Shown: one piece after another, positions 1-64,000 of the stretch
Numbering within the stretch: the stretch's first letter is position 1
Layout: each line of letters opens with the position of its first letter
Source: Mycobacterium sp.
Lineage (GTDB): Bacteria; Actinomycetota; Actinomycetes; Mycobacteriales; Mycobacteriaceae
NCBI GenBank assembly: GCA_003987775.1
Contig: RXJD01000023.1
Span: forward strand, 124,001-188,000
DNA: 64,000 nt
Reading direction: 5' to 3'
Made by a program: the position numbers and the translations under genes
The notes under the pieces: generated by a model
Seen by the model: the letters and a program-made list of their open reading frames with translations, nothing else
Told to the model about the DNA's origin: nothing
Databases searched by the model: none

Positions 1-598
1 CGACGAGCACATGCGCCCGGACACCACCAAGGAAGGCCTGGGCAAGCTCAAGCCGGCCTTCGAGGCCCTCGCGGCCATGGGTGGCTTCGACGATGTGGCG
101 CTGCAGAAGTACCACTATGTCGAGAAGATCAACCACGTTCACACCGGTGGCAACAGCTCCGGCATCGTCGACGGCGCCTCGCTCGTCATGATCGGTAACG
201 AGAAGGCCGGGGCGGCCATCAACGCCACCCCGCGCGCCCGCATCGTTGCCACCGCGACCAGCGGTGCCGACCCGGTCATCATGCTGACCGGCCCCACCCC
301 GGCCACCCGCAAGGTGCTCGACCGCGCCGGCCTGACCGTCGACGACATCGACCTGTTCGAGCTGAACGAGGCCTTCGCCTCAGTGGTGCTGAAGTTCCAG
401 AAGGACCTCAACATCCCGGACGAGAAGCTCAACGTCAACGGCGGCGCGATCGCCATGGGTCACCCGCTGGGTGCCACCGGCGCCATGATTCTCGGCACCA
501 TGGTCGACGAGCTGGAGCGCCGTAACGCCCGGCGCGCGTTGGTGACGCTGTGTATTGGCGGCGGCATGGGTGTCGCGACGATCGTAGAACGAGTCTGA
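1..598 (+). CDS. fadA: Acetyl-CoA C-acyltransferase (FadA), 3' part
   Basis: This is the C-terminal part of a degradative thiolase; the reading frame is open through the left edge, so the start lies outside the window. It cleaves 3-ketoacyl-CoA in fatty-acid beta-oxidation and would form the trifunctional complex with FadB. Visible signatures are the histidine motif [18 protein letters not shown] near the end and the second active-site cysteine in CIGGGMG. The nucleophilic cysteine near the N-terminus is outside the window. The stop lies 17 nt before the fadB start and the genes are clearly co-transcribed. The order matches Rv0859-Rv0860 of M. tuberculosis. Confidence 0.95.
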
Positions 599-615
599 GA
601 GGGTTTCGAACAGCA

Positions 616-2760
616 ATGGCTGACAACACAATTCAGTGGGATAAGGACGACGACGGCATCGTCACCCTGACGCTGGACGACCCGTCGGGGTCGGCCAACG
701 TGATGAACGAGGCCTACATCGAGTCGATGGGCAAGGCAGTTGAACGCCTTGTCGCGGAGAAGGATTCGATCACCGGCGTGGTGATCACCAGTGGCAAGAA
801 GACCTTCTTCGCCGGCGGTGACGTCAAGAGCATGATCCAGATCGGCCCGGAGAATGCCGGCGAGGCATTCGATCTGGTTGAGAACGTCAAGAAGCAGTTG
901 CGCACGATCGAGACTCTGGGCAAGCCGGTCGTGGCAGCCCTCAACGGCGCCGCGCTCGGCGGCGGCCTGGAGATCGCGCTGGCCTGCCACCACCGGATCG
1001 CGGCCGACGTCAAGGGATCGCAGTTCGGCTTCCCCGAAGCGACGCTGGGTCTGTTGCCGGGTGCCGGCGGTGTGACTCGCAGCGTCCGGATGTTCGGCAT
1101 CCAGAATGCCTTCGTCAACATCCTGTCGCAGGGCACGCGGTTCAAGCCGGCCAAGGCCAAGGAGCTGGGTCTGATCGACGAGCTGCTGCCGACGGTCGAG
1201 GAGTTGGTGCCGGCCGCCAAGGCGTGGATCAAGGCCAACCCGGACTCCCACGAACAGCCGTGGGACAAGAAGGGTTACAAGATGCCCGGCGGCACCCCGT
1301 CGTCGCCGGCGCTGGCGTCGATCCTGCCGTCGTTCCCCGCCTTGTTGCGTAAGCAGATCAAGGGTGCGCCGATGCCGGCGCCGAAGGCGATCCTGTCGGC
1401 CGCGGTCGAGGGCGCCCAGGTGGACTTCGACACGGCCAGCCGCATCGAGAGCCGATACTTCACCACGCTGGTCACCGGCCAGGTATCGAAGAACATGATC
1501 CAGGCGTTCTTCTTCGACCTGCAGGCCATCAACGCCGGCAAGTCTCGCCCGGACGGCATTGAGCCGGTCAAGATCAACAAGATCGGCGTGCTCGGCGCAG
1601 GCATGATGGGCGCTGGTATCGCCTATGTCTCGGCCAAGGCCGGCTACGACGTGGTTCTCAAGGATGTCAGCATCGAGGCCGCGCAGAAGGGCAAGGGCTA
1701 CTCCGAGAAGCTGGAAGCCAAGGCGCTCGAGCGGGGCCGCACCACGCAGGAGAAGAGCGACGCGCTGCTGGCGCGCATCACTCCGACCGCCGACCCCGCC
1801 GACTTCAAGGGCGTCGACTTCGTGATCGAGGCCGTGTTCGAGAGCCAGGAGCTCAAGCACAAGGTCTTCCAGGAGATCGAGGACATCGTCGAGCCCAACG
1901 CGCTGCTGGGTTCGAACACCTCGACGCTGCCGATCACCGGTCTGGCGACCGGCGTCAAGCGGCAGGAGGACTTCATCGGGATCCACTTCTTCTCGCCGGT
2001 CGACAAGATGCCCCTGGTGGAGATCATTAAGGGCGAGAAGACTTCTGACGAGGCGCTGGCCCGGGTGTTCGACTACACGCTGGCCATCGGCAAGACCCCG
2101 ATCGTGGTCAACGACAGCCGCGGCTTCTTCACCTCACGCGTGATCGGCACCTTCGTCAACGAGGCGCTGGCGATGCTGGGCGAGGGCGTCGAGCCGGCCA
2201 GCATCGAGCAGGCGGGTTCGCAGGCCGGTTACCCGGCGCCGCCGTTGCAGCTCTCTGACGAGCTCAACCTGGAGCTGATGCACAAGATCGCGGTCGCTAC
2301 CCGCAAGGGTGTCGAGGACGCCGGCGGCAAGTATGAGCCGCACCCGGCAGAAGCCGTGGTGGAGAAGATGATTGAGGTCGGACGGTCGGGCCGTCTCAAG
2401 GGCGCCGGCTTCTACGAGTACCCCGAGGGTAAGCGTTCCGGTTTGTGGCCGGGCCTGCGGGAGACGTTCAAGTCGGGTTCGGTTGAGCTGCCGCTGCAGG
2501 ACATGATCGACCGGATGCTGTTCGCCGAGGCGCTGGAAACCCAGAAGTGCCTCGACGAGAACGTGCTGATGACCACGGCCGACGCGAACATCGGGTCGAT
2601 CATGGGCATCGGGTTCCCGCCGTGGACCGGTGGTAGCGCGCAGTACATCGTCGGTTACGAGGGTCCGCTCGGCCGGGGCAAGGAGGCCTTCGTGGCCCGC
2701 GCCCGCGAGCTGGCCGAGAAGTACGGCGACCGCTTCCTACCGCCGGACTCGCTGACCTAG
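616..2760 (+). CDS. fadB: Fatty-acid oxidation complex alpha subunit (enoyl-CoA hydratase/3-hydroxyacyl-CoA dehydrogenase)
   Basis: A 714-residue two-enzyme protein. The N-terminal crotonase half has the oxyanion-hole segments [10 protein letters not shown] and [14 protein letters not shown]. The dehydrogenase half begins near residue 315 with the Rossmann loop [14 protein letters not shown] and continues with the [15 protein letters not shown] signature and a C-terminal 3HCDH domain. It hydrates enoyl-CoA and oxidises the 3-hydroxyacyl-CoA with NAD for FadA to cleave. I chose ATG 616, which follows a GAGAGG box, over an upstream in-frame start inside fadA. An intrinsic terminator lies just after the stop. 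Confidence 0.96.
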
Positions 2761-2771
2761 GTTCAGCAGCG

Positions 2772-2807
2772 AAACCCCCGAAACAACGGCGTTTCGGGGG
2801 TTTTCGC
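2772..2807 (+). terminator. Intrinsic terminator of fadAB
   Basis: A perfect 13-bp stem (AAACCCCCGAAAC, six-base loop, GTTTCGGGGGTTT) followed by a short T-rich stretch starts 12 nt after the fadB stop. The downstream gene points the other way, so the hairpin may work in both directions. Confidence 0.85.
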
Positions 2808-2835
2808 GTCTGTCAGGTGCTCGGCTCGCGCGTCG

Positions 2836-3699
2836 CTACGCCGAGATAGCGGCGGCCAGGCGGCGCCATTGCTCCCGGGGGAACGATCTGGGATCGGTGT
2901 CGATCACCTGAACGCAGACGTGATCTGCACCGGCCGAGTGATGCTCTGCGACCCGGCGCAAGATCGCCTCTTCGTCGCCCCACACGATGATCGCGTTGAG
3001 TAGCCGGTCGCTGATCTGGGTCAGGTCGTCGTCGGAAAACCCGCTGCGGCGCAGGTTGTTCGCGTAGTTCGGCATCGCCAAATAGCCCCGGATCCAATCG
3101 GTTCCGATGCGGCGCGCCGTGTCGGCGTCGTCGGTCAGGATTGCGGTCTGCTCTGGCAACAACATCGGGCCCGGCCCCAATGTGGCGCGCGCCGTGGCGG
3201 TGTGTTCGGGCGTGACGAGATAGGGGTGAGCGCCGCGGGCACGCTTGGCCGACAGCTCCAACATTTTGGGCCCGAGCGCGACCAGCACCCGCACCTCTGC
3301 GGGCACGGGTTGCGCTGCCGCGTCGAGTCCGTCCAGGAACGACGCCGTCGCGGCCAGCGGTTTGCGGTAACGGCCCGGGTTTTTGGCATCGATCAGCGGC
3401 GCATGGCTGACCCCGATGCCGAGCAGGAACCGGTTCCCGTGTTCGGCGACGAGTCGCGCATAACCGTCGGCGACATCGTCGGGCGAGTGCATCCACAGGT
3501 TCAGAATTCCTGTCGCGATCACGGTGCTCTTGGTTGCCGCCAGCAGGCTCTCGACGGCCTTGAGCACCGGTCCGCCCACGTCTGGAATCCAGAGCGCCGG
3601 AAACCCGAGTTCATCCAATTCCGCTGCAGCATCGGCGGCTTCGGATGCGTCACCGTAGCGCAACTGGCTGCTCCAGATTCCGATTCCGGACAGTTCCAT
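2836..3699 (-). CDS. LLM-class oxidoreductase, probably F420-dependent (TIGR03620-like)
   Basis: A 287-residue luciferase-like monooxygenase-fold protein. The N-terminus, MELSGIGIWSSQLRYGDAS, and the segments LWIPDVGGP and RFLLGIGVSHAPL are typical of the actinobacterial TIGR03620 subgroup, whose members use or are predicted to use coenzyme F420. The substrate cannot be read from the sequence. ATG 3699 follows a GAGAGGGTGG box. It is divergent from a second LLM gene with 138 bp between them. To my knowledge this block is not present between fadB and ercc3 in M. tuberculosis, so it is probably accessory. Confidence 0.85.
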   Translation of the reverse strand: MELSGIGIWSSQLRYGDASEAADAAAELDELGFPALWIPDVGGPVLKAVESLLAATKSTVIATGILNLWMHSPDDVADGYARLVAEHGNRFLLGIGVSHAPLIDAKNPGRYRKPLAATASFLDGLDAAAQPVPAEVRVLVALGPKMLELSAKRARGAHPYLVTPEHTATARATLGPGPMLLPEQTAILTDDADTARRIGTDWIRGYLAMPNYANNLRRSGFSDDDLTQISDRLLNAIIVWGDEEAILRRVAEHHSAGADHVCVQVIDTDPRSFPREQWRRLAAAISA

Positions 3700-3825
3700 T
3701 CAGTCCACCCTCTCGTCCGCGGTTATCGTGGCGACCCCTGTCCCATGGTGCCAAACGCGGGCGTCCGGTGATTCCGCGCGTCGAAGGCGATCCACGTCGA
3801 GTGCGGCGGCGAGGTCCCGCGGGGT

Positions 3826-3831
3826 TAGAGT
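3826..3831 (+). promoter_or_regulatory. -10 hexamer for a probable leaderless LLM transcript
   Basis: TAGAGT fits the mycobacterial TANNNT -10 element and ends 6 nt before ATG 3838. No Shine-Dalgarno sequence is visible, so the transcript probably starts at or next to the start codon. This is inferred from spacing only. Confidence 0.5.
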
Positions 3832-3837
3832 CACGCT

Positions 3838-4821
3838 ATGCGCTTCGGTCTCTTCATTCCGCAAGGCTGGCGGATGGATCTCGTCGGCATCGAACCCGAG
3901 CGGCACTGGGCGGTGATGCGCGATCTGGCCACCTACGCCGACGCCGGCGCCTGGGATTCGCTATGGGTCTACGACCACTTCCACACCGTGCCACTGCCCA
4001 GCGATGAGGCCACTCACGAGGCGTGGTCGTTGATGTCGGCCTACGCCGCCGTCACCTCGCGGATCAAGCTGGGCCAGATGTGCACCGCGATGAGCTACCG
4101 AAACCCGGTCTATCTCGCCAAGGTGGCAGCCACCGCCGACATCATCTCCGGCGGCCGCGTTCAGATGGGCATCGGTGGCGGATGGTACGAACACGAGTGG
4201 CGTGCCTATGGTTACGGATTCCCGTCAGCCGGTGTGCGGCTGGCACGCCTCGACGAGGGCGTGCAGATCATGCGCGACGCCTGGCGCGACGGCAAGGTGA
4301 GCTTCGAGGGCAAGCACTATCAGGTGGACGGTGCGATCGTTGCGCCGAAGCCGTTGCAAGCCAATGGCATTCCGCTGTGGATCGCCGGCGGGGGCGAGAA
4401 GGTGACGTTGCGCATCGCGGCCCAGTATGCGCAGTACACCAACTTCACCCCGGAGCCCGAAGCATTTGCCCACAAGTCGCAGATACTGGCCGAGCACTGC
4501 CGCACGCTCGGCACCGACTACGACGCGATCGTGCGGTCGGCCAACTTCACCGCCGTGGTGGGCACGTCGGAGGCCGACGTCAATGACCGCAAGCAGCAGG
4601 TTCGCGGCCGCCTGAACGGCTATGTGCCGGACGCGGTGGCGGACTCGATGGTGGGTGGCATGCCGGATTCGGCGATGGGCACTACCGAGCAGGTGATCGA
4701 GCGGCTCACCAAGGTCCGCGATCTCGGCTGTGAATACGCGATCTGCTACTTCCCTGAGGCCGCGTACGACCGCTCCGGTATCGAGTTGTTCGAACGTGAG
4801 GTCATTCCCGCGCTGAGTTAA
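3838..4821 (+). CDS. LLM-class F420-dependent oxidoreductase (TIGR03560-like)
   Basis: A 327-residue TIM-barrel flavin/F420 oxidoreductase. Family features are [15 protein letters not shown] at the start, [11 protein letters not shown] near residue 42, [16 protein letters not shown] near residue 107 and the later [18 protein letters not shown]. Proteins of this type oxidise or reduce small organic substrates with F420 or FMN; the substrate here is unknown. The stop codon overlaps the end of the convergent kinase gene by 4 bp. It shares a divergent promoter region with the other LLM gene, so the two may act on related substrates. Confidence 0.87.
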
Positions 4822-6701
4822 TCTCCGGTGCGGGTGAAGGTTTGATCGAAGGCCGCGTTGACCCCGCACAGGCCGGTCTGCTCCTGGCGCCCGTGCCCGG
4901 TGAGTCGCTCGATGGGATTCTGCGGCGGCTGTGGCAGCGGAAACTCCGCGATGACACTGAAATGCAGTGTGCCTCCCTTCGGGCACGGGTAGTCGGCGTT
5001 CGCGGTGAGAGCCCAGGTGCCGTTCTGGTAGACCAGTGGTTGGTCGCCTGCCGCCCCGTGGAAGTAGCTCATGCACCGTTCGCCGGTGCGCAGACAGTCG
5101 GTGACGACGGCGGAGTCCGCGGGCTGAGTGGGGATGGGCGCGGAATAGGTTCGCAGCACCTGGTAGCGGCCGTGCAACGCTTCGGCCGGTGACGCCACCC
5201 GCGGTGTGACGGTGGCCGGGTCGGCCACCGTGTCGACGTCGAGATCGCCTGTGCGGGTGAGTGTTACCGGCCGCTTGTCCCGGCAATTGGTGACGCTGGT
5301 GCGTGTCATCTCGCCGGAGAGCGTTCCGTCGGGGCCCAGTTGCAGGGAGAACGCCAGCCAGAACTCGGATTTGGTCGAAAGGCACTCATCGGTGATCAGC
5401 GCCACCGCCAGCCACCGGCCGCCGACCTCGTCGAACACCATCGTCTTGGCCAAATCATTGGGCCGACCCAGAGATTCGGCCGTCGCCACGCATTCGGCGC
5501 CCCTGCACGCCGAGCGAAGGCCGTAGCTGACAGTGGCCGGCCCCGCACCGTGGCCGTTGCCGTCGAGATCGGTGGCGGCGCCGAAATCCGCCTTGTAGCG
5601 GCCATTCAACGGGCCAGGAGTCAGCGGCGCGGCCGAGGTCGTGGTCGGCGTGCTCGCCGGCACGGTCGACGTGGTGGCGGAAGTAGTGTGCGTGGAGGCG
5701 ACGGCGGCCGGCCTGTGCATGAGCTTCACGCCGGTGAAAACACCGCCACCGATAAGCAGCACGACGGCGACCAGCGCGGCGATCAGAGCACGGGGTGATT
5801 TCCGCGGCGGCCGTTCGATCGGGGCGGTGACGAGGTGGTCCGGTGCATTGATCCGGGGGGCAGCCTCGAAGTGCCTGCGCAATTGGGCGGCGAACTCACT
5901 GCAGGTGGCGAAGCGGTCGGACGGTTGTTTGGCCATCGCGCGCATGAACACCGGATCCAGCTTGCTCAGCTCGTCTTTGCACGATCCCGGTGACGGCGGT
6001 GGAGCGTACAGGTGGTGGGTGATGACGACCGCGGCATTGGCGTCCGGGTAGGGCGGCGCACCGGTCAGCAGATGAAAGGCTGTGCACGCCAGGGCATATT
6101 GGTCCGCTCGACCGTCGACCGGATCACCCCTGAGTTGTTCGGGCGCGGCATAGGCGACAGTGCCTACTGCCACATTGGTCTCGGTCAGCCCCGCCGAATC
6201 GTCGATGCGTCGCGCGACGCCGAAGTCGGCCAGATACACCCTCCGGTTCTGCCCGTCGGCATCGGCCAGCAGGATGTTCGCCGGTTTGACGTCGCGGTGC
6301 AGCAAGCCGAGTTCGTGCGCGTAGTCCAGCGCGGCTGCGACCGCGTCGATGATGGTCAGCACCTCATCGGCGGGCATGCCCGAGGGGTACTGGTCCTTCA
6401 GTAACCGGGAGACATCGGTGCCGGCCACGTAATCCATAGATATCCAGAACTGGCCGTCGAACTCGCCCCGGTCCTGAACCCCGACGATGTGTGGATGGGA
6501 CAAGCCCGCGGCCAGGTCCGCCTCGCGGGTGAATCGCGCCCGATACTCCGCATCGTTGGCGAACTCCGCGGGGAGAACTTTGAGAGCATCCTCGCGCGGC
6601 AGCCGAGGATGTGTGGCCAGATACACCGTGCCCATGCCGCCCGCACCCAGTACGCGCAGGATCGTGTATCCGGCGAACACCTGGCCGACATCCAGGGACA
6701 C
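4818..6701 (-). CDS. PknF-like transmembrane Ser/Thr protein kinase, second of a tandem pair
   Basis: A 627-residue receptor kinase. The catalytic domain, about residues 10-280, has the GAGGMGTVY glycine loop, the invariant lysine in ALKV (residue 41), [10 protein letters not shown] at 135-144, DFG at 159-161 and AAPEQL, and appears active. A proline-rich juxtamembrane stretch leads to one membrane helix at about 305-327. The extracytoplasmic part contains two related cysteine-bearing modules, each ending in TRTGD. The start is GTG, only 4 nt after the stop of the upstream kinase, so the two are surely co-transcribed. The kinase domain resembles PknF of M. tuberculosis; the sensor part does not look like PASTA or PknH_C. 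The ligand is unknown. Confidence 0.9.
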
Positions 6702-6705
6702 TGTG

Positions 6706-8601
6706 CTAATCGCCTGTCCGAGTGAACGTGTCGTCGAAATCTACGTCCATCGAGCACACTCCGGTCTGCGCCCAGTGCCCGCGGCCGGGCAGCGTCGGCA
6801 GCGGATCCGCCGGCGGTTGCGGCAGCGGGAAAGTGGCGCTGATCCGCAGCGTCGTCGGACTCCCGTCCGGACACTTGCCGCTGTTCACCTCTTCCCAGGT
6901 CCAGCCGCCGCCTGCGAAAATCAGTGGAACATCGCCCGATCCGGTGTGGAAGTAGCTCATGCACCGATCACCGGTACGCAGGCAATTGGTGACGACTGCC
7001 GAATCGCCCTTCTGCTGAGGACCTTGGCCCGTCAACGTAAGGGTCTGCTGATAGTGGCCGCGAAAAGCCTCGGCCATTGACGGCACCCGCGGCGGCAAAG
7101 TCGCCGGGTCGGGGAGTCCGCCAGGTGGATCGCCGGTGCGGGTGAAGGTCACGGTACGCCGCTCTTGGCAATTGTTCCGGGCAGTGCGCGTTTGATCGCC
7201 GACCAGAGTTCCGTCGGGACGCGCCTCCAGCGTGAAGACCTCCCAGATCTCGACGGTATTGGCCTTGCAGGGCTGCGTCGACAGGACCACCGCCACCCAG
7301 CTGCTGCCCAGCTGGTCGAACACCATGGTCGAGGCGAAGGCTCTTTCACCTTTCAGGCGCGAAGCCGTTGCCACGCAGCCGGCGCCTCCACACATCGAGC
7401 GCACACCGTAGGTGCCCGTGGTGGGTTGCGCAGTCGGAACTGATTCGCCATCCAGGAGAGTGGCCGGGCCGAAATCGGCGCGGTATGTCCCGGTGAACGG
7501 GCCTTGTGCAGCCGCAGACGTTCCCTGGGGCACCGCCGTCGACGATCCCGGCGGTGCGGCGGTGTGCTTACGGCTGCTGGTGAACCGGCTGAGGGCAAAG
7601 ACGCTGCCGACAAGCAGCAGCGCGACGGCCACCAGGGCGCCGATCAACACGGCAGGCCGCCGAACCCAGCTTTTCGACTCCGGCTCGTGCGCTGCAAGCA
7701 TGGGAATTGACGGCTGAGTTTGCCTGGCGTGCAGGTTGATTGGGGTGTCGTAGTCCTGCGTTGCAAGGTGCTTGCTCAGTTCCAGAGCGAAATCGCTGCA
7801 GCTGCTGTAACGGCCGTTCGGGTCCTTGGCCATGGCGATGGCGAAGACCGGGTCCAGTGAGGACAACTCGGGCCGGCGTAAGGCGATGGACGGCGGGGGT
7901 GCGCTGATGTGTTGGGTGATCACCACCGTGGGGTTGGTGTCGGCGAAGGGCGGAGCGCCGGTCAACAGGTGAAAGGCTGTGCAGGCCAACGCATATTGAT
8001 CGGTTCGGCCGTCGACCGGATCGCCCTTGAGTTGCTCGGGTGCCGCGTAGGCCACCGTGCCGACCGCCACGTTGGTGGCCGTCAGGCCGGAAGCGTCGTC
8101 GATGAGGCGGGCGATACCGAAGTCGGCGAGGTAGATCCGGCGACCCTGGACGTTGTCGGGTTCGGTGAGCAGGATGTTGGCCGGTTTGACGTCGCGGTGC
8201 AGCAGGCCGCGGTGATGGGCGTAGTCCAGTGCGGATGCGACGGCGGAGATGATGGCGATCACCTCGTCGACGGGTAGACCGCTCTGATAGCGCTCGTGGA
8301 GCAGATGTGAGGCATCGGTGCCCGGCACGTAATCCATCGAGATCCACAACTGGCCGTCATTTTCGCCGCGGTCGTAGATCCGCACGATGTGCGGATGCGA
8401 CAGGCCCGCGGCCACGTCGGCTTCGCGGGCGAAGCGCATTCGGTACTCGGGATCATCGGTGTACTCGGCGGGCAGCACTTTCAGTGCGTCCTCGCGCGGC
8501 AGGCGCGGGTGCGTCGCCAGGTAGACCCTGCCCATCCCGCCGGCGCCCAGCACTCGCAGGATGGTGTATCCGGCGAATACCTGGCCAACCTCTAAAGACA
8601 T
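6706..8601 (-). CDS. PknF-like transmembrane Ser/Thr protein kinase, first of a tandem pair
   Basis: A 631-residue paralogue of the downstream kinase with the same plan: kinase domain with [26 protein letters not shown] and AAPEQL; a membrane helix near residue 320; then a sensor region with two modules ending in TRTGD. I chose ATG 8601, giving [20 protein letters not shown], because it aligns with the start of the downstream paralogue; a longer in-frame extension to 8760 would run into the divergent DUF35 gene. The two genes form an operon that looks like a recent duplication with divergence in the linker and sensor. Likely role: signalling from the cell envelope. Confidence 0.9.
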
Positions 8602-8747
8602 GGCCAAATCGTAGTGGGTGTCAATTTCCGACGGCACCGAACGAGTTGTCTTATCCGCCGGGATGAGAATGTGATTTCCACTTTTGCGGAATGCTGTTGT
8701 ACCTTTGGGTGAGTTCGATTTTTCTCGTGCTCGACGGAGGACCCTCG

Positions 8748-9176
8748 ATGCAGAAGGCATTGGCCCCTGAAATCTCCACCTGGCCCGACGAGAACCCCCA
8801 GCTGATCGGTAGTCGCTGCGGCGGTTGCGGTGCCACGACGTTTCCGGTGCAGCAGTTCTGTCCGCGCTGCAGTCGCGGCGAGATGACCGAGGTACTGCTG
8901 CCCCGTCGCGGCACGCTGGTTGCGTGGACTACCCAGGGTTTCCCGCCCGGCGCCCCCTATGCCGGGCCGACCGGCAAGGACTTCGTGCCGTTCGGGGTGG
9001 GCCTGGTGCAGCTCGGGGACGTGATCCGGGTGGAAGGCAGGCTCACCGAGAACGATCCGGCCAAGCTGCAGTTCGGGCAGGAGGTCGAGCTCACCATGGT
9101 GCCGCTGAACCGCGACGACGACGGTGTTGACGTCATGACCTTCGCGTTCCAGCCGGTCGCAACAACAGGAGCATGA
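8748..9176 (+). CDS. DUF35 zinc-ribbon/OB-fold protein, partner of thiolase-like enzyme
   Basis: A 142-residue Zn-ribbon plus OB-fold protein. Four cysteines (C24, C27, C38, C41) form the zinc site, followed by the OB-fold with [14 protein letters not shown]35 proteins bind acyl-CoA and pair with thiolase-fold enzymes, as in ChsH2 with Ltp2 during steroid side-chain removal. ATG 8748 has a GGAGG box 7 nt upstream; an earlier in-frame ATG at 8691 lacks one. The stop is one base from the start of the thiolase-like gene, so the pair is translated together. The substrate is unknown. Confidence 0.88.
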
Positions 9177-9177
9177 G

Positions 9178-10323
9178 ATGACCAACGATGTCGCCATCAT
9201 CGGCGTGGGCCTGCACCCCTTCGGCAGATTCGACAAGACCGCGATGGAGATGGGTGCACAGGCGATCCAGTCTGCGCTGGCCGATGCCGGCGTCGCGTGG
9301 CAGGACATCCAATTCGGGTTCGGCGGCAGTCACGAGGTGTCCAACCCGGACGCGGTGACCCGCTTGGTGGGCCTGACCGGCATCACGTTCACCAACGTCT
9401 TCAACGCCTGTGCCACCGCGGCCAGCGCGATTCAACAGACGGCCGACACCATTCGGCTGGGCAAATACGACCTCGGGATCGCGATCGGTTTGGACAAGCA
9501 CCCGCGCGGTGCGTTCACCGACGATCCCGCGAAACTCGCACTGCCGCAGTGGTATGCGCAGAACGGGCAGTTCGTCACCACGAAGTTCTTCGGCATGAAG
9601 GCCAACAAGTACCTGCACGACCACCACATCTCTCAGGCGACGTTGGCGAAGGTCGCCGCCAAGAACTTCCGCAACGGTGCGATCAACCCGAATGCATTCC
9701 GCCGCAAGGCTATTCCTGAGGAAGAGATCCTCAACTCGACGGTGCTGAACTATCCGCTGACGCAATACATGTTCTGCGCCCCTGACGAGGGCGCCGCGGC
9801 GGTCATCATGTGCCGGGCCGATATGGCGCACAAGTACACCGACAAGCCGGTTTATGTGCGCGCCTGTGAGATTCGCACCCGCCGCTACGGTGCGTACGAG
9901 GTGCACGCCACGTTCGCTCCGCTGGACGGCGACGCGTCGCCGACGGTCTATGCGGCCCAGGCCGCCTACGAGGCCGCGGGCATCGGACCCGAGGACGTCG
10001 ACGTGGCTCAGTTACAGGACACCGATGCCGGCGCTGAAGTGATCCACATGGCCGAGACGGGTCTATGCGCCGACGGGGAACAGGAGAAATTGGTTGCCGA
10101 CGGCGCCACCGAGATCCACGGCTCGATCCCGGTCAACACAGACGGGGGTCTGATCGCCAACGGTGAGCCCATCGGCGCGTCCGGGCTACGGCAGATGCAC
10201 GAGTTGGTGCGCCAGCTCCGCGGCGAGGCGGGTGAACGTCAAGTGCCGGGCAACCCGCGGGTGGGGCTGGCGCAGGTGTACGGTGCGCCGGGAACCGCGT
10301 CGGCAACCATCCTGTCGCTCTAG
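9178..10323 (+). CDS. Thiolase-fold acyl-CoA enzyme (lipid-transfer/Ltp type)
   Basis: A 381-residue thiolase-superfamily protein of the SCP-x/Ltp branch. The nucleophile-position cysteine is present (FNACATAASA, C78). The C-terminal motif reads GLIANGEPIGASG: the usual GHP histidine is Glu, and the final catalytic CxG cysteine is replaced by GAPG. These changes are common in Ltp-type proteins that act as retro-aldolases with a DUF35 partner. Gene order DUF35 then thiolase supports that reading. It could cleave a beta-hydroxy-acyl-CoA; this is inference. It ends at a palindrome shared with the convergent ercc3. Confidence 0.85.
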   Translation: MTNDVAIIGVGLHPFGRFDKTAMEMGAQAIQSALADAGVAWQDIQFGFGGSHEVSNPDAVTRLVGLTGITFTNVFNACATAASAIQQTADTIRLGKYDLGIAIGLDKHPRGAFTDDPAKLALPQWYAQNGQFVTTKFFGMKANKYLHDHHISQATLAKVAAKNFRNGAINPNAFRRKAIPEEEILNSTVLNYPLTQYMFCAPDEGAAAVIMCRADMAHKYTDKPVYVRACEIRTRRYGAYEVHATFAPLDGDASPTVYAAQAAYEAAGIGPEDVDVAQLQDTDAGAEVIHMAETGLCADGEQEKLVADGATEIHGSIPVNTDGGLIANGEPIGASGLRQMHELVRQLRGEAGERQVPGNPRVGLAQVYGAPGTASATILSL

Positions 10324-10330
10324 CCTCCTG

Positions 10331-10390
10331 GCGAGCAGACACAAAATCCCCGTGGAGCACCCGCTCCGGGGAGATTTCGCGTCTGTTCGC
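10331..10390. terminator. Palindromic bidirectional terminator-like repeat
   Basis: The arms GCGAGCAGACACAAAATC and GATTTCGCGTCTGTTCGC flank an inner GC-rich hairpin between two converging genes. The three arm mismatches become G-U pairs in the RNA of the minus strand, so termination of ercc3 is favoured. A near-identical palindrome lies at 56945-57004. Confidence 0.6.
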
Positions 10391-10394
10391 GGTC

Positions 10395-12044
10395 CTAGAT
10401 CGCCGGGCCCAGCAGGTCGTCGGCGTCGCGAATGATGTACCCGTAGCCCTGCTCGGCCAGGAAGCGCTGGCGGTGTGCGGCGTACTCGGCATCCAGGCTG
10501 TCGCGTGCGACCACTGAATAGAAGATGGCACCGCCCCCGTCGGCCTTGGGGCGCAGCAATCGACCCAGCCGCTGTGCTTCCTCCTGGCGTGATCCGAAGG
10601 TGCCCGAAACCTGGACTGCGACAGAGGCTTCCGGCAAGTCGATGGAGAAGTTGGCCACCTTGGACACCACCAGGGTCGCGATCTCACCACGCCGGAACTG
10701 TTCGAACAGGTCCTCGCGCTCCCGGGTTTTCGTCGACCCCTGGATCACCGGGGCACCCAGTTCGGCACCCAGTTCGTCGAGCTGATCGAGGTAGGCGCCG
10801 ATCACCAGCGTCTGCTCACCGGAGTGATTCTTCAGGATCGACTTCACCACCGCGATTTTCGTGTGCACCGTCGAACAGATCTTGTAGCGTTCCTCGGGCT
10901 CGGCCGTGGCATAGATCATCCGCTCGTTGTCGGTCATGGTGACCCGCACCTCGACGCACTCGGCCGGTGCGATCCAGCCCTGGGCTTCGATGTCCTTCCA
11001 CGGCGCGTCATACCGCTTGGGCCCGATGAGGGAGAACACGTCGCCTTCGCGGCCGTCTTCGCGGATCAGCGTGGCGGTGAGGCCCAGTCGGCGCTTGGAT
11101 TGCAGGTCGGCGGTCATCCGGAAAACCGGCGCCGGCAGCAGGTGTACTTCGTCGTAGACGATCAAGCCCCAGTCGCGGCTGTCGAACAGCTCCAAGTGCC
11201 GGTACTCGCCCTTGGTGCGGCGCGTAATCATCTGATAGGTCGAGATGGTGACGGGCCGAATCTCTTTGCGCTCCCCGGAGTATTCGCCGATCTCGTCCTC
11301 GGTCAGCGACGTCCGCGCCACCAGCTCGCGCTTCCACTGCCGGGCCGCCACGATATTGGTGACCAGAATCAGAGTCGTCGCTTGTGCTTTGGCCATTGCG
11401 GCCGCCCCGACCAGCGTCTTGCCGGCCCCACAGGGCAGCACCACGACGCCCGAGCCGCCGGCCCAGAAGGAGTCGGCGGCCAACTGCTGGTAGTCACGCA
11501 GCTCCCACCCGTCGGGTTCCAGGGTGATCGGGTGTGCCTCACCGTCCACGTAACCGGCGAGGTCCTCTGCGGGCCAGCCGATCTTGAGCAGCATCTGCTT
11601 GACGCGGCCGCGCTCGCTGGGGTGTACGGCGACCGTGTCGTCATCGATGCGGGCACCGAGCATGGGTGCGATCTTCTTGTTGCGCAGCACCTCTTCGAGA
11701 ACCGCACGATCGAAGCTCACCAGCGTCAAGCCGTGCGCGGGATGCTTGACCAACTGGAGGCGGCCGTAGCGGGCCATGGTGTCGACGATGTCGACCAGCA
11801 GCGGTTGCGGCACGGCATAACGGGAGAAGCTGACCAGTGCGTCGACCACCTGCTCGGCGTCGTGGCCGGCGGCGCGTGCGTTCCACAGCGCCAGCGGCGT
11901 GATGCGGTAGGTGTGGATGTGCTCGGGCGCGCGTTCCAGTTCGGCGAACGGAGCGATGGCGGCGCGCGCCGCGCCGGCCAGCTCATGATCCACCTCGAGC
12001 AGCACCGTTTTATCGGACTGCACAATCAAGGGCCCGTCAGTCAT
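10395..12044 (-). CDS. ercc3: DNA repair helicase XPB/ERCC3
   Basis: A 549-residue superfamily 2 helicase, 3'-5' and ATP-dependent, related to eukaryotic XPB. Motifs are Walker A PCGAGKTLVGAA, the DEVH box DEVHLLPAPVF, motif III LTATLIREDGREGD and motif VI AQRLGRLLRPK. The N-terminal part carries the XPB damage-recognition region. ATG 12044 follows an AAAGAGGAGCG box. The upstream neighbour on the same strand encodes a helicase-associated protein, as in Rv0861c-Rv0862c, so the two likely work together in repair. Confidence 0.95.
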   Translation of the reverse strand: MTDGPLIVQSDKTVLLEVDHELAGAARAAIAPFAELERAPEHIHTYRITPLALWNARAAGHDAEQVVDALVSFSRYAVPQPLLVDIVDTMARYGRLQLVKHPAHGLTLVSFDRAVLEEVLRNKKIAPMLGARIDDDTVAVHPSERGRVKQMLLKIGWPAEDLAGYVDGEAHPITLEPDGWELRDYQQLAADSFWAGGSGVVVLPCGAGKTLVGAAAMAKAQATTLILVTNIVAARQWKRELVARTSLTEDEIGEYSGERKEIRPVTISTYQMITRRTKGEYRHLELFDSRDWGLIVYDEVHLLPAPVFRMTADLQSKRRLGLTATLIREDGREGDVFSLIGPKRYDAPWKDIEAQGWIAPAECVEVRVTMTDNERMIYATAEPEERYKICSTVHTKIAVVKSILKNHSGEQTLVIGAYLDQLDELGAELGAPVIQGSTKTREREDLFEQFRRGEIATLVVSKVANFSIDLPEASVAVQVSGTFGSRQEEAQRLGRLLRPKADGGGAIFYSVVARDSLDAEYAAHRQRFLAEQGYGYIIRDADDLLGPAI

Positions 12045-12127
12045 CTAGCGTCGCTCCTCTTTCCCGCAAGCGGGTGGTACTCCCACGTCGCTCCCCTCTG
12101 CGTCGTCGCCGGCACGCGTCGGGTTCA

Positions 12128-14386
12128 TTATCCGTCGTCCGCCGACATCACCGACGTGATGCGGTGGATGGCGAAGTCACGCATCCGCCCGGACCCCGAA
12201 TCGAAGGCCACCAGCTGGCCACCCCGGACGACGATCGGGGACACCACCCGCTGCGTGGCCACCCCCGCGGCGTCGAGGTAGCCGATGAGGACGGTGTCCT
12301 GGTGTTTGGCGGCCCGCTGCAGCAGCGACATGGAAACCGCAGGGTCGACGCGGATATTCCCGAACGGGGCCGCGGTGACCTTGCGTAGTACCCCCACCAC
12401 GGCGTTCAGCGTTTCAGGGCTGGGGCGGGGGACCGGCCGGTAGGTACGGCGCTGCGGCGGCGCGGCCACTCGCGCGCCGCGGGTGCGCACGTCGACGATC
12501 GCGCCGGTGGAGTCTTCGGCGGCGGGAGCGAATCCCGCCGTGCGCAGTGCGGCGAGCACCTCGGCGATGGTTGCCGGTGACACCGCGACCGTCGGTGCCA
12601 GCGCCCGCAGGTGCAGGCCCTCGGTGGCCGGCGCCGCCACCGCCTGCGCCAGCAGTGCCGGGTCCTCGCAGCGCACGAACGACGAGGCCATCCCGATCCG
12701 GAGCTGACCGTGCCGGCGGGCCACGTCGTCGATGAGATAGGTGAGTCCTTGCGGCACAGGGTTTTTCGAGTGCTCGGCAAAGAAGGTCTGCATCCAGTCG
12801 CGGGTTTTACCGATATCCAGAGCGTGCCTGATCGACTGTTCGCTGACCCGGTAAACCATTGCCGCACCGGCCGATTCGACGGCGGCGACAGTGGCCAGGT
12901 CATCAGCCAGGTCGCGTTCCAGCGGACCCGGCACCACGACGGTCAAGTCGGCCTGGACCAGGAAGTGATCGATGGGTTTGGGCAGTGCCCGAGTCATCGC
13001 GTCGACGACCACACCCGGGTCATCGTGGTCCTGGAGCAGTGCACGCCCCGGCGTGCTGATCGCCCCACGGCCGATCAGCCCCAACGCGTGGCCTTCGTCC
13101 AGCAGATCGGCGACCGGCTCGGGCTGCAGCCGCCGGGCCCAGCGTGGCCGCCGCCAGATCAAGGCCGCCGACGCGGACTTCGCATCCACGCCCGCGCCGC
13201 CGGGCAGCCCGGCGAGCAGCGTCAGAAGCAATCGGCGGTCCAGCGGAGCGGCAGTGGAGAACAATGAATTCGACAGCGCGCCATACGGTTTGCCATCCGG
13301 ACCGCGACTGCCGATCAGAGTCGGCCGGCAGGTCAGGTCGAGCCACGTGGTGGCCAGCAGGTACCAGCGATCGGCAGCGGACAGAGTGCTGAACCGGTCG
13401 GCTGTCGTCGTCGGCGCCCAGTAGGGTCCTTCGCCGTGTGCCGGTTCCGGATCGGGCATGCCGCTGGCTATCAGCCCTGCCGCGGCGGCGATCTCCAGAA
13501 TCAGGCCCAGACGGGGTTCCTCGATTCCGGTCACCTTGGCCAGCCGCTTGAGTTCGCGAATGCCGAACCCGCCGCTGCGGAGCTCGGAAACCGGCGCGGT
13601 ACTGAGGTTCTCCAGCAGGACATCGACCTGGCGAAGCAGGTCGATGACGGCGCCGGCGGCTGCCGCGTCGGCGTCGGCCGCCGCGACAGTCGATACCACC
13701 GGATCGGGTTCGGTCAGCTGTAACGGCCCGGGAGTCTCGCCGCGCAGGACCTGCGCCACATGGCGGGGCAGGATCACCGTCTCGTCATCGATACGCCGCA
13801 GCAGGCCGGTGGCCAGGAGTTGCGGCACGGGGCGGTCCAGCGGCGCGTCGGGGGCCGCGTCGCGGGTGCGTCCCATCGGCGAGCCTTCGAGCAGCTTCTC
13901 CAGGACGTCGCGTTGGGCATCGTCGGCCTCGGCGATGAGGGCGGCGATCTGCTCCCCGGTATGGGTGCGGTCCTCGAGCGTGATCTGCCCGGGATGCCAC
14001 GGCAAGGCGCTTCCGGCGTCGGCGGCCACCCGCACTGCCGTGCCGCCCCACACCAGGGCGCGATTCTTGAGGTCGTCCAGCGCGGCCGCGGCATCGGCCT
14101 CCGGAGCGACTTCGCCGATCAGGGTCGTCAACTTGGTCACCGGGACCGGTTCGGCGTCGGCGTGCAGCACCAGCAGGGCATCCAGAACCGCCAGGCGGAG
14201 AAAGTCCAGGTCGTCGGTGGCGGCCTTGACCGACTGACGCGCCTGCGCGCGTGCGGCCAGCGCCGCGATGCTGCCGGGCGGCGGCTGGGCGAGGTCCGGG
14301 CGCAGCTCCAACAGCAGGATCAGCCGCTCGTCGGGCAGGTCGGCCAGCCAGGACCCCAGCGGGATATCCGGGGTGTGTTCGGTCAT
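12128..14386 (-). CDS. Helicase-associated protein (Rv0862c type, Helicase_C_3 domain)
   Basis: A 752-residue protein conserved in actinobacteria next to ercc3. It has no helicase motifs of its own. The C-terminal third, around TEGLHLRALAPTVAV, resembles the XPB/Ssl2-like Helicase_C_3 domain, followed by a WYL-like ending with VLIGYLDAAGVATQRVVSP. The N-terminal part is Ala/Leu-rich and helical. It is transcribed just upstream of ercc3 and probably acts as its partner. Size is close to the M. tuberculosis homologue (about 750 residues). Biochemical role unknown. Confidence 0.85.
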   Translation of the reverse strand: MTEHTPDIPLGSWLADLPDERLILLLELRPDLAQPPPGSIAALAARAQARQSVKAATDDLDFLRLAVLDALLVLHADAEPVPVTKLTTLIGEVAPEADAAAALDDLKNRALVWGGTAVRVAADAGSALPWHPGQITLEDRTHTGEQIAALIAEADDAQRDVLEKLLEGSPMGRTRDAAPDAPLDRPVPQLLATGLLRRIDDETVILPRHVAQVLRGETPGPLQLTEPDPVVSTVAAADADAAAAGAVIDLLRQVDVLLENLSTAPVSELRSGGFGIRELKRLAKVTGIEEPRLGLILEIAAAAGLIASGMPDPEPAHGEGPYWAPTTTADRFSTLSAADRWYLLATTWLDLTCRPTLIGSRGPDGKPYGALSNSLFSTAAPLDRRLLLTLLAGLPGGAGVDAKSASAALIWRRPRWARRLQPEPVADLLDEGHALGLIGRGAISTPGRALLQDHDDPGVVVDAMTRALPKPIDHFLVQADLTVVVPGPLERDLADDLATVAAVESAGAAMVYRVSEQSIRHALDIGKTRDWMQTFFAEHSKNPVPQGLTYLIDDVARRHGQLRIGMASSFVRCEDPALLAQAVAAPATEGLHLRALAPTVAVSPATIAEVLAALRTAGFAPAAEDSTGAIVDVRTRGARVAAPPQRRTYRPVPRPSPETLNAVVGVLRKVTAAPFGNIRVDPAVSMSLLQRAAKHQDTVLIGYLDAAGVATQRVVSPIVVRGGQLVAFDSGSGRMRDFAIHRITSVMSADDG

Positions 14387-14445
14387 TGCTGATCAAGCCT
14401 AGGCGTGAGGTTCAACCTTCCGCCGCGGATGGTCACGCGACCTGT

Positions 14446-14451
14446 CAGAAT
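14446..14451 (+). promoter_or_regulatory. -10 hexamer for small ORF, probable leaderless start
   Basis: CAGAAT lies 7 nt before GTG 14459. The spacing fits a leaderless transcript and supports the short form of the downstream gene. Confidence 0.4.
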
Positions 14452-14458
14452 AGAGCGC

Positions 14459-14650
14459 GTGGCTGACTCGAAGGCGCGCAAAGAGAAGTATGTGGACCCC
14501 GGCTGGCCGACCACGGACCCGGACGACCACGCGGTGAGCGAACTCGTGACCGACCGCACGGGTGCACTCTCGCCGTTCGGCGAAGTGGTGTTTCCGGTGC
14601 CCGCCGAGGAATTGCCCTATGTCCATCCGGTGACGGTCGCCACCTGGTAG
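14459..14650 (+). CDS. Small conserved protein, Rv0863-like
   Basis: A 63-residue hydrophilic protein starting [20 protein letters not shown] and ending with HPVTVATW. It occupies the position of Rv0863, between the helicase-associated gene and moaC2. I prefer GTG 14459 because a -10-like hexamer sits 7 nt upstream; an in-frame ATG at 14405 would overlap that element. No catalytic motif is visible and the function is unknown. It ends 9 nt before moaC2 and probably shares its transcript. Confidence 0.7.
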
Positions 14651-14659
14651 GCCGTCGGG

Positions 14660-15172
14660 ATGTCGGGGTCTGGCGCCTTTGATGAGCGCTCTGAGGCCCC
14701 CGGGTCGGCGCTGTCGCACCTGGATGAGCGCGGGGCGGCGCACATGGTCGACGTCACCGAAAAAGGGACGACTCGCCGCACCGCCGTCGCCGCCGGCCTG
14801 CTGTGCACGACGGCGGACGTCGTCGAGCTGATATCCGCGGGTGGTCTGCCGAAGGGCGATGCGCTGGCGACCGCGCGGGTGGCGGGAATCCTGGCCGCCA
14901 AACGCACCAGCGACCTGATTCCACTGTGTCACCAGCTTGCCCTCACCAAGGTCGATGTTGACTTCACCGTGGGGGAGTCAGATGTTGAGATCAGAGCGAC
15001 GGTGCGCAGCACCGACCGAACGGGGGTGGAGATGGAAGCTTTGACCGCGGTCAGTGTGGCGGCCCTGACCCTGTACGACATGATCAAGGCGGTCGACCCG
15101 GCTGCCCGTGTTGACGGTGTCCGGGTGCTCAGCAAAGAGGGCGGCCGCCGCGGAAGTTGGTCGCAACCGTGA
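14660..15172 (+). CDS. moaC2: Cyclic pyranopterin monophosphate synthase MoaC
   Basis: A 170-residue MoaC. It completes the first step of molybdenum cofactor synthesis by turning the MoaA product into cyclic pyranopterin monophosphate. Family motifs are [33 protein letters not shown] (substrate-binding lysine and histidine) and [21 protein letters not shown]. The N-terminal 25 residues are a variable extension. Its stop overlaps the mog start as GTGA, so moaC2-mog-moaE2 are translationally coupled. Confidence 0.95.
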
Positions 15173-15648
15173 GTCGCACCGCACGGGTGATCATCGCCTC
15201 GACCCGCGCCGCCACGGGTGTGTATTCCGACGAATGCGGACCGATCATCGCCGAATGGCTCGAACAGCGCGGGTTCCTGCCTACCGCGCCCCGCGTGGTG
15301 GCCGACGGGAACGACGTGGGCGACGCGCTGCACGACGCCCTGGAGGCCGAGGTGGACGTGATCATCACCTCCGGAGGCACCGGCATCGCGCCGACCGACA
15401 CCACGCCGGAACAGACGGTGGCGGTGCTGGACTACATGATCCCCGGGCTGGCCGACGCGATTCGCCAGTCGGGATTGCCGAAGGTGCCGACGTCCGTGCT
15501 GTCGCGCGGTGTGTGCGGCGTTGCAGGCAAGACGCTGATCATCAATCTGCCGGGCTCACCCGGTGGCGTGCGGGACGGTCTCGGGGTGCTCGCAGACGTG
15601 CTCATCCACGCTCTCGAACAGCTTGCCGGCGGAGACCACCAGCGATGA
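15169..15648 (+). CDS. mog: Molybdopterin adenylyltransferase Mog (MogA/MoaB family)
   Basis: A 159-residue MoCF-biosynthesis domain that activates molybdopterin by adenylation before metal insertion. The signature [16 protein letters not shown] and the second motif [13 protein letters not shown] are intact. I start at GTG 15169, which overlaps the moaC2 stop, over a TTG four codons upstream. The 3' end overlaps the moaE2 start as ATGA. Confidence 0.94.
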
Positions 15649-16070
15649 CGGTGGTCCTGCGTGCCGCAGTGACCGATCAGCCGATCTCTCTTGCCGAGCA
15701 CGAGGCGTTGGTCAACCACCAGTCCGCCGGTGCCGTGGTGGGCTTTGTCGGCATGATTCGCGACCACGACGGGGGCCGTCAGGTGGTGCGGTTGGAGTAT
15801 TCCGCGCACCCGTCCGCCCAGGATGTGTTCGCCGAGGTCGTGGCAGAGGTAGCCGATCAGGCCGGCGGCGTGCGGGCCGTGGCGGCCAGCCATCGCATCG
15901 GTGTGCTGCACATCGGGGAGGCTGCTCTGGTGGCCGCCGTGGCGGCCGACCATCGCCGAGCGGCGTTCGACACCTGTGCGCGCCTGGTGGACACCATCAA
16001 GGAGCGGTTACCGGTGTGGAAGCACCAGTTCTTCGACGACGGGTCGGAAGAATGGGTGGGTTCGGCCTGA
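15645..16070 (+). CDS. moaE2: Molybdopterin synthase catalytic subunit MoaE
   Basis: A 141-residue MoaE, the large subunit of MPT synthase that receives sulfur from the MoaD C-terminal thiocarboxylate. Visible motifs are [24 protein letters not shown], the conserved HRIG loop ([15 protein letters not shown]) and the active-site lysine in [18 protein letters not shown] 15645 overlaps the mog stop. A much longer open frame from 15108 is only read-through of the mog region. The partner MoaD2 is encoded about 1.4 kb away on the other strand. Confidence 0.95.
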
Positions 16071-16101
16071 GCCTCGCCGGCTCAGGCCTCAACCAACGAC
16101 G

Positions 16102-17218
<1,117 letters not shown>

Positions 17219-17256
17219 GGCTCATCGCTCGGGTTGGGTTTGACGAGCCTCCCGAG

Positions 17257-17285
17257 ACGGTAGCGGTTTCCGGCGATCCCGTCAC
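17257..17285 (-). promoter_or_regulatory. Putative sigma-A promoter of the rpfA leader
   Basis: On the minus strand GTGACG, a 17-bp spacer and TACCGT resemble -35 and -10 elements. Transcription would start near 17250, just before the riboswitch. Confidence 0.45.
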
Positions 17286-17325
17286 GTGTGCAATTGATCG
17301 GCGTTTTCGTCACACCGGCGCGCCA

Positions 17326-17349
17326 AAACGCCAGGAATCACTGGCGTTT
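17326..17349 (-). terminator. Terminator-like hairpin downstream of moaD2
   Basis: A perfect 9-bp stem (AAACGCCAG / CTGGCGTTT) with a 6-nt loop and a run of four T on the minus strand lies about 75 nt after the moaD2 stop and before the rpfA promoter. Confidence 0.6.
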
Positions 17350-17424
17350 GCGCAGCTCATAACACCCGACACCGGAGCGTGGCCGGGTTGTTATCGTTCC
17401 GTGACGTGAGATAACTCACACTTT

Positions 17425-17703
17425 TTACCCGCCGGCGAACGGGGGGAGTACGTCAATCGTGTCGCCGGCGGATAACGCCGAGGCTTCATCTCGGACGGCA
17501 ATTCCGTCGCGTAGATATGAGCATCGGCTCAGCACCTGCGCCAGCTGTATACCCCGATTGCCCAGGTCTTCAATCAGCTCCGCCACCGTCGTGCCGATCG
17601 GCAACATCAGCGTTTCCGATTCGATGCCTGCCGCCGCTCTGGCGGCGGCGAAATAGCGGACGGTCACCGCGATGCCGGTGGCCTGTGGAGAGGCCTCAGC
17701 CAC
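17425..17703 (-). CDS. moaD2: Molybdopterin synthase sulfur-carrier subunit MoaD
   Basis: A 92-residue ubiquitin-fold sulfur carrier ending in the required GlyGly (PPFAGG), whose thiocarboxylate supplies sulfur to MoaE. Supporting segments are VRYFAAARAAAG and VLSRCSYLRDG. The start is GTG, overlapping the moaA2 stop by 8 nt, so the two are co-translated. Its partner MoaE2 is in the oppositely transcribed cluster. Confidence 0.93.
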   Translation of the reverse strand: MAEASPQATGIAVTVRYFAAARAAAGIESETLMLPIGTTVAELIEDLGNRGIQLAQVLSRCSYLRDGIAVRDEASALSAGDTIDVLPPFAGG

Positions 17704-18763
17704 CGATCGCGCTCATCGGACGGTCCGGCTGAATGAATCCCGGCTCGTTGATCCCGTGTCCGGCCGGCTTGGCCCACATCGCGGCGCGCCAGGCCGCTTC
17801 GATGGCGGCGTCGTCGGCGCCGCCGCGAAGCAGCCCGCGCAGGTCGGTTTCCTCGCTGGAGAACAGGCAGCTACGGACCTGGCCATCGGCGGTGAGCCGG
17901 GTGCGGTCGCAAGTGGAACAGAACGCATGCGACACCGACGCGATGATGCCGACCTTGCCGCCCGGGGTGTCCGGACCGGGACTCACGAGCCACAGCTGAG
18001 CAGGCGCCGAGCCGCGCGGTGCCGGGTCGGGCTCGAGGCGGAAGTGCGGGCGCAGCGCCGAAAGGACGTCGTCGGCACTCAAAGCGGCGCCGGGGCGCCA
18101 CTGGTGCCCGGCGTCCAGCGGCATCTGCTCGATGACCCGCAGCTGGTAGCCGTGCGCCAGGCAGTAGCGGAGAAGTTCGACGACGTCCTCGCGGCCGGTA
18201 TGAGGATCCAGCACCGCATTGACCTTCACCGGCTGCAGGCCGGCGGCCTTGGCGGCGGCCAGGCCGGCCAGAACGTCATCGAGGCGATCCCGGCGGGTGA
18301 TCGCCGCGAAGTGAGCGGCGTTGACGCTGTCCAACGAGACGTTGACCCGGTTCAGGCCCGCCGCCGCCAGCGCCGCTGCACGCCGCGCCAGCCCCACACC
18401 GTTGGTGGTCAGCGAGATCTCCGGGCGTGGCGTGAGTTCGGCAGCCGCGGCGATCACTTCTTCGAGGTGCCGGACCAGTAGCGGTTCGCCGCCGGTGAAC
18501 CGGACGTTGGTGACCCCCAACCTGCCGACAGCGATGCGAAGCAGCCGGGCCAACTCGTCCGGCTGGAGCAACTGGTGGCCGGGCAGCCAGTTCAGACCCT
18601 GCTCGGGCATGCAGTAACTGCACCGCAGATTGCAGCGGTCGGTGAGCGAGACCCGCAGGTCGGTGGCGACGCGGCCATAGGTGTCCAGCAGCGGTCCTTC
18701 CAGGGGGCCTGGTGAGGCATCCTGCCTGCGCACCCTCGGGACGCCGAGCGCGGTCAGCGTCAT
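17696..18763 (-). CDS. moaA2: GTP 3',8-cyclase MoaA (radical SAM)
   Basis: A 355-residue radical SAM enzyme that starts molybdenum cofactor synthesis from GTP. The SAM cluster motif is CNLRCSYC near residue 45. A second cluster is bound by CSTCDRTRLTADGQVRSC in the C-terminal half, and the conserved terminal GlyGly (SAIGG) is present. ATG 18763 gives [11 protein letters not shown]; the much longer open frame upstream overlaps the YccF gene and is not used. The start overlaps the stop of the YccF gene as ATGA. Confidence 0.95.
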   Translation of the reverse strand: MTLTALGVPRVRRQDASPGPLEGPLLDTYGRVATDLRVSLTDRCNLRCSYCMPEQGLNWLPGHQLLQPDELARLLRIAVGRLGVTNVRFTGGEPLLVRHLEEVIAAAAELTPRPEISLTTNGVGLARRAAALAAAGLNRVNVSLDSVNAAHFAAITRRDRLDDVLAGLAAAKAAGLQPVKVNAVLDPHTGREDVVELLRYCLAHGYQLRVIEQMPLDAGHQWRPGAALSADDVLSALRPHFRLEPDPAPRGSAPAQLWLVSPGPDTPGGKVGIIASVSHAFCSTCDRTRLTADGQVRSCLFSSEETDLRGLLRGGADDAAIEAAWRAAMWAKPAGHGINEPGFIQPDRPMSAIGG

Positions 18764-19149
18764 GCGGTCACCCGTGCGTCGGCGGGAACGATCTCTTTGC
18801 CGAGCGGGACCAGGGACACCGGGATCAGCTTCAGGTTCGCCAATGCCAGGGGAATACCGATGATTGTGGCGGCCATTGCGATTGCGCTCGCCAGGTGGCC
18901 GATTGCCAGCCACAGCCCGAACAGCAGGACCCAGATGACGTTGCCGATCAGCGCGCCCGTCCCGGTGCCGGGCTTCTCGACGATTGTTCGCCCGAACGGC
19001 CACAGTGCATATGAGGCGATCCGCAGCGCAGCGAAGCCAAAAGGAATCGTGACGATCAGCAGGAAGCAGACCAGCGCCGCCAGTAGATAGCCGAGGGCCA
19101 GCCAGAGGCCACCGAAAATCAACCAGATAACGTTCAGGATCAGGCGCAT
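18760..19149 (-). CDS. YccF-domain inner-membrane protein (Rv0870c-like)
   Basis: A 129-residue membrane protein with two copies of the YccF repeat: [21 protein letters not shown] at the start and [17 protein letters not shown] near residue 70, each followed by further hydrophobic helices, about four segments in all. Function unknown. The stop overlaps the moaA2 start, so it heads the moaA2-moaD2 transcript. The arrangement equals Rv0870c-Rv0869c-Rv0868c. Confidence 0.88.
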
Positions 19150-19312
19150 CTCTCCTCCAGCGGTAATGCAAGCCTACCGAGTACCCGTTAAACCGGGGTG
19201 CTCGGCGGCCAGGCACCCGAGTAGGATCTGTGATCGTCATCGCGTCCTGCGCAGGCGGGACGCGTCTTCTATGTCGCATATCAGTGATCCATCAGACAAG
19301 CAGGTGAGAGCA

Positions 19313-19732
19313 GTGCCGACCGGCAAAGTGAAGTGGTACGACTCCGAGAAGGGGTTCGGCTTCCTGTCGCAGGAGGATGGCGAGGACGTGTACGTCCGCT
19401 CCTCGGCGTTGCCCGCGGGTGTCGAAGGGCTCAAGGCGGGCCAGAAGGTCGAGTTCGGCATCGCCTCCGGTAGGCGCGGACCGCAGGCGTTGAGCCTGAA
19501 GCTGATCGACCCGCCGCCCAGCCTGGCCCGGTCGGCTGCCCGGCCGCGTCGTGAGGCGCCGGCCGAGCACAAGCACAGTCCCGACGAGCTGCACGGCATG
19601 GTTGAAGACATGATCACGCTGCTGGAGAGCACCGTGCAGCCGGAGTTGCGCAAGGGGCGCTACCCGGACCGCAAGACCGCCCGCCAGATCTCCGAGGTGG
19701 TCAAGGCCGTCGCGCGGGAGTTCGAGGCGTAA
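19313..19732 (+). CDS. cspB: Cold-shock-domain protein CspB with C-terminal extension
   Basis: A 139-residue protein with an N-terminal cold-shock domain: [20 protein letters not shown] contains RNP1-like residues, and VYVRSSAL is the RNP2 equivalent. The C-terminal half ([20 protein letters not shown]) is a helical extension typical of the mycobacterial Rv0871 group. It likely binds single-stranded RNA or DNA. I start at GTG 19313, after an AGGTGAGAG box, because the homologue begins with the same residues; upstream in-frame starts at 19166 and 19271 are less likely. Confidence 0.9.
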
Positions 19733-19899
19733 CCCCTCTGGTACTGCCCGTCGCTCGGCGTATCCGGTCGGGTAGCCGGTCTCGAGCCGGCCGCGACGGC
19801 ATACCCGGCAAAGCGGTTGGGCGAAGGTCACTTTCGTGAGGGCATTTCAGCAACCTGGCCCGTCGGCTCACCAGTGCGTCCGTGCGGCAGGATGGGTCA

Positions 19900-20904
19900 A
19901 TGGGCTCCTACGTTGCCGGCAAAGGCGAATTCAACCGCGACACCAACTACATCACCACCCGCATTACCGCGGACGGGCGTGACGGCTATCCGGTGGAGCC
20001 CGGCCGGTACCGGCTCGTGGTCGCCCGCGCCTGCCCGTGGGCCAACCGCACCATCATCGTGCGCAGGTTGCTGGGATTGGAATCGGTTCTCTCCATTGGC
20101 TTTTGCGGACCAACCCATGACGAGCGCAGCTGGACCTTCGACCTGGATCCCGACGGCGTTGATCCGGTCCTGCAGATTCCGCGGTTGCAGGACGCCTACT
20201 TCAAGCGTGACCCCGACTATCCCAAGGGCATCACGGTCCCGGCGATCGTCGATATCCCAACCGGTGCCGTCGTCACCAACGACTTCGCGCAGATCACGCT
20301 CGACTTCTCGACCGAATGGGCCGCGTACCACCGGGAGGGGGCGCCGCAGCTGTATCCCGAGGAGCTGCGGGACGAGATCGACGAAGTGAGCCAGCGGATC
20401 TACACCGAGGTCAACAACGGGGTGTACCGGTGCGGGTTCGCCGGCTCGCAGGAGTCCTACGAAGCCGCATACGACCGGTTGTTCACCGCGCTGGACTGGC
20501 TCAGCGACCGATTGGCGCAACAGCGATACCTGGTGGGCGACACCATTACCGAGGCCGATGTCCGCTTGTTCACCACGCTGGCACGCTTCGACCCGGTGTA
20601 TCACGGCCACTTCAAATGCAACCGGTCCAAGTTGTCAGAACTGCCAGTGCTGTGGGCTTATGCGCGAGACCTGTTCCAGACTCCCGGTTTCGGCGACACC
20701 ACGGATTTCGTTCAGATCAAACAGCACTACTACATCGTGCACGCCGACATCAATCCCACCGGCATCGTGCCCAAAGGACCTGACCTGTCGAACTGGCTCA
20801 CACCGCACGGCCGGGAAGCGTTGGGTGGCAGGCCCTTCGGTGACGGGACTGCGCCCGGAGCGCCGGCTGAGGGGGAGCGGGTGCCGGCCGGTCACGGGGC
20901 GTGA
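19900..20904 (+). CDS. Xi-class GST family protein (glutathionyl-hydroquinone reductase-like)
   Basis: A 334-residue Omega/Xi-type GST. The active-site motif CPW with Cys45 lies in VARACPWANR, and the second domain has GDTITEADVRLFTTLARFD and VYHGHFKCN, as in YqjG/ECM4. These enzymes remove a thiol from hydroquinone conjugates. Mycobacteria use mycothiol and not glutathione, so the natural thiol is uncertain. ATG 19900 follows CAGGAT by 6 nt, a leaderless-like arrangement. The C-terminal 25 residues are low-complexity. It occupies the place where M. tuberculosis has PE_PGRS15 and fadE10. Confidence 0.85.
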   Translation: MGSYVAGKGEFNRDTNYITTRITADGRDGYPVEPGRYRLVVARACPWANRTIIVRRLLGLESVLSIGFCGPTHDERSWTFDLDPDGVDPVLQIPRLQDAYFKRDPDYPKGITVPAIVDIPTGAVVTNDFAQITLDFSTEWAAYHREGAPQLYPEELRDEIDEVSQRIYTEVNNGVYRCGFAGSQESYEAAYDRLFTALDWLSDRLAQQRYLVGDTITEADVRLFTTLARFDPVYHGHFKCNRSKLSELPVLWAYARDLFQTPGFGDTTDFVQIKQHYYIVHADINPTGIVPKGPDLSNWLTPHGREALGGRPFGDGTAPGAPAEGERVPAGHGA

Positions 20905-20916
20905 GGCCGGCGCAAC

Positions 20917-21402
20917 TCAAAAGGTCACGCGCACAGACCATTCGGCGTGCGGCGCTTCGCGGAGTTCACCGTCGTCCACTACCAGGGTCAACAGCTGCAC
21001 CACCACACCGGTCAGCCGCCCCCGGTGCGGATCGACGGTGGGGATGGTGACCGCGAGGCGGGTGTCGGGGCGAAAGAAGGTGGTTGCGGTGTTGGTCGGG
21101 TCCTCGTAGATCTGCAACAGCCGCCAGGGGGCCCGGCCGATGGCCTCAGGCACCGAGAGCTGCACCGGGAAGCGTTCGCTCACCTGTAATTCGCCCTGCG
21201 ACTGCGGAGTCTGGCAGTCGTTGAGGTTCAGCACGTTGCAGTAGAGGTACGGCCCCACCCGGACGGTGTGACCGCGTGAGTAGGCGCTGATCTCAGGGAA
21301 GTGCGGGCCTCGGTCGCGGCTCAGCAGCCACGCTCCGAGACCGGCTCCGGCGGCCAGCGCCACCACGACGACCGCAACCAGCGCGGCCACTGCGCGCTTC
21401 AC
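20917..21402 (-). CDS. DUF2771 exported protein (Rv0875c-like)
   Basis: A 161-residue protein with an N-terminal membrane or signal segment (MKRAVAALVAVVVVALAAGA) and an outer domain with two cysteines in YCNVLNLNDC. It matches the DUF2771 family, always next to this MFS gene in mycobacteria. The start is GTG, overlapping the MFS stop as GTGA, which indicates an operon. Function unknown; secretion or membrane anchoring is likely. Confidence 0.82.
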   Translation of the reverse strand: MKRAVAALVAVVVVALAAGAGLGAWLLSRDRGPHFPEISAYSRGHTVRVGPYLYCNVLNLNDCQTPQSQGELQVSERFPVQLSVPEAIGRAPWRLLQIYEDPTNTATTFFRPDTRLAVTIPTVDPHRGRLTGVVVQLLTLVVDDGELREAPHAEWSVRVTF

Positions 21403-23099
21403 CGCGGCATCACTCCTGGCGTCGGGGCGCCGGCGCGCCGGCCCTCCTGCTCGACCATGACCGGCCGGTTGCCGCCGAGGCCGGGAATCAGCGAGTCACC
21501 ACGGAAGCTGACGATCGTCTGAGCCAGACCAAGGATCAGCAGCGCGCTGATGACGGTGAAGCCGACCCACAATTCGGTGTACACCAACACCCCGACCGCG
21601 CCACCCAGCACCCATGCCAGTTGCAGGGTGGACTCCGACCGTCCGAAGCCCGAGGCGCGCGACTCCTCGGGCAGATCGTCCTGCAGCGAGGCATCCAGCG
21701 AGGCCTTGGCGATGGCGCTCGATCCCGAGGTGACCAGCGTGGCGACCGCGACCACGATCAGGTTCCCGCCGACTGCGGCAGCGATGGCGAAGGCGGTCAC
21801 GGCCAGGGTGCACCGCACCACCAGAACGGCCGGCCGGCCCAGTTTCAGGCGCGCGCTGGCGAAGTTGCCGGCGAAGTTACCGATCGCGGCGGCGGCGCCG
21901 ATCATGCCCAGCATGGCCAGCTGCACCCACCCGTCGGCGTCGTGCGCCTTGGCCACGAACGCCGGGTACAAGAACAGGAAACCCACCATCACCTTGATGG
22001 TGCAGTTGCCCCATAGCGAGGTGATGATGTTGCGGCCCAACGGTTGTCGCAGCTTCCCGCCGACCTTTCCGCTTTCCTCCCGCCAGCTCTGATGCAGGTG
22101 GTCGCTGTGCCGGTGGTAGCTCAGGGTGGCCGGGACCTCGCCCGCGGTCACCTCCACCCAGCTCGGAATGCGCATGGATAGCAGGGCACCGACGATCGTG
22201 ATGCCCACGACGACGAAGAGGGCCCCGGGCAATTTGAACATGTGAGTGCACGCGAACTCGACGCCCGCCGCGATGGCGCCGCCGGCGATGGTTCCGCCGA
22301 GCAGCCCGAATACGGTCAGCCGGGAATTGACCCGCACCAGGTCGATGGTCGGTGGCATGACGCGGGGCGTCACCGCGCTGCGCAGCACGCTGAACGACTT
22401 GGAGAACACCATCATGGCCAGCGCGCAGGGGTACAGCACCCACGGCGGGAAGCTGCCACTGGCGCCGTCGTAGTTCATGATCAGCAACAAGGCCAGCGCG
22501 GTGCGCAGCGCGAACGACAACGCCAGCGCGACCCGCCGGCCGTGCTGCAGCTTGTCCAGCGCGGGGCCGATCAGCGGCGCGATGACCGCGAACGGCGCGA
22601 TGGTGATCAGCAGGTACAGCGCGACCTTCGATTTACTCTCACCGCTGGCGGCCGCGAAGAACAGTGTGTTGGCCAGGGCCACCGCCATGGCGGAGTCGAC
22701 GGCGAAATTGGCCATCACCGGCCAGGTCAGCGCGGTAAGCCCGGACTTGTCGGCGCCGTCGGCGGTCGCGGCCCGCTGCACCATCCAGTACATCCGGGAA
22801 CCCATTTCGCGGCTGCGCATGGCCGCAGCGCGCGTGACGGTGATGCGCTCGCCGTTGTTGAGACCGCGCGGGGATTCGGGTTCGCTGTTGCGGTTCGGCG
22901 GCGGCTCATGGTCCAGCGGTGGCAGATACCGGTTTGCACTGGGTGGCGGCTGGGGACGGCGGGACCGGCGATAGTCGGCGTCGTGGGCAGCGTGGTCGGC
23001 CGGATAGTTGGCCATGCCCGGATGTTCATTCGCCGACGGGGTCCGGCGGCCCGGGGGTGGGGCCATCCGGCCCGCATGATCACCTCGCCGTCCGGACAC
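21399..23099 (-). CDS. Major facilitator superfamily transporter (Rv0876c-like)
   Basis: A 566-residue membrane protein with a hydrophilic Pro/Arg-rich N-terminal region of about 125 residues followed by about 12 hydrophobic helices, including FAVDSAMAVALANTLFFAAA and WVQLAMLGMIGAAAAIGNF. The substrate is unknown. I use GTG 23099, with a CAGAAT hexamer 6 nt upstream; ATG 23066 or 23015 are alternatives that shorten only the disordered tail. It is co-transcribed with the DUF2771 gene. Confidence 0.85.
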   Translation of the reverse strand: MSGRRGDHAGRMAPPPGRRTPSANEHPGMANYPADHAAHDADYRRSRRPQPPPSANRYLPPLDHEPPPNRNSEPESPRGLNNGERITVTRAAAMRSREMGSRMYWMVQRAATADGADKSGLTALTWPVMANFAVDSAMAVALANTLFFAAASGESKSKVALYLLITIAPFAVIAPLIGPALDKLQHGRRVALALSFALRTALALLLIMNYDGASGSFPPWVLYPCALAMMVFSKSFSVLRSAVTPRVMPPTIDLVRVNSRLTVFGLLGGTIAGGAIAAGVEFACTHMFKLPGALFVVVGITIVGALLSMRIPSWVEVTAGEVPATLSYHRHSDHLHQSWREESGKVGGKLRQPLGRNIITSLWGNCTIKVMVGFLFLYPAFVAKAHDADGWVQLAMLGMIGAAAAIGNFAGNFASARLKLGRPAVLVVRCTLAVTAFAIAAAVGGNLIVVAVATLVTSGSSAIAKASLDASLQDDLPEESRASGFGRSESTLQLAWVLGGAVGVLVYTELWVGFTVISALLILGLAQTIVSFRGDSLIPGLGGNRPVMVEQEGRRAGAPTPGVMPR

Positions 23100-23223
23100 C
23101 CTTCAATTCTGTCCTATGCCGAGTCGCTGCGGAGTAATCCGGTGTGGCTCGGTCATCGTGTCTTCCGGCAGTATGGGGGCGCACGAAAGATCGGCATGAA
23201 CAAGGTGACATTAAGGTGACACT

Positions 23224-24366
23224 GTGACCGGACCCATGGAGGAGTCCTCCGTAGCGACCGTGGCTGAGTGGCCCGAGGTGCTCGCGGGGGTGCTTACGGG
23301 TGCGGTTGAGCAGGCCAGGACCGCCGTTGCAGAGTTCAGCGGTGCGGACGCCGTGGGGGATTACCTGGGCGTCAGCTACGAAGACCCGAACGCCGCGACC
23401 CACCGCTTCCTGGCCCACGTGCCGGGCTATCAGGGGTGGCAGTGGGCCGTCGTCGTCGCCGGTTACGCCGGTGCCGAGCACGCCACGATCAGCGAGGTGG
23501 TGCTGATCCCCGGTCCGACCGCCCTGCTTGCGCCGGAATGGGTGCCCTGGGACCAGCGGGTGCGACCCGGTGACCTCGGCCCCGGGGACCTGTTGGCCCC
23601 GGCCAAGGACGATCCGCGGCTTGTCCCGGGATACACGGCCAGCGGGGATCCCTTCGTGGACGAGGTCGCCGTCGAACTCGGCCTGGGCCGGCGCTGGGTG
23701 ATGAGCGCCTGGGGCCGCGCCGATGTGGCTGAGCGCTGGCACGAGGGTGACTACGGACCCGACTCCGCGATGTCGCGTGCGACCAAGCGCGTGTGCCGCG
23801 ACTGCGGCTTCTTCCTGCCGCTCGCCGGATCGCTGGGGGAGATGTTCGGCGTCTGCGGCAATGAGCTGTCCGCCGACGGGCACGTGGTCGACAAGTTCTA
23901 CGGGTGCGGTGCGCACTCCGATACGCCCGCCCCGGCAGGTACCGGCTCTCCGATGTACGAACCGTTCGACGACGGGGTGCTCGACGTTTCCGAAAAGCCG
24001 ACGGCCGAGGTTGTCGCACCTGCCGAACTGTCGGAGTCGGAATCGGGCGAGGCTGAAGAGTCGTCGGCGCCGGAGGCGGCTGAGCGTGCCGACGAAGTCG
24101 AGCAATCAGAGCCTGCCGAGACCGCTCAGTCGTCGGTGCCGGAGCCGGCCGACGATGCCGGGCAATCCGAGCCTGCCGAATCGTCGGAGCCGGAACCCGC
24201 CCAAAACCCGGAAACGGCCGAGCTGCTGGAGCCCGTCGCGCCCGCGGAATCGTCCGAGCCGGCGGAACCGTCCGAGCCGGCTGCGACTGTTGACCCGTCC
24301 GAGCCGTCGGACTCTGCCGAGCCGCAGGTACCCGACGCACAGCGCGACGGTCCCGAGTTCGGCTGA
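23224..24366 (+). CDS. DUF3027 protein with acidic Ser/Glu/Pro tail (Rv0877-like)
   Basis: A 380-residue protein. Residues 1-240 form the DUF3027 domain, with GYQGWQWAVVVAG, LLAPEWVPWDQRVRPGDLGPGD and a cysteine pair in RVCRDCGFFLPLAG that may bind metal with a later CG pair. From about 255 the protein becomes a highly acidic Ser-Glu-Pro repeat tail (SEPAE/SSEPEPA units), presumably disordered. Start is GTG 23224, or ATG 23236. Function unknown. It is divergent from the MFS gene. Confidence 0.82.
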   Translation: MTGPMEESSVATVAEWPEVLAGVLTGAVEQARTAVAEFSGADAVGDYLGVSYEDPNAATHRFLAHVPGYQGWQWAVVVAGYAGAEHATISEVVLIPGPTALLAPEWVPWDQRVRPGDLGPGDLLAPAKDDPRLVPGYTASGDPFVDEVAVELGLGRRWVMSAWGRADVAERWHEGDYGPDSAMSRATKRVCRDCGFFLPLAGSLGEMFGVCGNELSADGHVVDKFYGCGAHSDTPAPAGTGSPMYEPFDDGVLDVSEKPTAEVVAPAELSESESGEAEESSAPEAAERADEVEQSEPAETAQSSVPEPADDAGQSEPAESSEPEPAQNPETAELLEPVAPAESSEPAEPSEPAATVDPSEPSDSAEPQVPDAQRDGPEFG

Positions 24367-24373
24367 CCGCACG

Positions 24374-24400
24374 ACGGCCGAAAGCGTTCCGTACTTTCGA
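24374..24400. terminator. Possible hairpin between converging genes
   Basis: CGAAAG and CTTTCG form a 6-bp stem with a 9-nt loop just after the DUF3027 stop and beyond the end of the minus-strand small ORF. There is no U tract, so a terminator role is only possible. Confidence 0.3.
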
Positions 24401-24442
24401 CGAAACCTGTTGTGGCTCAGTGGCTATCGCTGAACCCGTGGT

Positions 24443-24529
24443 TTACTCCGCGATCTCGGTGGCGTTGAAGCTGATGGTGCACAACACATACGACGCTTCG
24501 CGCTCTGAGAACAACTCTTCAAGAGACAT
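24443..24529 (-). CDS. Candidate 28-residue peptide behind a repressible promoter
   Basis: A short ORF (ATG 24529 to TAA 24443) begins MSLEELFSEREA and ends TISFNATEIAE; it has one cysteine near residue 17, an acidic N-terminal half and no membrane segment. An AAGGGG box precedes the ATG by 8 nt. A sigma-A-like promoter and a perfect inverted-repeat operator lie immediately upstream on the same strand. The layout resembles a regulated small-peptide gene (signal, toxin, or modified-peptide precursor), but no family is recognised and no maturation enzyme is adjacent. It could also be a short regulatory leader. Confidence 0.55.
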   Translation of the reverse strand: MSLEELFSEREASYVLCTISFNATEIAE

Positions 24530-24548
24530 CGGCGAACCCCTTCTGGTG

Positions 24549-24574
24549 ATATTGTCAACCATGATTGACAATAT
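24549..24574. promoter_or_regulatory. Operator: perfect 10-bp inverted repeat
   Basis: ATATTGTCAA, six bases, TTGACAATAT is a perfect palindrome. It overlaps the -10 element and presumed start site of the promoter for the 28-codon ORF, as expected for a repressor site of the TetR, GntR or MarR type. Confidence 0.75.
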
Positions 24575-24596
24575 GCCGAGGGGGAACCGCCGTCAA
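24568..24596 (-). promoter_or_regulatory. Sigma-A-like promoter of the 28-codon ORF
   Basis: On the minus strand TTGACG, a 17-bp spacer and TATTGT give near-consensus -35 and -10 elements. Transcription would start about 32 nt before the ATG, inside the operator. Confidence 0.65.
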
Positions 24597-24777
24597 GACA
24601 GGGGGCGCTGCCAAAGCGGAAGTGCCGAGGTATGTCGGACCTTGGTGCCGGCCGGCCGTCGGAATACTTCAGCGGCACGAATCACGTAGTGCTGCAACGC
24701 AAGTGGTCAACCGCCGACCGGACGTGGTTCCGGCGGATCGCCGGGCCGGGCAGGTCGAACGGCGATGTAAGACCGCC

Positions 24778-25233
24778 TCAGCCCTTCTCGGCTGCTGCCT
24801 TAATTCGTGCCAGCGAGGCGTTCATGCCCTCGACCAATTCCCGCTCGAAGTTCTCGGTCCCGCCGAGCAACGCGTTCACCGTCAGGTTAGACACCGCGCT
24901 GGTGCCGTTTTCGGCATGGCGGCTCTCCGTCACGCGGGTGCCCTCACCATGCGGCTCGAGTTCGTAGCTCCAGATGGTGCGGTTGGTGTCCACCCGGAAC
25001 GCGAGCTTCTTCTCCGGAATGACTTCGACGACGGTCGAGGTCGTCGGCCAGAACAGCCGGTTGCGCCGGTTGAGGTTCAGCGTGCGGGTGCCGTTGCGCA
25101 GCGGGCCGAATTGCCGCATCCACCGGCACTGGGGGCTCCACTGCGGCATGCGGCGAAAATCAGAGATCAGCTCCCACACTTTCGAGGGGGGCGCTCCGAT
25201 GTCGATCGAAGCCTGCAGTAGCGGAGCGGCCAT
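24778..25233 (-). CDS. SRPBCC (polyketide cyclase/dehydrase-like) family protein
   Basis: A 151-residue START/Bet v 1-like helix-grip protein. Family features are the N-terminal ASIDIGAPPSKVWELISDF, then WSPQCRWMRQFGPL and a C-terminal long helix, ENFERELVEGMNASLARIKAA. Such proteins bind hydrophobic ligands; the ligand here is unknown. ATG 25233 is preceded by a strong AAGGAGGACGC box. It follows the DUF2530 gene by 14 nt on the same strand. Confidence 0.85.
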   Translation of the reverse strand: MAAPLLQASIDIGAPPSKVWELISDFRRMPQWSPQCRWMRQFGPLRNGTRTLNLNRRNRLFWPTTSTVVEVIPEKKLAFRVDTNRTIWSYELEPHGEGTRVTESRHAENGTSAVSNLTVNALLGGTENFERELVEGMNASLARIKAAAEKG

Positions 25234-25247
25234 GCGTCCTCCTTGGG

Positions 25248-25517
25248 TTATCGGTGATCGAGCAGGGTTTCCAGTCCGGCTTGCGCACCCCGGGCACCAC
25301 GCCGGGCGGCGGCAAGTTGCCAGACGAAGATGCTGGTCCCCAGCACGCCCACGCCGAGTCCAGCGAGAGCCACCGGGCGCAGCGTCTCCAGGCTTGGCAC
25401 CAGAAACGCGACCGCGACCGCCACCAGCCAGGCCAGCGCACCGACCAGGATGATCGGCCACACCGCCAGCAGCGCCGGCGGCAACGGTGGGGGTTCGGGG
25501 GCGGGCTGGTCAGTCAT
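25248..25517 (-). CDS. DUF2530 small membrane protein (Rv0879c-like)
   Basis: An 89-residue protein with a proline-rich start (MTDQPAPEPPPLPPALLAVW) and two hydrophobic helices, about 20-42 and 50-70, followed by an Arg-rich end. It matches the DUF2530 family. I start at ATG 25517 by analogy with the family; ATG 25532 is an alternative. Divergent from the MarR gene, as in Rv0879c/Rv0880. Function unknown. Confidence 0.8.
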   Translation of the reverse strand: MTDQPAPEPPPLPPALLAVWPIILVGALAWLVAVAVAFLVPSLETLRPVALAGLGVGVLGTSIFVWQLAAARRGARGAQAGLETLLDHR

Positions 25518-25585
25518 TGCGTTTTTCAACATACCGTCGCGCTCATCGTTCGCCGTTTCTGATACCCGTCTCAGTCGTTCCGTTG

Positions 25586-25591
25586 TAACCT
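25586..25591 (+). promoter_or_regulatory. -10 hexamer for leaderless marR transcript
   Basis: TAACCT (TANNNT) ends 6 nt before GTG 25598, with no Shine-Dalgarno sequence. Confidence 0.5.
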
Positions 25592-25597
25592 CGCGCT

Positions 25598-26029
25598 GTG
25601 CCCGACAGCGATGCGCGGTTGGCCGCAGACTTGTCGTTGGCGGTTATGCGGCTGGCTCGGCAACTCCGGTTCCGGAACGCTTCCTCACCGGTATCGCTGA
25701 CTCAGCTCTCGGCGCTGACGACACTGGCCAACGAGGGGGCGATGACCCCCGGCGCGCTTGCCATCAGGGAACGGGTCCGGCCGCCATCGATGACGCGGGT
25801 GATCGCATCCCTGGCCGACGAGGGCCTCGTCGATCGCGCCCCGCATCCGGTGGACGGCCGGCAGGTGCTGGTGTCGGTCTCCGAATCCGGTGCGGAACTG
25901 GTCAGAGCGGCGCGTCAGGCCCGTCAGGAGTGGCTGGCCGAGCGGCTCGCGACGCTGGACGATGCCCAACGCGACGTTTTGCGCAGTGCGGCCGACCTGA
26001 TCTCGGCCCTGGTCGACGAAAGCCCGTGA
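25598..26029 (+). CDS. MarR-family transcriptional regulator (Rv0880-like)
   Basis: A 143-residue winged-helix regulator. The recognition region is [20 protein letters not shown] followed by [17 protein letters not shown], and the wing is [13 protein letters not shown]. It likely binds DNA as a dimer in response to a small phenolic or lipid ligand. The GTG start appears leaderless. Its stop overlaps the start of the methyltransferase gene as GTGA, so the two are coupled. Confidence 0.92.
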
Positions 26030-26850
26030 CGACGCCGGACATCAATGTCCAGGACGTCACCGATCCCGACGACCCCCGCCTGGACGATTTCCGCGACCTC
26101 AACAGCGTCGACCGCCGTCCCGACCTGCCATCCGGCAAAGGCCTGGTGATCGCCGAGGGTGTGCTCGTGGTCCAGCGCATGCTGGCGTCGAGGTTCACCC
26201 CGCGTGCGCTGCTCGGAACCGACCGCAGGCTCGCCGAGCTCAGGGACGATCTCACGGGCACCCCGGCGCCGTATTACCGGGCATCGGCCGAGGTGATGGC
26301 GCAAGCCGTGGGTTTTCATCTCAATCGAGGGGTGTTGGCCAGCGCCAGCCGGGTGATCGAGCCGAGCGTGGCCCAGGTTGTCGACGGCGCACACACCGTC
26401 GCGGTGCTCGAAGGCGTCAACGACCACGAGAACCTGGGATCCATCTTTCGCAACGCCGCCGGCCTGGGGGTGGACGCGGTGGTCTTCGGCAGTGGATGCG
26501 CTGACCCGCTCTACCGTCGGGCCGTCCGGGTGTCCATGGGGCACGCGCTGCTGGTGCCGTACGCGCGAGCCACCGACTGGCCGGCCGAGCTGGTAGCCCT
26601 GCGCGAGCGCGGCTTCCGGCTGCTGGCGATGACTCCGCACGGCGATGCACTCGCCCTGCGCGATGCGATGGCCGCGGTGCGCGACGAGCGGGTCGCGGTG
26701 CTGGTGGGCGCCGAGGGACCCGGCCTGACGACGGCCGCGCTGCGGATCAGCGATATGCGGGTACGGATTCCGATGTCGCGCGGCACCGACTCGCTCAATG
26801 TGGCGACGGCGGCCGCGGTGGCGTTCTACGAGCGAGTGTGCTCGGGCTAG
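26026..26850 (+). CDS. SpoU/TrmH-family RNA 2'-O-methyltransferase (Rv0881-like)
   Basis: A 274-residue SPOUT methyltransferase. Motif 1 is [17 protein letters not shown], motif 2 is [11 protein letters not shown] and motif 3 is [22 protein letters not shown]; together they form the SAM-binding knot. A substrate-binding domain occupies residues 1-115. It probably methylates a ribose in rRNA or tRNA. The GTG start overlaps the marR stop; a much longer frame starting at 25330 is only read-through of the marR region. The TAG stop also begins the -10 hexamer of the next gene. Confidence 0.92.
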
Positions 26851-26853
26851 GCT
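26848..26853 (+). promoter_or_regulatory. -10 hexamer overlapping the trmH-like stop codon
   Basis: TAGGCT (TANNNT) ends 6 nt before GTG 26860, and its first three bases are the stop codon of the preceding gene. This suggests a separate leaderless transcript for the DUF2537 gene. Confidence 0.45.
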
Positions 26854-26859
26854 CGCGAC

Positions 26860-27144
26860 GTGAACGATGAGTCCGTGCCCTGGGCAACGGGTTTGGCGGT
26901 GGCCGGTTTTGTCGCGGCCGTCACCGGCGCTGCGATCGTGGTGCTCAGCCTCGGGCTGATCCGGGTGCACCCGCTGTTGGCCGTGGGCCTCAATGTGGTG
27001 GCGGTCGGAGGACTGGCACCGACCTTGTGGGGCTGGCGACGGGCCCTGGTGCTGCGGTGGTTCGTGCTGGGGGCAGCGATCGGGGTGGCCGGAGCGTGGG
27101 TGGCGCTACTCGCGGTGACGCTGATGGGCGCCAGCCCCGGCTAG
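26860..27144 (+). CDS. DUF2537 small membrane protein (Rv0882-like)
   Basis: A 94-residue protein with three hydrophobic segments, about 12-33, 40-56 and 66-90, separated by GWRRALVLRW. It fits the actinobacterial DUF2537 family at the Rv0882 position. The start is GTG. It converges on sepH. Function unknown. Confidence 0.8.
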   Translation: MNDESVPWATGLAVAGFVAAVTGAAIVVLSLGLIRVHPLLAVGLNVVAVGGLAPTLWGWRRALVLRWFVLGAAIGVAGAWVALLAVTLMGASPG

Positions 27145-27157
27145 GTGGGTATCGCGC

Positions 27158-27937
27158 TCAGCGCTGGCCGCTGGAGCGCACCCCGAGCAGCACGTCCTCC
27201 CAGGCGGGGATCGCCGGCTTGCCGCGGCGGCTGCTGGCCGGCTGCTCGGCAGGTGCCTCCGGCGCGCTCGGCGGCGCCGCCGGTGCGGCTGGGGCAGGCT
27301 GCGCTGCGGCCTCGAAGGCCAGTCGCGCCACCGGCGCGAGCTGGCGGGGCTTGAAGTCCGGGTCGATCAGCTCGCTGGCGGCATCGTCGATCGCGGTGAC
27401 AGTGCCCCCGTGCGCCCCCGGCGTGAAACGGAAGTGCGCGACGTTGTCCGAGCGACCAGCCTGCCAGCCGAGCTGAACCGTCCAGCGGCTGTCCTCGTTG
27501 CGCCAGGCATCCCAGGTCAGTTTCTCCGGGCTCAGGCCGCGTCCCACCAACGCCGCCGTGACGGTCTCCAAGAGGCTCAACACCGCGGGCCCGTCGGCCA
27601 GCACCGGATGCGCGGCGGTTGCCAGCTCGGCGGCGCGGAACCGCTCGAGCAACACCGGATTGGCGAACCGCTGGATCCGCGAGACGTCGGAGCCGGACGC
27701 CGCGGCGACCTGCTCGACCGACGCGCCTGCGCGGATTCGGGCCTGGATTTCCTTGGGGCTCAACATGTTCGTGACGACGATATCCAGCGCCGGCTGCTCG
27801 GGCGGTACCTGCTTGCCGTCGAGCGCGGCCCGCAGCCGTTCATCGGCGGGTAGTCGGAACTTCTCGGTTGAGCTGGCACCCTCGCAGAGGACGAATTTGC
27901 CGTCGGGGTCAAGCCCAACCACTTTGAGTTCCCGCAT
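27158..27937 (-). CDS. sepH: Septation protein SepH
   Basis: A 259-residue DUF3071 protein. The N-terminal region MRELKVVGLDPDGKFVLCEG and the helix-turn-helix-like segment ASVEQVAAASGSDVSRIQRF are diagnostic. In actinobacteria SepH binds FtsZ and promotes assembly of the division ring. The C-terminal tail is Ala/Pro-rich. ATG 27937 has a GAGGAGA box. Equivalent to Rv0883c. Confidence 0.9.
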   Translation of the reverse strand: MRELKVVGLDPDGKFVLCEGASSTEKFRLPADERLRAALDGKQVPPEQPALDIVVTNMLSPKEIQARIRAGASVEQVAAASGSDVSRIQRFANPVLLERFRAAELATAAHPVLADGPAVLSLLETVTAALVGRGLSPEKLTWDAWRNEDSRWTVQLGWQAGRSDNVAHFRFTPGAHGGTVTAIDDAASELIDPDFKPRQLAPVARLAFEAAAQPAPAAPAAPPSAPEAPAEQPASSRRGKPAIPAWEDVLLGVRSSGQR

Positions 27938-28068
27938 GGCTTCTCCTCGCAGACTCCGTGCAGGCCAGCAACGGAACCGTTACGTGCGAACTCTAGTGCA
28001 GCGAACTCCGGTAACCCGGTACTGACACGCTGGACGGTTGCGACTGCGCTGAACAGGGCTGAACCGGA

Positions 28069-30546
<2,478 letters not shown>

Positions 30547-30565
30547 TCAGTCTGCGAGTTCCTCT

Positions 30566-32260
30566 ATGCCGCACGTCATCACGCAATCGTGCTGCAATGA
30601 CGGGTCGTGCGTCTTCGCATGTCCGGTCAATTGCATTCACCCGTCACCCGACGAGCCAGGCTATGCCACAACGGAAATGCTCTACATCGATCCGGTGGCA
30701 TGTGTCGACTGTGGCGCCTGCGTCAGTGCCTGCCCGGTCGGTGCGATCGTCCCGGACAGCAAGCTGGATGCCGGTCAACTGCCGTTCGTCGAGATAAACG
30801 CGTCGTTCTACCCGGAACGGCCCGCCGATGCCAAGCTGCCGCCGACATCGAAGCTGGCGCCGGTGATCCCGGCCGCGCAGGTGCGCCCCCGGCGCCGCCC
30901 GCTGACGGTTGCCGTCGTCGGGTCGGGACCCGCGGCGATGTACGCCGCGGACGAACTCCTGGTGCAACAGGGCGTGCGGGTGAACGTCTTCGAAAAGCTG
31001 CCCACGCCTTACGGTCTGGTGCGTGCCGGTGTGGCGCCCGATCATCAGCACACCAAGAACGTCACCCGGCTGTTCGATCGGGTGGCCGACGACCGCCGAT
31101 TTCGGTTCTTTCTCAACGTCGAGGTCGGCCGGCACGTCAGTCACGCCGAATTGCTCGCCCACCACCACGCCGTGCTGTATGCCGTCGGTGCACCCGACGA
31201 CCGTCGGCTCGATGTCGAAGGGGCCGACCTACCGGGCGTCGGCACCGCTACCGAGCTGGTGGCGTGGATCAACGGTCATCCCGAATATGCCCATCTGTCA
31301 GTCGATCTCAGCCACGAACGGGTGGTGGTCATCGGCAATGGCAACGTGGCGCTCGACGTGGCCCGGGTACTCACCGCAGACCCCGACCAGTTGGGCCGCA
31401 CCGACATCGCCGACCATGCGCTGAAGGCATTCCGAAAGTCGGCCGTTCGCGAGGTGGTGATCGCGGCTCGCCGGGGACCCGCCCACTCGGCATTCACCCT
31501 GCCCGAGCTGATCGGGCTCACCGGTGCGTGCGAGGTCGTGCTGAGCCCTGAGGACCAGCGCTGGGTGCATGCCGATCTCGCTACCGCGACGGACCAATTG
31601 ACCAGGCACAAGCTGCAGATCCTGAGCGGGCTGGGTGATGGCTCGGCGCCGGCCGCGCGGCCGCGCATCCGGCTGGCCTACGGGCTGACGCCGCAGCGCA
31701 TCCTCGGTGCAGAGCGCGCCGTCGGGGTCGAGTTCTCGGTGACCGAGACCGGCGCACCCCGCCGGATTGATGCCGGATTGGTGCTCACGTCGATCGGCTA
31801 CCGCGGCAAGCACATTCGCGACCTGCCCTTCGACGAGTCGAAGGCCGTCGTTCCCAACGACGGCGGACGGGTCGTCGAACCCGGAACCGGCCGGCCGGTG
31901 CCGGGCGCCTATGTCGCGGGCTGGATCAAACGAGGGCCGACCGGCTTCATCGGCACCAACAAGTCCTGCTCCTTCCAGACCGTTCAGGCGTTGGTGGCCG
32001 ACTTCAACTCCGGCGCATTGACCGACCCGGTGGGCACGCCGGCGTCGCTGGTGGACCTGGTGGCCGAGCGCCAGCCCGACGTCGTCGACTCCGCCGGGTG
32101 GCGAGCCATCGACGCGGCCGAAGTGGCGCGTGGTGACGCTGATGGCCGTCCGCGTCGCAAGTTCACCGATGTCGCCGACATGCTCGTCGCTGCGGCCACC
32201 GCGCCGCAGGCGCCGCCACGGGGACGGCGCCTGCTGACCCGGTTGCGCGCGCGGGATTAG
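30566..32260 (+). CDS. fprB: Ferredoxin/ferredoxin-NADP reductase fusion
   Basis: A 564-residue fusion. The N-terminal 70 residues are a two-cluster ferredoxin with CCNDGSCVFACPVNC and CVDCGACVSACPVGA. The remainder is an adrenodoxin-reductase-type FNR: FAD motif VAVVGSGPAAMYAADEL, VRAGVAPDHQHTKNV and NADP motif VVVIGNGNVALDVARVL, ending with the GWIKRGPTGFIGTNK region. It moves electrons between NADPH and iron-sulfur partners. It probably forms an operon with the diiron protein. Confidence 0.95.
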   Translation: MPHVITQSCCNDGSCVFACPVNCIHPSPDEPGYATTEMLYIDPVACVDCGACVSACPVGAIVPDSKLDAGQLPFVEINASFYPERPADAKLPPTSKLAPVIPAAQVRPRRRPLTVAVVGSGPAAMYAADELLVQQGVRVNVFEKLPTPYGLVRAGVAPDHQHTKNVTRLFDRVADDRRFRFFLNVEVGRHVSHAELLAHHHAVLYAVGAPDDRRLDVEGADLPGVGTATELVAWINGHPEYAHLSVDLSHERVVVIGNGNVALDVARVLTADPDQLGRTDIADHALKAFRKSAVREVVIAARRGPAHSAFTLPELIGLTGACEVVLSPEDQRWVHADLATATDQLTRHKLQILSGLGDGSAPAARPRIRLAYGLTPQRILGAERAVGVEFSVTETGAPRRIDAGLVLTSIGYRGKHIRDLPFDESKAVVPNDGGRVVEPGTGRPVPGAYVAGWIKRGPTGFIGTNKSCSFQTVQALVADFNSGALTDPVGTPASLVDLVAERQPDVVDSAGWRAIDAAEVARGDADGRPRRKFTDVADMLVAAATAPQAPPRGRRLLTRLRARD

Positions 32261-32277
32261 ACGTTGCGAGATCGCCG

Positions 32278-32730
32278 TCAGGCCTGGGCCGACATCGACT
32301 CCTTGATCTCCTCGATGCTGACCTCGCGGACCGGTTGGCCGAGCGCCCAGTTGTGCCCGAACGGATCGGCCACCACACCGTAACGATCGCCCCAGAACTG
32401 GTCCTCCAACGGCATCACCACGGTGGCGCCGGCGTCGATTGCCCGCTGGAACTTGGTGTCGACATCGGTGACCGTGAGGTGGATGGTCACGGGCGTGCCT
32501 CCCAAGGACTTGGGGGTCATCGACTGGTCGTTACACATTTCCGGGAAGTCGTCGTTGAGCATCACCATTGAGCCGTTGATCTGCACCGCGGCATGGATGA
32601 GCCGGCCATCGGGGCCGGGGATGCGGGCCATTTCGACGGCGTCGAACGCCCGCACGTAGAAGTCAATGGCGGCAGCGGCGTCATCGACGACGAGGTGGGG
32701 GATCACTGCAGGTTCGACCTTGATGGCCAT
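32278..32730 (-). CDS. VOC/glyoxalase superfamily protein (Rv0887c-like)
   Basis: A 150-residue single-domain VOC protein with the PhnB-like pattern: VIPHLVVDDAAAAIDFYVRAF, MVMLNDDFPEM and GDRYGVVADPFGHNWALG. Members bind a metal and act as dioxygenases, isomerases or resistance proteins; the role here is not known. ATG 32730 follows an AAGGAG box; the longer frame to 33279 runs across the next gene. It converges on fprB. Confidence 0.88.
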   Translation of the reverse strand: MAIKVEPAVIPHLVVDDAAAAIDFYVRAFDAVEMARIPGPDGRLIHAAVQINGSMVMLNDDFPEMCNDQSMTPKSLGGTPVTIHLTVTDVDTKFQRAIDAGATVVMPLEDQFWGDRYGVVADPFGHNWALGQPVREVSIEEIKESMSAQA

Positions 32731-32836
32731 GGGCACTCCTTCAGGTTGGTGGTATCGCCCGCCCGGGCTCACACGTACTGACCAACCCTGACGGCAATTC
32801 TCATCGCGAACCGTAATCGGGACCTCCGACAGCCGA

Positions 32837-32901
32837 CGATCGGAGGACGCTGCGTGCCTCCGATCGGCTGAGGCCGAATTCGTCTGCAAACGTCCGATCG
32901 G
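32837..32901. promoter_or_regulatory. CCGATCGG repeats and hairpin
   Basis: CGATCGGAGG (32837-32846) and CCTCCGATCG (32857-32866) form a 10-bp inverted repeat with a 10-nt loop. The palindrome CCGATCGG occurs at 32860-32867 and again at 32894-32901. The cluster sits in the divergent gap between the VOC gene and the SDR-like gene; it could be an operator. Confidence 0.4.
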
Positions 32902-32928
32902 TGGATTCCGGGACGTCGGGACGATCTC

Positions 32929-32934
32929 TACGTT
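32929..32934 (+). promoter_or_regulatory. -10 hexamer for leaderless SDR-like transcript
   Basis: TACGTT (TANNNT) ends 6 nt before ATG 32941; no Shine-Dalgarno is visible. Confidence 0.5.
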
Positions 32935-32940
32935 GGGTGC

Positions 32941-33273
32941 ATGTCGCCCATCGCACCAGCCTCCACCGGGACGCGGCCGCTGCCCGCCGATCAACCCAAG
33001 CTGTTCCTGGTCATGGATGCAGGGTCGGACTCCGGCTATTTCGCCGCGCGGGCGTTGCTGGCCGCCGGCTATTGCGTAGCGGTATCCGGGCGGAACGTGA
33101 GCCAGTTGACCCGGGTCGTGCACGGCTACAGCGCGTCGCGGGTCTTCGCGGTCGCCGCGGACAGCACCGATCAAGCCCAGGTGATGAAGTTGATCAGCTC
33201 GGTGGAACGCCGCTTCGGGCGCGCCATCAGCTCGGTGATCCAGGGCTCCTCCTATAACCGCACGACGATCTGA
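32941..33273 (+). CDS. Small SDR-like Rossmann protein
   Basis: A 110-residue protein resembling only the N-terminal beta-alpha-beta part of a short-chain dehydrogenase: LFLVMDAGSDSGYFAARALLAAGYCVAVSGRN, read in two halves, then VFAVAADSTDQAQVMKLISS. The glycine loop is altered, and the catalytic Ser-Tyr-Lys region is absent, so enzyme activity is unlikely. It may be a decayed dehydrogenase or a small nucleotide-binding protein. The leaderless-like promoter argues that it is expressed. Confidence 0.6.
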   Translation: MSPIAPASTGTRPLPADQPKLFLVMDAGSDSGYFAARALLAAGYCVAVSGRNVSQLTRVVHGYSASRVFAVAADSTDQAQVMKLISSVERRFGRAISSVIQGSSYNRTTI

Positions 33274-33317
33274 CGTCACGCCACGGCACGCAGCGGGTAT
33301 TGCCGCGCGCTACGGGT

Positions 33318-33361
33318 GCTGATACAGTCGTCTCACCTCTGGATGAGACATCTGTATCAGC
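33318..33361. promoter_or_regulatory. Long operator upstream of tetR/hydroxylase operon
   Basis: Arms GCTGATACAGTCGTCTCA and TGAGACATCTGTATCAGC match at 16 of 18 positions around an 8-bp spacer, ending 34 nt before the TetR start. It is very likely the TetR autoregulatory site. Confidence 0.8.
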
Positions 33362-33395
33362 TTTTGTCTCGAACCTGGCTGAAAAGGACGACCGC

Positions 33396-34007
33396 GTGGG
33401 TCCTACGACTCTGACGATTCACCGCACACTGGACGCGCGCCAGCGCGACGTGCGCGAACGCTTGCTCGCGGCCGCCCGCGAATTGATTCGCGAGCACGGC
33501 CACGAGTCGGTGGGTATGGAGCAGATCGCCAGCTCCGCCGGCGTTTCCAGGGCGACGACGTACCGCTATTTCGCGTCCAAGGAGCATGTGGTGTGCGAGG
33601 CCGCGCTGGCCTGGGGTCATGATGTGGCGCAGCGCATTCCGCAAGCGATCGCGGCAGCGTCTCCGGCCAGCGCAATCGACGTCGCGATTGAGCAGGTCGT
33701 CCGGGAGGCTGCGTCGGACCTGCCGATGGTCCGGGCGACCATGGCCTCGGTACTGGCTCAGGGTCCGGTCGCTGACGCGTTCCGCCTCGGCGTTCGGCAG
33801 ATGTTCCTGGACCTACTGGGAGGAGCGACGGGAGTACCGCACGACGTGCACGAACTCTCGTCGCTCGACCCGGCCATGACGGTGCTCGGACGGGTGTTCT
33901 TCGCCGATCTGGCATTGCTCGGAGTCGGCGACATCACCGTCGAGCAGTGCATCGCCGAACTGGGACTGGCCGCCCGGCGCCTGCTGACCGACACTTCACA
34001 CGAGTAG
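33396..34007 (+). CDS. TetR-family transcriptional regulator
   Basis: A 203-residue TetR protein. The DNA-binding head is RERLLAAARELIREHGHESV, then GMEQIASSAGVSRATTYRYF; the ligand-binding domain is helical and Ala-rich. Start GTG 33396 follows an AAAAGGACG box; an in-frame start at 33300 would place the operator inside the coding region. It is followed after 10 nt by a fatty-acid-hydroxylase-like gene, its probable target along with itself. Confidence 0.88.
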   Translation: MGPTTLTIHRTLDARQRDVRERLLAAARELIREHGHESVGMEQIASSAGVSRATTYRYFASKEHVVCEAALAWGHDVAQRIPQAIAAASPASAIDVAIEQVVREAASDLPMVRATMASVLAQGPVADAFRLGVRQMFLDLLGGATGVPHDVHELSSLDPAMTVLGRVFFADLALLGVGDITVEQCIAELGLAARRLLTDTSHE

Positions 34008-34017
34008 GAGCGATACC

Positions 34018-34770
34018 ATGAATAGCACTGCGCTGCAACCAGTCTGGGACTGGATGCTGTATCACCTCGGCGTCGGTTTTTTCGAATTCCCATTGTATTT
34101 CTTGCCGGTTGTGGTCGCGGTCGTGCTGCTGACCGGCGTCGTCTATTCGGTCTTCGACGTCGCCGTCTACCACCGGATCTCGGCCCGGGCGGCGACCAAG
34201 CTGGGATTGCGGATCATGTCGACCTACGTCGGTGCGGCGGTGGCATTCTTCGTCCTGCACCGCATATTTCATCCATGGGTAGCCGAAGTGCCCACCGCAG
34301 CACCGACATTGGTCGCCTTCGTCACCCAGCTCGTGTGCTTCATGGTGATCGGGGAGTTTCTCACCTATTGGTGGCACCGGCTCGAGCACGGCAACCGATT
34401 CGTCTTTCAGAAGGTGCACTACCTGCACCATCGGGTGCAATCGCCCCTGACCATCTGGACCAACTTCGTGGTGCACCCGGTTGAGGGTCTGATGGTGATG
34501 CTGTGCCTGTATGTACCGCCATTGGTGTTCGGGGCGCATCCGATGGTCGTGGTCGCCTATGCGGTGGCGAACACCACCGCCATGGTGATCACTCACAGCG
34601 GCTACGACATGACCTTCTATCCCCGTTGGCTGCTGCCTGCGGCGTCGGGCCACGAACTTCATCACTCCGAAAAGCGGCCCACCAACCTGTCTGTCGTGAT
34701 GGCTTACGGCGACAAGCTGTTTGGTACGTACAAAAAGCCGGAAACCGCCGCTTTGCCGGTGGCCTCGTAG
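34018..34770 (+). CDS. Fatty acid hydroxylase/sterol desaturase family membrane protein
   Basis: A 250-residue integral membrane diiron protein of the FA_hydroxylase superfamily. The histidine clusters are WWHRLEH, VHYLHHRVQ and SGHELHHSEKRP, and about four membrane helices are present. The family hydroxylates or desaturates lipids and sterols with O2; the substrate here is unknown. ATG 34018 has a TAGGAGCG box. It is co-transcribed with the upstream TetR gene, so lipid-like inducers are plausible. Confidence 0.87.
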   Translation: MNSTALQPVWDWMLYHLGVGFFEFPLYFLPVVVAVVLLTGVVYSVFDVAVYHRISARAATKLGLRIMSTYVGAAVAFFVLHRIFHPWVAEVPTAAPTLVAFVTQLVCFMVIGEFLTYWWHRLEHGNRFVFQKVHYLHHRVQSPLTIWTNFVVHPVEGLMVMLCLYVPPLVFGAHPMVVVAYAVANTTAMVITHSGYDMTFYPRWLLPAASGHELHHSEKRPTNLSVVMAYGDKLFGTYKKPETAALPVAS

Positions 34771-34833
34771 CCGTCGCAGATCTCGCCTGAATCGAACGTT
34801 CGGCAGCCCGCCGGCTGGCACGGTCGGCGTGAT

Positions 34834-34852
34834 TTGAGTAGTCCACTACTGC
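34834..34852 (+). promoter_or_regulatory. TTGAGTA motif, site A
   Basis: TTGAGTAGTCCACTACTGC contains the perfect inverted repeat AGTAGT-CC-ACTACT. It lies 61 nt before the PE gene. It is one of five related 19-mers in this region. Confidence 0.65.
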
Positions 34853-34912
34853 AGCTCCCACCGTCGACCGATGACATCGTCGAACTGTCGGAAGTGGCGG
34901 AGGTAAGCGGGC

Positions 34913-35446
34913 ATGTCATATGTGAGGGTGTTGCCAGAGGCCATGGAGGCCGCAGCGGCAGAGTTGGACCACATCGCTTCTGCGCTCGATGAAGCCCACA
35001 GGTCGGCGGTCCCGTCGATCCTCACGATGGCCCCAGCGGCCGCCGATGAGGTGTCGGCGAGCATCGCGCTCCTGTTTTCGGAGCACGCTCACGACTATCG
35101 GGCGGCGGCTGGGGAGGCGGCGATGTTCCAGCAGCACCTTGTGCACAACCTGAGTGCGGGTGCGGCGTCCTATGCCAGCGCCGAGGATGTGATCGCTTCG
35201 TTGTTGCAGGGTGTGAATGAGGAGCTGCGCTACTACACCCGTGCTGGAAACGCATTGACCAACATGATCACCTTGTTGCCTTTGCAGGTAATGGCATTCA
35301 CGCTCTTTCCCCTCTTCTGGCCGCTTTTGCCCCTCTTTCCCTTCCTGGTTCTCCAACAATTCTTGACGCTGTTCGGCGAGGTGATCGGCGGGCAACCTAT
35401 TTCTTACCCGTACGTAGACATGCCTTTTCACCCGTACCTGGATTGA
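34913..35446 (+). CDS. Short PE-family protein with hydrophobic C-terminus
   Basis: A 177-residue protein. Residues 1-95 are a PE domain: MSYVRVLPEAMEAAAAEL, then AAADEVSASIALLFSEH and a C-terminal YASAEDV that contains the expected tail helix and the YxxxD/E-type secretion signal. The remaining 80 residues are strongly hydrophobic (LFPLFWPLLPLFPFLVLQQF) with an aromatic end. It lacks PGRS repeats. Export by a type VII (ESX) system is likely, with a membrane-associated end. A GGAGG box precedes ATG 34913. It is paralogous to the PE gene at 39310. Confidence 0.85.
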   Translation: MSYVRVLPEAMEAAAAELDHIASALDEAHRSAVPSILTMAPAAADEVSASIALLFSEHAHDYRAAAGEAAMFQQHLVHNLSAGAASYASAEDVIASLLQGVNEELRYYTRAGNALTNMITLLPLQVMAFTLFPLFWPLLPLFPFLVLQQFLTLFGEVIGGQPISYPYVDMPFHPYLD

Positions 35447-35582
35447 GACGATCCCGATCCGCCGGACGGCTGTCTCGATCGTCCCCTTCGAACAAGCTCT
35501 AGCGAAAACTGCCGTCACCAACGGCACCGCGTGCGCTTGTCGGCGCCGTCAAGCGGCGGAAGACGGCGAAGGTGACGCCCGT

Positions 35583-36704
35583 CTAAGCGTTGGTGAGTAC
35601 CCGATCCCAGCCCGTGACCGATTCCGGGCTGCGCGGGCCCGGTCCCACGTAGATGGCCGAGGGGCGGACCAGTTTGCCCAGCCGCTTCTGCTCGAGGATG
35701 TGGGCGCACCAACCGGCAGTGCGTCCACAGGTGAACATCGCCGGCATCATGTTGGCCGGAACCTCGGCGAAGTCCAAGATGACCGCGGCCCAGAACTCCA
35801 CGTTGGTCTCGATCGCCCGGTCCGGCCGGCGCTCGCGGAGCTCGGCCAGCGCCGCCTGCTCGAGCGCGACGGCCACCTCGTAACGAGGTGCTTTCAGCCG
35901 TTCCGCGGTCGCCCGCAGCACCCGCGCCCGCGGGTCCTCGGCCCGATAGACCCGGTGTCCGAAACCCATCAGCTTCTCGCGGCGATCCAGGATGCCCTTG
36001 ACCAGACCGCGCGCGTCGTCCGTGCGTTCCACCTCTTCGATCATCGGCAACACGCGGGCCGGCGCGCCACCGTGCAAGGGGCCGCTCATCGCTCCGATCG
36101 CACCCGACAGCGCTGCGGCGACATCCGCGCCGGTCGAGGCGATGACGCGGGCGGTGAAGGTGGAGGCGTTCAAGCCGTGTTCAGCGGCTGACACCCAGTA
36201 GGCGTCGATCGCCTCGACATGCCTGGGATCCGGTTCGCCCTGCCAGCGAGTCATGAAACGTGCTGTGACAGTGGAACATTCGTCGATGATGCGCTGTGGT
36301 ACGGCTGGCTGGTAGATACCGCGCGCCGACTGTGCGACGTACGACAGCGCCATGACCGAGGCTCGGGCCAGCTGGTCGCGCGCGACCGCTTCTTCGGTGT
36401 CCAGCAGCGGCTGGTATCCCCAGATCGGCGCCAGCATCGCCAGGCCGGCCTGCACATCCACCCGCACGTCGCCGGTGTGGATCGGCAGTGGGAACGGCTC
36501 GGCGGGCGGCAGTCCGCGACCGAACTCGCCGTCGACCAACAGCGCCCAAACGTCGCCGAAGGTGACCCGCTGGCTCACCAGATCCTGAATGTCGACGCCG
36601 CGGTAGCGCAACGCGCCGCCGTCTTTGTCGGGTTCGGCGATTTCGGTGGTGAAGGCCACAACGCCTTCGAGGCCTGGGACAAAATCCTCCGGAACCACAG
36701 TCAT
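35583..36704 (-). CDS. citA: Citrate synthase 2
   Basis: A 373-residue citrate/2-methylcitrate synthase-type protein, the same length as M. tuberculosis CitA. Active-site features are [31 protein letters not shown] and the catalytic aspartate region VEFWAAVILDFAEVP. It condenses acetyl-CoA with oxaloacetate. ATG 36704 gives MTVVPEDFVPGLEGVVAFT; the longer frame to 37127 overlaps the divergent pdxH. A second citrate synthase, gltA2, is 12 kb away. Confidence 0.94.
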   Translation of the reverse strand: MTVVPEDFVPGLEGVVAFTTEIAEPDKDGGALRYRGVDIQDLVSQRVTFGDVWALLVDGEFGRGLPPAEPFPLPIHTGDVRVDVQAGLAMLAPIWGYQPLLDTEEAVARDQLARASVMALSYVAQSARGIYQPAVPQRIIDECSTVTARFMTRWQGEPDPRHVEAIDAYWVSAAEHGLNASTFTARVIASTGADVAAALSGAIGAMSGPLHGGAPARVLPMIEEVERTDDARGLVKGILDRREKLMGFGHRVYRAEDPRARVLRATAERLKAPRYEVAVALEQAALAELRERRPDRAIETNVEFWAAVILDFAEVPANMMPAMFTCGRTAGWCAHILEQKRLGKLVRPSAIYVGPGPRSPESVTGWDRVLTNA

Positions 36705-36763
36705 GGGCAAATTCTCGCACTTCTGTCCGCTCCGCTTACTACCGGCCGGTAACAGCCGCCGAG

Positions 36764-36769
36764 TAGCGT
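36764..36769 (+). promoter_or_regulatory. -10 hexamer for leaderless pdxH
   Basis: TAGCGT (TANNNT) ends 7 nt before GTG 36777. Confidence 0.45.
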
Positions 36770-36776
36770 TGGGGCG

Positions 36777-37436
36777 GTGACCGAACCTCATGGGCAGCAC
36801 CTGGCCGGGATGCGGGTGGAGTACGGATCCGTCGAGAAGGACGGCAGCCCCGACCTCGACGCGGACTGGCTTGCCGACGGCTGGCTTACGTTGTTCCGCA
36901 AGTGGATTGATGACGCTCAGCAAGCCGGCATCGCCGAGCCGAACGCCATGGTGGTGGCTACCGTCGCTGACGGCAGGGCCGTCAGCCGCTCGGTGTTGTG
37001 CAAGAGCGCCGACGAGGCGGGGATCACCTTCTACACCAACTACGACTCGGCCAAGGGCCTCGACCTGGCGGCCACCCCCTACGCGTCGGCGACCTTCCCC
37101 TGGTACCTGCTGGGCCGGCAGATCCACGTCCGAGGCGCGGTGAGCAAAGTCGATCCGCGGGACACCGAGGAGTACTGGTCCAAGCGGCCACGCGGCTCGC
37201 AGCTGGGGGCCTGGGCTTCACACCAGTCGCAGCCCATCGCGTCGCGCGCGGCCCTGCTCGACCAACTCGCCGAGGTGACCGCCCGCTTCGCCGACACCGA
37301 GCAGATCCCGGTGCCGCCGAACTGGGGCGGATACCTGATCGCTCCCGAAGTGGTCGAATTCTGGCAAGGCCGGGAAAACCGGCTGCACAACCGCATTCGG
37401 GTGATCGACGGGCAGATCGAGCGGTTGCAGCCCTAG
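36777..37436 (+). CDS. pdxH: Pyridoxamine 5'-phosphate oxidase
   Basis: A 219-residue FMN enzyme that makes pyridoxal 5'-phosphate. Family segments are [50 protein letters not shown] and the C-terminal [14 protein letters not shown]. The GTG start is probably leaderless and divergent from citA. In M. tuberculosis pdxH is elsewhere (Rv2607), so its position here differs. Confidence 0.94.
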
Positions 37437-37492
37437 CTCGTTTGCTCGCCGTCACGTTTATCCGTGACCGCGTCTGGCTACGCTCGCCAACG

Positions 37493-38767
37493 ATGCCCCT
37501 CCTTGCGGACACGACGCCGCTGCGCACCCCCGACTTCCGCAGACTCTGGGTGGCCGGCATTCCCACCGTCATCGGCGCGAACCTGACGATCTTCGCCGTC
37601 CCGGTTCAGATCTATGCGCTGACGCGAAACTCCGCATACGTCGGGCTGGCCGGACTGTTCGCGTTGGTGCCGCTGGTGGTGTTCGGTCTGCTCGGTGGCG
37701 CCTGGTCCGACGCCATGGACCGGCGGCTGCTGCTGATCCTCTCCTCCTGCGGGCTGGCGGCGGGCTCGCTGTTGTTGTGGCTGCAGGCTGCGCTCTCTCT
37801 GAACAATGTGTGGGTGGTGCTGTGCCTGCTGGCGCTGCAGCAGGGGTTCTTCGCCGTCAACTCGCCCGCCCGGTCTGCGGCGATCCCCCGGATGCTGCCG
37901 GGGGAGCAGTTGCCGGCAGCCAACGCGCTGAACATGACCGTCGGTCAGTTCGGCGCGATCGTCGGTCCGCTGCTGGCGGGGCTGCTGCTGAATTGGGTCG
38001 ACCTGTCCACGTTGTATCTGGTCGACGCGGTGGCCTGCACGGCGCCGATCTGGGCGACGATCCGGCTGTCGCCGATGCCGGCGCTGGAGCCGCCCGGGAC
38101 GGCGGGCTGGGGGATCGGTGCGGTGCTGGACGGTTTCCGCTATCTGGCCGGCAACACGGTGGTGCTGATGTCGTTCGTCGTCGACCTGATCGCGATGGTC
38201 TTCGGGATGCCGCGGGCGTTGTTCCCGCAGATCGCTCACGAAAGCTTCGGCGGTCCGATCGAGGGCGGTTCGGCGATGGCGCTGTTGGCCGCAGCCATCT
38301 CTGCCGGCGCAGTGGCCGGCGGCGTGTTCTCCGGCTGGTTGCCCAGAATCCGGCGGCAGGGTCTGACGATTGTCGCGGCGATAGTCGTGTGGGGGTTGGC
38401 GATGGTGGGCTTCGGGTTGGTGTGCGGCACGGCCCACGGCCGGGCGGGTCCGATGCTGTGGGCGGCGGTGGCGTTCCTCGCGGTCGGCGGAGCGGCGGAC
38501 ATGGTGTCGGCCGCATTCCGGCAAACGATCCTGCAGGGGGCGGCCTCCGCTGAGCTGGTGGGACGGCTGCAGGGGGTGTTCACCGTGGTGGTCGGCGGTG
38601 GGCCCCGGTTGGCCGACACGGTACACGGCGCAGCGGCGGCAGTCGTTGGCACGACGGCGGCCGCGGCGGGCGGAGGTGCGCTTGTGGTGGCCGGTGTGTT
38701 GGTTGCGGCGCTCGTCGCGCCGGCTTTCATGCGGTATCGGGTCCCGAGTGGAAGTGCCGGGCGGTGA
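37493..38767 (+). CDS. Major facilitator superfamily exporter
   Basis: A 424-residue EntS-like MFS transporter with about 12 hydrophobic helices. Visible features are LRTPDFRRLWVAGIPTVIG, the motif-A-like loop GAWSDAMDRRLLL, and FFAVNSPARSAAIPRMLPGE. Members export siderophores, drugs or macrolides; the substrate here is not known. I start at ATG 37493, with a TACGCT hexamer 8 nt upstream; the longer frame from 36998 is read-through of pdxH. Confidence 0.88.
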   Translation: MPLLADTTPLRTPDFRRLWVAGIPTVIGANLTIFAVPVQIYALTRNSAYVGLAGLFALVPLVVFGLLGGAWSDAMDRRLLLILSSCGLAAGSLLLWLQAALSLNNVWVVLCLLALQQGFFAVNSPARSAAIPRMLPGEQLPAANALNMTVGQFGAIVGPLLAGLLLNWVDLSTLYLVDAVACTAPIWATIRLSPMPALEPPGTAGWGIGAVLDGFRYLAGNTVVLMSFVVDLIAMVFGMPRALFPQIAHESFGGPIEGGSAMALLAAAISAGAVAGGVFSGWLPRIRRQGLTIVAAIVVWGLAMVGFGLVCGTAHGRAGPMLWAAVAFLAVGGAADMVSAAFRQTILQGAASAELVGRLQGVFTVVVGGGPRLADTVHGAAAAVVGTTAAAAGGGALVVAGVLVAALVAPAFMRYRVPSGSAGR

Positions 38768-39010
38768 GTTCGTCGTATGGCTGCGGGTCGTCAAATCGAA
38801 CGAGCGCCTCATCGAGATCCGTCTCGGCGAACACTTCACATCGGCTGATGCGGTCACCGTCAAAGGCGAGAACGCTGATCTCGCGCCATTCGGCCTCGAG
38901 GCCTTCGCGCGACGTCGCGCACACGACATGCGTGACGACGGCACCCAGGTCGCTCAACCTGTGCACTGCCTCGATGTGAATTGCTGCCTCTGGCAACAGG
39001 TCCCATGACT
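38727..39010 (-). pseudogene. C-terminal remnant of an NTF2/SnoaL-like protein
   Basis: An open frame without a credible start encodes about 90 residues, including AVHRLSDLGAVVTHVVCATS and EALVRFDDPQPYDELT. This resembles the C-terminal SnoaL-like end of larger actinobacterial regulators or cyclases. It overlaps the MFS 3' end by 41 bp, and the frame has only a TTG near 38996. It is probably a deletion remnant; family identity is uncertain. Confidence 0.35.
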
Positions 39011-39125
39011 GCCCAACTCCTGATGCGTGGTTTGACGTGCTCCGCCGCGCTGCTGCTCGTCGCGTTCGCCCTGGATGGTGGTGTCGGTTCTGGTACAGAG
39101 GTTCGCTCCCATCGACGAGGCGGGC

Positions 39126-39144
39126 TTGAGTAGTCAGCTACCTA
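39126..39144 (+). promoter_or_regulatory. TTGAGTA motif, site B
   Basis: TTGAGTAGTCAGCTACCTA, 70 bp upstream of site C and in the same orientation, precedes the second short PE gene. Confidence 0.6.
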
Positions 39145-39195
39145 ATTGAGGGTGCGGGAACGACGCCTCTTCCTCGGGCGCCGGCGACACAAGGT

Positions 39196-39214
39196 TTGAG
39201 TACCCGACTACTGA
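39196..39214 (+). promoter_or_regulatory. TTGAGTA motif, site C
   Basis: TTGAGTACCCGACTACTGA lies 96 nt before the start of the PE gene at 39310. Confidence 0.6.
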
Positions 39215-39309
39215 TTTCCATCGCACCGGCCCGGGGCGACGCTTGGTGCGCAGGAAGTTTCCGCCGGGACGGGACCGGGTGATCCACACGAAACGAGGGA
39301 GGACCTGCG

Positions 39310-39822
39310 ATGGCGCATGTGAGCGTTGTTCCGGACGTCCTGACAGCGGCGGCAGCGGATGTGGAGAAAATTGGCGCGGACCTCGTCGTCGCGCATCTGG
39401 CGTCGGCCCCATCGACAGTCGCGGTGATGCCCGCGGCCGCCGACGAGGTCTCGGCGAGCATCGCCCACCTGTTCTCCGAGCATGCGCAGGACTATCGAGC
39501 TGTGGCCGGACAGGCGGCGGCGTATCAGCAGCAGTTCGTTGAAAACTTGCGGACAGGCGCCTACTCGTATGCCGGCGCTGAAAGCGTCAACGACCTGTTG
39601 CTTTCCGGACTGCTCGCGGTGAGATACATTCCCCCCGTCGCAATGTTGTTCGCGGCTGTTGCCTATGCGAGTTGGATTACGTCCTGGATCGACTTCATTC
39701 CGGGATTCTTGCAAGTATTCGCTCTGGTTCCGGCCGGGTTATTGGTGGCCGGTGCGTTCGCATATGCGGTGCTGGCGACATTCATTGCCGCGGGTATCGG
39801 GGCTGTCTTCGGAATTGCCTGA
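39310..39822 (+). CDS. Short PE-family protein with hydrophobic C-terminus
   Basis: A 170-residue PE protein paralogous to the one at 34913. The PE domain is MAHVSVVPDVLTAAAADVEK followed by PAAADEVSASIAHLFSEHAQ and YSYAGAESV. The tail contains two hydrophobic helices, about 97-125 and 130-168, rich in Ala, Val and Phe, without PGRS repeats. A GGAGGA-type box precedes ATG 39310. Two TTGAGTA-motif sites lie upstream. Likely an ESX substrate; function unknown. Confidence 0.85.
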   Translation: MAHVSVVPDVLTAAAADVEKIGADLVVAHLASAPSTVAVMPAAADEVSASIAHLFSEHAQDYRAVAGQAAAYQQQFVENLRTGAYSYAGAESVNDLLLSGLLAVRYIPPVAMLFAAVAYASWITSWIDFIPGFLQVFALVPAGLLVAGAFAYAVLATFIAAGIGAVFGIA

Positions 39823-39824
39823 CC

Positions 39825-41390
39825 TCACAGTCGACCGAGGCCGAAAATGCCTGCTACACCCGTGCCGATATTCAGTAAGCCCGAGCTGTAGCCACTCAAT
39901 CGGCCGATCGGTTGGCCCGCGATCGCGGCGGTCACGGCGGTGTTGAAGAAGCCGGACATCCGGCCGTCGATGTTTGAGCCACCGGTGGCCAGGTTGGAGA
40001 TGCCCGAAATTCCGTGATTCTCGATGCTGCCGCCCTTGGCGGTGTTCAGCAGACCCGACATCTGTGAGCCGGTGTTACCGAAGCCCGACACATTGGTGCC
40101 CGTGTTGTTGAAGCCCGAGTTGGTGAGCCCGGTGTTGATAGCCGATCCGATACCAGTGTTGGCGTTACCCGCATTCCACAGGCCGGTGTTCGTGTCGCCT
40201 GAATTCCCGTTTCCCGTGTTGTAGTGACCTGCGTTCCAGAAGCCGCTGTTGACGGCGCCGGTATTGCCGATACCGGTGTTATAGCTGCCGGAGTTCCCGA
40301 AGCCGGTGTTGACGATGCCCGCGTTTCCGATGCCGGTGTTCAGTGCTCCTGTATTACCGATGCCGAAACTCCCGGCACCGGAGTTTCCGATGCCGAAGTT
40401 GTTGTGGACGCCAGGCAATTGTCCGAGGTTGCTGCCCGCGTTGAAAATCCCGACGTTGCCGCTGCCGGAGTTGAAGAGCCCGATGTTGTTGGTACCGGAG
40501 TTCCCCAATCCGATGTTGCCGCTGCCTGAGTTCAGCAGTCCCGCCAGGTTGATGCCCACCTGATTGTTGCCGGTGAGCCCGATCCCGATGTTGTTGTTTC
40601 CGGAGTTGCCGAAGCCGATGTTGTTGTTGCCGGTGTTCCCGGCCCCGGTGTTGAAATTGCCGGTGTTTCCGCCGCCTCTGTTTCCGTTGCCGCTGTTTCC
40701 CAGGCCGATGTTGTCGTTACCGGTGTTGCCCAGCCCAACGTTATGAGTGCCGGCCCCATACAGGTTGGTGCCGACATTTCCGAAGCCGATGTTGTCGTCC
40801 CCGATATTTCCGGAGCCGAAATTTCGGCTGCCGGTGTTGCCGCTGCCGAGGTTGGCATTGCCGGTGTTTCCGCCGCCGATGTTCTGATCGCCGATGTTGC
40901 CGCTGCCGATGTTGCTGTTGCCGGTGTTGCCGTTGCCGACGTTGGAGACGCCCTTGTTGCCCAGGCCGAGGTTGGCCAGCAGCTCCTGGACGCTAGCCGC
41001 GGGTCCTGGCCGCGCGGAGACGTTGGCTCCGTTGCCGATCAGCGGGCGTCCGGTCAGGGTCACGAAGGGCCCGTTGACGAGGTCGAGCAGGCCCTGCAGG
41101 GGCCGGGTGACAGCGGTCTCCGCGCCCGCGTACGAGTCCGCGCCGGCTGCCAGGATGCGCGCGAAATGATCATTGAACCGCATGGCCTGGGCGCTGAGCG
41201 CTTGATATTGCCGGCCATGGGTGGAGAACAGTGCGGCGACCGCGGCCGACACCTCATCGGCCCCCGCGGCGAGTACCGCCGTGGTCCCGGCCGACGCGCC
41301 CGTGTTGGCGGTGGTGAGCGCCGACTCGATAGCGGCCAAATCCGTTACGGCCGCGATCATCAAATCCGGTGCTGCCGTCACGTAGGACAT
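39825..41390 (-). CDS. PE protein with MPTR-type pentapeptide repeats
   Basis: A 521-residue protein. Residues 1-95 form a PE domain: [20 protein letters not shown], then [20 protein letters not shown] and DSYAGAETA. After a linker, about residues 150-480 are pentapeptide repeats of the NxGxGN type ([24 protein letters not shown]). Such MPTR repeats are normally attached to PPE and not PE domains, so this is an unusual combination. The repeat part probably forms a right-handed beta-helix. Likely secreted or surface-bound. It is divergent from the LuxR ATPase gene. Confidence 0.85.
39990..40945 (-). repeat. MPTR-type pentapeptide-coding repeats
   Basis: The DNA is a long run of imperfect 15-bp units encoding Asn-X-Gly-X-Gly-type pentapeptides in the PE protein. 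Copy number is likely to vary between strains. Confidence 0.85.
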
Positions 41391-41473
41391 GTCGGTCCCC
41401 CAACTATTGAGCGTGGCGCACCGGAAGGGACGGGGCGTTCGACCCAGCCTGACGGGTAGCGGCGGCTCAGGAT

Positions 41474-41492
41474 TAGGTAGACGGATACTTAA
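41474..41492 (-). promoter_or_regulatory. TTGAGTA motif, site D
   Basis: On the minus strand TTAAGTATCCGTCTACCTA, in the divergent gap between the PE-MPTR gene (84 nt) and the LuxR ATPase gene (88 nt). It is placed to affect either gene. Confidence 0.55.
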
Positions 41493-41568
41493 TCGTGCGT
41501 GGCGACAGCACCGGATCCTGAACTCACCGGTCCGCCCGATAAACCTGAGAATCGGCGGCGCTTACCCT

Positions 41569-41574
41569 TACGCT
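41569..41574 (+). promoter_or_regulatory. -10 hexamer for leaderless luxR-type gene
   Basis: TACGCT (TANNNT) ends 6 nt before GTG 41581. Confidence 0.5.
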
Positions 41575-41580
41575 ACGCAC

Positions 41581-44196
41581 GTGCGCTTGTCGTGGCCGCT
41601 GGTCGGCCGCTTGGAGCAGCTGCGGATTATCAAAGCTGCTCTAGCGGCCTCGGACACCCCCGGCATCGTCGTATGCGGTCCAGCGGGGGTCGGTAAGAGT
41701 CGGATCGCTCGTGAGGCGCTGTCCGCCGCCGTGGCCAGGGGTTGGGAGGGCCGGTGGGCCGTCGGCACCTCGGCGGCGCGGGCAATTCCGCTGGGCGCCT
41801 TCACAGAGTGGGCTCAACCAGGAGTCAACGACGTCGTGCAGTTGCCGCGCGCAGTCATGCAAGCACTGACGGCGGCGCCCGCGGGCGTTCCGGTGGTGCT
41901 GGCCGTCGACGACGTTCAATTGCTCGACGACCTTTCGATTTTCGTGCTCCATCAGGTTGTGCAGCGGGAAGCTGCGAAGGTACTGCTGACCGTCCGCGCA
42001 GGCGAGCCCATTCCCCCTGCGGTGCAGGAGGTATGGGGGATTGGTCAATTCGAACGAATCGACCTGGAGCCGTTGTCCCTCGAGGAAGCCGGCTCGCTGC
42101 TCTCAGCCACCCTGGGCGGCCCTGTGGATCCGATTGCCACTCAGCGGCTTTGGCGGCTCACCCGCGGCAACCTGCTGTATCTGCGCAATATCGTCGAGCA
42201 GGAGGTTGCAGATCGGCGGATCATCTGCCGGGACGGCTACTGGCGCTGGCTCGGCGATCCCGTCATGCCGCCGGGACTGGTCGAGTTGATCGAGTCCCGC
42301 ATCGGAGCGCTACCCGCGCCGGTCAGCGACGTGGTCGACGTGGTCGCAGTCGGCGAGCCACTCGAGTTGGCTCACCTGAGGCGCATCGCTGACCCGGCGG
42401 CGATAGAGGAGGCCGACACGCGTGCCCTCATCTCTCTCGAGGCCTCCGACGGCGGTGTCCAGGTCCGCTTGGCGCACCCGCTCTACGGTGAGGTTCGGCG
42501 GCGGCGCGCGCCCTCGACACGGTTACGGAGGTTGCGCGGACTCGTTGCCGCTGAACTCGCCACGTCAGAGGGCCGCGATGACATCCAGGTCGTGGTGCGG
42601 CGCGCCACGCTGAGTCTGGAGTCCGATCTCACACCCGACCCGGACCTTCTGGTCAGCGCGGCTCATGGCGCCGTCTGGCTGGCGGATCTGCCACTCGCAG
42701 ATCGGCTTGGCGATGCCGCGCTGCGTGCCGGCGCCGGAGCCGATGCAAGTTTCGTTCGCGCGCACGCACTTTCATGGTTGGGTCGGGGGGCCGAGGCCGA
42801 CGCGGTGCTCGCCGGTCTCGACACCAGCCAGTTGACCGATATCGAGCGTGCCCGGCTGGCGTTCCTACGGGCCAGCAATGTGCTGTGGGCACTGGGCGAC
42901 CCCGTGCACGCCAAAGAGATCATCGACGACGCGGTTTCGACCGCGGCACCGCACGTGCGGAGCTATATCGATGCCTTCCTGACGGTCTACTGGTTTGCGA
43001 CCGACGAACCGGATGCCGCGCTGCACGCGTCGACGAGCTTGGAACTGACCGAGTTACCCGCTGTCGTCGGCGCTGAGATCGCTTGGGTCCTTGCCACGAT
43101 AAGCGCGGATGCGGGGCGTGCCGGCGAAGCAGCAGCTCTCGCGGAGGCCGGATATGCCAGTGCGGCGCGCTCTTTCGATGCACCGCAGATGGCATTCAAC
43201 ATCGCGGATTCGCACGTGAGCGCGCTGTTGCTGGCGGGCCGGATCACCGAGGCCCTCGACGTCGCCGACTGGGTGAGCCGACGCGCGGCTGACATGCCGG
43301 GGGCTGCTCAGTTGCTGGGCGCCGCGATCAGGGGTAGGGCCGCACTCGGAGCGGGGAATGTGCGATCCGCGGTTCCGCTGCTCGAAAGCGCGGTGGCGGG
43401 ACTGACCGCCACCCACGCGTTGGGCTGGGGATACCGCTACGACATCGCCCGCGTCACTGCCCTGGCGCTCAGCGGATCCATCAAGCAGGCGACCGCCGAA
43501 CTCGCCGCGCTGGACAGACAGCGTCGCCCTTTCCGGTCGTTGGCCTACGAGCGCGGTTTGGCGCGGGCGTGGGTGGCCGCCGCCCAGGGTGCTGTGTCCG
43601 AAGCGATCTCGATCGCGCTGGCGACGGCCCAAAATGCCTCGACCAAAGGCCAATTTGGGGCAGAGGTGCTGTGCCTGCAGACCGCCGTGCAGTTTGGCGA
43701 TCATTCGGGTACGTCCAGGTTGCGTGAGCTCGAAGCGGTCGTCGAGGGACCACGGGTCGGTGTCGCGGCGCGGTTCTCGGCCGCCCTGCATGCAGGCGAC
43801 GCCGGCGGACTGGCGGCGGCCTCGGAGGAATTCGAACAGATCGGTGACTACGTTGCTGCCATCGACGCTGCCGCTCATGCCGCCGTCGCATACCGCAATC
43901 AGGGCTTACGGGGCTCGGCCTTGGGCAGTGCGGAAAGGGCGGATGCCTTGGCCGAGCAGTGGGGCGGTGTGTCGACTCCGGCGCGTCGACAGGCAAGCGA
44001 ACCGCTGCCGTTCACCGATCGGGAGCGCGAGATCGTCATGCTGATCGGTGCCGGATTGTCCAACCGGGCGGTCGCCGATCGGCTGACGCTTTCGGTACGC
44101 ACCGTGGAAAGCCACATCTACCGGGCGATGTCGAAAACCGGCACCACCACCCGCGAGGAACTCGCCGCGCTGGTGTCGCATCGGCAAGTTGAGTAG
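41581..44196 (+). CDS. Large ATP-binding LuxR-family regulator (Rv0890c/Rv0386-like)
   Basis: An 871-residue STAND-type regulator. The N-terminal ATPase has Walker A GPAGVGKS (33-40) and Walker B VVLAVDDVQLLDD. A long helical TPR-like middle follows. The C-terminus is a LuxR helix-turn-helix: FTDREREIVMLIGAGLSNRA and VADRLTLSVRTVESHIYR. The start GTG 41581 gives a start like that of M. tuberculosis homologues and has a leaderless -10 element; a longer frame to 41389 crosses the divergent promoter. It is the best candidate for reading the TTGAGTA motifs around it. The stop codon is part of site E. Confidence 0.9.
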   Translation: MRLSWPLVGRLEQLRIIKAALAASDTPGIVVCGPAGVGKSRIAREALSAAVARGWEGRWAVGTSAARAIPLGAFTEWAQPGVNDVVQLPRAVMQALTAAPAGVPVVLAVDDVQLLDDLSIFVLHQVVQREAAKVLLTVRAGEPIPPAVQEVWGIGQFERIDLEPLSLEEAGSLLSATLGGPVDPIATQRLWRLTRGNLLYLRNIVEQEVADRRIICRDGYWRWLGDPVMPPGLVELIESRIGALPAPVSDVVDVVAVGEPLELAHLRRIADPAAIEEADTRALISLEASDGGVQVRLAHPLYGEVRRRRAPSTRLRRLRGLVAAELATSEGRDDIQVVVRRATLSLESDLTPDPDLLVSAAHGAVWLADLPLADRLGDAALRAGAGADASFVRAHALSWLGRGAEADAVLAGLDTSQLTDIERARLAFLRASNVLWALGDPVHAKEIIDDAVSTAAPHVRSYIDAFLTVYWFATDEPDAALHASTSLELTELPAVVGAEIAWVLATISADAGRAGEAAALAEAGYASAARSFDAPQMAFNIADSHVSALLLAGRITEALDVADWVSRRAADMPGAAQLLGAAIRGRAALGAGNVRSAVPLLESAVAGLTATHALGWGYRYDIARVTALALSGSIKQATAELAALDRQRRPFRSLAYERGLARAWVAAAQGAVSEAISIALATAQNASTKGQFGAEVLCLQTAVQFGDHSGTSRLRELEAVVEGPRVGVAARFSAALHAGDAGGLAAASEEFEQIGDYVAAIDAAAHAAVAYRNQGLRGSALGSAERADALAEQWGGVSTPARRQASEPLPFTDREREIVMLIGAGLSNRAVADRLTLSVRTVESHIYRAMSKTGTTTREELAALVSHRQVE

Positions 44197-44207
44197 CGGA
44201 ATACTGC
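44189..44207 (+). promoter_or_regulatory. TTGAGTA motif, site E
   Basis: TTGAGTAGCGGAATACTGC includes the stop codon of the LuxR ATPase gene and lies 34 nt before the acyltransferase-like gene. Confidence 0.55.
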
Positions 44208-44241
44208 GTGGGCCCGACGCGGACGCGGACATGCTGACTGC

Positions 44242-45042
44242 GTGAGCCGCCAATTGAGGCCTGTGAACGCAGCGACCTTCACCGCCCTTACGGGTGTACG
44301 TACCGAACATCCGACCGAGAAGGCCATTGCGGCCGGCGGAACGGTGTTCGTGTTCCCCGGCCAGGGTTCCTGGCCGGCTCGCGGCACAATCGCGGCGGTG
44401 GAATCCGCGCACGCCTTCAGGGCCCAACTGCGGCTCTGCGACGACGCTTTCGCCGAGTTCGTCGAGTGGTCGCTGCTCGAGACAGTGCTCGGCGGCGCTG
44501 GTTGTCCCGTGCCGGATCGCGTCGATGTGGCACCGCCGGTGCTGTTTGGGGTGACGGTGTCGCTTGCTGCGCAGTGGCGTGCGATGGGAATACATCCGGA
44601 CGCGGTGATAGGTCAGCGCCTGGGTGAAGTCGCGGCGGCATACGTTGCGGGTGGGTTATCGCTGCGCGACGCCGCGCGAGTAGTGACTCTGTGCAGCAAT
44701 GTGATTGGACCTGCTCCGGACAACGATTGCGTCGATGTGGACACGCTGCGGCAGAGGTTGCGCACGTCCCTTTCCCGAATGCGGCCTCGAAGCGCTGACA
44801 TCCCGTTCATTTCGTCGGTCACTGGCGCCGGTCTGGACACGGCGATCCTCGACGCCGACTACTGGTTGGCCAACATGGGGCAAGCCCCCCTGGTTAACGA
44901 AGCCGTGCGGTGGTCATGTACAAGGGGCTACCGGACTTTCCTGGAATGCAGCCCGCACCCGGCGCTGATTGCCGGCATCGAGCAGTTCTTGGGGGAGCGT
45001 GCGGTCTCCACCGTGATTGCTGCCGGGCCTTCAGGTATCTGA
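44242..45042 (+). CDS. Stand-alone acyltransferase-like protein lacking the catalytic serine
   Basis: A 266-residue protein like a polyketide-synthase AT domain. It keeps VFVFPGQGSW (35-44), AAYVAGGLSLRDAARVV after the active site and FLECSPHPAL near the C-terminus. The nucleophile elbow GHSxG reads GQRLG (residues 124-128): the catalytic Ser is Arg126. About 60 residues normally between the elbow and the last third also appear missing. It probably does not transfer acyl groups and may be a remnant or a binding or regulatory protein. GTG start. It overlaps the convergent cyclase gene by 12 bp. Confidence 0.75.
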   Translation: MSRQLRPVNAATFTALTGVRTEHPTEKAIAAGGTVFVFPGQGSWPARGTIAAVESAHAFRAQLRLCDDAFAEFVEWSLLETVLGGAGCPVPDRVDVAPPVLFGVTVSLAAQWRAMGIHPDAVIGQRLGEVAAAYVAGGLSLRDAARVVTLCSNVIGPAPDNDCVDVDTLRQRLRTSLSRMRPRSADIPFISSVTGAGLDTAILDADYWLANMGQAPLVNEAVRWSCTRGYRTFLECSPHPALIAGIEQFLGERAVSTVIAAGPSGI

Positions 45043-48000
45043 CCGATGAGCACTCCGGTAATCGGCAGTTCGGGCGGCCATGACATCCGCCCACGCGATA
45101 TGCCCGTCGAAGCCAAGCGCTTGGGCCATGCTGCGATAGCGATCCAACAGCTTCCGGTAAGCGTCGTCGTCGCCGCACGCACGAGCCATCAGCGCGCGCA
45201 ACCGCAGCAGCGTGATCTTGCGCATGGCCCAATCCTCTGGCGCACCAATGCTTTCCAAGCGTGTCAACGCTCCCTGCGCTTCGGCCACGTCACCGTCTGC
45301 GCCGCGCTCCAGCAGCGTCTCCACCAGAAAGCCGATGCCCAGAAGTTCGAAGAAGGGCCGACCCGCCCGGCGTAACTCGTCGACCGTCTTGCGCATCACC
45401 TGGATAGGAGCGTCGAATTCACCCCGGCGAGCCTTGTCCCGGGCGACCCACAACTCAGCGACCGGAACCAGGAAGGGAATGGGTTCGCGCAACCACATCT
45501 CGCGGACCTGCAGCATCAGTTCCAGCCCGCGGTCATGCTCGGCTTCGGTGTCACGGTGCAGCAGCGCGATCGCCAGTCCGTACTTGACGATGCTCAGCGC
45601 GGCGGCGCTGGACCCCTCGGCGGTCTGCACCGCCGCCTCGAGTTCGTGCATTGCGGAGTCTTCCGGTCGTAACACCCCGTAGGTGATCGGCAGGCCGTGG
45701 GTCCAGCCCGCGACCATGGCGTGAGTTGTCGGATCGCTTTGCCGGGCCATGTCGGAGGCGGCCAGCAGATCCTGTTTCCAGCCAGGCAGGCCCACCCACC
45801 ATCCGGCAACGCCGCGCCACGCCAGCGCTGCCGCAAGGGGTGATCCGAAACCGAACTCGGCACCCTTGACGGGATCGCCGTCAGCCAGTTCGATGACGGT
45901 CTGCGACCATCGCACGATTTCACCGAATTCCCCTGCGTCGAACCAGTTGTTGAACGCGATGAACGCCAAACCTATTGTCGGAGAGGGATCATCGATTGAC
46001 GCGAGCATCGCCATCTGTTCGGATGCCAGCCGCGATCCCTCGCGGGTCTGCCCGCTGTACATCAACTCCGTTTCCAGTCCGGTCATGCCGATGGCCAGTG
46101 AGACCTTGTCTCCGGCCGCAGTACACAGCTCCCGCAGCTCCTCGAAAAGTCCGCGAGATTCCTGGATGGCTTGCCAGCTGACGGCACACAGCATCATGCG
46201 GGGTGCGATCCGCATCGCCTGCTGATCGGGTTCTTCAGAGGGAAGCAGGTCGGCGATGCGCATCGCCCGTTCCCAATTGACCCGCGCGGCGCGAACGTCG
46301 ATGGTGGCCGACCGCACTCCGGCGCGCATATGCCAGGCGTACGCCGCGGCCAGATCGCCGGCGGCCTCCCAGTGCTCGGCGATCAGTGCGGCATTCTGGT
46401 CGGCCATGATCTTGCTGGTCGACTCGATGGCGGTCGCCAGTCGCCGGTGCCACTCAGCGCGATCGGCCTTCAACTGCGATTCGTAAGCCACCGCGTGGAT
46501 GAGCGGATGGCGAAAGGCGTACTCGGCGTTGCGGTCGAATCGCACCTGTTCGATGAGTTCCGCCTGAAGCAACTCCTCGACCCACGGCTCGATGCCCAGC
46601 ACCGAAAGCAGTTCGGCCTCAAATCGGGCACCGATCACCGACGCCGCGTTCAATGTCTGCCGTGTAGCCGGGTTCAGCCGGTCGATGCGTGCCGCGATGG
46701 CCGCTTGCACGGTGGCCGGCACACTCAGTTCGGCGACACCGGCGGAACAGACGTAGCTGCCGCGCTCACCGTCCAGCGCTCCGCGCTGCACCAACTCGCG
46801 CACCATCTCCTCGGTGAAGAACGGGTTTCCCGCGGCTCGGTCGGCGATGATCGGCGCAAGGTCGCCGACCGACGGATGAGAGCCCAGCAACTCGTCCAGC
46901 AACGCCGCGGTGTCCGAATCGGCCAGAGGCGCAAGCGAGATGCTCTGCGCGCCGGCAACGCGCGTCAGCATTCCCTCGTACTTGGGGCGATAGGTGATCA
47001 GCACCAGCGATGGGGTGCGCGGTATGACGCTCAGAAAGTCGGCCACCATCGACTCGCTGGCCGCGTCGATCCAGTGTGCGTCCTCGATGATGAAAAGCGC
47101 TGGCGCAGTGCGCGCAAGCGAGGTCATGTTGACCAGTTCGGTCAATCTGCGCCGCCGCGCATCGGGGTCGATTTGAGGCAGGGCCACATCGGGATCCGCG
47201 ATGCCCAGCAGATCGTCGAGCAGCAACAGGTCCTGCGGGTTGATGTTCGGCGGCACGGTTGCCCGCAACTGCACCCGGGCGGCCTCGCCGTCGAGGTCGG
47301 CGGAGTTACTGGCCGCTCGCAGCAGCCGTGCCACTACGCCGAAGGAGACGTCACCGGCGTGCGACTCGCAGAACGTCCAGAACACCTCGACCCCGCGGTG
47401 GGCGGCGCGGGCCGCGACCTCGCGGGCGACCCGGCTCTTGCCTATGCCGGGCGGTCCCACCACCGTCACGACGCCGCCGTATCCGCCGATCGCCCGGTCC
47501 ACCATGGCGTCCAGGGCCGCCATCTCCCAGCGCCGGCCGACCAGGTTCGCCTCGGCCCGACCCACGGAAGCATCCCGGCGGGAAATCGCCGCCAGTCGGC
47601 GCGCGGGCAGCGGCTCCTCCGCCCCTTTGACGCGAACCCACTCCGGTTCACCGAGCACAGCCGCATTTTCGACCAGTCTCGCCGTTGACTCCGAGAGCAG
47701 AATCCCGCCCGGTGGCGCGGCGGATTCCATCCGCTGCGCCAGCCCGACCGATTCTCCGGTCGCGGCGTATCCCAGCGCGATCTCACCCGCGATGACCCGG
47801 CCCGAATTCAGGCCCACTCGCAGTTGCAGGTTCACGCCGTCCCGACGCGCCACCTCGGCCGCCAGCGCGGCAGCCGCGTCCTGGATGGCCAGCGCGGCCA
47901 GGCACCCACGCAGGGCGTGATCCTCCAATGCCACCGGTGCCCCGAACAGTGCCATCACGCCGTCGCCGTTGTATTCCACCGTCCCGCCGAAGCGTTGCAC

Positions 48001-48219
48001 TACCGCCGCCGACCGCTGCACCAGCTCCGTCATCACTTCACGCAGGCGCTCGATGTCCAGAGCGGCCGCCAGGTCCATCGAGCGCACCACGTCGGCGAAC
48101 AACACCGTGACCTGCTTGTAGTTGGCGGTGTCGCCCGGAAGAGCCGCGGGGGCACCGCACTGATCGCAGAACCGGGCGCTCGCCCGCAGGTCGTTACCGC
48201 ATGACCCGCACGCAGTCAT
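45031..48219 (-). CDS. Adenylate/guanylate cyclase-AAA ATPase-TPR protein
   Basis: A 1062-residue protein. Order: zinc ribbon with CGSCGND and CDQCGAP (1-25), class III cyclase domain (35-210), ATPase with Walker A GPPGIGKS (255-262), then a long helical TPR-like region. Cyclase metal aspartates are in FADVV (D43) and NGDGVMALFG (D86). At the transition-state Asn position the protein has Gly159 (SVGLAQR, R163 kept), as in several mycobacterial cyclase-ATPase proteins, so activity may be weak or altered. It is probably a signal-integrating regulator. ATG 48219 has TATCCT 6 nt upstream. Confidence 0.88.
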   Translation of the reverse strand: MTACGSCGNDLRASARFCDQCGAPAALPGDTANYKQVTVLFADVVRSMDLAAALDIERLREVMTELVQRSAAVVQRFGGTVEYNGDGVMALFGAPVALEDHALRGCLAALAIQDAAAALAAEVARRDGVNLQLRVGLNSGRVIAGEIALGYAATGESVGLAQRMESAAPPGGILLSESTARLVENAAVLGEPEWVRVKGAEEPLPARRLAAISRRDASVGRAEANLVGRRWEMAALDAMVDRAIGGYGGVVTVVGPPGIGKSRVAREVAARAAHRGVEVFWTFCESHAGDVSFGVVARLLRAASNSADLDGEAARVQLRATVPPNINPQDLLLLDDLLGIADPDVALPQIDPDARRRRLTELVNMTSLARTAPALFIIEDAHWIDAASESMVADFLSVIPRTPSLVLITYRPKYEGMLTRVAGAQSISLAPLADSDTAALLDELLGSHPSVGDLAPIIADRAAGNPFFTEEMVRELVQRGALDGERGSYVCSAGVAELSVPATVQAAIAARIDRLNPATRQTLNAASVIGARFEAELLSVLGIEPWVEELLQAELIEQVRFDRNAEYAFRHPLIHAVAYESQLKADRAEWHRRLATAIESTSKIMADQNAALIAEHWEAAGDLAAAYAWHMRAGVRSATIDVRAARVNWERAMRIADLLPSEEPDQQAMRIAPRMMLCAVSWQAIQESRGLFEELRELCTAAGDKVSLAIGMTGLETELMYSGQTREGSRLASEQMAMLASIDDPSPTIGLAFIAFNNWFDAGEFGEIVRWSQTVIELADGDPVKGAEFGFGSPLAAALAWRGVAGWWVGLPGWKQDLLAASDMARQSDPTTHAMVAGWTHGLPITYGVLRPEDSAMHELEAAVQTAEGSSAAALSIVKYGLAIALLHRDTEAEHDRGLELMLQVREMWLREPIPFLVPVAELWVARDKARRGEFDAPIQVMRKTVDELRRAGRPFFELLGIGFLVETLLERGADGDVAEAQGALTRLESIGAPEDWAMRKITLLRLRALMARACGDDDAYRKLLDRYRSMAQALGFDGHIAWADVMAARTADYRSAHRSDT

Positions 48220-48225
48220 TGCTCA

Positions 48226-48231
48226 AGGATA
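48226..48231 (-). promoter_or_regulatory. -10 hexamer for leaderless cyclase gene
   Basis: TATCCT on the minus strand (TANNNT) ends 6 nt before ATG 48219. Confidence 0.5.
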
Positions 48232-48413
48232 GGCGCGCTAACCAGCACGTTGACGCAAGTTTTGGTTTCTGCATCGAGCGCCTGGCGTGCAGATCCGACC
48301 CCGGGAAGGCACGCCGTCGAGATAACGACTACCTTCACCTATACGCACCTAGTGCACCGATGCCGGACCTAGGGCGGCCAGCCATATCAAAGCCTGAGCG
48401 CAAAGGGGTTCTC

Positions 48414-49706
48414 GTGGGCGACACCGACGACACCGCAACTCTGAAGTACCCGGGGGGCGAGATCGACCTGAAGGTCGTCCATGCAACCGAAGGTGCCGAC
48501 GGCATTGCGCTGGGTCCGCTGCTGTCGAAGACGGGGCACACCACCTTCGACAACGGCTTCGTCAACACCGCCAGCTGCAAGAGCGCGATCACCTACATCG
48601 ACGGTGACGCCGGCATCCTGCGTTACCGCGGCTACCCGATCGACCAGCTGGCCGAGAAGTCCACCTTCATCGAGGTCTCGTATCTGCTGATCTACGGCGA
48701 GCTGCCAACCACCGACCAGCTGGCCGAGTTCACCCAGCGCATCCAGCTGCACACGATGCTGCACGAGGACCTCAAGCGCTTCTTCGACGGATTCCCGCGC
48801 AACGCTCATCCGATGCCGGTGCTGTCCAGCACGGTCAACGCGCTGTCGGCGTACTACCCGGACTCGCTCGACCCGACCGACAACCACCAGGTCGAGCTGT
48901 CCACCATCCGGCTGCTGGCCAAGTTGCCGACCATCGCGGCCTACGCCTACAAGAAGTCGGTGGGTCAGCCGTTCCTGTACCCGGACAACTCGCTGACCCT
49001 GGTGGAGAACTTCCTGCGGATGACGTTCGGGCTGCCGGCCGAGCCGTATCAGGCTGACCCCGAGGTTGTCCGCGCCCTGGACATGCTGCTGATCCTGCAC
49101 GCCGACCACGAGCAGAACTGTTCGACGTCGACCGTGCGGCTCGTCGGGTCCTCCCAGGCCAACCTGTTCACGTCGATCTCCGGCGGCATCAACGCCCTGT
49201 GGGGCCCGTTGCACGGTGGCGCCAACCAGGCGGTGCTCGAGATGCTCGAGCAGATCCGCGAGAGCGGCGACGACGTGGGCGAGTTCGTCCGCAAGGTGAA
49301 GAACCGCGAGGCCGGTGTCAAGCTGATGGGCTTCGGCCACCGCGTCTACAAGAACTACGACCCGCGGGCCCGGATCGTCAAAGAGCAGGCCGACAAGATC
49401 CTGGCCAAGCTCGGCGGCGACCCGCTGTTGGACATCGCCAAGCAGCTGGAAGAGGCGGCGCTGACCGACGACTACTTCATCGAGCGCAAGCTCTACCCGA
49501 ACGTCGACTTCTACACCGGCCTGATTTACCGGGCGCTGGGCTTCCCGGTCCGCATGTTCACCGTGCTGTTCGCGCTGGGCCGGCTGCCGGGCTGGATCGC
49601 GCACTGGCGTGAGATGCACGACGAGGGCGACAGCAAGATCGGCCGCCCGCGCCAGATCTACACCGGCTACACCGAGCGTGACTACGTCGGGATCGACGGC
49701 CGCTAG
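48414..49706 (+). CDS. gltA2: Citrate synthase 1
   Basis: A 430-residue hexameric-type citrate synthase, the first enzyme of the TCA cycle. It is nearly collinear with M. tuberculosis GltA2 (431). Active-site segments are [47 protein letters not shown] and [17 protein letters not shown]. Start GTG 48414 follows an AAAGGGG box and matches the homologue; a longer frame from 48201 is not used. A terminator follows. Confidence 0.97.
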
Positions 49707-49710
49707 TCAC

Positions 49711-49772
49711 GTAGCGCGAGCTGGGGGCACGCCCCCACAGGGGAGGTACCTACCCGCTCGCGGGGGAGCGCC
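49711..49772. repeat. Nested palindromic intergenic element
   Basis: An inner hairpin TGGGGGC-AC-GCCCCCA (49722-49737) lies within outer arms CGCGAG (49715-49720) and CTCGCG (49757-49762). GGTACC sits in the centre. It resembles dispersed mycobacterial intergenic repeats, by my recollection. Confidence 0.5.
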
Positions 49773-49775
49773 AAG

Positions 49776-49807
49776 GCGCCCTGGAACATGCGTTCCGGGG
49801 CGCTTTT
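49776..49807 (+). terminator. Intrinsic terminator of gltA2
   Basis: A 12-bp stem (GCGCCCTGGAAC / GTTCCGGGGCGC, one mismatch) with a 4-nt loop is followed by TTTT, about 70 nt after the gltA2 stop. Confidence 0.8.
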
Positions 49808-49853
49808 GCTTGTGGTGGCGGGAAGGGGCGGCGCCCGCGGAATGGCCGTCCCA

Positions 49854-51404
49854 TTACAGCGAGGCCAGCACGGCCATGGCGGCGTTGTGCCCGCCGATGC
49901 CCGAGACCGCCCCGCCGCGGCGGGCTGCTGAACCGCACAGCATGATTCGATCGTGTGCGGTGGCGACGCCCCACCGCCGGGACGGTGTGTCCAGCGGGTC
50001 GTCGTCTTCCGCGAACGGCCACGACAGCGCACCGTGGAAGATATTGCCCGCGGTCATCGCCAGCCGGTCCTCCAGATCCAGTGTGGTGGTTGTTTCCAGA
50101 CAGGGTCGGCCGTGCGCATCTGGCAGCAGGACATCCTGAATCGGTTCGGCCAGAACGGAATTCAACGAAGTCAGCACCGCCTCAGTGAGCTGCTGGCGCC
50201 ACCGGCCGGGGTCGGGCGTACCGGCCGCCGGGGCGTGGAAGCCGAACACTGTCATCGTCTGGACGCCGGGCAGTGCGGGCGAGACGATGCTCGGATCGGT
50301 CAGCGAGTGGCAGTAGGCCTCGCATGGCAACGGATCCGGCAGCTGACCCGACGTCGCACGCAGGTAGCCGGCATCGAGTTGGGACCAGGTCTCGTTGACG
50401 TGAAACGTGCCGGCGAAAGCATGCTCTGGGCGCACACTGCGGTCGCGAAGGCGCGGCAGTCGGCGGAGCACCATGTTGACCTTGACTTGCGGACCCGGGG
50501 CCACCGGTGGCACCGGCTCACCGAGCAAGCGGGCCAGCACCGCCGGTCCGACGCCGGCCAGTATCAAACGACCGCGGACCCGGTGTTCGTCCCCACGGCT
50601 GTGAAAGCGCACTTCGCCAGCGGGATCGAGCGCGAAAACCTCTGCGGCAGTTGATATCTCGGCTCCGTACCGGGTGGCGGCGGCGGCCAGTGCCGACGAC
50701 ACCGCGCCCATGCCGCCCACCGGGACATTCCAGTCCCCGGTGCCACCGCCGAGCAGGTGATACAGGAAGCAGATGTTCTGGATCAGTGATTGGTCATCCA
50801 GGCGGGCGAAGGTGCCGACCAGCGCGTCGGTGGCGATCACGCCGCGCACCAGGTCGCTGGATACGGCGTCGGCGATGGCGTGCCCGATCGGCTCGTCGAC
50901 CATCGCACGCCAAGCTGCTGCCGCGTCCGCATCACCGTTGGCCTCGACGAGCCGGCGGGACTGCGTGCGGGTGCGCAACGGTTCGAGCAGGGTGGGCCAC
51001 AGGCGCCTGGTGACCAGCCCACACCGCTGGTAGAAGGCGGCGAAACCGCGCTCATCGTCCGCCACTCCGACCGCGCCGAAGCTGCCGGCCGGCCCGACGA
51101 GGAGACCCGTGCGTCCAGATGTTGCCGGGTCCGGTGTGTAAGACGAGTACGGCCGCGGGGCCAGTCGCACGCGCGCGCCGAGGTCGTCGAGAATGCGCGA
51201 TGGCAGCAGACTCACCAGATACGAGTAACGCGACAGCCGGACGTCGACACCCTCGAAGAGCTGGGCAGACACCGTGGCCCCGCCGATTTGTGGCAGCCGC
51301 TCGAGAAGTCGGACCCGTAAGCCCGCCCGGGCCAGATAGGCGGCGGCGACCAGGCCGTTGTGGCCGCCACCGACGATGACTACATCGAAATCGGCGTCAG
51401 CCAT
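49854..51404 (-). CDS. Phytoene-desaturase-like FAD oxidoreductase (Rv0897c-like)
   Basis: A 516-residue CrtI-type flavoprotein. The FAD motif is FDVVIVGGGHNGLVAAAYLA at the N-terminus, with RLLERLPQIGGATVS after it. The C-terminal FAD-binding segment is MLCGSAARRGGAVSGIGGHN. Members oxidise carotenoids, lipids or amino compounds; the substrate is not known. The gene sits between gltA2 and the DUF2630 gene, as in M. tuberculosis. Confidence 0.88.
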   Translation of the reverse strand: MADADFDVVIVGGGHNGLVAAAYLARAGLRVRLLERLPQIGGATVSAQLFEGVDVRLSRYSYLVSLLPSRILDDLGARVRLAPRPYSSYTPDPATSGRTGLLVGPAGSFGAVGVADDERGFAAFYQRCGLVTRRLWPTLLEPLRTRTQSRRLVEANGDADAAAAWRAMVDEPIGHAIADAVSSDLVRGVIATDALVGTFARLDDQSLIQNICFLYHLLGGGTGDWNVPVGGMGAVSSALAAAATRYGAEISTAAEVFALDPAGEVRFHSRGDEHRVRGRLILAGVGPAVLARLLGEPVPPVAPGPQVKVNMVLRRLPRLRDRSVRPEHAFAGTFHVNETWSQLDAGYLRATSGQLPDPLPCEAYCHSLTDPSIVSPALPGVQTMTVFGFHAPAAGTPDPGRWRQQLTEAVLTSLNSVLAEPIQDVLLPDAHGRPCLETTTTLDLEDRLAMTAGNIFHGALSWPFAEDDDPLDTPSRRWGVATAHDRIMLCGSAARRGGAVSGIGGHNAAMAVLASL

Positions 51405-51413
51405 CGGGAGGCG

Positions 51414-51677
51414 CTAATTGATGTAGCCTTCGACCTCGTCGGCCGGACGCACGGTGGCGTCACGCGGGTCTCCGCCGGTTTCCCGCAGGGCCCGCCGCTG
51501 CCGCAGCAAGTCCCAGCACTGGTCGAGCTCGACTTCCAGGCGGCGGAGCCGCTCTTGTTCCTCTTCGCTGGAGATCGCGCCCTGCTGCACCTGCGCACGC
51601 AGCGCCTTTTCCTGAGCGACCAGTTCGCGGATATGCGCTAGGGCGTCGCTGTCCGTCGATTTGTTTGCGTCGGCCAT
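51414..51677 (-). CDS. DUF2630 protein (Rv0898c-like)
   Basis: An 87-residue helical protein starting MADANKSTDSDALAHIREL, with a charged heptad-like region (EEEQERLRRLEVELDQCWDL) that looks like a coiled coil, ending EGYIN. Same length as the M. tuberculosis homologue. It lies 9 nt upstream of the FAD oxidoreductase gene on the same strand and is likely co-transcribed. Function unknown. Confidence 0.87.
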   Translation of the reverse strand: MADANKSTDSDALAHIRELVAQEKALRAQVQQGAISSEEEQERLRRLEVELDQCWDLLRQRRALRETGGDPRDATVRPADEVEGYIN

Positions 51678-51773
51678 CGCACCAGTCTGCCCCACGTTCC
51701 CCCGGGATCGTATGGGGACTCGGTAGGCTCATATCGCCTGGAAGCGCGAATGACGGCGGTTTAGTGAGGAGCG

Positions 51774-52805
51774 ATGGTGGGTCCAGATGTGGGGGTGGAC
51801 GAAGCGCCCGCGCCCGCTGGTCACATTGACCAGGCTCAGCGCACCCCGCGGTATCGCCGTCAGCGGCCCGGCCGCCCCTGGTTGATTGGTGTCGCAGTCA
51901 TCCCGTTTCTGCTGGCGTTGATCGGATTTGGCGCATACGAGCGGCCGATGGGCGTCAACGCGCCGACCGGTGACCTACCGACACTCACCGCTGCGCCTGT
52001 CGGTCCGAACAACAACTCGAGCGCCCCCAGCCTGTCGCTGTCGCTGGTCTCGATCAGCCGCAGCGGCAACAGCATCACGCTGATCGGCGACTTCCCGGAT
52101 GACAACGCTAAAGCGGCTCTGATGAAAGCGCTCAAAGCGCTCATGCCGCCCGGCGTCAGTGTCATCGACCAGATTCATATCGACCCCCTGGTGCGCACCC
52201 TCGACTTCACCAACGCAGAACCGGTCTTCACCGCGGGCGCGCCGATCCCCGATTTCAGCCTGAAGGTCGAGAAAGACACCGTCACGCTGGGCGGCACCGC
52301 ATCGCCGGATCAAAAGGACGCCGTGGAACGTGCGGTGGTCAGCGTCTGGCCGGGCGTGAACGTGGCCAACGCGATCGTGGCCAGGGGCCAGATCACCCCG
52401 AACGCGCCGCAGGCGACTGCCGTGCCCCCTCCCGGCCCGGGGGCGTGCAACGACCTGCAGGCGGTTCTCAACAAGATGACGGGTGGTCCGCTCTCCTTCG
52501 GCAGTGACGGGGTGAGCCTCACTCCGGACGACAACCAGATCCTCATCCGGGTTGCCGACCAGCTGAAGGCATGCCCGGCCGCCCGCATCACGGTCAACGG
52601 ATACACCGACAACGCCAGCGCCGAAGGCATCAACATTCCGCTGAGTGCTCAGCGGGCCACCGCCGTCGCCGAGTACCTCATCGCCAACGGGGTATCCCGC
52701 GATCGCGTGACGGCCAAGGGTCTGGGCTCCTCCAATCCGATAGCCAGTAACGACACGGCCGAGGGGCGCGCGAAGAACCGGCGCGCCGAGCTTGTGGTGA
52801 GCTAG
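51774..52805 (+). CDS. arfA: Peptidoglycan-binding outer-envelope protein ArfA (OmpATb)
   Basis: A 343-residue envelope protein. One membrane helix (about 40-60, [20 protein letters not shown]), a BON-like central domain and a C-terminal OmpA domain with [36 protein letters not shown] and [12 protein letters not shown]. The M. tuberculosis homologue supports ammonia release and adaptation to acid. ATG 51774 has a GAGGAGCG box. First gene of arfABC, with 13 nt before arfB. Confidence 0.94.
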
Positions 52806-52818
52806 GGGAGAATCAAGC

Positions 52819-54096
52819 ATGGGTTTCCTGATCCAGTGGTTGGTCTACCTGGCTGCTTTCGTAGCCGGGTCGGCCGTTGCCTACGGGATCGCCGCCCTGC
52901 TGATCAAGTCCGACAAGCCGAAACCGGCGCCCGAGGAGATTGCCCCCGAGCCAGTCGCGGAAGCGGTTCCCGAGGCGGCCGAACCGCAGCCGGCCGTCGA
53001 GTCCGTGACCGAGAGCGGGGTGCCGCAGCCTCTGCTCACCGGGCCCGTTGTGGCGTCGGCAGAAGAGTCCGAGACGTTTGAGCAGTTGCTCTGGCCTGAC
53101 TCCGTCCAGCCGGCCACCGAGAATGCCGCGGTACCGGCGTCCGAGCCCTCGCATGCCGAGTCCGAGGTTGCCGAGGCGTCGGAACCTGGGACGGTTGAGG
53201 CGGAGCTTGCAGAGCCGGTTGCGGAGGTCGCGGAGCCCGAGTCAGAGCCAGAGCCAGAGCCAGAGCCGGAACCCGAGGCCGAGTCTGAGGCCGCTGAGCT
53301 TGAGCCTGCGGTTGCTGCGGTGTCGGAACCTGAGACCGTCGAGCCGGAGATCGCTGAGCCGCCGGAAGAGGTCGCAGGACCGCCATCCGCACCTGAACCC
53401 CTCGAGATCGCGGAGCTAGCTGAACCCGAGCACGAGTTGGCGCGGCCGCAGTGGCCCGGCCCCCAGATCGTGGAGCCGGAGAGTGCGGAGCCGGCGGTTG
53501 ACGTCGCGGAGCCGGAACCCGTGCCCGCGCCACAGCCGGAAGTCGCGCCTGAGACCCGCGAGGTCGCCGAGGTCTATGAATTCGAGCCGGAGCTCGCGCA
53601 GCCACAATGGCCAGGCCCCCAGATCGTGGAGCCGGAGATCGTGCAGCCGGTAGCCGAAGTCGCCGACGAACCCGCACCCCAGCCCGAGCCCGAACCCGAA
53701 CTCCAGCCCGAGCCCCAGCCCGAGCCCGAGGTTGCGGAGGTGCCAGCATCCCACCCGGTGCTGCCGCAGCCGCAGTGGCCCGGACCCGCCTCGCAGTGGC
53801 CTGGTTCGCAGGTCGCGGAGCCGGAGATTGTCCAGTCGGTTGCTGAAGAAGTTGCCGAAGTTGCCGAGGAGCCGGAACCGGAACCCGAGCCAGAGCCGGC
53901 ACCTGAGCCCGAGGTGGCCGAGGCGTCACAACCCGAGCCCGAACAGTCAGAGCCGCAATGGTCCGGGTCCGCGTCGCAGTGGCCTAGCCCCGACGCGGTC
54001 GAGGACGACGAGGCCGAAACACCCGAATCCGAATTGCGGCAGCCACAGTGGCCGGGCCCGCCGTCTCAATGGCCGGGAATCGGAGTGAAGCGGTGA
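52819..54096 (+). CDS. arfB: ArfB homologue with expanded Glu/Pro-rich tail
   Basis: A 425-residue protein. The first 35 residues (MGFLIQWLVYLAAFVAGSAV, AYGIAALLIK) match the membrane part of M. tuberculosis ArfB, which is only about 50 residues long. The other 390 residues are a Glu/Pro/Val-rich low-complexity region with at least four units around PQWPGP (for example QPQWPGPQIVEPE). The tail looks disordered and may span or extend into the envelope. The stop overlaps arfC as GTGA. The coding frame is intact throughout, so the expansion is probably real. Confidence 0.85.
   Translation: MGFLIQWLVYLAAFVAGSAVAYGIAALLIKSDKPKPAPEEIAPEPVAEAVPEAAEPQPAVESVTESGVPQPLLTGPVVASAEESETFEQLLWPDSVQPATENAAVPASEPSHAESEVAEASEPGTVEAELAEPVAEVAEPESEPEPEPEPEPEAESEAAELEPAVAAVSEPETVEPEIAEPPEEVAGPPSAPEPLEIAELAEPEHELARPQWPGPQIVEPESAEPAVDVAEPEPVPAPQPEVAPETREVAEVYEFEPELAQPQWPGPQIVEPEIVQPVAEVADEPAPQPEPEPELQPEPQPEPEVAEVPASHPVLPQPQWPGPASQWPGSQVAEPEIVQSVAEEVAEVAEEPEPEPEPEPAPEPEVAEASQPEPEQSEPQWSGSASQWPSPDAVEDDEAETPESELRQPQWPGPPSQWPGIGVKR
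53220..54085 (+). repeat. Glu-Pro and PQWPGP repeats in arfB
   Basis: Short repeats encode Glu-Pro runs interrupted by PQWPGP or PQWSGS blocks near 53450, 53600, 53770, 53950 and 54045. They make up most of the ArfB extension. Confidence 0.8.
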
Positions 54097-54782
54097 TCGC
54101 CCACGTGCATTGGTGGCTGGCAGGCGTGTCGTTCGGACTCGGCATGGTATTGACGTTCACTTTGATGGTGCGACCCACCAAAACCCAGGTGCCGGCCTGG
54201 GTTCTTGCCGAACCGCGACCGCGCCCCAAGCCTGAGCCGGCGATGAAAACTGCTGCCGTCGAAGCGCCGACGAAGAAGCTGCCCGCCGCCAAACCGGGAC
54301 CGGCGAAGAAGAAAGCCGTCTCCAAGGCGCCGCCGAGAAAGCGAAAGCCGGTTCCCGCCGACGCGGCTACAGAACGAATCGCTATTTCCAATGATCCTGC
54401 GACGGAACGGATTCCGGTCCCGCGCAAGAGGCCGGCAAAGAAGGTACCCGCCAAAAAGGCGAGGCCGAAAGGTGCTCCGCCCAGGCGCAGGCCGGTGCCG
54501 AAAGATGCCGAAACGGAGAAGATTCCCGTCAGCAGTGAGGCGCAGACGGTGGTGCTCCCGCTGATGCCGTACGCGCCCTACGGTCCCGGTTCGATGCGCG
54601 CCAACCTCGACGGCAGCGGGCCTGAGGGGTGGACGATCAAGGGACGCATGGATTCTCGGCTCTTCTTTACCCCCGAGGACGAGTGCTACGACGACACGGA
54701 AGCCCAAGTCTGGTTCCAGGACGAGGGATTCGCCACCCGCGCGTTTTTCACGCCATGGTGCAGGAGCACGCGAAAAGGCTGA
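54093..54782 (+). CDS. arfC: ArfC membrane-anchored protein
   Basis: A 229-residue protein. It starts VIAHVHWWLAGVSFGLGMVL (a membrane helix), continues with a Lys/Pro/Ala-rich basic region containing repeats such as ATERIPVP, and ends with a conserved domain with PYAPYGPGSMRANLDGSGP, VWFQDEGFATRAFFTPW. This equals Rv0901, third gene of the ompATb operon. GTG 54093 overlaps the arfB stop, so the pair is coupled. The basic middle region faces the acidic ArfB tail in composition. Confidence 0.9.
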   Translation: MIAHVHWWLAGVSFGLGMVLTFTLMVRPTKTQVPAWVLAEPRPRPKPEPAMKTAAVEAPTKKLPAAKPGPAKKKAVSKAPPRKRKPVPADAATERIAISNDPATERIPVPRKRPAKKVPAKKARPKGAPPRRRPVPKDAETEKIPVSSEAQTVVLPLMPYAPYGPGSMRANLDGSGPEGWTIKGRMDSRLFFTPEDECYDDTEAQVWFQDEGFATRAFFTPWCRSTRKG

Positions 54783-54822
54783 CCCGGAGACGTCCCAGGC
54801 GCGGGGGGTATGGCGCGAGCCG

Positions 54823-56163
54823 CTAACTCGGCCCGGGAAGCCGCAACACCAGGCGCGCCCCGCCCAGCGGGCTGCTCTCCAGCGATGCGGTCCCCCCGTG
54901 CAGGTCTGCCTGCTGGGCGACCAGAGCCAGCCCGAGACCGGACCCTGAATGCGACGCCGTCGAGCCCCGGGAGAACCGCTCGAACACGACTTGGCGCTCC
55001 TGCTCGGGTACCCCACTGCCGTCGTCGTCGATGGCGATCTCGACCCCGGCCCGCGAGCTGACCGCGGACAGCTGGACGTGGGTGGCGCCACCATGCTTGA
55101 CGGCGTTGGCGATGGCGTTGTCGACTGCCAGCCGCAACCCGGCCGGCATCCCGACGATGATGCAGGTCGGCGAAGGCACGAGGGAGACATCGAGATCGGG
55201 ATAGATGCGGGTGGCGTCGTGGGCCGCGCGGTCGAGCAGATCGGTGATGTCTACGGGCACATGGTCGTCGGAGGTGGACAGTTCGCCCTGGGCCAACCGT
55301 TCGAGCGCGCTCAGCGTCGCCTCGATCCGCGACTGGGTGCGGATCACGTCGCTGAGCACTTCTTTGCGTTGGTCGTCGGGTAGGTCGAGGGTCGCCAGTA
55401 CCTCGAGGTTGGTCCGCATCGCGGTCAGCGGGGTACGCAGCTCGTGCGAGGAGACCGCGGCGAAGTCGCGGGCCGAGGCCAGCGCCTCTTGCGTCCGGTT
55501 CTGCTCGTTCCAGATGCGTTGCAGCATCCCCCGCATGGCTTCGGCGATCTCGACGGCTTCGCTGGCGCCATGCACTTCAACCCTCGGGGCTTCGTCACCC
55601 GCATCGATCGACCGAGTCTGCTCGGCGAGTTGTTTGAATGGTCGCACCGCGAAAGCAGCGAGCAGCCAAGCGAATACGGCTGCCGCGCCGATGGCCAAGG
55701 TACAGATCAACAGCACGCGCCGATGCAAGTTGTTGGTCTCGGCGTAGGTGGCGTCATACGTCGCGGCGACGGCAACCGACGTGGGTTCCGGGCCCGGAAT
55801 CTCGACCGTGCGCACCCGGTAACGCACCCCGTGGATGAAGGTATCGGCGTAGTCGGCCTGCAATTTCGGCAGGTTGATGTCGGTGTTCGACTTGATCACG
55901 TTGCCACGGCGGACGGTGATCAGCGCGTCCTGGTCGTTGGGGGAGCGCGGTATCTCATCCAGGCCGCGGGGCACGAACGGGATGGCGAAGCCCGCGGCCT
56001 CATCCAGCCGGCGGTCGAGGCGTTCCTTGCGGTCCTTCGTGATGCCCACCCAGACGACGGCGCCGACAATCAGCACCGGGATGGCAGCGCCGATGACCGT
56101 CGCGACCACCACCCGAGTCCGGAGCGACGGCGTGCGGGCGAAGATTCGCGACAGGATATTCAC
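54823..56163 (-). CDS. prrB: Sensor histidine kinase PrrB
   Basis: A 446-residue sensor kinase, the same length as M. tuberculosis PrrB. Two membrane helices (about 17-40 and 148-170) enclose an extracytoplasmic domain; then HAMP, the HisKA box SSHELRTPLTAMRTNLEV, and the ATPase with NAIANAVKHGG, DDDGSGVPEQE and GSGLGLALV. I start at GTG 56163 to match the homologue; ATG 56172 is an alternative. The gene follows prrA by 25 nt. Confidence 0.95.
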   Translation of the reverse strand: MNILSRIFARTPSLRTRVVVATVIGAAIPVLIVGAVVWVGITKDRKERLDRRLDEAAGFAIPFVPRGLDEIPRSPNDQDALITVRRGNVIKSNTDINLPKLQADYADTFIHGVRYRVRTVEIPGPEPTSVAVAATYDATYAETNNLHRRVLLICTLAIGAAAVFAWLLAAFAVRPFKQLAEQTRSIDAGDEAPRVEVHGASEAVEIAEAMRGMLQRIWNEQNRTQEALASARDFAAVSSHELRTPLTAMRTNLEVLATLDLPDDQRKEVLSDVIRTQSRIEATLSALERLAQGELSTSDDHVPVDITDLLDRAAHDATRIYPDLDVSLVPSPTCIIVGMPAGLRLAVDNAIANAVKHGGATHVQLSAVSSRAGVEIAIDDDGSGVPEQERQVVFERFSRGSTASHSGSGLGLALVAQQADLHGGTASLESSPLGGARLVLRLPGPS

Positions 56164-56188
56164 TGCCACCATCAGGCACCTACCGCGC

Positions 56189-56890
56189 TCATTGCATCCT
56201 GAGCACGAAACCGACTCCGCGGACGGTGTGCAGAAGCCGTGGGCCGCCGTTGGCCTCCAGCTTGCGCCGCAGGTATCCGATGAAGACGTCGACGACGTTG
56301 GTGTCGGCGGCGAAGTCGTAGCCCCAGACCAGTTCCAGCAGTTGCGCGCGGGACAGTACCGCTGTCTTGTGCTCGGCCAGCACGGCCAGCAAGTCGAACT
56401 CCCGCTTCGTGAGGTCGACGTCGACGCCGTTGACCCGGGCGCGACGGCCGGGGATATCCACTTCCAGCGGACCCACCGTGATGGTTTCCGAGGATGAGGT
56501 GGCGGTGGCACCGCGCCGGCGCAGCAGAGCGCGCACCCGCGCCACCAACTCGGCCAGTACGAATGGCTTGACCAGGTAGTCGTCGGCGCCGGCTTCCAGC
56601 CCGGCCACCCGGTCGTCGACGGAGCTGCGGGCACTCAGCACACACACGGGCACGTCGTTGTCCATGGCTCGCAGCGCGGTGACCACGCTGACACCGTCCA
56701 GCACGGGCATATTGATGTCGAGAACGATCGCATCCGGCCGGGTCTCGGTGGCGCTGCGCAGGGCTTCGGCGCCGTCGACCGCGGTCGACACCTCGAATCC
56801 GGACAGCCGCAGACCACGTTCCAGCGAAGCGAGCACATCGGAGTCGTCGTCGACCACCAAGACCCGAGGTGAGTTCACACCAGTGTCCAT
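56189..56890 (-). CDS. prrA: Response regulator PrrA (OmpR family)
   Basis: A 233-residue response regulator. The receiver has VLVVDDDSD, phosphoacceptor Asp in [12 protein letters not shown], the switch Ser in CVLSARSS and the conserved Lys in DDYLVKPF. The winged-helix DNA-binding domain has [14 protein letters not shown] and [15 protein letters not shown]. PrrAB is essential in M. tuberculosis and adapts cells to the intracellular state. ATG 56890 follows a CAAGAT hexamer by 6 nt, suggesting a leaderless transcript; a longer frame to 56956 is less likely. Confidence 0.96.
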
Positions 56891-56944
56891 GCGCCTATCT
56901 TGCCTGATTGTGCGCGACGGCGGTGGGAGGCGCACCTCCCGCCG

Positions 56945-57004
56945 GCGAGCAGACACAAACTCGCACGGAAAACCCGTTTAAGGTGGGAGTTTGTGTCTGC
57001 TCGC
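56945..57004. terminator. Long perfect palindrome upstream of prrA / downstream of the FAD dehydrogenase gene
   Basis: GCGAGCAGACACAAACTC (56945-56962) and GAGTTTGTGTCTGCTCGC (56987-57004) are a perfect 18-bp inverted repeat with a 24-nt loop, just after the FAD dehydrogenase stop on the minus strand. It is nearly the same as the repeat at 10331-10390. Confidence 0.7.
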
Positions 57005-57020
57005 GAGGGTTACGCGAGGG

Positions 57021-58694
57021 TTAGAGGTCGTCCGCGGCGCCGCGGCCCGCGGCCCGGCCGGAGAAGATGCAGCCGCCCAGGAACGTCCCCTCCAGGGCGT
57101 TGTATCCGTGCACCCCGCCGCCGCCGAAACCGGCGACCTCGCCAGCCGCGTACAGCCCAGGGATGGGGGTCTGACCGTCGTTGCCCATGGCGCGTGAGCA
57201 CAAATCAGTTTGTATGCCGCCCAACGTCTTTCGGGTCAGGATGTGCAATTTAGCGGCGATCAGCGGCCCGGCTTTCGGGTCCAGGATGCGGTGCGGCGCG
57301 GCGACCCGGCCCAGTCGATCGCCCAGCGCCCGCCGGGCGTTGCGGATGCCCTGCACCTGAACGTCCTTGCAGAACGGGTTGGCGATCTGCAGGTCGCGGG
57401 ACTCGATCTGGGCGCGGATGCCGGCCGGGTCCAGCAGTGGTTCATCGGTCAGGGCGTTCATCTTCGCGACCAGATCTTCGAGGTTGTCAGCGACCACGAA
57501 GTCGGCGCCGTGGGCCTTGAACGCCTCCACCGGACCCGTCGCGTCCTTGTTGAAGAAGCGTTGTTGCAGCACCTTCATCAGGCTCTTCCCGGTGATATCG
57601 GGGTTCTGTTCCGAGCCCGACAGGGCGAACTCTTTCTTGATGATCTTTTGCGTCAGCACGTACCAGGAGTGGTCGTACTTCGCGATTTCGGGGTTGGTTC
57701 GCAGGTACTTCAGCGTGCCCAGGGTGTCGTAGCCGGGCAGGTACGGCGCCGGCAGTCGGCGGCCCAGCGCGTCGAACCACATTGACGACGGCCCCGGGAT
57801 GATGCGGATGGCGTGCTTGGGCCAGATCGGATCCCAGTTCCTGACGCCCTCGGTGTAGTGCCACATCCGGTCCCGGTTGACGAGGCGGACGCCGCTGTCA
57901 TGGGCGATGTCCAGCATGCGTCCATCGACGTATTCCGGGACTCCGGTGATCATCGACGACGGAGGGGTGCCCATCCGCTCCGGCCAGTACCGCCGAACCA
58001 TCTCGTGATTGCCGCCGATGCCACCGGTCGTGATGATCACGGCCTGCGCCGACAGTTCGAATTCGCCAACCACGTCGCGGTTAGACGGTGCGCCCCGCAC
58101 CGCGTCGTCGGGGGCCAGCACCGCGCCTCTGATGCCGGTGACCGCGCCGTCGGTGAACACCAGCTCGTCCACGCGATGGCGGTGATAGAACGCGACCTGG
58201 TTGTCCTGTGCGGCGTCGAGGGCCGAGTTGACAAAGGGCTCAACAACTCCGGTGCCCGTCCCCCAGGCGACGTGGAAACGCGGCACCGAATTTCCGTGTC
58301 CGTCGGCCCGCAGATCCCCCCGCTCGGCCCACCCCACCGTGGGCATGAACCTGATGCCGAGGTCGGTCAGGTACGACCGCTTCTCACCGGCGGCGAACTC
58401 GACGTACGCCCGCGCCCACCTGGCCGCCCATACATCCTCGTCGTCGAGGCGATCGAATCCCGCGCTGCCGGACCAGTCGTTCCAGGCCAGCTCGAGGGAG
58501 TCCTTGATCCCCAGCACGCGTTGCTCGGGGGTGTCGACCAAGAACAGGCCGCCGAACGACCAGAACGCTTGACCGCCCAGGTTGGCCTCGTTTTCCTGGT
58601 CAACCACCGCGACCTTCTTGCCGCGCCGGGTCAGTTCGTGGGTGGCGACCAACCCGGCCAGACCCGCACCGACAACGATGACATCAGCGTCCAT
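57021..58694 (-). CDS. FAD-binding dehydrogenase (3-ketosteroid dehydrogenase/Rv0785-like)
   Basis: A 557-residue flavoprotein of the fumarate reductase/KstD superfamily. The FAD motif is VIVVGAGLAGLVATHELTRR, with GGQAFWSFGGLF after it; the C-terminal FAD loop is LYAAGEVAGFGGGGVHGYN. It probably oxidises or reduces a steroid-like or lipid ring; the substrate is not known. It lies downstream of two TetR genes, and a GATACA-N4-TGTATC operator sits 42 nt before its start. Confidence 0.88.
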   Translation of the reverse strand: MDADVIVVGAGLAGLVATHELTRRGKKVAVVDQENEANLGGQAFWSFGGLFLVDTPEQRVLGIKDSLELAWNDWSGSAGFDRLDDEDVWAARWARAYVEFAAGEKRSYLTDLGIRFMPTVGWAERGDLRADGHGNSVPRFHVAWGTGTGVVEPFVNSALDAAQDNQVAFYHRHRVDELVFTDGAVTGIRGAVLAPDDAVRGAPSNRDVVGEFELSAQAVIITTGGIGGNHEMVRRYWPERMGTPPSSMITGVPEYVDGRMLDIAHDSGVRLVNRDRMWHYTEGVRNWDPIWPKHAIRIIPGPSSMWFDALGRRLPAPYLPGYDTLGTLKYLRTNPEIAKYDHSWYVLTQKIIKKEFALSGSEQNPDITGKSLMKVLQQRFFNKDATGPVEAFKAHGADFVVADNLEDLVAKMNALTDEPLLDPAGIRAQIESRDLQIANPFCKDVQVQGIRNARRALGDRLGRVAAPHRILDPKAGPLIAAKLHILTRKTLGGIQTDLCSRAMGNDGQTPIPGLYAAGEVAGFGGGGVHGYNALEGTFLGGCIFSGRAAGRGAADDL

Positions 58695-58735
58695 GAGACA
58701 GCCCTTCCGTGCGCAAAACGCTCACCAACGAACTA

Positions 58736-58751
58736 GATACACCAATGTATC
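58736..58751. promoter_or_regulatory. TetR-type operator GATACA-N4-TGTATC
   Basis: GATACACCAATGTATC is a perfect 6+6 palindrome with a 4-bp spacer, 42 nt upstream of the FAD dehydrogenase start and just after the TetR gene. Confidence 0.75.
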
Positions 58752-58788
58752 ATATTCAGAGACGCATCGGAAGGGTCGTTACCGGTGG

Positions 58789-59403
58789 TCAATCGCGAGT
58801 CAGCACGACATTCATCAGCTGGGTCAGCCAGGCGCGCGCCGCGGCCTGGTCACTGTCCAGCAGTAGCTGAACGCTGACTCCGTCGTAGGCGGCGATGATG
58901 GCGCGAGCCGTATCGGTGACGCTGTCGATCGCCTTGTGGAAGCCGATGCCGCTGGCGATCAGCCGTTCCTCGATGACTTTGCGCAGTTGCGCACGATGGA
59001 CCTCCCAGCGGTGCGCCAGTTCGGGATTGCGCGCCGAATACAGCAGGAAATCGAACTTGATCAGCAGCCAGTCGCGCTCGAGAAGCAGTGTGTCGACGAT
59101 TCGCTCCACGACTCCTGACAGGTCGACGACCGCGTCGGCGCCTTCCATGGCGGCCCGGACCTGCTCCGCGGTGCGGCCCGCCCACTCGTCGTAGAGGAGG
59201 AAGAACAACTCCTCCAAACTCTCAAACTGCGAATAGAACGCGCCGCGGGTGTAGCCGGCGGCCTCGCACACGTCCTCGATCGTGACGTGGCCGTAGCCCT
59301 TTTCTGCAAATACCCGGAACGCCGCATCCATGAGCCGGGCGCGGGTCTCGGCCCGGCGTTTGGTGACGCGCGGCGGCTTTGCAGCGGTGGTTGCAGTGGA
59401 CAT
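58789..59403 (-). CDS. TetR-family regulator, first of a tandem pair
   Basis: A 204-residue TetR. The head is KRRAETRARLMDAAFRVFAE, GYGHVTIEDVCEAAGYTRGA and FYSQFESLEELFF. It is about half identical by eye to the neighbouring TetR at 59508, indicating duplication. ATG 59403. Its likely targets are the GATACA-type sites before the FAD dehydrogenase, itself and the PPE gene. Confidence 0.9.
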   Translation of the reverse strand: MSTATTAAKPPRVTKRRAETRARLMDAAFRVFAEKGYGHVTIEDVCEAAGYTRGAFYSQFESLEELFFLLYDEWAGRTAEQVRAAMEGADAVVDLSGVVERIVDTLLLERDWLLIKFDFLLYSARNPELAHRWEVHRAQLRKVIEERLIASGIGFHKAIDSVTDTARAIIAAYDGVSVQLLLDSDQAAARAWLTQLMNVVLTRD

Positions 59404-59423
59404 AAGTGCACCCCCTGTTCGCT

Positions 59424-59438
59424 ATGTAGCCGATACAT
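59424..59438. promoter_or_regulatory. TetR-type half-site pair ATGTA-N5-TACAT
   Basis: ATGTAGCCGATACAT lies 20 nt before the TetR start at 59403; it is related to the GATACA/TGTATC sites on either side, and further GATAC half-sites follow. Confidence 0.5.
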
Positions 59439-59507
59439 TGCCACATCGGATACGTGACGTGCCACATTGGGGGGTGAATGTCACCGACTTGCCGAAACTC
59501 TGCGGTT

Positions 59508-60131
59508 TCAGGACTCGGTTCGGCTGGGTGTCAGCACTACGTTGAGCAGCTGGATGAGCCTGGCGCGGGCGGCGCCGTCGTCGTTCTCCAGGAGTAACTG
59601 AGTGGCCAGACCGTCGTAGAGGGCGATGATGGCCTGGGCCGTCTCGCTTGCCGTGCCGATCGACTCGTGCGATCCGATGCCGCGGGCGGTGAGCAGCTCC
59701 TCGATGGTCGTCCGCAGCTTGCCGCGGTGGACCGACCAGCGCTGGGCCAGCTCTGGCTTCCGGGCGGCCACCGCCAGCAGGTCGACCTTGATCAATAGCC
59801 ACTCACGCTCGAGGAGCAGGGTCTCCACGATGGTGGCGACGATTCCGGGCAGATCGTTGACCGGGTCGCCGGCGTGCACGGCGCTGCGCACCTGTTCGGC
59901 AATCTGGCTCGTCCACTGGTGATAGATGACGAACAGCAGCTCTTCGAGGCTCTCGAACTGTGAGTAGAACGCGCCGCGCGTGTAGCCGGCGGCGGTGCAC
60001 ACGTCCTTGATGGTCACTTGTCCGTAGCCCTTCTGGGCGAAGACCTCTATTGCCGCATCGATCAGCCGCCCCCGGGTTTCAGCGCGGCGTTTGGTTACTC
60101 GCGTCGCCTTTGCGGTGCTCGCTGATGACAT
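59508..60131 (-). CDS. TetR-family regulator, second of a tandem pair
   Basis: A 207-residue TetR with KRRAETRGRLIDAAIEVFAQ, GYGQVTIKDVCTAAGYTRGA and FYSQFESLEELLF, matching its neighbour closely in the head and less in the ligand domain. I start at ATG 60131, which has a GAAGGACC box; ATG 60149 is also in frame. It is divergent from the PPE gene, and the gap carries a matching operator. Confidence 0.9.
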   Translation of the reverse strand: MSSASTAKATRVTKRRAETRGRLIDAAIEVFAQKGYGQVTIKDVCTAAGYTRGAFYSQFESLEELLFVIYHQWTSQIAEQVRSAVHAGDPVNDLPGIVATIVETLLLEREWLLIKVDLLAVAARKPELAQRWSVHRGKLRTTIEELLTARGIGSHESIGTASETAQAIIALYDGLATQLLLENDDGAARARLIQLLNVVLTPSRTES

Positions 60132-60201
60132 CGGTCCTTCACCTTCCATTGATCCATGCAGGTATCAGATGCACAGTAGCATAAAATGTATTGACGCATC
60201 G

Positions 60202-60217
60202 TATACACAAATGTATG
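60202..60217. promoter_or_regulatory. TetR-type operator in the tetR/PPE gap
   Basis: TATACACAAATGTATG matches the GATACA-N4-TGTATC site at 58736 in form and spacing. It lies 36 nt before the PPE start and 71 nt before the TetR start. Confidence 0.65.
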
Positions 60218-60252
60218 TTTTGGACAGTGATCGATGGAGGTGAGTGGATGTG

Positions 60253-61305
60253 ATGGGTTTCGAGATGCTGGCGCCGGAAGTGAACTCGGCGCGGATGTAC
60301 GGCGGGGCGGGAGCGGGTCCGTTGTACTCGGCGGCGGCGGCCTGGGATGGGGTCGCCGCTGAGCTGCAGGCGTCGGCGTCGTCCTTCGATTCGGTGATTG
60401 CCGACCTGATCGACGGCTCGTGGGCCGGATCTGCGGCGGCAGCGATGGTCGGCATCGCGTCGGGCTACGTGGGGTGGCTGAGTGCCTCGTCCGGCATCGC
60501 CGAGATGGCTGGGATGCAGGCTCGTGCGGCGGCGACGGCGTACGAGGCGGCTCGGACGGCGACGGTGCATCCAGCGGAGGTAGCTGCCAACCGGATGCAG
60601 CAACTGGCACTGATCGCGACCAACTTCCTGGGCCAGAACACGCCGGCGATCGCGGCAACGGACTTCGTGTACGTCGATATGTGGGTTCAGGACGTGCTCG
60701 CGATGGTGGGCTACCTTGCCGACGCGGTGTCGGTCGCCGTCGCTTTGACGCCGTTCAGTACGTTGCCCGCCGACCTCGCGGGCATGGCATCGCAGGCGGT
60801 GGCGGTGGCGCAGGCGATCCCGCTGGATGCCGTGTCGCAGGGCGTGCAACTGGTGTCGACCGCGGTCGGCATGGCCATGACGCCGCTTTCCAGTTTTGGC
60901 GGCGGTGCAGCGCCGGGCGGTGCCGCACTGGCGGGCGCCTCGGAGCCGTCGGAGGTGCCTCTCATCGCGGCGGCGGAAGCTACCAGGCCGGGGGGTGGAG
61001 CCGGGTTTGGTGCGGCAGCGGGTCTGGGTCAGGCGCGCACCGTCGGTGCGTTATCGGTGCCGCAGAGTTGGGTCGGGTCGGTTCCTGAGGCGCGGGGCGT
61101 GTCGGCGTTGCCGGGCACCGGCCTGGCCGGTGCCGCAACGCTCGCCGGTGCCGAGGCGGCCGCCGGTGCGGGTGCCGGGATGCCGATGATGCCGATGCCG
61201 ACTGGGGGCGGTGCTAACGGCGGGATGCCGGGCCGTATCGGAGGTGGCGCCAGCCCGCATGTGGTGCAGCAGCGCCCGAGCGTGATTCCCCGGGTCGGGG
61301 TGTGA
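60253..61305 (+). CDS. PPE-family protein (PPE-SVP type)
   Basis: A 350-residue PPE protein. The N-terminal domain starts MGFEMLAPEVNSARMYGGAG, with APE in place of PPE, and has the WxG-type turn DGSWAGSAAAAM near residue 56. The SVP motif is SVPQSWVGS near residue 275, followed by a Gly/Ala/Pro-rich end. It has no PE gene beside it. Export by ESX-5 is usual for the subgroup. A GGAGG box fits GTG 60250 or ATG 60253. It is divergent from the TetR pair and shares their operator, so PPE expression may be repressed by them. Confidence 0.88.
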   Translation: MGFEMLAPEVNSARMYGGAGAGPLYSAAAAWDGVAAELQASASSFDSVIADLIDGSWAGSAAAAMVGIASGYVGWLSASSGIAEMAGMQARAAATAYEAARTATVHPAEVAANRMQQLALIATNFLGQNTPAIAATDFVYVDMWVQDVLAMVGYLADAVSVAVALTPFSTLPADLAGMASQAVAVAQAIPLDAVSQGVQLVSTAVGMAMTPLSSFGGGAAPGGAALAGASEPSEVPLIAAAEATRPGGGAGFGAAAGLGQARTVGALSVPQSWVGSVPEARGVSALPGTGLAGAATLAGAEAAAGAGAGMPMMPMPTGGGANGGMPGRIGGGASPHVVQQRPSVIPRVGV

Positions 61306-61308
61306 CGG

Positions 61309-62436
61309 TCACCGGTTGACCAGGCCACTCAGCCGCCACGCCAGTTGCCGCCGTATCGCCGGAACGTGCGCCGCCAGGCGCAGGGCCGAGTTGCGCACCG
61401 GACGCAGCGGGCGGGGCATGTTCGACACCTTCGTCAGGCGCCCGGTCAGCCTCAGCACCTGCCGGGCCCGTTCTCGCTGCGTCGCGCTGTAGGCGTCGAG
61501 TCGGGACTCGGATCCGTCGGTGAGCGCTTCGGCCAGCGCCACCGCGTCGTTGATGCCCAGGTTCATGCCCTGGCCGCCGGCGGGGCTGTGCACATGAGCG
61601 GCATCTCCGGCCAGTAGCAGCCGGCCCGCCCGATAGGTGTCGGCGACGCGATGCTGTATCCGGAAGCGCGATCCCCAGACCAACTCGGTGACAACGGTGC
61701 GTCCGGGTCCGAAGCCGCGGCTGTCCAGCAAACTCTGGACGAACTCGATCGTCGGTACCCGGGGGGCCTGCGCCGACGGGGCCACGATGCGGTAGATGCC
61801 GTCGGGCAGCGGCGCCAGCACCGTCAGGCCCTCGCTGCCGTAGAAGAGGATCACCTCGTCGACCGGCGCGTCGCCGGTGACGCGCACGTCGGCCAGGGCG
61901 AAGGACTCGGCGAACTCCCCTCCGGCGAAGCCGATTTCGGCTTGCTGCCGAATGGTGCTGTGCATCCCGTCGGCGCCGACGACGTAGCCGGCGCGGATGG
62001 TGTCACCGTCGTCGAAAGTGGCTGTGACGCCGGTCGTGTCCTGCTTGAGGTTGCTCAGCCTCTTGGGCCGAATCACATTGGCGTTCAATTCATTCAGGCG
62101 TTCTTCCAGCGCTCGCTCGGTCTCGGCCTGAGAGATCATCAGGCTGTACGGATAACAGGTCGGCAGGTCGCTGAAGTCGACGGGAATCAGTACGCGCGAT
62201 CCCTGGCGCATGGTGAATCGCGGCGCCGCCAGTCCGGCCTTGACCAGACGCCGGGAAACATCGAGTTCTTCGAGCAGTTCCAGGCTACGGGCATTGACCA
62301 CGGCGGCGCGGGAGGTGTTGGCGCCGGCGGGCAGTGCGTCGACCACCACCGCATCGACCCCGCGGGTGACCAACGAGCCCGCCAAGGTGAGCCCGGTGGG
62401 CCCGGCACCCACTACCAGGACATCGGTGTCGTTCAT
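61309..62436 (-). CDS. FAD-dependent monooxygenase (PheA/TfdB/Rox type)
   Basis: A 375-residue flavoprotein hydroxylase. The FAD motif is VLVVGAGPTGLTLAGSLV; the middle signature is YVVGADGMHSTIRQ; the second FAD motif is LLAGDAAHVHSPAGGQGMNL. Such enzymes hydroxylate phenols, antibiotics or other aromatics. ATG 62436 follows a GAGGAGGTCACC box. It is divergent from a TetR gene, with shared operators, so it is probably induced by its substrate or a drug. Confidence 0.9.
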   Translation of the reverse strand: MNDTDVLVVGAGPTGLTLAGSLVTRGVDAVVVDALPAGANTSRAAVVNARSLELLEELDVSRRLVKAGLAAPRFTMRQGSRVLIPVDFSDLPTCYPYSLMISQAETERALEERLNELNANVIRPKRLSNLKQDTTGVTATFDDGDTIRAGYVVGADGMHSTIRQQAEIGFAGGEFAESFALADVRVTGDAPVDEVILFYGSEGLTVLAPLPDGIYRIVAPSAQAPRVPTIEFVQSLLDSRGFGPGRTVVTELVWGSRFRIQHRVADTYRAGRLLLAGDAAHVHSPAGGQGMNLGINDAVALAEALTDGSESRLDAYSATQRERARQVLRLTGRLTKVSNMPRPLRPVRNSALRLAAHVPAIRRQLAWRLSGLVNR

Positions 62437-62457
62437 GGTGACCTCCTCGTCAGCGAA

Positions 62458-62534
62458 GTCAACAACTGTTGACATGGCTATCATGCGCGCGTCGCGGCAC
62501 GTATGTCAACACTTGTTGGCCTACAGTTGTTGAC
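62458..62534. promoter_or_regulatory. TetR operators GTCAACA-N2-TGTTGAC
   Basis: A perfect site GTCAACAACTGTTGAC is at 62458-62473. A near-perfect site GTCAACACTTGTTGGC is at 62505-62520, and an extra TGTTGAC half-site lies at 62528-62534. The TetR -10 hexamer TACAGT is at 62522-62527, next to these sites, 7 nt before ATG 62535. Confidence 0.8.
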
Positions 62535-63080
62535 ATGAGGCGGACGTCGGCGGAAACCAAGGCCGAGATCCTGACCAAGGCGCGCGAACGGTTCGCGACG
62601 TCGGGCTTCCAGGCCGCCACGATCCGCGCGATCGCCGCCGACGCCGGCGTTGATCCCGCCATGGTGATGCGGTACTTCGGCAGCAAGGATCAACTGTTCG
62701 CGGCGGCGGCCGAATTCGATTTGCAACTACCCGATTTCGCTTCGGCAGATCGCGGCCAACTGGGCCGGTTGCTGGTTGGCCACTTTTTGCGGCGCTGGGA
62801 GGGCGGCGACGACGCCCTGGTGATCCTGCTGCGCTGCAGTGCCACCAACGACGAAGCGGCGCAACGGATGCGGGAGATCTTCGGGGTCCAGTTGCAGCCC
62901 CTGGTGGCGGGCTGGGCGCCGGCCGGCGAGGCGGCGCGGCGGGCCGGGCTGATCGCCACCCAGATCCTGGGTTTGGCGTTGTGCCGCTTTGTCTTACGGC
63001 TGCCGCCCGTGGTCGACCTGAGCCGGGACGAGGTGATCGAGTGGCTCGGCCCGACGATCCAGCGCTACCTGGACGGCTGA
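62535..63080 (+). CDS. TetR-family regulator of the flavin monooxygenase
   Basis: A 181-residue TetR. The head is MRRTSAETKAEILTKARERF and IRAIAADAGVDPAMVMRYFG, and the C-terminal domain is of the TetR_C type with PLVAGWAPAGEAARRAGLI. ATG 62535 gives the usual start and has a TANNNT -10 at 62522-62527. It probably represses itself and the divergent monooxygenase. An in-frame ATG at 62469 would place the operators inside the gene. Confidence 0.88.
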   Translation: MRRTSAETKAEILTKARERFATSGFQAATIRAIAADAGVDPAMVMRYFGSKDQLFAAAAEFDLQLPDFASADRGQLGRLLVGHFLRRWEGGDDALVILLRCSATNDEAAQRMREIFGVQLQPLVAGWAPAGEAARRAGLIATQILGLALCRFVLRLPPVVDLSRDEVIEWLGPTIQRYLDG

Positions 63081-64000
63081 GCCGGGGGCAACCCGATGCT
63101 TCGGTAGCGCCGCAGGCGCGCTGCCAGACGCTGTGGTCCGGGTATCTCGCGCAGCGCGTGGACTTCACCGGCAATGGCCGCGGCCAGCCGGAGAGAGAAG
63201 GCGACCGGCTCGTCGGCGGCGTCGGGATGCTCGGGAACGATAGCGTCGACGATGCCCGATGCCATCAGGTCGGCCGATCGGATGCCTTGTGCTGCAGCAA
63301 GTTCCGCGGCGTGCTCGGTGTCGCGGAAAACGATGGCACTGGCGCCTTCCGGTGGCAGGGGCGCCAACCAACCGTGCAGCGCGGCCAGCACCCGGTCGGC
63401 GGGCACCATCGCCAGTGCCGGCCCGCCGCTGCCCTGGCCCAGCAGTACTGACACGGTCGGTGTGTCCAGCGTGACGAGCTCGGCGAGGCACTGAGCGATC
63501 TGCCCGGCGAGACCCCCCTGCTCGCCTTCGGCGGACAATGCCGGGCCGGCAGTGTCGATCACCAGCACGAGGGGCAGGCGGAGTTCGGCGGCCAACGCCA
63601 TGCCACGCCGGGCCTCGCGCAGTGATCCGGGTCCGACGGTGTTGCCGCCGCCCTCGATGCGCTGCTGGCCGAGGACGACGACGGGTTGGGCCGCGAAGCG
63701 GGCGAGTGCCAGCAAGGTCGTCGCCGCCTCGCCCTGGCCGGTGCCCGAGAGCAGCACTCGATCGGTGGCGCCGTGGCGCAGCAGGAAGCGCGCGTCGGGG
63801 CGGTCGGCGCGACGGGATGCGACCACCGAATCCCAGGCAGGCACATCGGGGATCGGCTCGGGACGCGGACGGGCCGGCGGCGGGCCGGGAACATCCGCGA
63901 GGACGGTCAGCGCACGGTGCAGCGTCGCCCGCAGATCAGCAAGGGCCACGACGCCGTCGATGACGCCGTGACGCTGCAGGTTCTCCGCGGTTTGGACGCC
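63065..64000 (-). CDS. accD3: Acetyl/propionyl-CoA carboxylase beta subunit AccD3, partial
   Basis: The frame is open to the right edge; 311 residues of the C-terminal part are present (M. tuberculosis AccD3 is about 495). Carboxyltransferase features are GGGNTVGPGSLREARRGMAL, VIDTAGPALSAEGEQGG and LLGQGSGGPALAMVPADRV. AccD3 transfers carboxyl groups from biotin in acyl-CoA carboxylation. It overlaps the 3' end of the TetR gene by 16 bp. The location after prrA matches the M. tuberculosis order (Rv0904c). Confidence 0.92.
   Translation of the reverse strand, partial: GVQTAENLQRHGVIDGVVALADLRATLHRALTVLADVPGPPPARPRPEPIPDVPAWDSVVASRRADRPDARFLLRHGATDRVLLSGTGQGEAATTLLALARFAAQPVVVLGQQRIEGGGNTVGPGSLREARRGMALAAELRLPLVLVIDTAGPALSAEGEQGGLAGQIAQCLAELVTLDTPTVSVLLGQGSGGPALAMVPADRVLAALHGWLAPLPPEGASAIVFRDTEHAAELAAAQGIRSADLMASGIVDAIVPEHPDAADEPVAFSLRLAAAIAGEVHALREIPGPQRLAARLRRYRSIGLPPAQPSR

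Follow-up and report, generated by a model that had tools for sequence, protein, structure and literature searches.

TfuA-YcaO enzyme pairs are known from thioamidated RiPPs of Actinobacteria, such as the thiovarsolins and the thioviridamide group (Santos-Aberturas et al. 2019, PMC6511847). As far as the consulted sections of that work go, it also covers mycobacterial YcaO-TfuA pairs, whose precursors were sought within 8 kb of the enzyme and whose network usually has a type III PKS and a sulfotransferase nearby. Scattered precursors are described, in the consulted part of PMC10783134, for the prochlorosins and synechococsins, lanthipeptides made by ProcM-like enzymes. A global survey of TfuA clusters reports six of them in M. 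szulgai and as many in M. angelicum; it looks at enzyme-containing clusters, and its consulted sections do not mention unlinked precursors (PMC8120280). Six TfuA matches each were found in two of the genomes compared here (G128, G231). Precursors unlinked to the enzymes were not found described for mycobacterial TfuA-YcaO in the literature searched, outside of which most subscription papers fell.

In this study a stretch of 64,000 nucleotides from Mycobacterium sp. (the window) was analyzed around a small ORF. With a probability of about 0.8, this ORF encodes an unlinked RiPP precursor that would be modified in trans by TfuA-YcaO and repressed by a MarR. The system shares with the TfuA-YcaO RiPPs of PMC6511847, in the sections consulted, adjacent YcaO and TfuA genes and short, often unannotated precursor ORFs alongside them; the window peptide is homologous to such enzyme-adjacent precursors and itself lies outside the cluster. 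Unlike the scope of that survey, which extends to 8 kb, most precursors here are unlinked to the enzyme. The likeness to its mycobacterial network is one to the consulted description and not to the sequences, and neither a type III PKS nor a sulfotransferase was noticed when the translated enzyme loci were read by eye. Like the prochlorosins as depicted in the consulted part of PMC10783134, the system appears to combine one promiscuous enzyme with many scattered precursors of variable core, some with tailoring genes nearby. Scattered precursors, a constant leader and a variable core are all present, a likeness of layout only, as the system differs in using YcaO-TfuA, in a leader of about 14 residues and in at least two shared regulatory palindromes.

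All elements that a preliminary description had listed for the site without giving a strand, namely a 28-codon ORF with one cysteine codon, a Shine-Dalgarno-like AAGGGG, a near-consensus promoter and a perfect 10-bp inverted repeat over the -10 hexamer and the predicted start, are present on the minus strand (Table 1). The translation of the ORF is MSLEELFSEREASYVLCTISFNATEIAE. It is acidic, shows no obvious membrane-spanning stretch when read from the sequence, and has no match in Pfam or NCBIfam. No Rfam model matches the peptide site; the sole Rfam match of the window is a c-di-AMP riboswitch elsewhere (RF00379, 17002-17175, minus strand, 64 bits). An antisense ORF of 89 codons with a GTG start (24420-24689, plus strand) crosses the peptide gene and the operator.

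Table 1. Features of the peptide site (window positions) and the candidate modifying enzymes (positions in locus L042, contig C109).
Feature	Position	Strand	Remarks
Putative precursor-peptide ORF	24443..24529	minus	28 aa, ATG 24529, TAA 24445-24443
Conserved part, predicted leader, residues 1-14	24488..24529	minus	family M-[SA]-H-E-x-L-F-x-E-x-E-x-x-Y; window member has L at residue 3
Variable part, residues 15-28	24446..24487	minus	probable core and acidic C-terminus; boundary inferred
Shine-Dalgarno-like AAGGGG	24537..24542	minus	7 nt before ATG; 4-nt match
-10 hexamer TATTGT	24568..24573	minus	within palindrome
-35 hexamer TTGACG	24591..24596	minus	17 nt from -10
Putative 26-bp MarR-type operator, ATATTGTCAA-N6-TTGACAATAT	24549..24574		over -10 and predicted start site
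YcaO	L042:5718-6992 (C109)	minus	PF02624, E 1.1e-58
TfuA	L042:4276-5718 (C109)	minus	PF07812, E 7.9e-43

The promoter (TTGACG-N17-TATTGT, 24596-24568) agrees with the consensus at 9 of 12 positions and is the sole promoter-like site found between 23000 and 26000. Since shuffled sequences yield 0.3 +/- 0.5 such sites, its score alone does not exceed chance; support for the predicted promoter comes from other genomes, where it is conserved together with the operator. The palindrome stands out by itself: with up to three mismatches it has one match in the window and none in 100 shuffles. The -10 hexamer occupies the outer part of one arm and the predicted start lies near the centre. A search for the palindrome elsewhere, as had been proposed, located TATTGTCAA-N6-TTGACAATA with up to three mismatches at four places genome-wide, against one place for the reversed control.

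When the 28-residue peptide was searched against 396 congeneric genomes, 26 matched at E<=10 (all E-values of peptide searches are per genome). Besides the own genome, G218 and G135 stand out with 72% identity and E-values of 4.3e-7 and 4.8e-6. Because these copies occupy the same gene slot as the window ORF, the tiny ORF is, judged by its conservation, beyond chance. The operator is kept in G218 (TATTGTCAACCATGGTTGACAATA) and in G135 (TTAATGTCAACCGTGGTTGACATTAA), where the changes are symmetric and preserve the palindrome. Both genomes also keep the promoter hexamers (TTGACC/G, N18, TATTGT and TAATGT, respectively), and with a third genome, G072, whose -10 is TACTGT, the set comprises -35 hexamers of TTGACC or TTGACG at N17-18. 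The slot flanked by the SRPBCC gene and DUF3027 was inspected in the best 30 of 130 loci, and for G218 in a separate locus. The operator is accompanied by the frame in three genomes (the own genome, G218 and G135), and all 28 other slots read lack both, which indicates that they come and go together. Loss of the frame in relatives that retain the promoter had been named as the finding that would speak against a peptide gene; the frame is present in each of the three genomes in which the operator is kept here, and the proposed operator-covered promoter for a peptide gene is thereby supported. In a DNA search of the intergenic stretch against 41 genomes other than G218 and G135, only matches of 25-38 bp were obtained outside the own genome.

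Peptide length is equal in the three orthologues, which all retain E4, L6, F7, E9, E11 and Y14, and the C-terminal part diverges. Residue 3 is leucine in the window member, tyrosine in G218 and histidine in G135. Between the own genome and G218, 16 nucleotides differ, six in the first 63 and ten in the last 21, amounting to one synonymous and nine non-synonymous codon changes. Conserved codons with synonymous changes had been suggested as a check: the homologues were found, and the three orthologues, taken alone, show no synonymous excess. Codons 11-21 are identical at the nucleotide level between the own genome and G218, as could be expected of an untranslated small RNA in which the ORF is incidental. 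This reading is very hard to maintain, as about a hundred relatives keep the residues, the start codon, the Shine-Dalgarno match and the length, and synonymous codons vary among them at conserved residues (E4 is GAG in 38 and GAA in 67; L6 uses five codons).

These relatives were collected with two profiles, A1, built from seven peptides including the window peptide, and A2, a refined version of 23 rows. A1 matched 37 of the 396 genomes at E<=1 and 25 at E<=0.011, a cut that was chosen after the match list had been viewed. With A2 at E<=0.02, between one and 21 matches per genome were obtained in 25 of the 26 genomes with TfuA. The own genome harbors eight members, on contigs C67 (the window), C102, C104, C37, C109 (two) and C5 (two); seven of these are among the A2 matches listed, and the second C5 copy is seen with A1 and in the extracted set. 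Against A2 the window peptide scores 47.2 bits, and the C109 pair reaches 43.9 and 41.9 bits, all three being rows of that profile; the pair is not part of A1, which gave E-values of 0.0016 for one of its peptides and 0.11 for the other. The loci fetched gave 113 matches, of which two (15 and 175 aa) were dropped and 111 of 21-59 aa were kept; these loci are a subset of the listed matches. Almost all of those extracted (109/111) are 25-31 aa long. Among 106 distinct members of 24-31 aa, the consensus of the N-terminal part is M-[SA]-H-E-x-L-F-x-E-x-E-x-x-Y, with M1, L6 and F7 invariant (106/106) and E4, E11, E9, H3 and Y14 present in 100, 98, 95, 94 and 87 members, respectively. The remainder is variable and usually ends acidic: the last residue is E or D in 82 of the 106, and a phenylalanine is located eight residues from the end in 71. 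A GG, as in the double-glycine leader cleavage site of prochlorosin-type lanthipeptides, was seen by eye in a few peptides (e.g. those of L191, L170) and not as a general feature. Shine-Dalgarno-like matches of at least 5 nt precede 98 of 111 members compared to 1329 of 12078 random ATGs; the window ORF, with its 4-nt match, has one of the weaker sites of the family. An order-wide search of 249 genomes from 68 genera gave matches at E<=0.01 in four, all congeneric, and the family is found here in one genus only. The ORF, which had been called an orphan, has about a hundred relatives and, by this sequence evidence, is a real gene of a large peptide family in some mycobacteria.

The family is tied to YcaO-TfuA by homology and by co-occurrence. 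In the own genome, which contains two YcaO and one TfuA, the YcaO and TfuA genes on C109 are adjacent, and two family peptides lie directly upstream on the same strand. TfuA exceeds the Pfam cut-off in 26 of 396 genomes, including all three orthologue genomes. Peptide matches at E<=0.011 occur in 25 of these 26 and in none of the 370 others, two of which (G041 and G270) have TfuA matches under the cut-off; the corresponding Fisher p of 1e-38 treats species as independent although they are related. The exception, G372, has TfuA and no family member at E<=1. Twelve TfuA-negative genomes match A1 at E 0.018-1 (best G095, 0.018), which was taken as chance. Copies of YcaO with a family peptide directly upstream, and with no TfuA seen directly after, were observed at L190, L192, L159:1600-2853 and L169:1709-2995. 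A modified-peptide precursor, one of the readings considered in the preliminary description, is the most likely one.

The C109 YcaO is matched best by the general YcaO-domain model TIGR00702 (364.7 bits). Among function-specific models, the McrA-thioamidation model (149.7 bits) scores above the azoline-forming SagD model (65.2 bits), both under their cut-offs, and the C109 TfuA matches a single model, McrA-thioamidation TfuA, at 176 bits, likewise under its cut-off. Among PDB entries, the YcaO profile matches MJ1094 (6pe3), the archaeal thioamidating YcaO, best by sequence. For TfuA, a match to 6xp8 covers roughly the first 213 residues. The C-terminal part of about 270 residues (about 214-481) has no PDB match and is conserved in 13 homologues. 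No leader-binding domain was identified, and the C-terminal part of TfuA is a possible candidate for this role. A plasmid search with YcaO returned 162 records, all below 60% identity.

From these data the following course is proposed. The conserved N-terminus of the peptide would serve as a recognition leader, which the C109 YcaO-TfuA pair would bind in trans. Thioamides would then replace at least one backbone amide in the variable part, and the leader would be removed. As the -10 and the predicted start lie under a MarR-type operator, a MarR repressor, for which the MarR encoded on C65 is the best candidate, may keep the peptide gene off until a ligand releases it. The likeliest use of the product would be that of a small signalling or antagonistic thioamide peptide made upon the MarR ligand. 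Several observations count against a RiPP precursor: the window ORF is unlinked to any modifying enzyme, no tailoring gene adjoins it, its residue 3 is leucine, its Shine-Dalgarno site is weak, the three orthologues show no synonymous excess, G372 has no member, 12 TfuA-negative genomes match A1 weakly, no leader-binding domain was identified, and the operator motif extends beyond the family.

Distance from the enzymes is common in this family. In ten genomes with chromosome-level contigs, 33 of the 46 peptides among the matches listed are located more than 100 kb from TfuA and 11 within 8 kb. The window orthologue of G218 lies 2.68 Mb from the sole TfuA match of that genome. In the own genome, six of the eight members, including that of the window, are on contigs other than that of TfuA; the enzymes are on C109, and the window lies on C67, with about 110 kb of sequence to the closer end of that contig. 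The unlinked position would also suit a regulatory or signalling peptide that is translated and stays unmodified, having an ancestor in common with the YcaO-TfuA precursors and no longer taking part in the modification pathway, as would the leucine and tyrosine in place of H3 in the window member and G218, and an operator that differs from the palindrome of many other members. Such a departure is unlikely, since G135 keeps H3, all three genomes have TfuA, and conservation of E4, L6, F7, E9, E11 and Y14 next to a diverging C-terminal part is the pattern of a recognition leader.

Tailoring genes accompany many of the unlinked peptides. Where the fetched locus shows neither YcaO nor TfuA, 32 of 69 peptides have a P450, class I methyltransferase or FAD monooxygenase gene within 400 bp; orthologues are counted apart in this set, whose size is an upper bound because some loci were short or broke off with their contig. 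The methyltransferase family occurs in 12 of 14 TfuA-positive genomes and in 2 of 134 others, in one of these with internal stops. The P450 was dropped as a co-occurring family, as the query matches 131 of 148 genomes via a widespread relative; its nine matches at >=70% identity, a threshold chosen after viewing the list, are in eight genomes, all with TfuA. A clustering of sites was left unused since it merged too much via common neighbour families. No tailoring gene is found beside the window peptide. On balance, we favor a model for some mycobacteria in which one TfuA-YcaO hub acts on as many as about 20 unlinked precursors that have individual switches (the MarR operator here, the shared GTCCCC palindrome described below for many others) and in many cases a tailoring enzyme of their own, giving different thioamide peptides per condition. 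If so, most precursors of the system escape gene-cluster mining, which looks next to the enzyme, and the system would be a thioamide counterpart of the prochlorosins in a medically interesting genus, with precursors under separate regulators. It would then offer a concrete test in which the enzymes are constant, the leaders many, and the cores and tailoring genes different.

The upstream neighbour of the window peptide, an SRPBCC gene (24778-25233), was rejected as a dedicated partner: it is a core gene, present in 130 of 148 genomes at E<=1e-40, and occurs without the peptide in other genomes. Its product weakly matches the Rv0910-type toxin model (23.6 bits, cut-off 100), which together with the operator-covered promoter of a small ORF and the antisense ORF across the site could suggest a small toxin or toxin-antitoxin element under a repressor. 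This is highly improbable for a peptide family linked to YcaO-TfuA; there is no Rfam match at the site, and the acidic peptide is without an obvious membrane-spanning stretch.

The MarR gene at 25598 had been named as the closest candidate regulator. It belongs to the Rv0880 family (NF052438, E 1.3e-72) and was dropped, as its promoter has no operator copy, the single copy of the window being elsewhere, and the palindrome is carried by the MarR gene on C65 and seven homologues. These genes (C65, L009:4466-4975; G006, G218, G135, G072, G234, G176 and G231) are 57-88% identical and hold two motif copies at their promoters, spaced by 47-49 bp in seven of them and by 63 bp in the eighth. They account for 8 of 29 loci, all of which were chosen for holding the motif. 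Because the genes of this clade carry the same motif at their own promoters, the C65 MarR clade is the best candidate and likely the repressor at the window operator.

Within 300 bp upstream of the family members, TGTCAA-N6-TTGACA (<=2 mismatches) was found in 6 of 111 against a shuffled mean of 0.46; four cases look convincing, namely the window, G218, G135 and a G072 member. A second palindrome, GTCCCC-N5/6-GGGGAC (<=1 mismatch; about TGTCCCCCGATCGGGGGACA), precedes 43 of 111 members within 250 bp, where control stretches taken from those loci predict 0.6, and is absent upstream of the window member. It is positioned 88-181 bp before the start codon (e.g. L143, L141, L142, L042) and is found ahead of YcaO operons as well. 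Exact copies in 637 kb of peptide loci number 20, 18 of them in the 300-bp upstream stretches. In the own genome it is found at the C109 YcaO operon, C104, C37 and one C5 member. As many members share this different palindrome, the family precursors probably become active in sets.

The operator motif is not confined to the peptide family and is found before other genes too. Two copies are located at the start of a SnoaL_4 gene (L011 about 5004 and 5050, G000:C79). This arrangement would fit an origin of the window ORF as the leftover 5' part of some longer gene, e.g. of SnoaL type, a negligible prospect in view of its missing Pfam and NCBIfam matches, the equal length in three genomes and the narrow length range of the family. 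A scan beside five operator loci revealed no further family peptides. A MarR-type operator was observed about 150 bp before a methyltransferase of the above family (L246 about 3001, G072:C81), with no precursor peptide between them by scan. A near-copy of the window operator lies upstream of the second YcaO cluster of the own genome (L010 about 5001-7938, G000:C28), in which a gene resembling acyl-CoA dehydrogenases is accompanied by a small ORF of another kind (MEQRILWKRP...).
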